From Planctomycetia bacterium TMED53 (GTDB lineage: Bacteria > Planctomycetota > UBA8108 > UBA1146), in NCBI GenBank assembly GCA_002167285.1, contig NHDG01000063.1:1-45309 (forward strand): a DNA stretch of 45,309 bases. Reading direction: 5' to 3'. Below are positions 1 through 45,309 of the stretch, in pieces. The notes beneath the pieces were generated by a model. It saw nothing but the letters and a program-made list of their open reading frames with translations. It ran no database searches and was not told the origin of the DNA. Each line of letters opens with the position of its first letter. Position 1 is the first letter of the stretch. Both the position numbers and the translations under genes were made by a program.

Positions 1-1271
1 AGACACTCTGCTCTGCGCCAGCGGGCACGCTGTTCCATCTCCTCGTCGCCCAATTCTCTGGCAGCCTTTTCGTGCCATTCATGCAAGTGAGGATCCGTGT
101 TTTGGACCCCGACACCCTCTGCGAGCTCGGCGAGCGCTCGCCACTGTCCACATGCACTCAAAGCCCCAGCGAGCTCGAAGCAGGTTGTGAGATCCGCACT
201 GGGCTCCTTGATCCATAGTTGAACAGCCCTATCGACGGCCTCCGAATGCTGAGGGTCCAGAATCGCGAGCTCTGTCCATGATTCACGCGCTGCCGCAAAC
301 CGGAGCTGTTCCATGGATTTTCTCGCGTGTTGTCGAAGTCGTATCATTGCTTCGGTATGACGATCGCTTTTGGCACAGATCTGCCCAATCCTTCCCGCCA
401 GATCAAAATCATCGAGTCCCTTTTCCTCTGCGCGTCGCCAGTGACGAAGAGCGACCTCCAAGTCTCCAGCTGCAAGTTTTTGCTCTCCTAATTGGAAAAG
501 ATGCATCGCACTTTGAAATTGCAGATGGCCAGCCCCCAAAAGTTCTAGTGCCCGATCAAGGGCTCTCCAGGGATCGGCTCGATGACTTGTCAACGCCGAC
601 AGATCCTGAAGCCCGTCAGCAGATTCCAAAAGAGATCGAGCTTCCGCTGAGGTTTTTGGATCGGAGACGAGGCCAAAGGCAGAGGGAGACGCGGTCACCA
701 CTTCTCTCAATAAAGGCAATTCTCCAATACGATCCCATAATCCATTTTGCCTGGCACTTCTCAGCAAAGCTTGCTCAGGCGTCAGGCCCAGATCGACAAA
801 TTCACGCAGACCCGATCCTATGGAGGAGAGATGTGGACCACGCCAAACCCCCTCCCCTGCATGAAGGACAGAGAGTAAATCTGCTGAAATCTCTAGCGCA
901 ATACTCTCAGCAGCGACCGTTGAGTCGATCTTGCCCTCCTCGAGACAGAGGATTCCCGGACATTGTTGCTGCTCCAGACCCCTCCTCTCAAAACGTTCAA
1001 TTTCCTTCGATTTCAGCAATGGTTCTTTGAGTAAAGCACGGTGCAAAACCGACCTTCGCTGCGGAATCTCCAGATCCACCAAAACTGCTGAGGAAACTTC
1101 TAGCGAAATGAGCGGGTCCTTTTCCCCCAACGGATAAAAGCGCCATACCCCCTCACCAAAACGGTTCAGGGCATGAACCAAAGCTCGCGAAGTATCGCCG
1201 GGATGACCAGAAGCGACGACTTCAGCGAGGGGAGCAGCTGCCGCTGAGTCGATGAACCTGTTCTCTGTCAT
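1..1271 (-). CDS. Partial CDS running off the window start (3' end missing); hypothetical protein with a helical/TPR-like C-terminal part
   Basis: My reverse-complement reading from ATG at 1271 (MTENRFIDSAAAAPLAEVVASGHPGDTSRALVHALNRFGEGVWRFYPLG...) stays open to position 1. It is absent from the ORF track because no stop lies in the window. The + strand ORFs at 278-1137 are antisense to it. Confidence 0.7.
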   Translation of the reverse strand, partial: MTENRFIDSAAAAPLAEVVASGHPGDTSRALVHALNRFGEGVWRFYPLGEKDPLISLEVSSAVLVDLEIPQRRSVLHRALLKEPLLKSKEIERFERRGLEQQQCPGILCLEEGKIDSTVAAESIALEISADLLSVLHAGEGVWRGPHLSSIGSGLREFVDLGLTPEQALLRSARQNGLWDRIGELPLLREVVTASPSAFGLVSDPKTSAEARSLLESADGLQDLSALTSHRADPWRALDRALELLGAGHLQFQSAMHLFQLGEQKLAAGDLEVALRHWRRAEEKGLDDFDLAGRIGQICAKSDRHTEAMIRLRQHARKSMEQLRFAAARESWTELAILDPQHSEAVDRAVQLWIKEPSADLTTCFELAGALSACGQWRALAELAEGVGVQNTDPHLHEWHEKAARELGDEEMEQRARWRRAEC

Positions 1272-2054
1272 TGAGGAGACCTGTTTTACCCCAGGAAAAT
1301 GAGCGGGGACCCTTCAGTGAAGATTAGCATCTCCTCGCTCCTCTAAGCCTCCCGAGACCCCCTCATCCGCTCAGAATCGATAGATTTACGCAGAATTCTC
1401 CTGTCACGGGAAAAAATGCCGAAATCCCTGTCCGATGATCGACCAGATTCGGATCAGGGTGGCAAATGCTGTGGTCGAAACTAGAGCCGAATCTTGTCCG
1501 GTTTTCGGACATTTTTCCCCGCTTTGGCTGTTTCCTAACTCCTGAAATCTACAAATGTTCTGTCAGCCAATTATCTGGACCTCGACCACTGCAATAACGT
1601 CCAACAAAGGTCCGCAGAAAGGGGATCTACACTATCCCCAAAGCCTCTTTGGAGCCGTATAATGGGCTTATGGACTGGGGATTTTTCCAGGACATTTTTC
1701 AATCATTTCGCCCGTGAGGGAAATGTCGGCACCGTTCGACATCATGAGGCGAATGTTGATTTCTGGATGATTGCATTTCACCCCCACTGGAGGTTGCTTC
1801 GGTGAAAAACGGTGGAAGGCGGTTTCCAAAATCAAATTTATCGAGCTGCCCGGGGGGGTAGTTCATTTTTGGGTTTAAAGGGTACTGATCGGGAAAAGGT
1901 CCATACCTGTCCCCCGGATTTAGGGATGGTCAATTTTCCATTGGGTGACTTCAGCGCTTGCCTGCCTGGTGAGAGCTTTGATCACTCTGCGATCAGGGAG
2001 ATTGAGGTTCGGGCATATCGACCCGGACATATTTGGGAAGGGAGTGTCCCCATA

Positions 2055-4625
2055 ATGCGCAACTTGCCGTTTACCTCCACCATTGCAGGAGCAGTTCTCC
2101 TGATCATCTGTGGAGTTTTTGTCGTTACCCCCGTCTCCGGCCAACCGGATTGGGTTCAGTTTACCAACGAAACTGCAACCAGAATTCAAGCGAGCCCCGA
2201 CATTTCGACCTCAGATGCAGAGGAAAAAGATTACATCTGGGGCGACGTCGACAATGACGGAGATACCGACTTGATTTGTGTGCGCAAACAGCCGTTCACC
2301 AGCGGTGGCGTCACAGCATTCAAAACCAATGTGTTGTTCATGAACGAAAACGGCGTACTGGTCGATCGTACTTCTGAGTACGCCAGTGCTTCCGATGTGG
2401 CGGGAGACAACGGATTCCTCACCCCCACGAATGACCGTGACGTCATCCTCGGCGATTTCAACAACGATGGTTGGCTCGACTTCGTCACTGCCGTCACCCT
2501 TGCGGATGGACAGCCAAAGCACATCTCCTATCCGCGAATCTACATGAACCTAGGTCTCGTCAATGGTACCTGGGCTGGTTTCCTTCACGAAGACGCACGA
2601 ATGCAGCAGTTTGAGGGGAATGCCCCGAATGGGTTCCCACACGCTCCTCGCTTCTGCTCTGTCGATGTCGGAGATATCGACGAGGATGGCGATCTCGATA
2701 TTTACATCGGAGATTACGACAGCGGTGGAACTCAGACCCTCGACTTCAACGATCGTATTCTTCTCAATGACGGCAACGGCTTCTTCACTGACGGAACCAC
2801 CACCGTGTTCACTGGAAACATCGTCGTCGGTGGTAGTCCATTCCCATTCCCCCAGTCTGCGTTCGGAATGGCTTCCGCCATTCGGGATATGAATGGTGAT
2901 GGCCACCTCGACATCGTCAAGGATACGGCTTTGAACCCACCCCAGTACGTCGGAGTGGCTTACAACAATAACGGCAGTGTCGGTAGCTTCGGGGCGCACA
3001 AAGAGAGTTTCCCGAGCATGGCCCCCTACCACATCACGATCGGTGATCTGAACAATGACGGTGCCAACGATATCGTCGTGACCGACGATGGGGCTGATTC
3101 ATACCTTCTCAACAACGGTAATGACGCCAATGGTCTCGCCAATTTCAACCGCTTCCTTTACACCTTTTCCGGTGGAACGGGAGCTACTGGAGATGATGGC
3201 TTTGGTGGCAACTCGGTGATCGCCGACCTCGATAATGACGGCTGGAACGACGTCATCATTACCGATGTCGATGTGGATATCGCCGGTTGTAACCGTCGCA
3301 TGCACATTTACCACAATCTGGGTAATGCTCCGAACGTCACACTTCTCCAAGAGGATGACGGTGCCGCTTGGCGCCCCAATGGTGTTCATGACGTCGCTGT
3401 CATGGATATCAATGGCGATGGTTGGCTCGACATGGTCATCGGCACATGCACCGGTACCGAGGTTTGGATGAACGAAGCCCCCATAGGACTGAACATTGCA
3501 GGCGCAGGGACCAATCCCAGCCAAGTGCCATGTACTGACACGGCAACTGTTCAAGTCTCTGTTGAAGCTTTTGGTGGCGGAATCATCGATCAGCCCACCG
3601 TCATGCTTCACACCTCCGCAGATGGAGGGGCATTCGTGCAAACTCCGATGACCTCTGCGGGTGGCGCCAACTACGAAGGGGTCCTCGACGGCAACAGCGC
3701 CACATCGACGATCGCTTGGTTTGTCACTGCTTCCTTGACCAATGGAATCTCTGAATCCATTGCAACGACAACTCTTCCTGTTGCTGACAGCCTCAGCCTA
3801 GATCTCAACGACTTCGAATCTGGGGCAGCTGGCGGCTGGACAGTGGTCAGCGACGCAGCTGTCACTGCAGGGGCTTGGGAATTGGCTGACCCCATTGGCA
3901 CCACGAGTGCTGGAGTCACCTCACAGCCTGAAAACGCAGCGAGCGGTTCACTTTGCTGGATCACTCAAAATGGAGTCATCGGAGGAGCTGCGGGAGCAGC
4001 GGACCTCGATGGTGGCCCCACCCACCTGATCAGTCCTAGCTTGAATCTTGCCGGCTCCGATCCGGTGATCAGTTTCAATCTCTGGTACGCCAACATTGAA
4101 ACGGACCCGAGCCAGCTCGATAACTTTGTCGTCTCCGTCTCCAATGACGGTGGTGCGAATTGGACCACTGCCCTCATCGTTGGTGGAGCTCTTGGAACAT
4201 CAGGAACTTGGCAGAACTTCTCGTTTGCCGTCAGTGATTTCGTGACTCCAAGTGCAAATACCCAGGTTCGTTTCACAGCCTCGGACTCACCTAACAACTC
4301 ATTGGTTGAGGCAGGAATCGATGATTTCACCATCGAGGTCGCAGAGTGCAACGGTACTGGTGGCATCACTTTCCAGCGTGGAGACGCCAACCTTGACGGA
4401 AGTCGCGATATCAGTGACCCGGTCAATATCCTTCAGCTGCTCTTCAACTCAACTCCTGTCGGCTGTGATGACGCCGCGGATGCGAATGACGACGGTAGCT
4501 TGGATATCGCCGACGCTGTTGCTGCACTGAGCTTCCTCTTCGGAGGGGCTACTTTGCCGGCACCGATCGATTGTGGTGAAGACCCCACCACCGATACTCT
4601 GGATTGTGCTGTTGGTTGCCCCTAA
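2055..4625 (+). CDS. Secreted VCBS/FG-GAP repeat protein with a jelly-roll-like region and C-terminal dockerin-like Cys module
   Basis: Signal peptide MRNLPFTSTIAGAVLLIICGVFVVTPVSGQP; repeated D-x-D-x-DG-x-x-D-I/L motifs (DVDNDGDTDLI, DIDEDGDLDIYIGD, DMNGDGHLDIV); C-terminal FQRGDANLDG...CDDAADANDDG...CGEDPTTDTLDCAVGCP. The upstream ORF start at 1812 is probably not used. Confidence 0.85.
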   Translation: MRNLPFTSTIAGAVLLIICGVFVVTPVSGQPDWVQFTNETATRIQASPDISTSDAEEKDYIWGDVDNDGDTDLICVRKQPFTSGGVTAFKTNVLFMNENGVLVDRTSEYASASDVAGDNGFLTPTNDRDVILGDFNNDGWLDFVTAVTLADGQPKHISYPRIYMNLGLVNGTWAGFLHEDARMQQFEGNAPNGFPHAPRFCSVDVGDIDEDGDLDIYIGDYDSGGTQTLDFNDRILLNDGNGFFTDGTTTVFTGNIVVGGSPFPFPQSAFGMASAIRDMNGDGHLDIVKDTALNPPQYVGVAYNNNGSVGSFGAHKESFPSMAPYHITIGDLNNDGANDIVVTDDGADSYLLNNGNDANGLANFNRFLYTFSGGTGATGDDGFGGNSVIADLDNDGWNDVIITDVDVDIAGCNRRMHIYHNLGNAPNVTLLQEDDGAAWRPNGVHDVAVMDINGDGWLDMVIGTCTGTEVWMNEAPIGLNIAGAGTNPSQVPCTDTATVQVSVEAFGGGIIDQPTVMLHTSADGGAFVQTPMTSAGGANYEGVLDGNSATSTIAWFVTASLTNGISESIATTTLPVADSLSLDLNDFESGAAGGWTVVSDAAVTAGAWELADPIGTTSAGVTSQPENAASGSLCWITQNGVIGGAAGAADLDGGPTHLISPSLNLAGSDPVISFNLWYANIETDPSQLDNFVVSVSNDGGANWTTALIVGGALGTSGTWQNFSFAVSDFVTPSANTQVRFTASDSPNNSLVEAGIDDFTIEVAECNGTGGITFQRGDANLDGSRDISDPVNILQLLFNSTPVGCDDAADANDDGSLDIADAVAALSFLFGGATLPAPIDCGEDPTTDTLDCAVGCP
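4371..4622 (+). other. Dockerin-like Cys module, copy A
   Basis: FQRGDANLDGSRDISD...GCDDAADANDDGSLDIAD...DCGEDPTTDTLDCAVGCP: two 12-residue Ca loops and four Cys. Confidence 0.75.
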
Positions 4626-4675
4626 GGGGTAAACTCACCACCAAAATGCTTTAGGTGGTGATCAAGTTTGAATCC

Positions 4676-4713
4676 GATCCCGGTACTCCACTTCAAAATG
4701 GAGTGCCGGGATC
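4676..4713. terminator. Strong inverted repeat downstream of the VCBS gene (possible terminator, no clear T-tract)
   Basis: GATCCCGGTACTCCA cttcaaaa TGGAGTGCCGGGATC; preceded by a second hairpin TCACCACC...GGTGGTGA around 4635-4661. Confidence 0.45.
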
Positions 4714-4947
4714 AGATCGAACCAGGGGGCTTCTTCCTTTTGAGGGAGGCGCCCCACTTTTTTCGAAGTGCTTTTCGAAGTTACTTTTTGCAACGATCGA
4801 GGCTCTTCGAGAGTGATTTATAAAAGGGATTGACCCGATTTGATTTCGGGTCAGGGAGCTTGCCCGCAAGGCTCGGATTCCAAGGAGTTGATTCTCGGTT
4901 AACACCGAGGGATCCGTTTTTAGCGGTCAAGAATAGAGGGAGAAAAC

Positions 4948-6705
4948 ATGTACAGAGGATTCATATCCATGCCAGCATGGCTGATCTTATTGAGCCTGTT
5001 GCCAGGATTTTTCCTTTTTAATCCGGTAGCCGCCCAATCTCCGCAGCCAAAAGCGGGGGATCCACTGCCATTTTTGAACAGTGCACAATTGGAGCGGTTC
5101 GAGTTGGGCAAGGTACAATTCCTTCGTACCTTTAGCGAAGCGGAAGGGCTTGGACCAGGATTCAATCAGGATTCCTGTGCTTCGTGCCACGCCCTGCCCA
5201 TTGGTGGAACCAGCCCGATCACCGTGACTCGATTCGGAGCCGCCGATAAGGGAGCGCCGTTTGATCCTCTCGATGCTGAAGGTGGCTCATTGCTGCAGGC
5301 AAATTCCATCGCTCCTGAGTGCCTGGAAATCGTTCCTGCGAACGCGACGATCATCGCAGATCGAATCACTCCTTCAATTCTTGGAGCGGGCTTAGTTGAA
5401 GCCATCGATGGCTCGGTCATCGTGGCGAATCAATCCAATGGAGGGACTGTTCATTGGGTGCCTATCCTTGAAGACCCCACTGCTCCCCTTGCGGTCGGCC
5501 GCTTTGGTTGGAAATCACAATTGGCAACACTGATGTCTTTCAGTGGTGACGCCACGCTGATGGAGATGGGAATCACAAATAGCGTCCTCCAAGTGGAAAA
5601 TGCTCCTAACGGAGACACTTCGTTGATTCCCATATGCGATTCGGTGACGGATCCGGAAGAGCCCGTCGATAATGGAGTCCCCTACCTTGAACGAATTACG
5701 GACTTCCAGAAATTCCTGGCTCCTCCACCACAAACTCCCAAGAGTGGAATGTCTGGTGAGGCGATTTTCACGAGTATCGGCTGCGCGGATTGCCATCGTC
5801 CGGAGTACACCACTGGAACCAGTCCAGAACCGGGAATGTCCGGAGTCACATTCCGCCCCTACAGTGATTTTCTTCTCCACGACATGGGAGCCTTGGGAGA
5901 TGGAATCGCCCAAGGAGATGCTCTCGAAACTGAAATGAAAACACCTCCTCTTTGGGGATTACGCATTAGAGGACAGTTCCTTCACGATGGTCGTGTACTA
6001 GTTCAAGACCTCTATCAGGGGGTCAACGATGCCGTCGGTTGGCACTTCGGTGACGCACTTCCATCATCCCAAGCATGGAACAATCTTGATAAGAGTGAAC
6101 AAGATAAGGTGGTCGCTTTCCTCAACTCATTGGGACGCTCTGAGTACGACACCGATGGGAACAGCTTCATCGACGAAGCAGATCTACAAGGCTTCATCAA
6201 TTGCTGGACCGGAGATGCTCCTGGGTCGTTTAACGCGGATTCTCCGTGTGCTTTACATGACCTCGATCAAGATGGAGATGTCGATGCCACCGATTTGGCA
6301 GGCCTCCAACAAGCCTATGAAGGAACCGTTGTCGATTGCGACCTGGATGGAACTTGGGATTTGATCCAAATATTGACCCTCAATGGTGATACCAACAGCA
6401 ACGGTATTCTTGATGCTTGCGAAGATCCGTTCTTCCGCAGGGGAGATGTCAATTTGGACGGAACCGTCGATATCGGCGACGCGGTTTCTTTACTCTCCTC
6501 CCTCTTTGGTGGTGCTGGATTGCCAGAGTGCCTAGATGGAAGCGATTCTAACGACGACGGAGCCATCGATATCGGTGACGCCGTATTCGTATTGTCGTTC
6601 CTGTTTTCTTCAGGTACCGATATGCCTGCACCAGGAATTACGATCTGCGGCCAAGACCCGACGGCAGATGGCCTCGATTGTTCAGCTGCCAACAGCTGCC
6701 CATAA
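4948..6705 (+). CDS. Secreted di-heme oxidoreductase (DUF1111 / thiol-oxidoreductase-like) with C-terminal dockerin-like modules
   Basis: Signal peptide; two CxxCH heme sites (CASCH, CADCH); 'LHDMGALGDGIAQGDALETEMKTPPLWGLRIRGQFLHDGR' typical of the DUF1111 family; C-terminal RGDVNLDG module. Confidence 0.85.
   Translation: MYRGFISMPAWLILLSLLPGFFLFNPVAAQSPQPKAGDPLPFLNSAQLERFELGKVQFLRTFSEAEGLGPGFNQDSCASCHALPIGGTSPITVTRFGAADKGAPFDPLDAEGGSLLQANSIAPECLEIVPANATIIADRITPSILGAGLVEAIDGSVIVANQSNGGTVHWVPILEDPTAPLAVGRFGWKSQLATLMSFSGDATLMEMGITNSVLQVENAPNGDTSLIPICDSVTDPEEPVDNGVPYLERITDFQKFLAPPPQTPKSGMSGEAIFTSIGCADCHRPEYTTGTSPEPGMSGVTFRPYSDFLLHDMGALGDGIAQGDALETEMKTPPLWGLRIRGQFLHDGRVLVQDLYQGVNDAVGWHFGDALPSSQAWNNLDKSEQDKVVAFLNSLGRSEYDTDGNSFIDEADLQGFINCWTGDAPGSFNADSPCALHDLDQDGDVDATDLAGLQQAYEGTVVDCDLDGTWDLIQILTLNGDTNSNGILDACEDPFFRRGDVNLDGTVDIGDAVSLLSSLFGGAGLPECLDGSDSNDDGAIDIGDAVFVLSFLFSSGTDMPAPGITICGQDPTADGLDCSAANSCP
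6433..6702 (+). other. Dockerin-like Cys module, copy B
   Basis: FRRGDVNLDGTVDIGD...ECLDGSDSNDDGAIDIGD...ICGQDPTADGLDCSAANSCP. Confidence 0.75.
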
Positions 6706-6723
6706 ATTCTCAGGAGCATTAAA

Positions 6724-6762
6724 AAAAGAGCGGAGTGACCCATCGGGTCACTCCGCTCTTTT
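6724..6762. terminator. Bidirectional Rho-independent terminator
   Basis: AAAAGAGCGGAGTGACCC atc GGGTCACTCCGCTCTTTT; lies between convergent genes. Confidence 0.9.
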
Positions 6763-6781
6763 AATTTATTGAAGACGATTC

Positions 6782-7600
6782 TCAGATGGCCCATTCCAAA
6801 AATAGGTATGTTCCACCCAAATCTAGATCAGCAGAGGTTCCACTTCCGTCATCTTGAATATCAAGGATCAACGAACGATGACCGACACCGATCAGCATTC
6901 CCGACCCTTGGCGTAATCCGGCACGTAGAGTTGTTCCTTGATAGGTACCATCGATATCTCCGTAGCTGATCCAGAGCCCAGAGACCTCTGCATCAAGCTC
7001 AAGGCCCCAGTTGTTACCGATGGGCACACCGAAGGAAGCTCCGAGCCCGAAGGTAGGTACCCACTCATCCAAGGTCTCTGTAGCACTCTCTGAAACCCCT
7101 CCTACCGATCCTGAGATCGTGGAGTCGAGAACGAGGTGGTCAGCACCCCAGATGTATTTCAATCCGACAGGGCCAATTCCAAAAAGTGCACCTTTGTTCT
7201 TCAAAGAAGTGATGGAAAGATTGAAATCACTTGTGATATCAGCGGCGTCAAAAACTGTTCCACCAAAATCCAGTGACCCTGTGAGCGTGTTTGCTCCTGT
7301 GGATGAGAAATCGAGAGTAGTCGCTTCGACAGTACCCAATCCAAAATCACCCTCGACTGAGTAGACCCAAATCGACTCTTCTTCTCCAAGACCAAGATCT
7401 CCTTCAAGGTCTATCAGGTCTCCAGCGGAACCAAGGTCGGAAGCACGGATAGCACCACCAGGTGACGGTGACCAATTTTCACCGCGAAGCCGAATCGATC
7501 CAGCGCCTCCTGCTTGGCAACCGACAACGACCAACAACAGTAAAAGACTGAAACACCATCCAGCACCCCTCACAGTACTCCTGATTCTGATCCTGGACAT
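6782..7600 (-). CDS. Outer-membrane beta-barrel-like lipoprotein
   Basis: MSRIRIRSTVRGAGWCFSLLLLLVVVGCQAGG lipobox. Repeated beta-rich amphipathic segments with a C-terminal 'LDLGGTYLFLEWAI'. The longer ORF start overlaps tRNA-Leu, so start reassigned to 7600. Confidence 0.65.
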   Translation of the reverse strand: MSRIRIRSTVRGAGWCFSLLLLLVVVGCQAGGAGSIRLRGENWSPSPGGAIRASDLGSAGDLIDLEGDLGLGEEESIWVYSVEGDFGLGTVEATTLDFSSTGANTLTGSLDFGGTVFDAADITSDFNLSITSLKNKGALFGIGPVGLKYIWGADHLVLDSTISGSVGGVSESATETLDEWVPTFGLGASFGVPIGNNWGLELDAEVSGLWISYGDIDGTYQGTTLRAGLRQGSGMLIGVGHRSLILDIQDDGSGTSADLDLGGTYLFLEWAI

Positions 7601-7626
7601 TCCGTATCCCTTCTGAGAAAAAAAGA

Positions 7627-7710
7627 TGGGCGAGCCGGGAATCGAACCCGGACCCCCAAACGGGGAGGGGATTTTAAGTCCCCCGCGTCTGCCAGTTCCG
7701 CCACTCGCCC
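7627..7710 (-). tRNA. tRNA-Leu(TAA)
   Basis: GGGCGAGTGGCGGAACTGGCAGACGCGGGGGACTTAAAATCCCC...GGTTCGATTCCCGGCTCGCCCA; 7-bp acceptor stem, anticodon TAA. Confidence 0.93.
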
Positions 7711-7886
7711 CCACAGGAGAATGCTGCCAAGAGCAGAAAATGGCAAGTCTTCTTATCGAGGGATTTTTGTGGATTCACCAAAATCCTGGAACGGCATAAT
7801 TTTAGAGCGCCCCCACAAATTGTAGGGAGGGCTGGATGAAATGTAGAGAATACGGCCCTAGAGATCAGAACCGAACTCCACTTAGG

Positions 7887-8681
7887 CTACTTGCAGGGGC
7901 ACTCGGAGGAGCAATTTTTGACGGCACAGTGGCATGCGGAAATGGCTCCATGATGAATGCTGGGATGATCAGAAGTCGCCAAAAGGCAGCAAAAATCGAC
8001 TCCTGGGAAGCAATAGACCGTAAAACTGACTCCATGCTTCAGCGGATGGATCCCTGAAGAAGTTTCATGCTCCATACAAACAAGAAAAAGGGACAGATGT
8101 GAACCTGCCCCTCTATAAAACACCTTCGGGATTTCGTGCTGTCCAACTTCCAAGACTGAAACTCCCCAGATACTAAAATTTTCAAATCGGGGAATGACGA
8201 CTGCTCGATCGATCAGATTCGAGACATAACTTGAAGCAGACTCATGAGATTGAAATAAAGCTGTCGGTTGATCGTCACCACTCAGCGTCCTCAAGTGAGA
8301 ATTAAAGACGGGATCGCTGATCACACTCGCGTCCAAAGTTCCACTGGATGCTGGTGAGTTAAAAAATTGAGGGGTTAAAAGTACAAGAATGAGCGCAGCA
8401 GTTGCCGCTAAAGGAAGAATCGTTATTCCACTCCAACGGCTTTTCGGCTTGGAAGACTCAAGGGCCAGCATTTGCTGTACCCCTTGCTTTAAATTATTTG
8501 GAGCTTCAGGTTGCCAAGCCTTGGCTTTGATTAATTGCTTCATGTGCCGAATGCCCTTGGCAGCATCAGCGCACTGGGGACAACGGGCCACATGAAGATC
8601 GATTTCTTCACTCGTGGGGAGATCTAATTCCTGATCTACCCAGTCATGAAGCTTATCTTGGAATCGAATGCAATCACTCAT
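7887..8681 (-). CDS. Anti-sigma factor, zinc-finger (ZAS/zf-HC2) type, membrane-anchored, Cys-rich C-terminus
   Basis: N-terminal DLHVARCPQCADA (H-x3-C-x2-C), a central hydrophobic segment ITILPLAATAALILVLLTPQ, located directly downstream of an ECF sigma gene. Confidence 0.75.
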   Translation of the reverse strand: MSDCIRFQDKLHDWVDQELDLPTSEEIDLHVARCPQCADAAKGIRHMKQLIKAKAWQPEAPNNLKQGVQQMLALESSKPKSRWSGITILPLAATAALILVLLTPQFFNSPASSGTLDASVISDPVFNSHLRTLSGDDQPTALFQSHESASSYVSNLIDRAVVIPRFENFSIWGVSVLEVGQHEIPKVFYRGAGSHLSLFLVCMEHETSSGIHPLKHGVSFTVYCFPGVDFCCLLATSDHPSIHHGAISACHCAVKNCSSECPCK

Positions 8682-8697
8682 GAGCCCGGTCCCTCTT

Positions 8698-9273
8698 CTA
8701 TGATTCTTTACCGTAACCTAGTTCCACGGCGTAACTCTCAAGTCTCTCACGAAGAAATGCTCGTGCTCGCGAAATTCTTGAACGCACAGTACCCACGGGA
8801 ATATCTAAGACTTCCGCAATCTCATCGTACCGAAGACCTTCCAAGTCGCACAACAACAGTGCACGACGGAAATCTTCAGGGAGCTCCCTCAGGAACCGGT
8901 TCACTTCGTCTCCAAAAAGATCCAAAAAAGTCTCTTCATTTTCAATCCCATCCCGTTCAAAAACCTGAACCGAGTGGCGACTATCAGAAGTCGCGATCTC
9001 TGCGGCTAGAGGCTGATGAACCGGTCTGCGTACTTTGACGCGGTACTGATCAATGAAGTGGTTTTTACAGATTCTGAACAACCATGACTTGGCATTACTC
9101 CCAGCCCTGAAGTTGGGAAATGCCTTAAATGCCTTCATGAAAGTATCTTGGGCCAAATCTTCTGCCTGGGCCCTGTTTCGTGTCAGACCCAGGGAAAAGC
9201 GGAAGACATCGTCGAGGTATGGCAAAAATACCTCCTCGAACGTGTTTCTCATCTCTTCGCTTTGGTTCTTCAT
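8698..9273 (-). CDS. ECF-family RNA polymerase sigma factor
   Basis: MKNQSEEMRNTFEEVFLPYLDDVFRFSLGLTRNRAQAEDLAQDTFMKAFKAF...SWLFRICKNHFID...LCDLEGLRYDEIAEVLDIPVGTVRSRISRARAFLRE. Start trimmed from 9390. Confidence 0.93.
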   Translation of the reverse strand: MKNQSEEMRNTFEEVFLPYLDDVFRFSLGLTRNRAQAEDLAQDTFMKAFKAFPNFRAGSNAKSWLFRICKNHFIDQYRVKVRRPVHQPLAAEIATSDSRHSVQVFERDGIENEETFLDLFGDEVNRFLRELPEDFRRALLLCDLEGLRYDEIAEVLDIPVGTVRSRISRARAFLRERLESYAVELGYGKES

Positions 9274-9406
9274 GGGAATCCCTTCTTGCGGATCAGGTGA
9301 CAGTCCTGGATAGCGGGATACTCTCAGGAAATCTGCTGACTGGTCCAAATCACCTCCCGGAGCCCAACACTCCAGAAGACTGACATCCAATCAACGAGAT
9401 CCTGGA

Positions 9407-10360
9407 TCAGGGGGTTCCGACAATATTCTGGCGGATATGCCAATTCAGGACCTCAACGTCCCGATCGCATTCCTCCCAGATCGTGGCCCAGGGCCATGCC
9501 CCCGCATCGTAGACCTGCTCCATTAGTATCGTCGGTAGGCTCCACTTTCGGACAGAATTTTGCTGCCCTATTTGCGACTGCCACGACTCCATATGGAGCA
9601 GCTTTTCAAACGCCTTAATATCTGCGTTGATCGTTTCAGGGCTCCAGTTTTGGATTAACTGATGCAGGTACTCTCGAAGCTGAGCTGAATCTTCGATCTC
9701 TTTTTTGAGCTGCTTTAGCGAAGGACTATCTAAACCATCTCGAGCGATAAACCACTTTCTTGCCAGCTCGTCTCCTAAATAGTTAGCGAGACTCTCATTC
9801 AAGTCTGCTCGCCCTGGATAGAAAATTGTTCGGTGGACCAACTCATGAAAAATGACTCGAGCCCTATAAGTCTCCGAGGCGTAAAGAAGCCCTCCGGGAA
9901 GAGTTTCTGGAAACCAACCCAGACTGCTGAATGCGGAGACAGGATAGGTATCTGCAACCCAACCTTTGAGCTCCATTCTCGCGCGCTCAGCTTCGGCATG
10001 GCTTTCATACCTAAAGCCTTTGTACGGTGCCTTTCCAACAATAGGAAACTCCCACTGGTGCAGAGACAGTGTTTTTGGATCAGCTGCAACCACGATGTAG
10101 CTGACGGGATTGGCATCGATATCGATTCGCTGATATGCCCCACCCACATTAAGGCCAAAGCTTTGAGCCAGCTCTAGCATTGCGGGTAACTCTTCCAGAG
10201 CGATCTTCCAGTCAGAAGGAAGCTGGGTAGATTCCAGTAACTCTTTCCGCGATTTCGAGCCAGCCATCCTCGATACGACTCCGCTGGCATTCGAAGCCAA
10301 CCAAGTCGTCTGGCAACCCACGAACCATAAACAAATCGAAACCCACAATAGGGTTCTCAA
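9407..10360 (-). CDS. Putative aminopeptidase (lipoprotein, zinc HExxH-type; predicted aminopeptidase family PF10023-like)
   Basis: MRTLLWVSICLWFVGCQTT lipobox; 'ARVIFHELVHRTIFYPGRADLNESLANYLG'. TTG start overlaps the stop of the upstream acylase gene. Confidence 0.75.
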   Translation of the reverse strand: MRTLLWVSICLWFVGCQTTWLASNASGVVSRMAGSKSRKELLESTQLPSDWKIALEELPAMLELAQSFGLNVGGAYQRIDIDANPVSYIVVAADPKTLSLHQWEFPIVGKAPYKGFRYESHAEAERARMELKGWVADTYPVSAFSSLGWFPETLPGGLLYASETYRARVIFHELVHRTIFYPGRADLNESLANYLGDELARKWFIARDGLDSPSLKQLKKEIEDSAQLREYLHQLIQNWSPETINADIKAFEKLLHMESWQSQIGQQNSVRKWSLPTILMEQVYDAGAWPWATIWEECDRDVEVLNWHIRQNIVGTP

Positions 10361-13056
10361 TCGGACGAGCTTTCAGAAAAGAGGGGAAAATCCCGATGCA
10401 GAAACCCATCGAAGATTTCCGTGAACCCAAAGTAGTATTCCCCGAAGATCGGCTCGCCATTAGGCCCCAACCGGACATCCCCAGATTGCCCTAAAGGAAT
10501 CATCGATTCGATCCTCACAGGCCCTTCTGAACCCACTTCGACAACCTGCGCATAGGTGGATCGGTTGAGCCAAGGTGAACTCCATACCGTTCCCAAGTTA
10601 CTGTCGGCAACATAGTCGATGGTTGCCCGGGGTAGATTCCAAGGCCTCGTACCCAGATCGGCGAGTGTCAGATCGAGAGCAAGAACAACCAACTGTGCTG
10701 GATCCGTTGGCTTGAAACCGCCGGATCGATCCTCGAACCAATTGATCTGATTCACTAAATTAGGCTGACTACCAGGCAAGGCTCTTAACATCACATTGAA
10801 GAGCAGATTCTGACCTTGGTTATTCCAACCTAAAGTTTGAGTCTCTAACTCGTCTTCAAAAACTAGCTCCAGCATGTTTTTGATCCAGCGGTCTTGAAGT
10901 ACCCATGCATCAGAATTGACGGTCGCTTCAACCCAACCCTGTTCTCCACCTTCGATGAAATATCCGTCCCATGCTTCCAGCAACTCTAATGCTGCGAGCC
11001 TCTCCGGGTTCAGATCTGCCTCCACTGATTGAGTGAAAAACTCATCGACGAAGAACCATTTGTTTCCGCCGTTGTTTCCAAGGCTGCAACAATCGGTCGC
11101 ACTGATTTCGAGAGCCAAATCTCGAACGTATTCAAAATCGACTTTTCCCTGACCAACAGCGGACTCGAGACGGTCTTGCATTGCGTGAGCCCTGTGGAAT
11201 CGGCCGTATGCATGACCAGGGTTCGCTCCACCCGCCTCACCAGCTCCCGCCTTGTTATTCCATCCTGCAATCCAACCCCTCTCAGGGTTGCTGGTAGTGA
11301 CTCTCTCTTTGTAGGTCACTGGAGTTGTCCACTCCATGGAGCCATCACCTAATTGGGGCAACCTTGGATCTGCCCCCTCAACTCGAACTGGATCGAGGCC
11401 GGACATCCAATATCCCACATTACCGCGCCGATCTGCGTAACAGACGTGGAGACTGACACAGAACTGGTCCATCGCCTTACCAAAGTCCTCCATGTTTCGG
11501 GCGAGAATATAGTCGAGATTGACATCGACTGTCCTTAACTCCTTTTCCCAGTGAGCATATTTCCAAGCTGCTACGGGCCCTTCCAAATTTTCAGTACTGA
11601 GAATGATCGGAGAAACGATGGGGCCATGCACACTCCGGTAAATCGGTAAATTGAAGAACTGATCATTCCCCATTGCGATGACTTCGACGCGATGCAGGAA
11701 GATGTCCTCGACTTCTTCTAGGTATATATCAACAGTGTGAGCATGAGCCACCTGGCCAGACCATGCGTGACGCGGAGTGCGACCGATGATGATTCCTGGT
11801 AGTCCTGCCAAGGCCATGCCAGAGACGTCGATTCCGGCACCACGAAGTGAGCCTTCGACAACTAGGGCAGGGGCGGTAAACCCCATTTGTGGTCCTGCAT
11901 AAATGATCGGCAACCCTGATTCGGTCAGATCACCACTTACGACCCATGCGTAACTGCCCATTTTTGGGGGTGTTCCAATCTGGGAGATACGCTCACGAGT
12001 CCCCTCGAAAATGTCGTGCACTCCATCTCGGAGAGCGCGCAAATTTTCTATCTTGTATTGTCCGGGCACTGGTACTGGTGCCTCAGGAATATCTCCAGAT
12101 GACAAAAATCCGCTAGGGGTTTCCGCGGGAGGAATCATCGTCGGGGCTTCAGGGTCATCCAGCCAGCGAAGATCATTGAACATCGCCAAAGCGTCCTCGG
12201 GATGACTCTCCTCCAACTCGGCCAAGAGCACTGCATTATTCAATTGGTGCGTTGCCAACGCCTCTGAATCAAAATTTCTCAACAGAGTCACTTGTAAAGC
12301 CATGATGTCGATGACGGTCCATGGTGCTGGTAAAAATCCAAAATCATGAAACTCATATGGCAACAAATTGGGATCAGAGAGGACTTCCTCTATCCGACGA
12401 TTGATCCCATCCAGGTATCCAGCAACTAGTTCTTGAGCTCTCTCTGAAATCGTCTCAAACCCGGCCAAGTATTCTTCGTCCGAATATCCAAGGATTCGAA
12501 TACTAATATCTGTTGATAGTTGATCGGAACCAAAAACCTCAGAGAGCTGGCCTCTGCAAAGGCGACGGTAATACTCCATTTGCCAAAGTCGATCGACGGT
12601 GACTTCGTATCCAAACGCCTCGTATAGATCAAAGAGGGAACCCCCCTCAATAAACCAGACACCCAATTCGTCTCGTGAAACTGTCAATGGCGCGACTTCA
12701 GGGCAAACTGAATATTCTTGGCAATCACCGATGGCTGATTCACCACAATAGGGATATGGATGCGCTGGAGCTCCGCCATCCAGTAATTGAAACTGAATGA
12801 TTGAAAACGCATCTGAGAGATCGACCTGCCCATCTGCATTGAAATCTCTTGCAGCGAAGCAACTGCCACCGGGACCCGATTGGAATAGGTGTTGTAACAG
12901 CCAAATCCCATCCGAAAGATTAACCGCTCCATCGACGTTTGCATCGCCTCGTACAAAAGGGATGTCCGCAGCTTTGGAACCCTGGTTACTGAGCCCAAAA
13001 ATCAGGATTAAAATCAGGAATAACTTGGCTCCATGGCGATTGTAAATGGGGGTCAT
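10357..13056 (-). CDS. Secreted penicillin acylase-family Ntn hydrolase with N-terminal dockerin-like Cys module
   Basis: Signal peptide; N-terminal FVRGDANVDG...CPEV; acylase hallmarks 'LYEAFGYEVTVDRLWQMEYYRRLCRGQLSEVFG' and 'MGSYAWVVSGDLTESGLPIIYAGPQMGF' (nucleophile Ser in GSYAW). Confidence 0.88.
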   Translation of the reverse strand: MTPIYNRHGAKLFLILILIFGLSNQGSKAADIPFVRGDANVDGAVNLSDGIWLLQHLFQSGPGGSCFAARDFNADGQVDLSDAFSIIQFQLLDGGAPAHPYPYCGESAIGDCQEYSVCPEVAPLTVSRDELGVWFIEGGSLFDLYEAFGYEVTVDRLWQMEYYRRLCRGQLSEVFGSDQLSTDISIRILGYSDEEYLAGFETISERAQELVAGYLDGINRRIEEVLSDPNLLPYEFHDFGFLPAPWTVIDIMALQVTLLRNFDSEALATHQLNNAVLLAELEESHPEDALAMFNDLRWLDDPEAPTMIPPAETPSGFLSSGDIPEAPVPVPGQYKIENLRALRDGVHDIFEGTRERISQIGTPPKMGSYAWVVSGDLTESGLPIIYAGPQMGFTAPALVVEGSLRGAGIDVSGMALAGLPGIIIGRTPRHAWSGQVAHAHTVDIYLEEVEDIFLHRVEVIAMGNDQFFNLPIYRSVHGPIVSPIILSTENLEGPVAAWKYAHWEKELRTVDVNLDYILARNMEDFGKAMDQFCVSLHVCYADRRGNVGYWMSGLDPVRVEGADPRLPQLGDGSMEWTTPVTYKERVTTSNPERGWIAGWNNKAGAGEAGGANPGHAYGRFHRAHAMQDRLESAVGQGKVDFEYVRDLALEISATDCCSLGNNGGNKWFFVDEFFTQSVEADLNPERLAALELLEAWDGYFIEGGEQGWVEATVNSDAWVLQDRWIKNMLELVFEDELETQTLGWNNQGQNLLFNVMLRALPGSQPNLVNQINWFEDRSGGFKPTDPAQLVVLALDLTLADLGTRPWNLPRATIDYVADSNLGTVWSSPWLNRSTYAQVVEVGSEGPVRIESMIPLGQSGDVRLGPNGEPIFGEYYFGFTEIFDGFLHRDFPLFSESSSD
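12700..12957 (-). other. Dockerin-like Cys module, copy C (N-terminal)
   Basis: FVRGDANVDGAVNLSD...SCFAARDFNADGQVDLSD...YCGESAIGDCQEYSVCP. Confidence 0.75.
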
Positions 13057-13256
13057 ACACCCTCCTCCCGGAAAAATCTCCCGCTTGTGATCCTATCTTA
13101 TCCTCTCAGCTCGCCAACTCGACCCTCGGTATCCCCCCATCTGGCAAGCCGCTATACTAGAGGGAGCACGATTTTACCGAAGAAGCTCCTCTGGCCCGAT
13201 TCATACACTGCTGGGGAACAGCTTCTCTTGCCTTCAATTCAGCGACGGATTTTCAG

Positions 13257-14249
13257 ATGAGATATTTACTCAAAATCAGCCTGATCTTGGCACTGTCGTC
13301 TTCTTTTACTCAGGCGGGAGAGCCGATTGAAGACGCCTTCGTCAATTCGGGAATCAGTATCACCGGCGGCGCACTGGCTCCAGCCGCAGCCATCCTCGAT
13401 CCGATCTTGCAGCAGCAGCTGACAGCCAGCCCCCAGTTCAACTTGTTGGAGATTCGTGACCTCGACGATCCATTGATGCAAGACGATGCAGAAGTGGCGG
13501 TCGCCTCACTCCTTGGAATCGATGTGGACGAAGATCCCAGCAATAATTTTGACGGATCAAATCTGTTCGAAGTGACGCCGGAAAGCCTCGATGATTCCGG
13601 CGAACCTTTAGTGCTCTTCGGCTCGGGCAGCATCATTGCCGGTGAGCTGAGCGCGGGCCCCGCAGACCTCCAAATTCCGGGTGGCGGTTCACTTCCTGGA
13701 GTGCTTCTACAGTTGACGATCGAACCCGGTGGAACTGGGGCCATCAGTCCATCGATTCCCGCGTCGATTCCAGTCGAATTATTTGATGCGATTCCTGCAC
13801 CATTTCCCTTCGACGGATTTCCTTTCAACTATGACACGATGACCCAGGTACTCGAGTTCGTCGGTATCGTGGTCGACACAGATCTAGATGGAGATGGAAT
13901 ACTCGATGCATTCAGCGTTGAGTTCTCACTTTCATTTGTCTCATGTGAATTGGTCTATCCTGATCTCACAGGAAGCCCTTTTCGCAGGGGAGATTTCGGC
14001 GGAGATGGAACCATAGATCTTAGTGACTCCATCAATATGCTCGATTACCTCTTTACCGGAGGTGCCGGACCAGGCTGTATGGACAGTACAGATATCGATG
14101 ACAACGGACTCGTCGATATCGCCGATGCTGTCTTGTTGTTGGGTTACCTATTTACCGGTGGCGCACCGCCAGCAACGCCCTTTGATACCTGCGGTGAGGA
14201 TTCAACCATCGATCCATTGGAGTGCCTCATACCCCATCAGGGCTGCTAA
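13257..14249 (+). CDS. Secreted hypothetical protein with C-terminal dockerin-like Cys module
   Basis: Signal peptide MRYLLKISLILALSSSFTQAGEP; C-terminal FRRGDFGGDG...HQGC. Confidence 0.8.
   Translation: MRYLLKISLILALSSSFTQAGEPIEDAFVNSGISITGGALAPAAAILDPILQQQLTASPQFNLLEIRDLDDPLMQDDAEVAVASLLGIDVDEDPSNNFDGSNLFEVTPESLDDSGEPLVLFGSGSIIAGELSAGPADLQIPGGGSLPGVLLQLTIEPGGTGAISPSIPASIPVELFDAIPAPFPFDGFPFNYDTMTQVLEFVGIVVDTDLDGDGILDAFSVEFSLSFVSCELVYPDLTGSPFRRGDFGGDGTIDLSDSINMLDYLFTGGAGPGCMDSTDIDDNGLVDIADAVLLLGYLFTGGAPPATPFDTCGEDSTIDPLECLIPHQGC
13980..14246 (+). other. Dockerin-like Cys module, copy D
   Basis: FRRGDFGGDGTIDLSD...GCMDSTDIDDNGLVDIAD...TCGEDSTIDPLECLIPHQGC. Confidence 0.7.
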
Positions 14250-14734
14250 CTCCTGAGCAAAGGTTGAATGACTCTATCCAGCGCCTGGAGAAAACTGGAG
14301 CGGTCTCTGGCATCGAAAGGCGCGGGGCCCCGGGTAGGAAGTCCCAAATCCCTGAGGTGTGTCGACAGATCCCTGCGTGCTAGCGCTTCTCCCACCGAAT
14401 CTTCATCGAGGATACGCCCCCTGGGATCAACGACATGAGCACCAGCAGCCACACATCTCGAAGCAAGTGGAATATCACCACACACGACCACTGTCGTCGC
14501 GTCGCAATTTTCGGCGATCCAATCGTCTGCAGCATCGAAGAGCTCAGGTACCACTTCCAAACGAAAGTCTTGCCCCGCTGGGATTCTCATCTGGCGATTC
14601 GCCACAAATATGACCGGCAGATTTAATCTCTTCGCGACCTTGGCTACCTCATCTTTGACAGGACACCCGTCCGCATCGACGACTATTTTCAATCGGCTCG
14701 AGTGCAACTGATCACCTCCACCTGTTTGCATCAA
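14246..14734 (-). CDS. YaiI/YqxD family protein (DUF188)
   Basis: LKIVVDADGCPVKDEVAKVAKRLNLPVIFVANRQMRIP...DIPLASRCVAAGAHVVDPRGRILDEDSVGEALARRDL. Confidence 0.93.
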   Translation of the reverse strand: MMQTGGGDQLHSSRLKIVVDADGCPVKDEVAKVAKRLNLPVIFVANRQMRIPAGQDFRLEVVPELFDAADDWIAENCDATTVVVCGDIPLASRCVAAGAHVVDPRGRILDEDSVGEALARRDLSTHLRDLGLPTRGPAPFDARDRSSFLQALDRVIQPLLRS

Positions 14735-16941
14735 TCGTTCTGTGGAGAGCTGTTTTCATGTGGATCGGCTCTCTCTGCACCAGAGATTTTAGCGAGTCTC
14801 TCTTTCAAGTCGCCTACACTGGAAATAGGGACTTCACAAACCTGGTCGATGCATACGTAAGCCAATGGAGCTCCATCTTTTGAAGGACGTCCTTCCAGTA
14901 CCGTTACCACATCTTCTCCGGATCCATCTTCTGTTCTCAGTGCCGTCAGGACAAATGGACAATTTGCCCCCCTCACAGCCTTTAACATCTCCTGAGTTTC
15001 TTGCTGCGCTGGATCTCCGCTGATGACGATGACCGGCACACTTCTCTTTTGAGCCTGAACCGCTAGAAGCAATTCCGCAGCGCCCATTGGATATGGGCCA
15101 ACACGACTCAAAGACGCAGCAATCAACTGATCAGCGATCTCTTGGTAGTTTGTCGATCCGGTCAACTCAAACAATCTCAGTAGATTACGGGCCATGGTGG
15201 CATTCCCTGATGGAATCGCACCGTCGAAATAATCTCTACGGCGCCCTAATACTAAATCGACTTCTACTGGAGCCTCATGATATCCGTGGCCAGCTTCTAG
15301 TGGTCCGAATGACTCGGTGATGAGTTTGAAACAACTCTCTGCTTTCGAGACAAAGCGTGCATCGAACGACATCTCATACAAATCGAGAGCGCACTTCATC
15401 CACAAAGCCGCATCTTGCAAAGTTGCTGGATTGCCTTCGACCACTCTTTCATTGCCCTGATCATCCAAATGAGAATCCCTGCGCCTCAAAAATCCAGTTT
15501 CAGTGACGAGCACTCCGTCCAAAGCAGTGAATGCCTTCTGCGCAGCTTCTTCGAACCTCTCCTCCTCGAGGATGGTTGCTCCCCTAGCCAAACCAGAAAT
15601 AGCAAGGGCGTTCCACCCGAGAATCACCTTGTCATCTCTCTTTGGTGCGACTCTAGTTTCCCGAGTCTTTAATAAAATCTTGATTCCTGCTTCGACTGAT
15701 CTCTTGACCTGGTCGAGATCTTTGCCAACAGACTCAGCAAGAGCTTCCCATGTCAACGCTTGACGAGGAACGCTCGCTTCTCCTCCTTCAAAGTTTCCGC
15801 TCTCGGAGATTCCCAGATACTGGCAAACCATTTGTGCCGTCTCATGATCCAGCACCTCCTCAACCTGGTCCGGTGTCCACACGTAATAGGATCCTTCAAC
15901 CCCGCCAGAGTCCGCATCCCATGATCCTGCAAAGGATCCATCTGAAAGTTGAAATTGCTCAATCATGGCATCGAGAGACTTCTCGCCAACTTCCAATAGC
16001 TGGTCATCTCCAGTGATTCGACCCACTTCAAGATAACTCTCCGCCAGGGAACCTTGGTTGTAGAGCATCTTTTCAAAATGAGGGACTTCCCAAGATGCAT
16101 CGACGCTGTATCGGTGAAACCCACCCCCGACTTGATCATAGATTCCACCTCTGGCCATCTCCTCGAGGACAGACACCGCTCGCTGTACGGAGCCCGAATC
16201 CTTCAAACAATGCCCCTCACCCGCCAAAAACTGTAAAAGCCTTGGCGCAGGAAAACGTGGAGCATTTCCAAAGCCTGCTGGATCAGATGTGTAAGAGGTT
16301 GCAGCCGCTTGAATTCCTCCAGACAGGAACAATTCCAATGTTTGGCCCTCATGGAGTCGGCTATCCCGCCCCTCCAGGTGCTCAATCAAGCCGGTCGCAC
16401 TCTCCTGCATTCGATCTCGATCCTCTCGCCAAGCGCGCTCGATGGAGGTCAGAAGTTCCAGAAACCCAGGTCTGTTGAATCGCTGCCTGGGTGGGAAATA
16501 GGTACCACCGTAAAAAGGTTTCCCATCTGGGAACACAAACACAGATAAGGGCCAGCCTCCTCCTCCAGTCATCGCTCGAACCGCATCCATGTAGACTTCG
16601 TCGACATGGGGAAGGTCCTCCCGATCTACTTTGATCGAAATGAAGTGGGCATTCAGAAATGCTGCAATTGCCGAATCAGAGAAGGACTCTCTGCGCATGA
16701 CGTGACACCAATGACAACTGGAGTATCCGATCGAGAGAAAGACGGGACGATCTCCTGCTCTCGCAGCTTCAAAAGCTTCATCACCCCAAGGCCACCATTC
16801 GACCGGATTCTCGGCGTGCTCCCGCAGATAAGCGCTGGAACTATTTTCGAGACGCCAGCCACCGCTCGCCCCTGATCCGTCAGGCTCATTACCTGGGAGC
16901 CCGGCTGCATAAAGTCTTGTTGATTTCATTTTACTGACCAA
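14731..16941 (-). CDS. Thioredoxin-like DUF255 domain protein (YyaL / spermatogenesis-associated protein 20-like)
   Basis: YLREHAENPVEWWPWGDEAFEAARAGDRPVFLSIGYSSCHWCHVMRRESF...YDQVGGGFHRYSVDASWEVPHFEKMLYNQ. Confidence 0.93.
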   Translation of the reverse strand: MVSKMKSTRLYAAGLPGNEPDGSGASGGWRLENSSSAYLREHAENPVEWWPWGDEAFEAARAGDRPVFLSIGYSSCHWCHVMRRESFSDSAIAAFLNAHFISIKVDREDLPHVDEVYMDAVRAMTGGGGWPLSVFVFPDGKPFYGGTYFPPRQRFNRPGFLELLTSIERAWREDRDRMQESATGLIEHLEGRDSRLHEGQTLELFLSGGIQAAATSYTSDPAGFGNAPRFPAPRLLQFLAGEGHCLKDSGSVQRAVSVLEEMARGGIYDQVGGGFHRYSVDASWEVPHFEKMLYNQGSLAESYLEVGRITGDDQLLEVGEKSLDAMIEQFQLSDGSFAGSWDADSGGVEGSYYVWTPDQVEEVLDHETAQMVCQYLGISESGNFEGGEASVPRQALTWEALAESVGKDLDQVKRSVEAGIKILLKTRETRVAPKRDDKVILGWNALAISGLARGATILEEERFEEAAQKAFTALDGVLVTETGFLRRRDSHLDDQGNERVVEGNPATLQDAALWMKCALDLYEMSFDARFVSKAESCFKLITESFGPLEAGHGYHEAPVEVDLVLGRRRDYFDGAIPSGNATMARNLLRLFELTGSTNYQEIADQLIAASLSRVGPYPMGAAELLLAVQAQKRSVPVIVISGDPAQQETQEMLKAVRGANCPFVLTALRTEDGSGEDVVTVLEGRPSKDGAPLAYVCIDQVCEVPISSVGDLKERLAKISGAERADPHENSSPQND

Positions 16942-17077
16942 TCCTCTGACCCTCAGAACTCATATTTTGGACATCTCGTCTCTTAGTCTCTTCATCTTGG
17001 GACATTATCCTCCCAAGAGCGTTCGAGAACACCCTTCAGTCTAACTTGAAAGCTGGCAAAAATTCAGGAGACAAAAA

Positions 17078-17105
17078 AAGCCCCCCCGAAAAACGGGAGG
17101 GCTTC
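17078..17105 (-). terminator. Rho-independent terminator
   Basis: Minus strand AAGCCCTCCCG TTTTT CGGGGGGGCTT followed by a T-tract. Confidence 0.85.
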
Positions 17106-17132
17106 TTCAGTATCAATTTCAGCAAGCCTGAT

Positions 17133-17318
17133 TCAGGCAGCGATTTGCTCCTTGTTAGCGGTAAAGACGTTCGAGAAGAACGCTCCGAAGAAGGCAGCAA
17201 TACCGACAGCTGTGAACGGTTCAATCTCTGTCGCAACCTGGCCAACCAAGAAGTAAGCCACACAGCCAACCACCGCACCGATGAGTCCGCAAATTACGGA
17301 GTTTGTCCAGTTCCCCAT
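17133..17318 (-). CDS. Small membrane protein (about 61 aa)
   Basis: MGNWTNSVICGLIGAVVGCVAYFLVGQVATEIEPFTAVGIAAFFGAFFSNVFTANKEQIAA, two hydrophobic helices, followed by a terminator. Start trimmed from the 70-aa ORF. Confidence 0.6.
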   Translation of the reverse strand: MGNWTNSVICGLIGAVVGCVAYFLVGQVATEIEPFTAVGIAAFFGAFFSNVFTANKEQIAA

Positions 17319-17557
17319 TGTTCCCTCAATCCTTGTTCCGTCCACCGCGGCGACCGTGTCGGAACGACCATACGGTAATCGAATCTAGAATTTGTTGTCA
17401 AATGAACCCAATTCCCATGGGCCGATAACGACCATTCGAGGATTTCTCAAGTACTCTGTCTGGTTATCCCAATTCTTCGGATTGAACCTTCCTGGCGAGT
17501 TGCTGGGCGGTTATCGGGCCGAAGCACCCCGAGGATATTCTAGAGAAAGGGGATCTC

Positions 17558-19396
17558 ATGTCCTCAACCTCAACCAAGCCCAAAGTGCCCGCAGCACCCC
17601 AAATCTTGGCGATTCTCTTGCTGAGTCTGGCAGCCACCTATCCTGTTTCAGCACAAGAACACATGGCAAACATCGGAACTCGACACTTTGAAATGTCGAT
17701 GGAGATGATTCCCACTGCTGACGGAAACTATGTCACCGTCGCTCCAGTGGTCCGCACTAGTAGCCTCTCGGCTGGGCCTGCGGTGAAGATTTACCTGAAC
17801 AAGATCGATGAGAACAGTAACGTGATTTGGTCACGTCGCATCGCAGAATCCCCCGACGGTCAGCATATCCCCCTATCTGTTGTAGAAATCATCGACCCCA
17901 GTGGCAATGCTGTGGGGTATGCCGTAACAGGATTCGATTTCCAGTTTGGTAAAACGGATCCTATTTTTGTGGTGACCACTGATCTGAATGGACACATCAC
18001 AAATTTAAGAAGATACGGTGGGACCCTGCCGATACCAGGTGCGAATATCACCCCCATGGCTGGAGTCGGTAACAAGATTATTCAGAACAACCAGGGACAA
18101 CTGGTCATCGTCGGTTCTCTCTTGTTGATCGATAATGTTGGCGTGGTGCCCTTCCTTCTCAATGTCGATACGAATCTTCAGCTGAACTTCCTACGTGTTT
18201 ACCACGATGCGAGATACCTCAATAACCTCTTCGGATTCGGCTCTATGGCCAGCTTCGATGACATTGTCGTCGCTCCGGCAGTTGACGATCCACAAACAGG
18301 CCAGTTTGCTCCAGACGGATACCTGATTACCGGTGGAACAAAGCCAGCGGGAACCGCTCTCACTGCAGAGACTCTCGTGCTTCGCACAGATCTTGGAGGG
18401 AACCCCGTCGCAACAGGCGTTTACGGCCCAATGCCTTCAGCCTCCGTTGAATCAAAGGGACGTGCCATCGAATACACCTCCCTGGGATTGGTCAAAGTCG
18501 TGAGCCTTGTCGTTGACCCCACAGGTGCACCGCCCTACACACAAGTCTTCACTCTGAACCCCGGAAACTTGAACCTTCTCCAACAAGATCAATATTTCGG
18601 ATTCATCTCTCACGGCGATATTCGTGAAACTGTGAACGGTGAGTTCATTCTTGCTGGTCGGGGAGCTTGGGATCGCGAAGGCGCAGTTCTCAGAATCAGA
18701 AATAACGGCAGTATTGTCTTCTACTACGGCTACGGTTCTACAAATGTGGAGCTGCTGACCGATGTCCACGAGCTTTACGATGGCACTCTATACTCGAGTG
18801 GTGTCACCACTACCTGGTGCCGTGGACCGGCGGATCAGTACATGGTCAGAACCAGACCTGACGGAACCTTGCCTGGCTGTCCTGTCCTTTCTCTAAACAT
18901 CGATACAAATAGCCCGCAAGAGCCGAAGAGAAACACTGAAATGGCTGTCGAATTCCTCACCGAACACAACACCAGTGAAGGAATGGACATCACACCCAAC
19001 ACCGTCAAGAGGCATATCTGCCCCGGACCGATTGTGATTGCTGCCCCTTGGGATTGGTTCATTCGTGCAGACTTCACCAGAGATCAGCAGATCAATGTGG
19101 GTGACGCCATCGCCAGCTTGAGTAAACTCTTCAGTGGTGGCCCCGACGCCATCCCCGAGAATGCTGCAGATGCGAACGCTGATGGAGCACACGACCTCGG
19201 TGATGTCATTTACACACTGAGCTACCTCTTTGCAGGTGGACAAACTCCGGCTGCACCCTTCGAACAGGTGGGCCCAGATCCGGAAGCTGAAGAACCCAAC
19301 ATCTTCACAACTGAAGAGTTCTTCACCTACTTCGGACTCAATGCGAGATTCGGACAGACACAGTCTGACTTGAGCTTCGATCTCGAGTTTGAGTAA
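17558..19396 (+). CDS. Secreted hypothetical protein (beta-rich) with degenerate Cys-less dockerin-like module
   Basis: Hydrophobic signal (APQILAILLLSLAATYPVSAQ); C-terminal FIRADFTRDQQINVGD...NAADANADGAHDLGD...VGPDPEAEEP plus an extra acidic/aromatic tail. Confidence 0.75.
   Translation: MSSTSTKPKVPAAPQILAILLLSLAATYPVSAQEHMANIGTRHFEMSMEMIPTADGNYVTVAPVVRTSSLSAGPAVKIYLNKIDENSNVIWSRRIAESPDGQHIPLSVVEIIDPSGNAVGYAVTGFDFQFGKTDPIFVVTTDLNGHITNLRRYGGTLPIPGANITPMAGVGNKIIQNNQGQLVIVGSLLLIDNVGVVPFLLNVDTNLQLNFLRVYHDARYLNNLFGFGSMASFDDIVVAPAVDDPQTGQFAPDGYLITGGTKPAGTALTAETLVLRTDLGGNPVATGVYGPMPSASVESKGRAIEYTSLGLVKVVSLVVDPTGAPPYTQVFTLNPGNLNLLQQDQYFGFISHGDIRETVNGEFILAGRGAWDREGAVLRIRNNGSIVFYYGYGSTNVELLTDVHELYDGTLYSSGVTTTWCRGPADQYMVRTRPDGTLPGCPVLSLNIDTNSPQEPKRNTEMAVEFLTEHNTSEGMDITPNTVKRHICPGPIVIAAPWDWFIRADFTRDQQINVGDAIASLSKLFSGGPDAIPENAADANADGAHDLGDVIYTLSYLFAGGQTPAAPFEQVGPDPEAEEPNIFTTEEFFTYFGLNARFGQTQSDLSFDLEFE
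19058..19393 (+). other. Degenerate dockerin-like module, copy E (no Cys)
   Basis: FIRADFTRDQQINVGDAIASLSKLFSGGPDAIPENAADANADGAHDLGDVIYTLSYLFAGGQTPAAPFEQVGPDP then a ~35-aa tail. Confidence 0.6.
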
Positions 19397-19413
19397 CGCT
19401 CAATCTGTGAACT

Positions 19414-19452
19414 AAAAAAGCCCCACCGGAAAAACCGGTGGGGCTTTTTTTA
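19414..19452. terminator. Bidirectional Rho-independent terminator
   Basis: AAAAAAGCCCCACCGG AAAAA CCGGTGGGGCTTTTTTT. Confidence 0.93.
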
Positions 19453-19484
19453 TGGGCATTTTGAGGCTTACTGGCGAAGAAAAC

Positions 19485-19961
19485 CTAATCATCGCTGGAA
19501 GCATTACCGAAATGCTCAAGCATCGCTTCTTTACGATAATCAAAGATCCTCTTCAGCTCATTTTTGACATAGACCGCATGGGCGATGGATCCGAAGATTC
19601 CAAATGGCAATGTGTAAGTCACACGATCGAAGAAGCGGACCCCATCTTCAACCTCTTCGATTTTGTGGAAGTGATGCCAAATGCTATACGGACCGACTCT
19701 CTGCTCGTCGACGAATGAATGGCGATCTTTGATGTTTTTTATTTCGGTCAGCCAGCGCTGGGAACCCAATAGAGGAATTTGAACCCGATACTCGATCATC
19801 AATCCGTCGTACATTTCGTCGGGCACATCAGTCAGTATCGTGAAACCCATATCATCGGGGGTCAGTAAATCCAGGTTTTTGGGCGTACTGATAAACTTCC
19901 ACGCGGTGTTTAAATCGGTCGGGACTGTCACCGATCTTTCCAAGGTATGTATCTGCGGCAT
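19485..19961 (-). CDS. SRPBCC (START-like) family protein
   Basis: MPQIHTLERSVTVPTDLNTAWKFISTPKNLDLLTPDDMGFTILTDVPDEMYDGLMIEYRVQIPLLGSQRWLTEI...; trimmed to MPQIHT. Confidence 0.75.
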   Translation of the reverse strand: MPQIHTLERSVTVPTDLNTAWKFISTPKNLDLLTPDDMGFTILTDVPDEMYDGLMIEYRVQIPLLGSQRWLTEIKNIKDRHSFVDEQRVGPYSIWHHFHKIEEVEDGVRFFDRVTYTLPFGIFGSIAHAVYVKNELKRIFDYRKEAMLEHFGNASSDD

Positions 19962-20129
19962 CACTACTCCGATCGACAATCTTACATATCTGAGCTTAAG
20001 ACCTTATTATCCCGATGAAGCCACCAATTACTTCTGATCTCAGCACGTCGAATGACGATTCTCAGTGACAATTTGTGGTCAACAGGTCTATTAATCCAGT
20101 TACCCTGGATCGTCAAAGGAGGCTGACCG

Positions 20130-20960
20130 ATGCAACCAGCACATCTTAACGCCACATTCTTTCGAAGTCTCAACTTAGGCGCATTCCTGCTGCTACTCCT
20201 GTTTTCAATGGGGTCTTTGCATGCACAGCCACAGCCTGAACCTCCTCAAAAGCCACCGAATCCAAAACCTGTCGAAAACCCCCCTTCAGTAAAGTCCAAG
20301 AAGGTTCTCTTCATCGGAAACAGCTTTACCTTTTGGCGAGGCGGGCTCGATCAACACTTGAAGATCCTCTCCGATTCGATGTCTCCCCCACTCGGTTATC
20401 AAACCAAGGCGGTCACCCGTGGAGGAGCCTCTCTCGAAGTCATGTGGAAAAGAACTCCCGCTGTTGAAGAAATCAAAACAGGCAACTATGACATCGTCAT
20501 TCTGCAGGAGGATATTCCAGAGACGACCGTCGATTCTTTTCGCACTTATTCAGAGAAATTTGTCAACTTGGTCAGAGAATCGGGAGCGCGCCCCATCTTG
20601 TTTATGGCATGGGATTACCAACGCTTGAACTGGATTTCGATGGAGGAGATCGCCGCCGCTCATCGAGAGATGGAGAAAAAGCTTAAAGTAGAAGTGGCTC
20701 CCGTTGGATTTGCATGGGCACTTTCCAAAAAACGACAACCCGCCCTTAACATGTATACCCGCGATGCAGAGCATCCCAGTGTCGCAGGAATGTACCTGTC
20801 GCTTTTAGTTATCGAATCAACCATGTCTGGTAAAAGTCCACTGACTCGCTCCCCCAAAGAGCTGAAAATCCGTGGCTTGGAGCAACTGAACGAAAACGGT
20901 AGAAAATTCTTGAAGGAAGTTGCGAGAGATGCCATTTCGCAATGGAAAAAGAAAAAATGA
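20130..20960 (+). CDS. Secreted SGNH/GDSL-type hydrolase (DUF4886-like)
   Basis: Signal peptide; Pro-rich linker; 'KKVLFIGNSFTFWRGGLDQHLKILS...YDIVILQEDIP...DAEHPSVAGMYLSLLVIES'. Confidence 0.75.
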   Translation: MQPAHLNATFFRSLNLGAFLLLLLFSMGSLHAQPQPEPPQKPPNPKPVENPPSVKSKKVLFIGNSFTFWRGGLDQHLKILSDSMSPPLGYQTKAVTRGGASLEVMWKRTPAVEEIKTGNYDIVILQEDIPETTVDSFRTYSEKFVNLVRESGARPILFMAWDYQRLNWISMEEIAAAHREMEKKLKVEVAPVGFAWALSKKRQPALNMYTRDAEHPSVAGMYLSLLVIESTMSGKSPLTRSPKELKIRGLEQLNENGRKFLKEVARDAISQWKKKK

Positions 20961-20969
20961 GCTTCAAGC

Positions 20970-22082
20970 TCAATCGATTTCGTAGATCAGCAAATCACAA
21001 TCGAGATCTCCATTCGGTATGGGGATCTTCTTTGCCGGCTTCACCTTCATTGCCGCCTCGATCGCTGGGCTTCCAGCCAGTAATGCGATTTTCCAACCGT
21101 GCAACTTGCGAAAAACGGCGCCCATCCGATCCAGAAAATCCGGAGCTGTAGCGAGACGCTTTCCATAAGGTGGGTTGCTCACGAGGGTCATCACTGGACC
21201 ATCCGCTTGCAGATCAAACACCGATTGCTCCTTGAAGGAGAGGCGCACGCCTGCTTTACGTGCATTACCTTTGGCGATCTGCAAGACCTCCCCATCGACG
21301 TCTCGGGCCACTACCGAAGGTCTTTGCCCCTTGGCTGCACTTCGCAGCTCCCCCTTCAGCGCTCGAAGCTGTGCTTCGGAATCCGCATCAAAACCGGCCC
21401 ATCTTTGAAAGCCAAAACTCTGACGGAAAAGTCCTGGAGCCGATTCCTGCGCCCACTGTGCCGCTTCGATGGCTATCGTTCCTGATCCGCACATCGGATC
21501 GATGAGTGGAGACTGCCGATCCCAGCCAGACATTCGAAGAATCGCGGCAGCCAAGTTTTCCCTGAGAGGGGCTTCTCCCGATTCAGCTCGATAACCGCGC
21601 AGGTGCAATGGCTGACCAGATAGATCTAAATAAATCCGTAACTTGTCATTGGCGAGGTAGACGAAAACTTTTACGTCCGCATCATCTTTGTCGATGGAGG
21701 GCCGATCCCCCCATTGATCTCGAATCTGATCGACGATGGCGTCCTTTACCCGAAGAGCAACGAACCCACTATGGTTCAATTGACTTCCCACTGTCACCGC
21801 TTGAACCGACAGCGTTTTTTTCGGAGTGAGCTGCAAACCCCACTCCACTTTTTGAATCTCCGCATAGAGATCCTCTGCTGACTGAGCCGTCCCTCGTCCC
21901 ACCAACACCATAATTCTTTGGGCGATGCGGCTCTGGAGGCATGCTCGCCAACCTTCACTCCAGTCACCCCGGAAAGGGATTCCTCCACGATTCAAGCGTA
22001 CGCTTTTGAAACCCAGTTCCCTCAGCTCATCACAAAGAGCGCTCTCAGTGTTCTTACTCGCGGAGGCAAAAAATTCCTGCAT
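20970..22082 (-). CDS. THUMP-domain class I SAM-dependent RNA methyltransferase (RlmL/RlmK-like)
   Basis: MQEFFASASKNTESALCDELRELGF...DLSGQPLHLRGYR...APLRENLAAAIL...DPMCGSGTIAIEAA...SNPPYGKRL. Confidence 0.9.
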   Translation of the reverse strand: MQEFFASASKNTESALCDELRELGFKSVRLNRGGIPFRGDWSEGWRACLQSRIAQRIMVLVGRGTAQSAEDLYAEIQKVEWGLQLTPKKTLSVQAVTVGSQLNHSGFVALRVKDAIVDQIRDQWGDRPSIDKDDADVKVFVYLANDKLRIYLDLSGQPLHLRGYRAESGEAPLRENLAAAILRMSGWDRQSPLIDPMCGSGTIAIEAAQWAQESAPGLFRQSFGFQRWAGFDADSEAQLRALKGELRSAAKGQRPSVVARDVDGEVLQIAKGNARKAGVRLSFKEQSVFDLQADGPVMTLVSNPPYGKRLATAPDFLDRMGAVFRKLHGWKIALLAGSPAIEAAMKVKPAKKIPIPNGDLDCDLLIYEID

Positions 22083-23197
22083 TACTCGCCTTTGGTGCTT
22101 TCACCAGCAAGAGGCCAATCCGTGAGCCCTTCGGCTCCACCGAGGTAAAAGGATCTGCGATCCCAAGGTGTCAGTGGAAGATCCTCCCTCAATCTCTTAC
22201 GAAGATCAGGGTTGGAGATGAAATCGCGGCCAAACATGACCGCATCGCATTTTCCAGAATCGAGGGCTTCCCTTGCGGTTTCCCGGGTGTAGCCTCCCCC
22301 GGCCACATAGAGCCCCCGCTCCTTGCCATCAAACGCCTCTCGAATGCGGGCGCAGATCCGGTCGAGGCCCTCTTCACGAACCCCGACGGAAAAACTCTCC
22401 ACCACATCGATGAAAGCGATCTTCATTTCGGCCAGGTGATCCGCCAGAGTTCCGTAGGTCTCCAGCATGTTGTGATCATGCCGCTGCCCGTCCGCCTCTC
22501 CTCCAATCGGGGAGATCCGGTAGCCGGTTCTGTCAGAACCCACTTCACGGACCACCGCTTCGGCGACTTCCAGGGAGAATCTCATTCTCCCTTCGAGTGA
22601 TCCGCCATACCCATCGGTTCGATCGTTGATGCCTGAACGTAAAAACTGCTCCAGCAGATATCCGTTGGCCCCATGAATTTCGACGCCATCAAAACCCGCC
22701 TCCATGCAACGCGCCGCTGCCAATCGGAACTCCTCGACGACAGCAGGAATTTCTGACTCCAGCAAAGCACGTGGATCTGAAACCGCCTTTCGTGTTCCAT
22801 CCGCATCGATGTAGGTTTTTCCCCCACCATTCACGGCGGTTGCCGAGACGGGGGGTTGACCTTCCGGTTGCAGGCTGACATGGCTGACTCTGCCCACATG
22901 CCACAGTTGGCAAAAAATCTTCCCACCCACAGCGTGCACGGCCTGGGTCACTTTTTTCCAACCGGTCACCTGTTCCGGAGTGTGAATGCCGGGGGTGGCA
23001 AAATAACCATGCCCAGCGGGTGTGACCGGAGTGGCTTCGGAGAGAATCACCACCGCACCATTTTCGGGGTGAGCCCTCTGGGCGTAGTACTCCGCATGGA
23101 GTTCAGTGGGCAGATTGCCCGGCTGGGAAGCCCTCGAACGGGTCAGCGGAGCCATCCAGATCGGCCAGAAATCTTCATGGATTGCAGATTTGAACAA
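22082..23197 (-). CDS. Old yellow enzyme family NADH:flavin oxidoreductase / alkene reductase
   Basis: WMAPLTRSRASQPGNLPTELHAEYYAQRA...CQLWHVGRVSH...GFDGVEIHGANGYLLEQFLRSGINDRTDGYGGSLEGRMRF...VMFGRDFISNPDL. Confidence 0.93.
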   Translation of the reverse strand: MFKSAIHEDFWPIWMAPLTRSRASQPGNLPTELHAEYYAQRAHPENGAVVILSEATPVTPAGHGYFATPGIHTPEQVTGWKKVTQAVHAVGGKIFCQLWHVGRVSHVSLQPEGQPPVSATAVNGGGKTYIDADGTRKAVSDPRALLESEIPAVVEEFRLAAARCMEAGFDGVEIHGANGYLLEQFLRSGINDRTDGYGGSLEGRMRFSLEVAEAVVREVGSDRTGYRISPIGGEADGQRHDHNMLETYGTLADHLAEMKIAFIDVVESFSVGVREEGLDRICARIREAFDGKERGLYVAGGGYTRETAREALDSGKCDAVMFGRDFISNPDLRKRLREDLPLTPWDRRSFYLGGAEGLTDWPLAGESTKGE

Positions 23198-23409
23198 GAT
23201 TCTTTCCCTTCAAGGCTCCCAGATTACCTCAAAATGGCCCTCAATGGCCTCAATGGCCCAACCCGCCCTCTTTGCAAAATCCTTATTCAAAACAAGCCGC
23301 AACCCTTATATCGCTTACCTAACCCTCAATCCATCTTCACAAACGCCCATTCCTTGGACGTTTTTTGGAGAAGTTTTTAAAGCAAGACACCTAATAGGGG
23401 GAAATCGAC

Positions 23410-24612
23410 ATGCCGTGTCAACTTCGATCACTTTTTGTTTTCATGCTGATTGTTACTTCAACTCTGCTGTTCACTCAGCAGCCTGCCTCCGGCCAGGACG
23501 CCATGTCCCCCATTTGGAAAAATGGACTCGGCTTCTCTACCGCAGACGGCAAAAACAAGATCAGCCTTGGAGGTCGTTTGCAGATCGATACCGGTTTCTT
23601 TTCTGAAGAAGACGGAGTCGATGCGGAAGAGGACGGCGTACGGATGCGCCGCGCCCGAATTGCCCTTTCCGGCCTGATCAATGGCAACGTCGAATTCAAG
23701 ACCCAGTACGATTTTTCGGGTGGAGACGCGGACTTTAAAGATTTCTACATGGGCTTCCTCAACAAGGGTTCCATGCCCAGCGTGATCAGCAAAATCCGTG
23801 TGGGTCAGCAGTACGAGCCGTTCCGTCTTGAAACACTCACCAGCAGTAAATACATCACTTTTGCCGAACGCAGCTTCACCGACGTCTTCTCCCCAAGCCG
23901 GAACACCGGAATCCTGGCCTTCATGGACCCCTTCGAAAACATGGACAGTTCCTTTGCCCTCGGTGTTTTCAAGGACGACAACGGCTATGGAAATGCCCAG
24001 GGAGACAATGAGCAGGCGGTCACCGGTCGACTGACCCTGGCTCCCATCAACGAAAAAGACGGAACCATTCTCCATTTGGGAGTCGGCTTCAGTTCGCGTA
24101 AAAACCCGGGAGCAACGATCTCCTACGACGCTAACGCTCTTTCCAGCCTTGGTGCAGATATTGTGGACGCCAGTATCGCCAGCGAGCAGGTCGACCTGCT
24201 GGGATTCGAAGCCGCCTACAGTCAGGGCCCTCTGTCACTGCAGGCCGAAATGGTTCAGTCCTCCCTCGACACTGCAGAAGCCACCGCCTGGTACCTCATG
24301 GCCAGTTACTTCCTCACCGGCGAAAGTCGCCCCTACAAGGCTTCGTCGGGAGTCTTCAGCCGCGTCAAGCCGGCCAACAATCAGGATGACGCTGGATCGG
24401 GAGCTCTCGAACTGGCAGTCCGCATCAGCGAAATCGACCTGGAAGAGATGACCGCCGGCGAAGAGGCGGAAGCGGTCACCGTCGGTCTCAACTGGTACCT
24501 GAATCCGAACTCCCGAATCATGATCAACCTGACCAATGCATCGCCGGGAGAAGGCTCTGGCTATGGCAATGATGTCACCAGTTTCGTCACCCGTTTCGCT
24601 GTGAATTTCTGA
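23410..24612 (+). CDS. Phosphate-selective porin O/P (OprP)-like outer-membrane porin
   Basis: Signal peptide; 'ISLGGRLQIDTGFFSEED...GVRMRRARIALSGLINGNVEFKTQYDFSGGDADFKDFYMGF'; C-terminal aromatic TRFAVNF; directly upstream of pstS. Confidence 0.88.
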   Translation: MPCQLRSLFVFMLIVTSTLLFTQQPASGQDAMSPIWKNGLGFSTADGKNKISLGGRLQIDTGFFSEEDGVDAEEDGVRMRRARIALSGLINGNVEFKTQYDFSGGDADFKDFYMGFLNKGSMPSVISKIRVGQQYEPFRLETLTSSKYITFAERSFTDVFSPSRNTGILAFMDPFENMDSSFALGVFKDDNGYGNAQGDNEQAVTGRLTLAPINEKDGTILHLGVGFSSRKNPGATISYDANALSSLGADIVDASIASEQVDLLGFEAAYSQGPLSLQAEMVQSSLDTAEATAWYLMASYFLTGESRPYKASSGVFSRVKPANNQDDAGSGALELAVRISEIDLEEMTAGEEAEAVTVGLNWYLNPNSRIMINLTNASPGEGSGYGNDVTSFVTRFAVNF

Positions 24613-24698
24613 TTAAGATTCTTCTGATTGAGACGTTTCAGTTTGCAACTGCATCTAAATGTTGGCAGTTTGCCGAAAACATAGAATAGGATTTACAA

Positions 24699-25661
24699 AT
24701 GAATAACAAAGGAATTGCGTCGCTTCTCGTTGCAGTTTCGATTCTTGCTGGTTGCACCAGTGAAGGCACTAACTCCAAAGAGGGTTTGTCGGGAACCGTC
24801 AGGGTCGACGGATCCAGCACTGTCTTCCCCATTACCATGGCGATTGCCGAGGAGTTTCAGAACCTGCACCCCAACATGAATGTACCCGTGGGTGTCTCGG
24901 GAACCGGTGGAGGATTCAAAAAGTTCACCATCGGCGAAATCGACATCAATGACGCCTCCCGTCCGATCAAGGACAAGGAAAAAGCCAAGTGCGTTGAGTA
25001 CGGGATCGATTACATCGAGATTGCGGTGGCCTACGACGGTCTTTCGGTGGTCACCCACCCCGACAATGACTTTGTCGATGCCATTACCGTCGAAGAGCTG
25101 AACAAGATCTGGCACCCGGAATCCGCCGTCAGCAACTGGAGTCAGGTTCGTGCTGGATGGCCCGATCGTGACATTGTGCTGTTTGGAGCAGGTTCTGACA
25201 GCGGAACCTTTGACTACTTCACCAAAGTCGTCAACGGCGAAGAGCAGCTTTGCAGATCCGATTACATGCAGAGTGAGGATGACAATGTTCTGGTCAAAGG
25301 AGTTTCCGGCGACAAGGATTCTCTGGCCTTCTTCGGATACGTTTACTACAAGGAAAATGCCGAAAAACTGAAGATTGTTCCTGTCAGTTACAAGGGCGAG
25401 AGCGCCGTCACTCCTGATGAGACGACGATCAATAACGGCACTTACAAGCCCCTCTCCAGACCGATCTTCATTTACGTCAGCAGTGCTGCAGCAGTCCGCA
25501 AGGAAGTTCAGGAGTTTGTAAAATTCTACCTGAAGAATGCTCCCCAACTCGTTTCTGAGGTAGGATATGTGCCTCTTCCAGATTCTGACTACTCGCAGAG
25601 CCTGAAAGACTTTGACGCCTTTGTTGCCAAGTCGAGTGCAAGCAGCGGAGCTGCCCACTAA
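24699..25661 (+). CDS. pstS: Phosphate ABC transporter substrate-binding lipoprotein PstS
   Basis: Lipobox LAGC; 'VRVDGSSTVFPITMAIAEEF...GVSGTGGGFKKFTIGEIDINDASRPIK...FGAGSDSGTFDYF'. Confidence 0.95.
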   Translation: MNNKGIASLLVAVSILAGCTSEGTNSKEGLSGTVRVDGSSTVFPITMAIAEEFQNLHPNMNVPVGVSGTGGGFKKFTIGEIDINDASRPIKDKEKAKCVEYGIDYIEIAVAYDGLSVVTHPDNDFVDAITVEELNKIWHPESAVSNWSQVRAGWPDRDIVLFGAGSDSGTFDYFTKVVNGEEQLCRSDYMQSEDDNVLVKGVSGDKDSLAFFGYVYYKENAEKLKIVPVSYKGESAVTPDETTINNGTYKPLSRPIFIYVSSAAAVRKEVQEFVKFYLKNAPQLVSEVGYVPLPDSDYSQSLKDFDAFVAKSSASSGAAH

Positions 25662-25668
25662 GGATCTG

Positions 25669-26589
25669 ATGGCCGAAACAGCGACTTTTTCATTAGGGAA
25701 ATCAAAAAAGAGATCCCGTTGGATTGAAGAGGCAACGCGCAGTGGATTTTTCCTCTGCGCGTTGGCCTCTGTTTTGACGACTTTTGGAATCGTTTTTGTT
25801 TTGATCCGTGAGGCGATCCCCTTCTTTCAAGTGGTGCCATTAACGGATTTCCTCTTCGGAACCCGCTGGAACGCCCTGATCGAACCTCGTTCCTTTGGTG
25901 TGATCCCCCTTTTAATGGGCACGATGATCATCGTCATCGGCTCCGGATTGATTGCGATCCCCATCGGACTGGCCAGCGCCATTTACCTCAGTGAATTTGC
26001 CAGCGACAGAACCCGAAAGATCGTCAAGCCTGTTCTCGAGATCCTCGCAGGGATTCCCACCGTCGTTTACGGCTACTTTGCCCTGACCGGAATCACCCCC
26101 CTGCTGAAGCTCATCAATGACGACATCTCCGTCTTCAATGCCCTTTCTGCCTCCATCGTCGTCGCCGTCATGATCCTGCCGATGGTGGCTTCTCTGTGTG
26201 ACGACGCACTGAAGGCCGTTCCCAGGGCACTGCGGGAGGGCGGATTCGCTCTCGGCAGCACCAAAACCGAGGTCTCCCTCAAGGTCGTCGTCCCGGCAGC
26301 CCTGTCGGGGATCGTCGCCTCTTTTGTGCTCGCCTTCTCGAGGGCCATCGGTGAGACGATGGCAGTGACTCTCGCTGCCGGAGCCACACCAAAGTTGACC
26401 ATGAATCCTCTGGAGAGCATCCAGACGATGACGGCCTACATCGTTCAGGTCGCCACCGGTGACATCGAACATGGATCCGTTTCCTACTACTCGCTTTATG
26501 CGGTCGGCGGGATGTTGTTCCTGATCACTCTGGGAGCCAACCTGTTGAGTCACCGGATTCTGAAGAAGTACCGGGAGCAATACGAATGA
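25669..26589 (+). CDS. pstC: Phosphate ABC transporter permease PstC
   Basis: Multi-TM permease; 'GIPTVVYGYFALTGITPLL...EGGFALGSTKTEVSLKVVVPAALSGIVASFVLAFSRAIGETMAVTLAAG'. Start trimmed from 25612. Confidence 0.95.
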   Translation: MAETATFSLGKSKKRSRWIEEATRSGFFLCALASVLTTFGIVFVLIREAIPFFQVVPLTDFLFGTRWNALIEPRSFGVIPLLMGTMIIVIGSGLIAIPIGLASAIYLSEFASDRTRKIVKPVLEILAGIPTVVYGYFALTGITPLLKLINDDISVFNALSASIVVAVMILPMVASLCDDALKAVPRALREGGFALGSTKTEVSLKVVVPAALSGIVASFVLAFSRAIGETMAVTLAAGATPKLTMNPLESIQTMTAYIVQVATGDIEHGSVSYYSLYAVGGMLFLITLGANLLSHRILKKYREQYE

Positions 26590-27476
26590 GTACCTCGCAG
26601 GCCACTCCCCCATCTGAATTCAACTCTGCGCTGGAGAGAAGAAGATTCACTTCCAGTCTCTTCAAGAACTGCTGTGCTTTTCTCTCATGGCTGTGCATTG
26701 GAATTCTCGGATTTCTTCTGGTTCATATCTTCAGCGCCGGCTGGGAATGGGTCAGTTTCGACTTCCTGAAAAATCCACCGTCGCGAATGCCTCACAAGGC
26801 GGGTCTTTTCTCAGCCTTCATGGGCACCATCTGGATCATCGTGACAACCGCCTGCATCGCCATCCCGATGGGTGTCTGCTCAGCTCTTTACCTTGAAGAG
26901 TACGCACGAAAAAACCGACTCAACACCTTCATTGAGATCAATATCGCCAACCTGGCTGGAGTCCCCTCCATCGTTTACGGGATTCTGGGCCTGACCCTGT
27001 TTGTGCGGTTCCTCAAGTTTGGTCCGAGTGTGCTCGCAGGGGCCCTGACGCTGACACTGCTGATACTGCCCGTCATCATCATTGCCTCGAGAGAAGCGAT
27101 CAAAGCGGTGCCGCCTTCGATTCGGCTCTCCGCCTACGCTCTGGGGGCGACACAGTTCCAAACGGTCTTTCACCACGTGTTGCCCGCTGCTTTGCCGGGA
27201 ATCATGACCGGGGTGATTCTCGCCCTCTCACGGGCCATTGGCGAAACTGCGCCCATCCTGATGGTGGGTGCTGTGGCTTACGTCCGCAAAGCCCCCTCCG
27301 GGATTCTCGATGGTTTCACCGCGCTCCCGATCCAGATCTACAACTGGGCTCGGGAAGCCAAGCCTGAGTTTGAGGGATTGGCCGCGGGTGGTATTATCGT
27401 ACTTCTGGTTCTGTTGTTCACGATGAACAGCATCGCGATCCTGATTCGTAACAAAACCCAAAAGGCGCAATCATGA
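26586..27476 (+). CDS. pstA: Phosphate ABC transporter permease PstA
   Basis: '[20 protein letters not shown]...[49 protein letters not shown]'; overlaps pstC and pstB ends. Confidence 0.95.
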
Positions 27477-28339
27477 GTTCCGCTGAAAAAACTCACACTG
27501 TTTCTGAGGAAGAGTTTATGAACAAGCGTCCGGCAACCCCCGAACCCCAAAAGAATTCATCGGAAGCCTCTGATAAAGAGTCGGACATGAAAAATGCTCA
27601 CCTCAAGGGTGACAACGTGACCATCAGTTACGGTTCGGAACAGGCCGTCAAAAACGTTGATATCCGTTTCCCGACCAACAAGATCACTGCGGTCATCGGC
27701 CCATCCGGTTGCGGAAAGAGCACACTGCTGAGAGCCTTTAACAGAATGAATGACTTCATTCCCAGTGCCTCGGTCGAAGGAAGCCTGATCTATCGGGACA
27801 TGGATCTCTACGGTAAAGACATCGATCCTGTCGAGGTACGGTTGCGCATCGGCATGGTTTTCCAAAAGCCCAACCCTTTCCCAAAGACCATCTACAAAAA
27901 CATTGCCTGGGCACCCCAGATCAATGGCTACAAGGGAGACATCGACGAGCTGGTCGAATCATCCCTGAGAAGCGCTGCGCTTTGGGATGAGGTCTCCGAC
28001 AGGCTCCATGATTCGGCGCTCGGCCTCTCAGGAGGACAACAGCAGAGGCTCTGCATCGCCAGAGCCCTTGCCATGAAGCCAGAAGTTCTGCTCATGGATG
28101 AGCCGTGTTCCGCCCTCGATCCAGTCTCGACCAGTCACATTGAAGACCTGATGCTGGAACTCAAAAAGCAGTACACGATCGTGATCGTCACGCACAACAT
28201 GCAACAGGCAGCCCGGGTTTCAGATTACACCGCATTCATGGACTCCGGTGTGCTGATCGAGTTTGACGACACCGGCACGATCTTCACCAAACCATCGGTT
28301 CAACGAACCGAAGACTACGTTTCCGGAAGATTCGGCTAA
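27473..28339 (+). CDS. pstB: Phosphate ABC transporter ATP-binding protein PstB
   Basis: Walker [21 protein letters not shown]; signature [16 protein letters not shown]; '[12 protein letters not shown]'. Confidence 0.97.
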
Positions 28340-28453
28340 TCGAAACGATCAGTTTGAGTCCGAAACTTAAAACCGTGATGTCACTTCTCTTCAGAATGGA
28401 GTTCGCGGATAACCTTGCACCTGCAAAGAGACCTTTAAGCCGTCAAAAGCCAG

Positions 28454-29080
28454 TTGCTCGATATGGGCGGTCTGGTGGAAAAAGTCTCCAACCAGGCGAT
28501 CACCGCACTTCAGGAGAGAGATACAGAACTTTCTGCCGGTGTCCATGAACTGGACCTCACCATTGATCAGCAGGAAGTGAAGATCGAAGAAGAGTGCCTG
28601 AAGATTCTCGCCCTGCACCAGCCCGTGGCCACGGATCTTCGCTTTGTGGTTTGTATCATGAAGGTCAACAACGATCTGGAGCGAATGGGCTCTCTCGCCA
28701 TCAACATCGCCGAGAGAGCCAGTTACCTCTCCAGCCATGAACCTCTGGGGGTCCCCCTCGATTTCCATCGCATGGCAGAGCTGGCCCTTGAAATGGTCAA
28801 GGAAAGCCTCAGCGCACTTTTGAACCTGGATACGGATTTGGCTCGAAAAGTACTCGCAAAGGACGACGAGGTTGATGAGATCAATCGTCAGATGTTTGAG
28901 ATCCTGGAAGAGATCATGCTGAAAGATCCGACGACGATCCGTCGGGCCATCCACCTGCTCTCTGCTTCAAGGCACCTGGAACGCATCGCAGATCTGGCGA
29001 CAAATATCGCTGAGGATGTGGTTTTCTTGGTCGAAGGTGAAGTGATCCGCCATTTACCCGAGGATTACAATCGAACCTGA
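28454..29080 (+). CDS. phoU: Phosphate transport regulator PhoU (N-terminus disrupted by upstream in-frame TAA; TTG start as given)
   Basis: LLDMGGLVEKVSNQAITALQERDTELSAGVHELDLTIDQQEVKIEEECLKILALHQPVATDLRFVVCIMKVNNDLERMGSLAINIAERA; last gene of the pst operon. Confidence 0.85.
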   Translation: MLDMGGLVEKVSNQAITALQERDTELSAGVHELDLTIDQQEVKIEEECLKILALHQPVATDLRFVVCIMKVNNDLERMGSLAINIAERASYLSSHEPLGVPLDFHRMAELALEMVKESLSALLNLDTDLARKVLAKDDEVDEINRQMFEILEEIMLKDPTTIRRAIHLLSASRHLERIADLATNIAEDVVFLVEGEVIRHLPEDYNRT

Positions 29081-29101
29081 ATAAAGCGGCCAATCACGGC
29101 C

Positions 29102-30379
29102 TTACTTCGAACTCGTTTGCCGATACAACCAAACCCAACCATGGGTGTTTGATTTTTCTCGGTCAAACTCACCCATCTTCTTTGCTAGAGGCCGCCAAAC
29201 TTCGAGGACTTTCTCGATACGCTCTTCAACCTCTTTAGGGATTCCGCCCTCTTTTCCTACGTAGGAGTTGCGTACTTCGTAGGCGGCATCCAACTCTTCT
29301 GTGGCCTTCGTGTACTCTGGTAATATCTTTGCTTTCTCAGCTTCCTGCTCTGGTGTCAGAGGAGGCAGCGTGTAATACAACCACTGCACATCGCCCACTA
29401 AGAGGTCATTGAATCCATCGCCGTCGTAATCGGTGACAAAGACCTTGGTCCTTGAGCCAGCCCCCTCTGGCCCGTCCTCTTCTTTTCGCTGTTTAAATTC
29501 GGATTTCTCGATCAGGACTTGGCGATCACCATATCGGGGCTGTTCCGTTGACCCAATGTTCGGATACCAGTGAACACCTCCATATTCACTGCCCAAAACC
29601 AGATCGAGAGTACCGTTGCCATCCCAATCAGCCATATGCGCATTGCTACCTTTGACAGCAGCGCCAGCCTCTGTTTTTAAAGGGCGAGAATCACCTGCAT
29701 ATTCTGGGGAATTTCTGGTACCGATGTTTTCAAAAATTTCGACCGCCGAGGAACGAGTCCCAAGAATCAAATCGAGATCTCCGTCCTGATCCATATCCCA
29801 CGCCTCAACAGTGATGGAATATGATTTAGACTTGAGATCTTCGCCCTTTTTGTCTTTTAACCTGCGGCCTTGTAGATAACTTTGAGCTCCATTGCATTCA
29901 AAGAAATAGATCTCACCGGTATAAGAACCACTCAGAATATCAAGATCACCATCTGCGTCGTAATCCACAAACTGTGGAGAAAAGCTGATACATCACGTGG
30001 AAGGAATGGAAGCGAATTCCTCACCGGCCTTGAGGTATTCGAATCCTCGGTATTCAGGTGAAAATTTGGATCCATAATTTTTGTAGATCCTCAATCGCCC
30101 TTGGGCGTATCCACTGTCTCCTTCAGATTTACGATACTTGGCCGGAAGGCGATCCCCAGGAAAGGACTCCTTGCCAAACTCTCCGACCAGAAGATCCTTG
30201 AGACCGTCACCATCAAAATCATGAAGATACGGAGCGGCATGTCCAACGAGGACATCGATGGGCTCACCGGAAGAAATAATCCTTACTGGAGAAGCGAACT
30301 GACTCGTTAATTCCTCCAAGGGCTCTATAGACTCACCTGCTCCAGATAACAGCAGAACTACCAGGGTGATATTTACCAT
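29102..30379 (-). CDS. VCBS/FG-GAP repeat protein with in-frame TGA at 29993-29995; candidate selenoprotein or disrupted gene
   Basis: ORFs 30460..29993 and 29968..29102 are in the same frame: ...KAGEEFASIPST-[TGA]-CISFSPQFVDYDADGDLDILSGSYTGEIYFF... Both sides carry VCBS motifs. Start set to MVNITLVVLLLSGAGES (30379), preceded by a purine-rich RBS. Confidence 0.7.
29964..29995 (-). promoter_or_regulatory. Candidate bacterial SECIS element following the in-frame TGA
   Basis: Minus strand UGA-UGUAUCAGCUUUUC-[UCCAC]-AGUUU-[GUGGA]: 5-bp perfect stem (29978-29974 / 29968-29964), loop AGUUU with G at loop position 2, 20 nt between UGA and that G. Confidence 0.5.
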
Positions 30380-30492
30380 TGGGCTTCCCTTTCCACCTTC
30401 CACCACTCGACGGCATCGGCCAGCTGCAGTGGAGAGAACGTCTCCAAGGCCAAAATACACCCGGGTATGAGGTCTGTGAAAAGAAATTAGAA

Positions 30493-30569
30493 TGGCACGC
30501 CCGCCAGGACTCGAACCTGGAACCTTCGGATTAGAAATCCGATGCTCTATCCAGTTGAGCTACGGGCGC
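30493..30569 (-). tRNA. tRNA-Arg(TCT), CCA encoded
   Basis: GCGCCCGTAGCTCAACTGGATAGAGCATCGGATTTCTAATCCGAAGGTTCCAGGTTCGAGTCCTGGCGGGCGTGCCA. Confidence 0.95.
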
Positions 30570-30692
30570 ACTGATTAAGCCAGATCTGGATCCCACGAAG
30601 TATGCCTTGGTCGGTCTTCTATGGAAAGAGAAGTTGGGCGTTTCCTTCCGATCTTCCCGCTTGCACAGGGAGGACTCAACCAAATCAGCTAT

Positions 30693-31331
30693 CTACGGTT
30701 GCAGCTCAGATAGGCTCCAAGAGTCCCCGATAAGATCATACTGAACCCTGTCGTGAACCCTCCCCGGCTGGCCTTGCCAAAACTCGAACCGAACAGGGCG
30801 TAAGCAATACCCTCCCCAGTTTGGGGGGCAATCGATCTCATTCACTCCACTGGACAGCTCATGAAGTTGATTTTCAAACTCTTCCCTGGAATCCATTGAG
30901 GAGCTTTGACGCGAAACAGAAGCTGCTGCTCTCGACAGTCGTGGTCTGCTATTAAAGTATTCTTCCGTCAGCTTACGATCCGTTCTCTCTACTGCACCTT
31001 CAATACGAACTTGCCTCTGCAAGCGAGGCCAATGAGACAGAATCGCCACGCAAGGATTGCTTTCGATTTCTTTAGATTTTCTAGATGTGTAGTCGGTAAA
31101 GAAGATAAATCCTTCAGCGCCAAACAACTTCAACAAGACCATTCTCAAGGACGGAATCCCATCTGGGGTCGACGTCGCCAAAGCAATCCTGTTCGGCTCC
31201 CCGTGACCAGCCGACTCTTCCTCCAGATACCATTGACGAAATTGTTCCACAGGATCGGGGTTTACATTGCCCAGGCGAATCGAGGAATCTGCAAAATTAT
31301 AATCCTGCCGAGGAGGATAGGACTCGTTCAA
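30693..31331 (-). CDS. pdxH: Pyridoxamine 5'-phosphate oxidase
   Basis: 'RIALATSTPDGIPSLRMVLLKLFGAEGFIFFTDYTSRKSKEIESNPCVAILSHWPRLQRQVRIEG...WGGYCLRPVRFEFWQGQPGRVHDR...'. Confidence 0.94.
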   Translation of the reverse strand: MNESYPPRQDYNFADSSIRLGNVNPDPVEQFRQWYLEEESAGHGEPNRIALATSTPDGIPSLRMVLLKLFGAEGFIFFTDYTSRKSKEIESNPCVAILSHWPRLQRQVRIEGAVERTDRKLTEEYFNSRPRLSRAAASVSRQSSSMDSREEFENQLHELSSGVNEIDCPPNWGGYCLRPVRFEFWQGQPGRVHDRVQYDLIGDSWSLSELQP

Positions 31332-31512
31332 GAAAGTCCCCTTCCGTATTCAGACCCAATGAATGACAATCTGACTATAAATCCCCAGAATCTGAAACAT
31401 CTAACTTCTTCATCGATATACTTCTTGATTGAACGATTTTGGCCAAAGAGATCGCATAGAAGTCTTTTAGACGGCCTGAATATGTCCGCTGATCCAGAAA
31501 GCCAGATTCGTA

Positions 31513-32931
31513 ATGAGATCCAATAGTAAGCCATTACTCGAGAGTTTTTCTGATCTCGAGTTAAAGCCGATCCTCGCTCAAGCGATTGCCAGAGCAGGGT
31601 ACGAGGCACCGAGGCCTATCCAAGCCCAAGCCATCTCTCCAGCTCTCGAAGGCCGAGACATCCTCGGACTGGCACAAACGGGTACCGGTAAAACAGCGGC
31701 ATTCGCCATTCCCTCCATAGAGTCACTTCTCAGAAAAAGAGGAAAAAGCCCAAGAGTCCTCGTGATCGCCCCTACTCGGGAACTGGTCTCTCAAATTGAC
31801 GACGAGTTCAAAAAATTAACCCGAGGGGCACGACTGAAATCGATGACGATCTACGGCGGGGTCTCTGAAAAACCACAAATTGAGAAGTTACGTAAACACC
31901 CAGACATCATTTGCGCATGCCCGGGAAGATTGCTCGACTTAATGCAACAAGGGCATGTGGACCTCAGTTTCATTCGTAAACTGGTCCTCGATGAAGCTGA
32001 TCACATGTTTGATATGGGCTTCCTCCCCGACATTCGTCGGATACTTAAAGAGTTACCAGAAGATCGTCAAAATCTCCTCTTCGCAGCAACGATGCCCAAA
32101 GAGATTAGGAAACTGGCGCAACAAATATTGAGAGATCCATTCGTGGCAGAAATTGATCACTCTGCACCAGCAAAAACGATTGAGCATGCTCTGTATCCTG
32201 TTCCCGAAAAACGCAAGATCGAACTTCTGAGAAAGCTTCTTAAAGAAAGCTCTTTTGCATCGGCCATCGTATTCACCCGTACCAAACGACGAGCACGACA
32301 ACTGGCTGAGAAACTGGGAAAAGACGGCCATAAAGCCGTCGCACTCCAGGGAAACATGTCACAAAACCAGCGCGACAGAGCGATGACGGGTTTCCGCAAG
32401 GGCCAATTTAATATTTTGGTCGCTACCGACATCGCAGCTCGGGGAATCGATGTAGAAAGCGTATCCCACGTCATCAATCTGGACATCCCCAACACCGCTG
32501 AAGCCTACACTCATCGAATTGGCAGAACGGGAAGATCAGAACGAGAAGGCAAAGCGATGACCTTTGTGTCTTCGGCAGACATTGACATGGTCATGGAGAT
32601 CGAAAAAATCATCGGTAAAAAAATCGAGACGATTCGAACCCCCGGGTTTGAGGCTCCTGATTTCGAACGCCCCAAGCCAGGCCATAGAAAACCTCAAAGT
32701 CGCAGACCTCAACCACGTAAAGAAGGAAGCAGGAACTCCACAGGGAGAAGAAAAAAACCGCGCTCTTCATCGGAATCGAGCTCTCCCTCAAGGAGGAGAA
32801 GAAACACCTCCTCTCGTACAAAGAATAATGCTGAAGGTTCAAGTAGTCCCTCCCAAAGAAGAAGGTCCAACAGCGGGAGGAATTCGAGCTCTCAAAAACG
32901 ATCTTCCCGATCTCGCCATTCAGCAAGTTAG
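31513..32931 (+). CDS. DEAD-box ATP-dependent RNA helicase with basic Ser/Arg-rich C-terminal tail
   Basis: Q-motif region, AQTGTGKTAAFAIP, PTRELVSQI, VLDEADHMFDMGF, ATMPKEI, ATDIAARGIDVESVSHVINLDIP, HRIGRTGRS. Confidence 0.96.
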   Translation: MRSNSKPLLESFSDLELKPILAQAIARAGYEAPRPIQAQAISPALEGRDILGLAQTGTGKTAAFAIPSIESLLRKRGKSPRVLVIAPTRELVSQIDDEFKKLTRGARLKSMTIYGGVSEKPQIEKLRKHPDIICACPGRLLDLMQQGHVDLSFIRKLVLDEADHMFDMGFLPDIRRILKELPEDRQNLLFAATMPKEIRKLAQQILRDPFVAEIDHSAPAKTIEHALYPVPEKRKIELLRKLLKESSFASAIVFTRTKRRARQLAEKLGKDGHKAVALQGNMSQNQRDRAMTGFRKGQFNILVATDIAARGIDVESVSHVINLDIPNTAEAYTHRIGRTGRSEREGKAMTFVSSADIDMVMEIEKIIGKKIETIRTPGFEAPDFERPKPGHRKPQSRRPQPRKEGSRNSTGRRKKPRSSSESSSPSRRRRNTSSRTKNNAEGSSSPSQRRRSNSGRNSSSQKRSSRSRHSAS

Positions 32932-33077
32932 AGGCCTTGAATCAACGGCCTCCTGACCCCTACTTAGCCGCGCCTCCTTGCATTTAGCAATTCAATAATC
33001 CAAGCCCGGTGGCCTTCACAAATCTCCCGACTGCTGATAAAGTTTTTTAAACATTCGGCAAGGGAGCCCTTCTCATA

Positions 33078-34094
33078 ATGCGTATTTGTCTTTTGACGAC
33101 TCAGGATCTCGACGCGGAGCCATTTCCAGAAGACGATTGGCCCTGCGATCCCAGACCATTCTTTCCTGAAGCTGACTGGCACGTCGCAACATTAGTTGGT
33201 AAGCACGAAAGCGTTCTTCAAGTTGAAGAACTCATCTCCCAAGGGTTTGATCTATATTTCAATCTCTGCGATGGGGCTGCCGATCAAGACATTCCCGGTA
33301 TCGAAGTCATTCAAACTCTTGAAAAACGAGGAGTTCCATTTGTTGGTGCTTCCTCCGAATGCTACGAGCCGACACGGGAAGAGATGAAAGAAGCATGTCG
33401 GAAGCAAGGAATCGCGACACCTCGCTACGTCTTTGCCAAAACTCCTGAAGAGGTCGAAACCGCAGCGGAATCGCTGACATTCCCACTCTTTGTCAAACAC
33501 TATAGCAGCTACGCCTCAGTAGACATTAGCAGGAGATCCAAGGTTCAGACTCCTGCAGGGCTTAGAATCCAGGCGAAGAAAATTATTTCTCGCCATGGTG
33601 CAGCCTTGATAGAGGAGTACATCGATGGAATCGAGTGCACTGTTTTGGTCGCAGAAAACCCGGATGACCCCACCAATCCGACCACGTACACCCCTGCCCA
33701 ATATCGATTCCCCAAAGGGGAAAGCTTCAAACACTCCGACATGAAGTGGGTCGATTATGACGGTCTTTCCTCGTTCCCTGTTGAGGATCAGGATCTAGCC
33801 CAACGTCTCAGGGATGAATCTGCTCGCTTTTTTGTTGAGTTAAATGGTGCAAGCTTTGGACGCTGCGATATTCGAGTGGCCAAGGATGGAACCCCCTACA
33901 TGCTGGAATTAAATGCCAACTGCGGCATCTATTATCCTGAAGCCGATTGGGGAAGTGCAGATATCTGCCTCTCACTCGACCCGGAAGGTCATGAAGGGTT
34001 CACTCGTCAATTGGTTGCTGCAGCATTTGCGAGACATACCAGAAAGTGCAGCACCGAAGACGATTCCTCCCAATGCAAAGCGACCGAACCCTAG
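33078..34094 (+). CDS. ATP-grasp protein, D-alanine-D-alanine ligase-like
   Basis: 'FDLYFNLCDGAADQDIPGIEVIQTLEKRGVPFVGASSECYEPTREEMKEACRKQGIATPRYVFA...LIEEYIDGIECTVLV...CDIRVAKDGTPYMLELNANCGI'. Confidence 0.85.
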   Translation: MRICLLTTQDLDAEPFPEDDWPCDPRPFFPEADWHVATLVGKHESVLQVEELISQGFDLYFNLCDGAADQDIPGIEVIQTLEKRGVPFVGASSECYEPTREEMKEACRKQGIATPRYVFAKTPEEVETAAESLTFPLFVKHYSSYASVDISRRSKVQTPAGLRIQAKKIISRHGAALIEEYIDGIECTVLVAENPDDPTNPTTYTPAQYRFPKGESFKHSDMKWVDYDGLSSFPVEDQDLAQRLRDESARFFVELNGASFGRCDIRVAKDGTPYMLELNANCGIYYPEADWGSADICLSLDPEGHEGFTRQLVAAAFARHTRKCSTEDDSSQCKATEP

Positions 34095-34102
34095 AAGCTC
34101 CA

Positions 34103-35869
34103 TCAGGGGCACGCAGCGCCGTAGCTTTCACAGCCGAGTAGAGCACCCTCAGGATCAGGTCCACAACCGGGAAACGGCTCAGCAGGTAAAGCTCCGCCGC
34201 TAAATAACGCTGCAAGCTTGAATACCGCATCTGCGATATTTACGATCTCATCGTCATTGGCATCGCAAGCGTCATCGCAAGACACCGGTATTTGGCCGAA
34301 GAGATAATTCAATGAAACGATGGCGTCAGCAATGTTAAAGATCCCATTGCCACTGCAGTCACCTCTTACAAAGTCAGAATCCTGACATTCATCAGGGATT
34401 CCATTTTGATCCTGATCTTGACTTTGACCACTAGTGACATCGCAAACATCTAATGTCCCATTTCCATTGCAATCCAAACCACTTCCAGCAGTGATCTGAC
34501 AACTATCGAGGGCTCCATCCAAATCACAATCGATCGTTGGATCCAGAGCGATAGCACACTGATCGATCCCCCCGTCTTGATCACAATCTACTGCGACACC
34601 GGAGTTGATTGCGCAATCGTCTGGGAACCCGTCAAGGTCACAGTCAACAGCAGATCCCGCTGCAACCTCGCAGCTATCCAAAAGGCCATCTTGATCACAA
34701 TCGGTGGCGATTCCCTGGTTGACGGCACACAAATCAGGAAACTCATCCAAATCACAATCTGCTGCAGATCCAGTAGCGATCTCACATGAATCCAAAAGCC
34801 CATCTTGGTCGCAATCCCCTGCAACTCCCTGGCTAACCGCGCAAGAATCTAGCAATCCATCAAGATCACAATCCTGAGCACTACCCGAAGCTAATTGGCA
34901 TACGTCTAAGGAGCCGTCTAAGTCACAATCACCCGATTGCAACTGGCATATATCTGGAATCCCATCCCCATCGCAATCATCCACGGCTCCGTTTGCGATA
35001 GAGCAGCTGTCGGGAATCCCATCCATATCGCAATCCTGCTCCTGGGCTTGTGCCACTTCACAATCATCAGGAATCCCATCGAGATCACAATCTTGACTTA
35101 ATCCATCGGCAATAGCGCAGGAATTGAGTGTTCCATCAAGGTCACAATCCAAGTCAGGTTGGCAGACATCAGGAATCTGATCCGAATTACAATCCAACTC
35201 ACACGAATCCGGGATCCCATCTTGATTACAATCAGGTGCGGTCGAACTGTAACCGCACTCATCTGGGACACCATCGAAATCACAATCTTGACTGGTTCCA
35301 TTTTGCAAATCTTCGGCATCAGGAATGCCATTGAGATTGCAATCGGTGATGAATTCGATGGTCGCCGTGCTTGTTACTGGAACAACTTCTATTCCAGCCA
35401 TCACCACTAAAATCTCGACTGCAGGAGTGTGAAGATTTGCGGAAAACTGGAGCTGAGTTGTGCCCGCTGCATTGGGATTGACATCGTAAGTTGCAATGAT
35501 CAATTCCCGATCCGTGCCCGCAACAAGATCTGTGATGGGTGGAATCAGATCGAAGAGGCAACCAACGATGAATCCGCCTCCACCGATGGGCTCCATATCC
35601 ATCATCAAATAATCGGGAGAAACTCCCCCAAGGGTCGCATCCTCCAGATGGATTCCTCTTTCGATACTCGTCATCGTCAATAATGCTGGATCATGGGAAA
35701 CGCCGAAGGAGAACGCCTCGCAGTCCATGTCGTGATCGAGAAGGGCTCTGACGACAACTGGAAGTCCAGGGCTTGCTGTGGCGTCGGTCAGCCTCAGCTC
35801 TGCAGTTGGATTTTGCGCCTGAATCGGGGCTGCTAGACAGCAAAGCAATATCACCGACAAATACTTCAT
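34103..35869 (-). CDS. Secreted Asp/Cys-repeat protein with N-terminal possible cohesin-like domain and C-terminal dockerin-like Cys module
   Basis: Signal MKYLSVILLCCLAAPIQAQ; ~150-aa beta-rich domain; tandem DCDxDGxxDSCxxxxGxxx units; C-terminal FVRGDCSGNG...AACP. Confidence 0.82.
   Translation of the reverse strand: MKYLSVILLCCLAAPIQAQNPTAELRLTDATASPGLPVVVRALLDHDMDCEAFSFGVSHDPALLTMTSIERGIHLEDATLGGVSPDYLMMDMEPIGGGGFIVGCLFDLIPPITDLVAGTDRELIIATYDVNPNAAGTTQLQFSANLHTPAVEILVVMAGIEVVPVTSTATIEFITDCNLNGIPDAEDLQNGTSQDCDFDGVPDECGYSSTAPDCNQDGIPDSCELDCNSDQIPDVCQPDLDCDLDGTLNSCAIADGLSQDCDLDGIPDDCEVAQAQEQDCDMDGIPDSCSIANGAVDDCDGDGIPDICQLQSGDCDLDGSLDVCQLASGSAQDCDLDGLLDSCAVSQGVAGDCDQDGLLDSCEIATGSAADCDLDEFPDLCAVNQGIATDCDQDGLLDSCEVAAGSAVDCDLDGFPDDCAINSGVAVDCDQDGGIDQCAIALDPTIDCDLDGALDSCQITAGSGLDCNGNGTLDVCDVTSGQSQDQDQNGIPDECQDSDFVRGDCSGNGIFNIADAIVSLNYLFGQIPVSCDDACDANDDEIVNIADAVFKLAALFSGGALPAEPFPGCGPDPEGALLGCESYGAACP
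34106..34372 (-). other. Dockerin-like Cys module, copy F (two extra Cys)
   Basis: FVRGDCSGNGIFNIAD...SCDDACDANDDEIVNIAD...GCGPDPEGALLGCESYGAACP. Confidence 0.7.
34373..35345 (-). repeat. Tandem Asp/Cys calcium-binding-like repeats, typical unit 19 aa / 57 bp
   Basis: DCDLDGLLDSCAVSQGVAG / DCDQDGLLDSCEIATGSAA / DCDLDEFPDLCAVNQGIAT / DCDQDGLLDSCEVAAGSAV / DCDLDGFPDDCAINSGVAV ... Confidence 0.85.
35351..35803 (-). other. Possible cohesin-like (beta-sandwich) domain
   Basis: ELRLTDATASPGLPVVVRALLDHDMDCEAFSFGVSHDPALLTMTSIERG...ELIIATYDVNPNAAGTTQLQFS...VPVTSTATIEF resembles the cohesin pattern (V-x-V-x-L...F-x-L-x-Y/H-DP-x-x-L...A/P-x-A-x-x-G-x-T-x-L). Confidence 0.4.
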
Positions 35870-36021
35870 ACAGAGCTCCCGGAAACCACACTTTTAATAA
35901 TATGAGTCCAACCTCGCCTTTGATCATACCTACACAAGTACTAAAGGTGCATTCTCAACGTGGCGATAGAGACTGAATGTCAGGAAACTCAGGAGACAGA
36001 CGAGTTACCTCGGACAAAAAA

Positions 36022-36052
36022 AATGAAGTGAAGAAAATCTCTTCACTTCATT
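36022..36052 (-). terminator. Rho-independent terminator
   Basis: AATGAAGTGAAGA aaatc TCTTCACTTCATT, A-run on the left (+), i.e. T-run on the minus strand. Confidence 0.85.
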
Positions 36053-36080
36053 CTTCCTAAATCTTTCATCGTGCTTCTGC

Positions 36081-37655
36081 TCAGTTCAGGCACTCTAGAA
36101 GGTCGGGGGTTAGATCAGGACCTTCAGATAGCTCAGATGGAGCAGGCAATGGCTCAGCTCCATTAAAAAGCCTTGCTAACAGGCGCACAGAATCAGCGAT
36201 GTTGATTTCGCCATCATCATTCGTGTCGGCAGCGTCAGCGCACAAGATCACTTCATTATCGAACAGGTACTGGAGACCATTGATCACATCACTGATATCA
36301 ACAGTACCATCCTGATTGATATCACCCCTTCTGAAATAAACAGGCATCGTAGGATGATCAAATGGCGGCAGTGCGTTTTCTGCTCGTGGATCTGTCAGAG
36401 ATTCAAGAAACTCCACAAGATCGAGTCTTGCGCCCAGAGGCAAATTTAATGGTGGGGTTTGCGGTCCTTGTTCGGGATTCTGGAAATCGCCACCAACATT
36501 GTAGAAGTTGACCACGTCCAGCAAGGTTTCCTTGCCTCCGTTGTGAAAGAAGGGCGCCCGGAGTGCCACATTTCGCAATGGTGGAGTTTTGAATCGCCCC
36601 CTGTCGATTTCATTCCCTGTGACTTGGAAGCGTCCCACGTCCTCATTTTCAGGCCGCACGCCAATATCATGAAACACATTGTCGCTTAAGAAAGGGCCGC
36701 CATGGCAAGGAAGGCAGTTATTCAGAAAAACATTCAGGCCTTGCTGCTGATCCAGAGTTAGCGCATTGGGATTTCCATTGATGAACTGGTCAAATGGAGT
36801 CTGATCAGGAAGCAGAGTGCGCTCGTATGCGGCGATGGCAAAAGCAATCCGTTCAGCAGTGATATCGGGTGTTCCAAATGCCATTTCGAAAAGCGCTGGG
36901 TAATCGGGAAACTGCGCCAATGCGTTGACCATCGGTTGTGGAATATTGGTCGCAAATTGCAGAGGAATTGAAGCAATGAGCCTCGCTCTCACTTGATCCC
37001 AAGACCGGGTATCACAACCCATTTCAATCTCAGACAAAATAGGTTCCAACGCTTGCGCTTCGAGAGCACCACCTGCAGGAGTAGATCCCCCAGGTATGCT
37101 GACCGTACCCGTTTCAGGATCGATAAATTCTGGCCCAGATCTGCCATCCCAAAAAAGTCGTGGAGAGAACATCGCTCCGACCGTTGACTGGGATCTCCTT
37201 GCAGTAACCTGGCGCTCCATACCGAAGGCTCCCCCACCGAGAATAGCGCCATTACAGTCTTGAGCTTGGATGCCAATCGAACCAAACACATCATCAGCAT
37301 TACCAAAAACCCCGTCACTACCGGGATGGCGGGTTCCCTGGATCAAGCTCCGAGGGTCACTACCTCCTGCTTCGGGAAAGTGGCAAGAGCCACATGAAAC
37401 TGCACTGTCAGAGGACAACTGTGTTTCCCAAAACAGAAACTTGCCCAACAATTCCTTCTCCGGCGTACCCGGATTCTGTGGAGGCTGAGGAACTGGTGGC
37501 AGCGGAGGAATCGCTCCACCTGGTGGAGGTGGTGGCGGAGGAGGAGGTCCTTGGGAAAATCCATTTGTAGAGATACAAATCGAAAAGATGACAAAAGCCG
37601 TGACCCACGAATACTGTCTCAATTTATGAACGATTTCCCATGCCTGTAGTAACAT
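36081..37655 (-). CDS. Secreted MauG/cytochrome c peroxidase-family di-heme protein with C-terminal dockerin-like module
   Basis: CGSCH and CLPCH heme sites; 'GKFLFWETQLSSDSAVSCGSCHFPEAGGSD...LFWDGRSG...NNCLPCHGGPFLSDNVFHDIGV...FKTPPLRNVALRAPFFHNGG'; start trimmed to MLLQAWE. Confidence 0.88.
   Translation of the reverse strand: MLLQAWEIVHKLRQYSWVTAFVIFSICISTNGFSQGPPPPPPPPPGGAIPPLPPVPQPPQNPGTPEKELLGKFLFWETQLSSDSAVSCGSCHFPEAGGSDPRSLIQGTRHPGSDGVFGNADDVFGSIGIQAQDCNGAILGGGAFGMERQVTARRSQSTVGAMFSPRLFWDGRSGPEFIDPETGTVSIPGGSTPAGGALEAQALEPILSEIEMGCDTRSWDQVRARLIASIPLQFATNIPQPMVNALAQFPDYPALFEMAFGTPDITAERIAFAIAAYERTLLPDQTPFDQFINGNPNALTLDQQQGLNVFLNNCLPCHGGPFLSDNVFHDIGVRPENEDVGRFQVTGNEIDRGRFKTPPLRNVALRAPFFHNGGKETLLDVVNFYNVGGDFQNPEQGPQTPPLNLPLGARLDLVEFLESLTDPRAENALPPFDHPTMPVYFRRGDINQDGTVDISDVINGLQYLFDNEVILCADAADTNDDGEINIADSVRLLARLFNGAEPLPAPSELSEGPDLTPDLLECLN
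36084..36335 (-). other. Dockerin-like module, copy G (C1 and C3 kept, C2 and C4 missing)
   Basis: FRRGDINQDGTVDISD...LCADAADTNDDGEINIAD...ELSEGPDLTPDLLECLN. Confidence 0.7.
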
Positions 37656-37920
37656 TAAACCCCTTTTCTTTGATACTCCATTGTATATCGCTGGGATCCA
37701 TTTGAAGAGGGCTAATCCCCCCATTTTTCGCATGAATCTAGAGATGCCCTCCTACTAGATTCAAAACAACGATAACCAACCTTGGTTTCGGGAATTTCTC
37801 CCTCCCCAAACTTTCATTTTTCTCAGGCAAAATCGGCACTCCGAAAAACAACTCCACTTGAGGAGGATCCCGTCTAGGGAATTTTCCGTTATCTTGTTGG
37901 GAAGAAATGGGGAATCTTCG

Positions 37921-39705
37921 ATGGACAGCACTCCTCTGCGCCCAAAAGACACCAACCAACAAAAGCTCAGGTCTCCATCCCGTGCAAATGAGCATGTCTG
38001 GAATCTCAGCTTCCCAATACTACTCGCATTAGTTCTCACGAGCTGTACGGCCGATCCTCAAACTCCCAACCTCGAATCGGAAAGTACCCAATTCCTCTTA
38101 TCCAGGGTCAGCAATCCTCAAATCGATTCCATTCTTCAACGCAATGGCTTCTCCTCTCCTGAATACATCACCGATGTCAAATCAACTGGAATGGCACTCA
38201 TTAACCTTCGAGGTTCAGGGCCAAAATGCCTTCTACTCACTTGTGGTTCAAATCTAGACCGGTGGAAGAACGGGCAACCAGGGTTCGATCCTTTGCTCTT
38301 CGAATTTTCATCAGATCTGCAGCTCAAACCGATTCCTGAAGCTGCGGGAATTCCTGCATTACGCTGGACTTCGAGCTGCGCAGCCGCAGATCTGGATGCT
38401 GACGGAGATGACGACCTACTACTCACGGGCTTGGACGGCTCGCTACTGCTAGAAAACGTCGATGGAAGATTTCGACCTGTGATCGATTCGGGAATCATCA
38501 CGTCTTCCTGGTGCACCAGTGCAGCATTCGCCGATCTCGACTTGGATGGTGATCTCGACATATTTATCTGTCGCTACCTGGATTTTCCTTTTGAAGCACC
38601 CCCAGTGAATGGAGAGGAATGGTCCTGCTTGTGGGAAAACCAGCCGGTTCTGTGCGGCCCAAGAGGACTTCCAGCAAACAGTGATTTAGTTTTTGAAAAC
38701 CTGGGAAACTGGAGATTCGCTGATCGAACTGCTGATTGGGGATTCGACAAAGCAACTCCGGGTTACGGCCTGGCAGTCACAGCCATGAACATGTTTGGTG
38801 ATGCCCATCCAGAGATCATCGTCGCCAACGACTCCACCCCAAATCACCTGTGGACAAGACGAGAGGATGGAACCTGGCTTGAGGATGGCCTTCTAGCAGG
38901 CTTGGGAGTGGACCAAGACGGGCAAGAACAAGCAGGAATGGGGATCGCGTTGGCTGGGATCTACCCACCAAACGGGCTCGATGTCGTGATCACCAACTTT
39001 GAAAGAGAGAGCGTTAACCTGTACGTAAATGAGGGATCAGGCACCTATAGGGACATCGCCACGAGCACCGGGATTTCAAATTTGACTCGGTCAGCACTCA
39101 GTTGGGGAATTGGAATCGCAGACTTCAATCTCGATGGACTTGCAGACATCATGATCAGTAATGGGCATGTGTACCCACAGGCTAATAGTGCTCCTGTTTC
39201 CCCTGGATACGGTCAATTCGATCAGTTGCTTTTAGGAATCCAAGATAATGATAAAAAGCTACGTTTCGAATCGGCAAAATCCATGATTCAAAATCCAAAA
39301 CGTCACGTCGGTCGCGGTCTTATTCTCGCAGACTTGGATGATGATGGAGACGTCGATGCCATTTCTTCAACACTGAATGGCGCACCTCAAATTTACCGAA
39401 ACAACTCAAATCCAAGATCCAATGAACTTCTCACCAGCGTCGTCATCAAATTAGATCAGCCTGGAAACAACCGTCAGGGGATTGGTTCTCTCGTAAAAGT
39501 CATCGACGCAAATCCACCTTTGAGCCTTCCAGTCCTAAGACAATCATCATTTCAATCTTCAGGAGTGGCTTCAGTGATATTCCCGTTGAAGACCATGCCC
39601 AATGAGAATCAGATTCAAGTCATCTGGCCTAATGGCACGACGGAAAATTTCCCTGTCACCTCTTCGACGATGACATTGAAAAAGGGGAGTGGTCAGAAAC
39701 CCTAA
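37921..39705 (+). CDS. ASPIC/UnbV-type FG-GAP repeat lipoprotein (CRTAC1-like)
   Basis: Lipobox LTSCTADP; repeats DLDADGDDDLLLT, DLDLDGDLDIFI, DFNLDGLADIMISNGHVYP, DLDDDGDVDAISS; C-terminal 'QIQVIWPNGTTENFPV' resembles ASPIC/UnbV. Confidence 0.82.
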   Translation: MDSTPLRPKDTNQQKLRSPSRANEHVWNLSFPILLALVLTSCTADPQTPNLESESTQFLLSRVSNPQIDSILQRNGFSSPEYITDVKSTGMALINLRGSGPKCLLLTCGSNLDRWKNGQPGFDPLLFEFSSDLQLKPIPEAAGIPALRWTSSCAAADLDADGDDDLLLTGLDGSLLLENVDGRFRPVIDSGIITSSWCTSAAFADLDLDGDLDIFICRYLDFPFEAPPVNGEEWSCLWENQPVLCGPRGLPANSDLVFENLGNWRFADRTADWGFDKATPGYGLAVTAMNMFGDAHPEIIVANDSTPNHLWTRREDGTWLEDGLLAGLGVDQDGQEQAGMGIALAGIYPPNGLDVVITNFERESVNLYVNEGSGTYRDIATSTGISNLTRSALSWGIGIADFNLDGLADIMISNGHVYPQANSAPVSPGYGQFDQLLLGIQDNDKKLRFESAKSMIQNPKRHVGRGLILADLDDDGDVDAISSTLNGAPQIYRNNSNPRSNELLTSVVIKLDQPGNNRQGIGSLVKVIDANPPLSLPVLRQSSFQSSGVASVIFPLKTMPNENQIQVIWPNGTTENFPVTSSTMTLKKGSGQKP

Positions 39706-40042
39706 TATCAGAGTTTACATTTGCCGTCATCGGCTCTGCCTAACCTGTCATACCGACCAAATATCAACGTGTTTATTATGCCTAACATGACAATCAACAC
39801 CTGTCTAACGTATATACAAATTATTCAATTCTCCCCCTTGAGAAGTTGCTCAACAACCGGATCATTACAAGCTGTATAGTTGATTAAAGCAGTGAAAGAT
39901 CGGGATCAAAGATCACATAAGGCCATCGAGTGAGTGGCCAGGTGAAATCCGATTTAGTGCTGTTGCATATATTCTACTTAGCGAGTCGGAGAGTAATGTA
40001 ATGTCCAAACCACTACGGATTAACAAAGTCTATGGATTTAGC

Positions 40043-43000
40043 ATGAACAAACTATTTCGAAGCATAGCCTACCTGTTCGTTTTTACCTTTTTGCCCATCT
40101 CTCTTTTTGCTGAGAACCACAAATGGTTAATCAGTGAAATCTACTCTAATGCGGATGGAACAATCCAATTTGTGGAGTTGGTTGACGATGGTGACGATCA
40201 AGGCCACATGATGGCCGGCACCACAATGTCCACAAATGAAACGAACTTCGTCTTTCCAGCGAATTTGCCGGGTGGATTTAGTACTGCTGGCAGGCGTATC
40301 CTGATTGCAACAGCAGCATTCGCGGCACTTCCCGGAGCACCTACTCCGGACTACACAATTCCTGACAACTTCTTAAGGATTTTTGGATCGACGCTCGTTC
40401 TCTCCGGATCTGGCGATGAAGTGAACTACGGAACTTTGCCCACTGATGGTGTGACTTCGATCAGTAGAAATGGCTCGCAAGCAACCAACAGCCCGAGAAA
40501 CTTCTTCAACCAGTCCGGATCGATCACCCCCCCCACGTCTGGCCCCGATTGCAACAATAATGGTGTACCTGATGAATCAGATCTCGCTTCAGGATCAAGC
40601 ACCGACTGCAATGGCGATCAAATTCCTGACGATTGCCAAGTGGCAGGAAATGATTGTAATCAGAATGGTGTACCGGATGAATGCGAAGGCGACTCTGACG
40701 GGGATGGTGTTCTCGATCCTTGTGACGGCTGCCCCCTTGATGCAACGGGTAGCGTTGATAGTGACGGTGACCAAGTTTGTGATCACGTGGACATCTGTGC
40801 TGGTTTTGATGATCGAATCGATACTGACGAAGATGGCCTCCCTGACGGTTGCGACACCTGTCCATTCGACCCCCATAACATGTCAAATCAATCGACTCCC
40901 TGTTGGGATGGCACCAACGATGAATGCTGGGGAGCCACTGTCATAGGCTTGGGAAATACCCCCATCGATAATACCGGATCTACAACTAGCCTAGGTAATG
41001 CATACCCCTTAGATCCAACAATGTGTGCGCCTTCTGACGTGGACATACTCGGCAGGGATATCTGGTTTAGTTACACACCACCATCTCACGGAATAGCGAT
41101 TTTTAGCACCTGTAATCTGGCGTCCTTCGACACCGAAATGGTCCTGTACTCTGGTCCTTGCAACAATCTCACACAAGTGGATTGCAACGGTGATTCAGCT
41201 GCAGCTTGTGATAATTTCACTGCAGAAATGCAATTTCCAGTCAGCGGTATGACGCGCTACCTGATTCGTCTTGGTGGTTGGAATGGGGAAGTTGGAACTG
41301 GTGATATCAACGTTACCTTTGTCAGCTCCACCGGTGGCTGCGCACTGACCGGCGATGCAGATAACGACGGCGTCTGTGACCCAGAGGACATCTGTAACGG
41401 CTTCAGCGACGCACTCGATGCGGATGGGGATGGGATGCCCGATGGTTGTGACCCTTGCCCCTTTGATTTCCTGAATGACTTCGATGGTGACGGATTGTGC
41501 TCCGACCAGGACCCTTGTCCTTTAGATCCTGACAATGATCTGGATCAAGATGGTGTCTGTGGAGATGAAGATCCATGCCCAAGCTTCCCATTAAACGACG
41601 GTCCAGACTTCGACCTCGACGGAATTTGCGACGAAGCTGATCCCGACGATGACAATGACGGTGTTTTGGATGGAGAAGATCTGAATCCGTTGGACCAGTT
41701 TAGCTGCCGAGACGCGGATTTGGACGGTTGCGATGACTGTGCGAATGGCCTCGATGACCCTGCTAACGATGGGGTCGATACCGATGGGGACAGCATTTGT
41801 AATCTGTCCGACGACGATGACGACAATGATGGTGTTCTAGACGCTTCAGACTCCAATCCATTAGACCCATTACTCTGCAGTGACCAAGACCAGGACGGCT
41901 GTGATGATTGCTCATCTGGTTCCTTTGACTTGGCAAATGATGGAACAGATACGGACTCTGACGGACTCTGTGACCTCGGAGACCCAGACCTCGATGGTGA
42001 CAACATCGAAAATGCTTGTGATCTAGATCAAACACCTGGAGATGACTGCAATGCAGACCTGATTCTGGATAGTTGCCAACTAGACGGAAATGACTGCGAT
42101 GGAAACTTAGTTCCGGATGATTGCCAAAGTGACTCTGATGGCGACTTGATTCCGGATATCTGTGACACCGACGATGACAATGATGGTGTTGAAGATTCCC
42201 AAGACTCCTCACCCAATGATCCGCTGATCTGCAGAGACGCAGATGGAGACGGTTGCGATGACTGTTCATCCGGAACAGACAATCCAGCTGCGGACGGCAC
42301 AGATACCGACAGTGATGGACTCTGCGATCTGGGAGATCTTGACGACGACGGCGATGGCGTAGCAGATACGTCTGACTCTGATCCTCTCAATGGGACCATC
42401 TGTAGAGACGTCGATGCTGATGGATGTGACGATTGCTCTTCAGGAACTGACAACCCAGCCGCCGATGGTACTGATACTGATTCCGATGGTACTTGTGACC
42501 TCGGCGATACCGATGACGATAACGACGGTATTGAAGATTCTGCAGACATCGCTCCCACCGACCCATTCATCTGTGGAGACTCTGATGGGGATGGCTGCGA
42601 CGACTGCTCTTCCGGTGTCTTCGATCCTCAAGCAGATGGAGCAGATACCGATGGCGATGGAGTTTGCGACGCGGCCGATCCGGACCTGGACGGCGATGGC
42701 ATTCCTAATGAATGCGATCTCGATCAAACCGGAGGCCTGGACTGCAATGGCGACCTTCTCGATGACAGTTGCCAACTGGAAGGGAACGACTGCAACTCAG
42801 ATGGAATTCCAGATGAATGCACCCTTGTAGGAAACGATTGTGATGGAGATCTCATCCTCGACAGTTGCCAACTGGACACCGACGAGGACGGAACCATCGA
42901 TACTTGTGACGATGACGACGACGGTGATGGCCTCGAGGACTCTCTCGATTCAGATCCGCTGAATCGATTCGTTTGTCAGGATTCAGATCTGGACGGTTGT

Positions 43001-44596
43001 GACGATTGTTCCAGCGGAACATTGGATCCTGCCAATGATGGTGAGGATTTTGACCAAGACGGCCTCTGTGATTTGGGCGATACAGACGATGACAACGATG
43101 GCGTTGAAGACGCCTCCGATTCGGCTCCAACCAACCCGCTCGCCTGCCGGGACCTCGACGGAGACAGTTGCGATGACTGTACTTCGGGATTCGATAATCC
43201 CGCAAATGACGGTACCGATTCGGATTCAGATGGTCTTTGCGACAGCGGTGATCCGGATGACGACAATGACGGGGTCGAAGACCTCTCTGACCAGGCTCCC
43301 TTCGACCCGTTCCTCTGTCGCGATGCCGACAATGACGGCTGCGATGATTGCTCTTCAGGAACTGACGATCCTGCAAATGACGGCTTAGATTCTGACGGAG
43401 ACGGCCTCTGCGATGGCGGGGATCCAGACATCGATGGAGATGGCATCGACAACGATTGCGACGTCGATCTCACTGCGGGCACCGATTGCCAGCAAGACAA
43501 TATCGATGATAGTTGCCAGATTGCAGCCAATGATTGCAATACGGATGGGATTCCTGACGATTGCCAATTGGATACCGATCTTGATGGTGTCATCGATGAC
43601 TGTGATTTTGATGACGACGGCGACGGCGTCGCGGATGTTGATGATTCTGCCGTACTCGATCCATTCCTTTGTAGGGATGCGGATGCTGACGGCTGTGACG
43701 ATTGTTCAAGTGGCTCCGACAACCCTGCTGCCGATGGCGCAGATTTGGATGGAGATGGGCTCTGTGATCTTGGAGATTTGGATGACGACGGAGATGGCGT
43801 CCCGGACCTTGAAGACGAAGCGCCGACCGATGGAAACCTCTGTCGAGATGTCGATGAAGACGGTTGTGACGACTGCTCCAGTGGATTTGACAACACTGCC
43901 AATGACGGACTCGACAGTGACGGCGATGGAATCTGTGACGTCAATGACGGAGACCTCGATGGTGATGGTGTCCTGAACTCTTGTGACCCAGATCAGGTCC
44001 CTGGACCCGATTGCAATAACAATGGTGCCCTGGACGAGTGTGACATTAACACTGGATCGAGTTCCGATTGTGACTTGGACGGGGTTCCCGACTCTTGCCA
44101 AATCAATGCTTCTGCAACCGCGGACTGCGATGCAGATGGCTTGTTGGACAGCTGCGAGATCGCAGACGGAGTCGACGATGACTGTGATGGTGACGGACAA
44201 CTGGATTCTTGCGCACTTGCTCAAGGGGCTCCAGATTGTGACCTCAACGGAATTCCAGATTCATGCGATATTGCCAGTGGAGCTCTGGATACCAATTCCA
44301 ATCAGATTCCAGACACCTGTGAAGGAACATTCTTCATCCGTGGAGATGCAAATGCAGATGGTCAGGTCGATGTCACCGACGGCATCGTCATCATTTACAC
44401 TGTCTTTGGCATGATGGCTCCGCCTTGCGGAATGGCGATGGACGTGAACTTGGATAACCAGTTAAACCTCGCCGATCCAACCTTCCTTCTGCAGGCGATC
44501 TTTACCGGTGAATACACGATTCCATTCCCATACCCAGAGTGTGGTCCAGATCTCAATTCCCTGCTGCCTTGCTCAGTGAATTCGAACTGCCCATAA
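40043..44596 (+). CDS. Giant secreted thrombospondin type 3-like Ca-binding repeat protein with C-terminal dockerin-like Cys module
   Basis: Signal MNKLFRSIAYLFVFTFLPISLFAE; long D-x-D-x-DG / CDDCSSG arrays; C-terminal FIRGDANADG...NCP. Start trimmed from 40001. Confidence 0.87.
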   Translation: MNKLFRSIAYLFVFTFLPISLFAENHKWLISEIYSNADGTIQFVELVDDGDDQGHMMAGTTMSTNETNFVFPANLPGGFSTAGRRILIATAAFAALPGAPTPDYTIPDNFLRIFGSTLVLSGSGDEVNYGTLPTDGVTSISRNGSQATNSPRNFFNQSGSITPPTSGPDCNNNGVPDESDLASGSSTDCNGDQIPDDCQVAGNDCNQNGVPDECEGDSDGDGVLDPCDGCPLDATGSVDSDGDQVCDHVDICAGFDDRIDTDEDGLPDGCDTCPFDPHNMSNQSTPCWDGTNDECWGATVIGLGNTPIDNTGSTTSLGNAYPLDPTMCAPSDVDILGRDIWFSYTPPSHGIAIFSTCNLASFDTEMVLYSGPCNNLTQVDCNGDSAAACDNFTAEMQFPVSGMTRYLIRLGGWNGEVGTGDINVTFVSSTGGCALTGDADNDGVCDPEDICNGFSDALDADGDGMPDGCDPCPFDFLNDFDGDGLCSDQDPCPLDPDNDLDQDGVCGDEDPCPSFPLNDGPDFDLDGICDEADPDDDNDGVLDGEDLNPLDQFSCRDADLDGCDDCANGLDDPANDGVDTDGDSICNLSDDDDDNDGVLDASDSNPLDPLLCSDQDQDGCDDCSSGSFDLANDGTDTDSDGLCDLGDPDLDGDNIENACDLDQTPGDDCNADLILDSCQLDGNDCDGNLVPDDCQSDSDGDLIPDICDTDDDNDGVEDSQDSSPNDPLICRDADGDGCDDCSSGTDNPAADGTDTDSDGLCDLGDLDDDGDGVADTSDSDPLNGTICRDVDADGCDDCSSGTDNPAADGTDTDSDGTCDLGDTDDDNDGIEDSADIAPTDPFICGDSDGDGCDDCSSGVFDPQADGADTDGDGVCDAADPDLDGDGIPNECDLDQTGGLDCNGDLLDDSCQLEGNDCNSDGIPDECTLVGNDCDGDLILDSCQLDTDEDGTIDTCDDDDDGDGLEDSLDSDPLNRFVCQDSDLDGCDDCSSGTLDPANDGEDFDQDGLCDLGDTDDDNDGVEDASDSAPTNPLACRDLDGDSCDDCTSGFDNPANDGTDSDSDGLCDSGDPDDDNDGVEDLSDQAPFDPFLCRDADNDGCDDCSSGTDDPANDGLDSDGDGLCDGGDPDIDGDGIDNDCDVDLTAGTDCQQDNIDDSCQIAANDCNTDGIPDDCQLDTDLDGVIDDCDFDDDGDGVADVDDSAVLDPFLCRDADADGCDDCSSGSDNPAADGADLDGDGLCDLGDLDDDGDGVPDLEDEAPTDGNLCRDVDEDGCDDCSSGFDNTANDGLDSDGDGICDVNDGDLDGDGVLNSCDPDQVPGPDCNNNGALDECDINTGSSSDCDLDGVPDSCQINASATADCDADGLLDSCEIADGVDDDCDGDGQLDSCALAQGAPDCDLNGIPDSCDIASGALDTNSNQIPDTCEGTFFIRGDANADGQVDVTDGIVIIYTVFGMMAPPCGMAMDVNLDNQLNLADPTFLLQAIFTGEYTIPFPYPECGPDLNSLLPCSVNSNCP
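41636..44332 (+). repeat. Nested tandem repeat array (57-aa units grouped by ~62-aa spacer repeats)
   Basis: Ten units of the type GDxDDDNDGVxDxxDxxPxDPxxCRDxDxDGCDDCSSGxDNPAxDGxDxDxDGLCDL, in groups separated by GDPDLDGDGIxNxCDxDxTxGxDCN...DSCQLxxNDCNxDGIPDDCQLDTDxDGxIDxC. Confidence 0.88.
44333..44593 (+). other. Dockerin-like Cys module, copy H
   Basis: FIRGDANADGQVDVTD...PCGMAMDVNLDNQLNLAD...ECGPDLNSLLPCSVNSNCP. Confidence 0.72.
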
Positions 44597-44620
44597 GAGT
44601 GGGTAAAATGTTGCCTGAGA

Positions 44621-44656
44621 AAAGGCCTCCGCTGCGACTCAGCAGCGGAGGCCTTT
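44621..44656. terminator. Rho-independent terminator
   Basis: AAAGGCCTCCGCTGC gactca GCAGCGGAGGCCTTT followed by ATTTTT. Confidence 0.92.
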
Positions 44657-44716
44657 ATTTTTACAACGCTCTGTTCCGATGCCGGTCTTTGGTAGGAGAG
44701 AATTGGGCAAAAAAAA

Positions 44717-44740
44717 ACGTCCGGTGCATGCACCGGACGT
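44717..44740 (-). terminator. Terminator / perfect palindrome downstream of tRNA-Pro
   Basis: ACGTCCGGTGCATGCACCGGACGT (perfect 24-nt palindrome) followed by a T8-like tract on the minus strand. Confidence 0.8.
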
Positions 44741-44751
44741 CAAAATTCAAA

Positions 44752-44828
<77 letters not shown>

Positions 44829-44972
44829 ATCGTGGTATCTTATCTATCACGAGTCCCACAACTCACAAGACATCGGCAGGATATCCGTAAGCTGGGCCAC
44901 ATAAACTACACGGAAGTATAGCCTGTTGGCAGAAGACTGACAAAAAAGTCGAAGATTGTCTCAGAATAGAGC

Positions 44973-45309
44973 TCAAACACACTCTACGGTTGAAACGTCT
45001 CTCATCAATTCAGCGGTCTCGACGAAGATGGTCTGATTTTCCTTATCCCGGAAAAGCCAACCTTCGACGCCATCCTTGCGCCAACTTTCAACCGGAACGA
45101 TTTCATGAACCCTGGCATATTGATGCAACTGCTCCGCCACGTTTCCCCCCAACGTTTTTACTCGCCTCAACTTCGCAGTGAAGGAGGTAGATTCCCTCAC
45201 TACTGTTTCACACTTCACACCCTGTGATGTCGCTGAATTTTGGACAGCTGTTTGTAATGCCGGGATGCCCGGGATGCCAGGAGCAGGAGCAGAAGCAGAA
45301 GCAGGAGCA
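44973..45309 (-). CDS. Partial CDS (5' end beyond window): hypothetical protein with Ala/Pro/Ser linker
   Basis: Frame of the listed ORF (GTG 45218) stays open to the window edge: APASASAPAPGIPGIPALQTAVQNSATSQG-VKCETVVRESTSF... Confidence 0.6.
   Translation of the reverse strand, partial: APASASAPAPGIPGIPALQTAVQNSATSQGVKCETVVRESTSFTAKLRRVKTLGGNVAEQLHQYARVHEIVPVESWRKDGVEGWLFRDKENQTIFVETAELMRDVSTVECV

Follow-up and report, generated by a model that had tools for sequence, protein, structure and literature searches.

Bacterial selenoproteins decoded by SelA, SelB, SelC and SelD, among them FdhA, SelD and the Sec-containing peroxiredoxins, combine an in-frame UGA with a downstream bacterial SECIS (bSECIS) hairpin, have Cys homologues and co-occur with sel genes. 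The gene described here shares all of these traits, including a G at loop position 2 and a spacing of 19 nucleotides. Unlike those selenoproteins, however, it belongs to a family that is predicted to adopt an FG-GAP beta-propeller, carries a vicinal U-C motif and has a Sec form that is commoner than the Cys form. FG-GAP/VCBS proteins (PF13517 and PF01839; integrin-alpha-type propellers, CRTAC1 and the fungal lectin PVL) resemble the family in their repeats and Ca-loop motifs, and profile matches of the family to CRTAC1 and integrin alpha were obtained. In contrast to them, the family possesses a conserved Sec-Cys pair and a C-terminal helical hairpin, and its structural similarity to solved propellers is low. 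Periplasmic relays built from the DsbD N-terminal domain and TlpA/redoxin proteins are a further point of comparison. In seven loci such domains share a polypeptide with the Sec propeller, whereas the protein studied here contains neither and does not have a thioredoxin fold. Vicinal chalcogen centres are known from mammalian TrxR (Cys-Sec), methanol dehydrogenase (Cys103-Cys104) and MerA (Cys-Cys). The adjacency of the two residues is alike, but here the order is Sec-Cys and the pair is placed in an FG-GAP propeller loop; no sequence relationship to these enzymes is expected.

The window, by which we mean the whole stretch of DNA analysed (45,309 nucleotides), is contig C92 of an assembly of 2.98 Mb that is 83% complete (Planctomycetia bacterium TMED53, GCA_002167285.1). 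An earlier note had pointed out two minus-strand open reading frames, 30460..29993 and 29968..29102, lying in a common frame and separated only by a TGA (29995..29993) plus 8 codons. Its text and coordinates held, as did its read-through product, ...GEEFASIPST-U-CISFSPQFVDYDADGDLDILSGSY..., and the TGA is the sole interruption of the frame. The hairpin that it had described, UCCAC (29978-29974), AGUUU and GUGGA (29968-29964) with a G at loop position 2, was also confirmed, with the distance from the UGA to the loop measured as 19 nucleotides. By contrast, the start that it had implied, GTG 30460, was corrected. ATG 30379 is likely to be the true start because both the signal-peptide-like N-terminus and the onset of homology fall there (sequence and alignment). 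The features of the locus are as follows.

29102..30379, minus strand: coding sequence, very likely of a selenoprotein, 425 amino acids, with a signal peptide-like N-terminus, a predicted FG-GAP/VCBS beta-propeller bearing Sec129-Cys130 and a C-terminal helical hairpin (translation, Pfam, homologues in 54 genera, AF2)
30384..30390, minus strand: weak Shine-Dalgarno-like AGGGAAG just 5' of ATG 30379 (sequence)
30320..30379, minus strand: probable signal peptide (MVNITLVVLLLSGAG...), judged by eye; clearer Sec-type signals occur in relatives, e.g. L036, L030 and L037
29993..29995, minus strand: in-frame UGA, very likely selenocysteine 129 (TGA in 99 distinct loci, Cys in 7, other residues in 0)
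29990..29992, minus strand: invariant Cys130, vicinal partner of residue 129 (invariance in alignments A1 and A3)
29964..29978, minus strand: bacterial SECIS hairpin UCCAC-AGUUU-GUGGA, within the coding sequence (codons S-PQFVD; family conservation and covariation)
29171..29353, minus strand: C-terminal helical hairpin (residues 343-371 and 382-403) followed by an HGWVWLY strand (AF2 model secondary structure)
29104..29102, minus strand: stop codon TAA
30493..30569, minus strand: tRNA-Arg(UCU) immediately upstream (ARAGORN and Rfam)

A tRNA-Arg also lies upstream of the family gene in relatives of the same genus and the same family (tRNA sequence in frame, L019-L028). An Rfam match to Plastid-ycf2 was discarded as the antisense of the tRNA, scoring under its gathering score. 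Just downstream of the gene, at 28391-29080, there is a PhoU-like gene.

The machinery for Sec insertion was examined in the source genome. All four genes that the earlier note had proposed to look for were found: selA (525.7 bits; cut-off 267.9), selB (360 bits), selD (350 bits) and selC, a tRNA-Sec with anticodon TCA (UCA). The selC, selD and selA genes form a cluster within 3 kb (G000 contig C8, 19228-21927; L001, L009 and L017), and selB is located apart from it on contig C96. SelD of this genome is itself Sec-containing, with a UGA in CAGUAAKLSPGD. On the sequence evidence, the standard bacterial route (SelA, SelB, SelC and SelD) very likely decodes the UGA as Sec under the direction of the in-frame hairpin at 29978-29964. 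In a MAG of the same genus, a selA match (G002:C70:13854-15215) contains one internal TGA and one TAA, reflecting assembly error or decay.

Homologues were collected by a protein search over 59 relatives followed by a profile search over 392 Planctomycetota genomes, and about 100 loci were then scanned by an HMM whose UGA column had been masked. A TGA at the homologous codon was found in 92 of the 392 genomes, at 99 distinct loci spread over 33 families and 54 genera, in homologues with identities down to 25-30%. The codon in these genomes is always TGA, never TAA or TAG, and the downstream half remains intact. Among family members, the only other residue aligned to it is Cys, in 7 genomes. 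The earlier note had asked for homologues at this site and had suggested that planctomycete relatives carry a Cys pair; these do exist (L083-L089), with 'CCVG' in six genomes of genus g58 and 'CCIG' in G206. Nearly all TGA forms carry the motif U-C-[IVT]-x-x-x-[PSL]-Q, and G386, G052, G041, G178 and G204 each hold three to four paralogues of the TGA form. As the sequences show, the family is found widely across Planctomycetota and nearly always bears Sec. A distinct subtype, GVWUCTSSTPQ, makes up its own clade (12 rows). The sole match outside the planctomycetes, L052, was rejected because it is an ordinary FG-GAP protein that lacks the motif.

The distribution of the two forms was compared with that of selA. 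This gene was found in 89 of the 92 genomes with the TGA form; the three that lack it are MAGs that are 77-82% complete. It is missing from six of the seven Cys-form genomes, namely the six of g58, all of them 99-100% complete; the seventh, G206, combines the Cys form with selA. Fisher tests, uncorrected for phylogeny, gave p = 5e-7 for selA in TGA versus Cys forms and p = 1.5e-18 for the TGA form versus selA over all genomes. On the tree, the Cys forms require two changes and are placed inside or beside Sec clades. Because of this nesting, and because the Cys forms have lost the SECIS, a conversion from Sec to Cys is possible; it is suggested by these data and not proved.

Next, we asked how far the hairpin supports decoding as Sec. 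The bSECIS model specifies an apical loop of 3-9 nucleotides, a stem of 4-16 bp, a G in the first two loop positions, a distance of 16-37 nucleotides from the UGA and an MFE of -7.5 kcal/mol or lower (PMC13188914). The window hairpin, with its 5-bp stem, 5-nucleotide loop, G at loop position 2 and apical loop 19 nucleotides after the UGA, meets the geometry in each respect. Its energy is short of the cut-off, as the 31-nucleotide piece alone has an MFE of -6.5 kcal/mol (ensemble -7.2). Moreover, 12 of 200 shuffles fold equally well, and another fold is preferred in a 48-nucleotide piece around it. The hairpins of the family have a mean MFE of -10.0 over 28 nucleotides. The hairpin that the earlier note had put forward is thus weak when taken alone, and it gains significance only because it is conserved across the family, not by its own folding energy.

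That conservation was evaluated with the T of the UGA numbered 1, which puts the stem at 18-22/28-32. The 5-bp stem is fully paired in 77 of 84 distinct sequences, compared with 1.9 ± 1.3 expected and a maximum of 6 in 500 resamplings of synonymous codons by each gene's own usage. The middle pair exchanges between AU and GC (58:0:6:20, p = 2e-14), with the Pro codon mostly CCA opposite GUG and CCG opposite GCG, a compensatory change (CCA..GUG to CCG..GCG and back). Apart from the middle pair, two pairs are replaced on both sides, in L068 (CUG..GCA) and L032 (UCG..AUG), with UA occurring at two pairs. Covariation exceeded that of 500 out of 500 shuffles and of all slid structures. When the middle pair was tested on a tree built without the hairpin columns, 5 of 7 well-supported independent pairs changed in the same direction and none in the opposite one, although with so few pairs the p value was 0.06. 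Finally, the stem is broken in seven of seven Cys forms. Conservation, compensatory changes and loss in the Cys forms together show, on evolutionary evidence, that the hairpin is a conserved bacterial SECIS.

Taken with the residues at the site, these results support the earlier reading of the UGA as Sec next to Cys, and every check named in that note that could be run favoured it. It is very likely that the UGA at 29995..29993 encodes Sec and that the gene is a selenoprotein gene, an inference drawn from sequence without mass spectrometry or 75Se data. Beyond what had been noted before, the analysis shows that the family is phylum-wide, mostly Sec-containing and in places fused to thiol-redox domains.

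For the protein itself, FG-GAP was the only kind of Pfam match above cut-off (FG-GAP_3, PF13517: 4.4e-19, 69.3 bits versus a gathering score of 26.9). Neither a Trx-like nor a DsbD_N domain was found above the Pfam cut-off in the window protein; they are found only as fusions in relatives. An AlphaFold2 model based on 70 alignment rows (mean pLDDT 93.6, pTM 0.89) consists of beta-strands in repeated units plus the C-terminal helical hairpin, and a Foldseek comparison with solved structures returned generic propellers at low TM (about 0.3-0.45). The fold is thus confidently predicted, by model, to be an FG-GAP beta-propeller with Ca2+-type DxDxDG loops. Names of TcdB and Tc toxins in the Pfam and Foldseek output were dismissed, as they reflect shared repeats and no toxin. 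Among Cys-type residues, invariance is confined to U129 and C130; C162, the third Cys of the window protein, is not conserved. We infer that Sec129-Cys130 sits on a loop entering one blade; whether it is exposed or in a pocket is unresolved, as no coordinates were inspected. Export of the protein is inferred from sequence, the N-termini being signal peptide-like by eye.

Fusions provide the only strong link to function. A DsbD_N domain follows the propeller in the same polypeptide in six loci (L037, L067, L069, L070, L073 and L104). One of them, L069 (511-2817, minus strand, G213), is a single read-through frame joining FG-GAP with UC, DsbD_N and an AhpC-TSA peroxiredoxin, the last carrying a further in-frame TGA where its peroxidatic residue lies (ASTPGUTA), giving a three-domain, double-Sec protein. 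A second double-Sec protein is encoded in L042 (61-2271, plus strand, G035), where an N-terminal TlpA/redoxin domain with UGPC (TGA) is fused to a UCIGMSPQ propeller. In addition, a DsbD_N-like gene (YQACDE..CL) lies directly 3' of six g58 Cys-form genes (L084-L089) on the same strand, in genomes that lack selA. L084 and L088 also have thioredoxin-like genes near the Cys-form gene. In our proposal, Sec129-Cys130 would be the redox centre of a periplasmic oxidoreductase, cycling between selenol/thiol and selenenylsulfide (or selenenic acid), with reducing equivalents supplied by a DsbD-type or TlpA-like relay. Such a relay is proposed because relatives fuse DsbD_N, TlpA/redoxin or peroxiredoxin domains. 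On balance we lean, by inference, toward a thiol/selenol redox protein that is exported and takes part in a Dsb/TlpA-type relay; its substrate (peroxide, protein disulfide or other) is unassigned. Against a redox role, most members are unfused, no conserved operon was found by neighbour clustering and Pfam scans, and FG-GAP propellers are usually binding scaffolds.

Several other explanations have to be weighed. A nonsense mutation (pseudogene), which the earlier note had kept as its alternative, or a sequencing or assembly error at 29993-29995, would be the default explanation for a stop in a lone MAG. It is all but excluded by the same TGA in 92 genomes, never replaced by TAA or TAG and followed by an intact downstream half, and a simple nonsense mutation is untenable for a codon kept in 54 genera. 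The UGA might instead be a leaky stop or the boundary of two cistrons, with re-initiation at GTG 29968 or low-level read-through with Trp or another residue. Although a GTG does sit 8 codons past the UGA in the window, re-initiation fails because this start codon is not kept, the equivalent being GCG or GCA in 20 of the 84 distinct sequences, and because the intervening residues rank with the best-conserved ones of the gene (Cys130 is invariant and PQ nearly so). Furthermore, ten forms lack any ATG, GTG or TTG within 14 codons. Read-through with Trp is contradicted by the aligned residue elsewhere, which is Cys and never Trp. We consider this reading very unlikely, and decoding as Sec remains the preferred one.

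The role of the pair is less settled than its identity. The vicinal Sec-Cys could be a soft-metal or metalloid ligand (Cu+, Hg2+ or As) serving binding or detoxification and not the centre of a redox relay. In MerA, Hg is bound by vicinal Cys pairs; among catalogued selenoproteins, several in which C and U are adjacent have a link to mercury or metals (PMC13188914); and a heavy-metal P-type ATPase (HMA plus E1-E2) lies on the same strand near the family gene in L153, L160 and L103, a weak hint. However, this ATPase is nearby in only 3 of about 100 loci, two of which are close relatives, and the recurrent fusions are to thiol-disulfide or peroxide domains, so that a metal ligand appears unlikely. 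Also unlikely, in our judgement, is Sec as a stand-alone catalytic residue, for example of a peroxidase or reductase acting on a small molecule in the propeller funnel, where the fused domains would be no more than its reductant. Sec is usually catalytic, and L069 joins the propeller to a peroxiredoxin and DsbD_N, but Cys130 is as invariant as Sec129, favouring a paired centre, and evidence for a pocket or substrate is absent. Returning to the redox relay, a bolder version would make the family a class of exported oxidoreductases, phylum-wide and primarily Sec-containing, that use a beta-propeller in place of a thioredoxin fold and whose vicinal Sec-Cys selenenylsulfide is supplied by a relay of the DsbD/TlpA type; we see as much reason to doubt this version as to accept it.

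The family is likely to be uncatalogued, which is probable rather than proved because only open-licence literature was covered. No FG-GAP/VCBS entry is present among the 119 prokaryotic selenoprotein families and subfamilies of a 2026 catalogue (PMC13188914), nor is there such a member in a 2022 selenoprotein list. Open-licence full texts yielded nothing relevant that links selenoproteins to VCBS or selenocysteine to FG-GAP. The window protein had no NCBIfam match at E<=10, and 70 family members had only partial matches, to non-selenoprotein models. Selenoproteins had been predicted in two genomes of Porphyra planctomycetes in a 2016 paper (PMC4807772). The family is present in about a quarter of the sampled Planctomycetota genomes and is probably mis-annotated there as truncated FG-GAP proteins. 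It places Sec on a fold for which the 2026 catalogue records none. It also exposes a blind spot: homology filters requiring Cys homologues, a limit stated by the authors of deep-Sep (PMC12013277), would tend to drop families that mostly carry Sec. The vicinal Sec-Cys and the natural DsbD_N, TlpA and peroxiredoxin fusions make function directly testable, and the compensatory changes in the SECIS constitute a natural mutant series for SelB recognition.

As a separate observation, a TlpA-like UGPC selenoprotein candidate (FLEFWATWUGPCRS) adjoins an unfused family member in L135, at about 5370-5710 on the plus strand.
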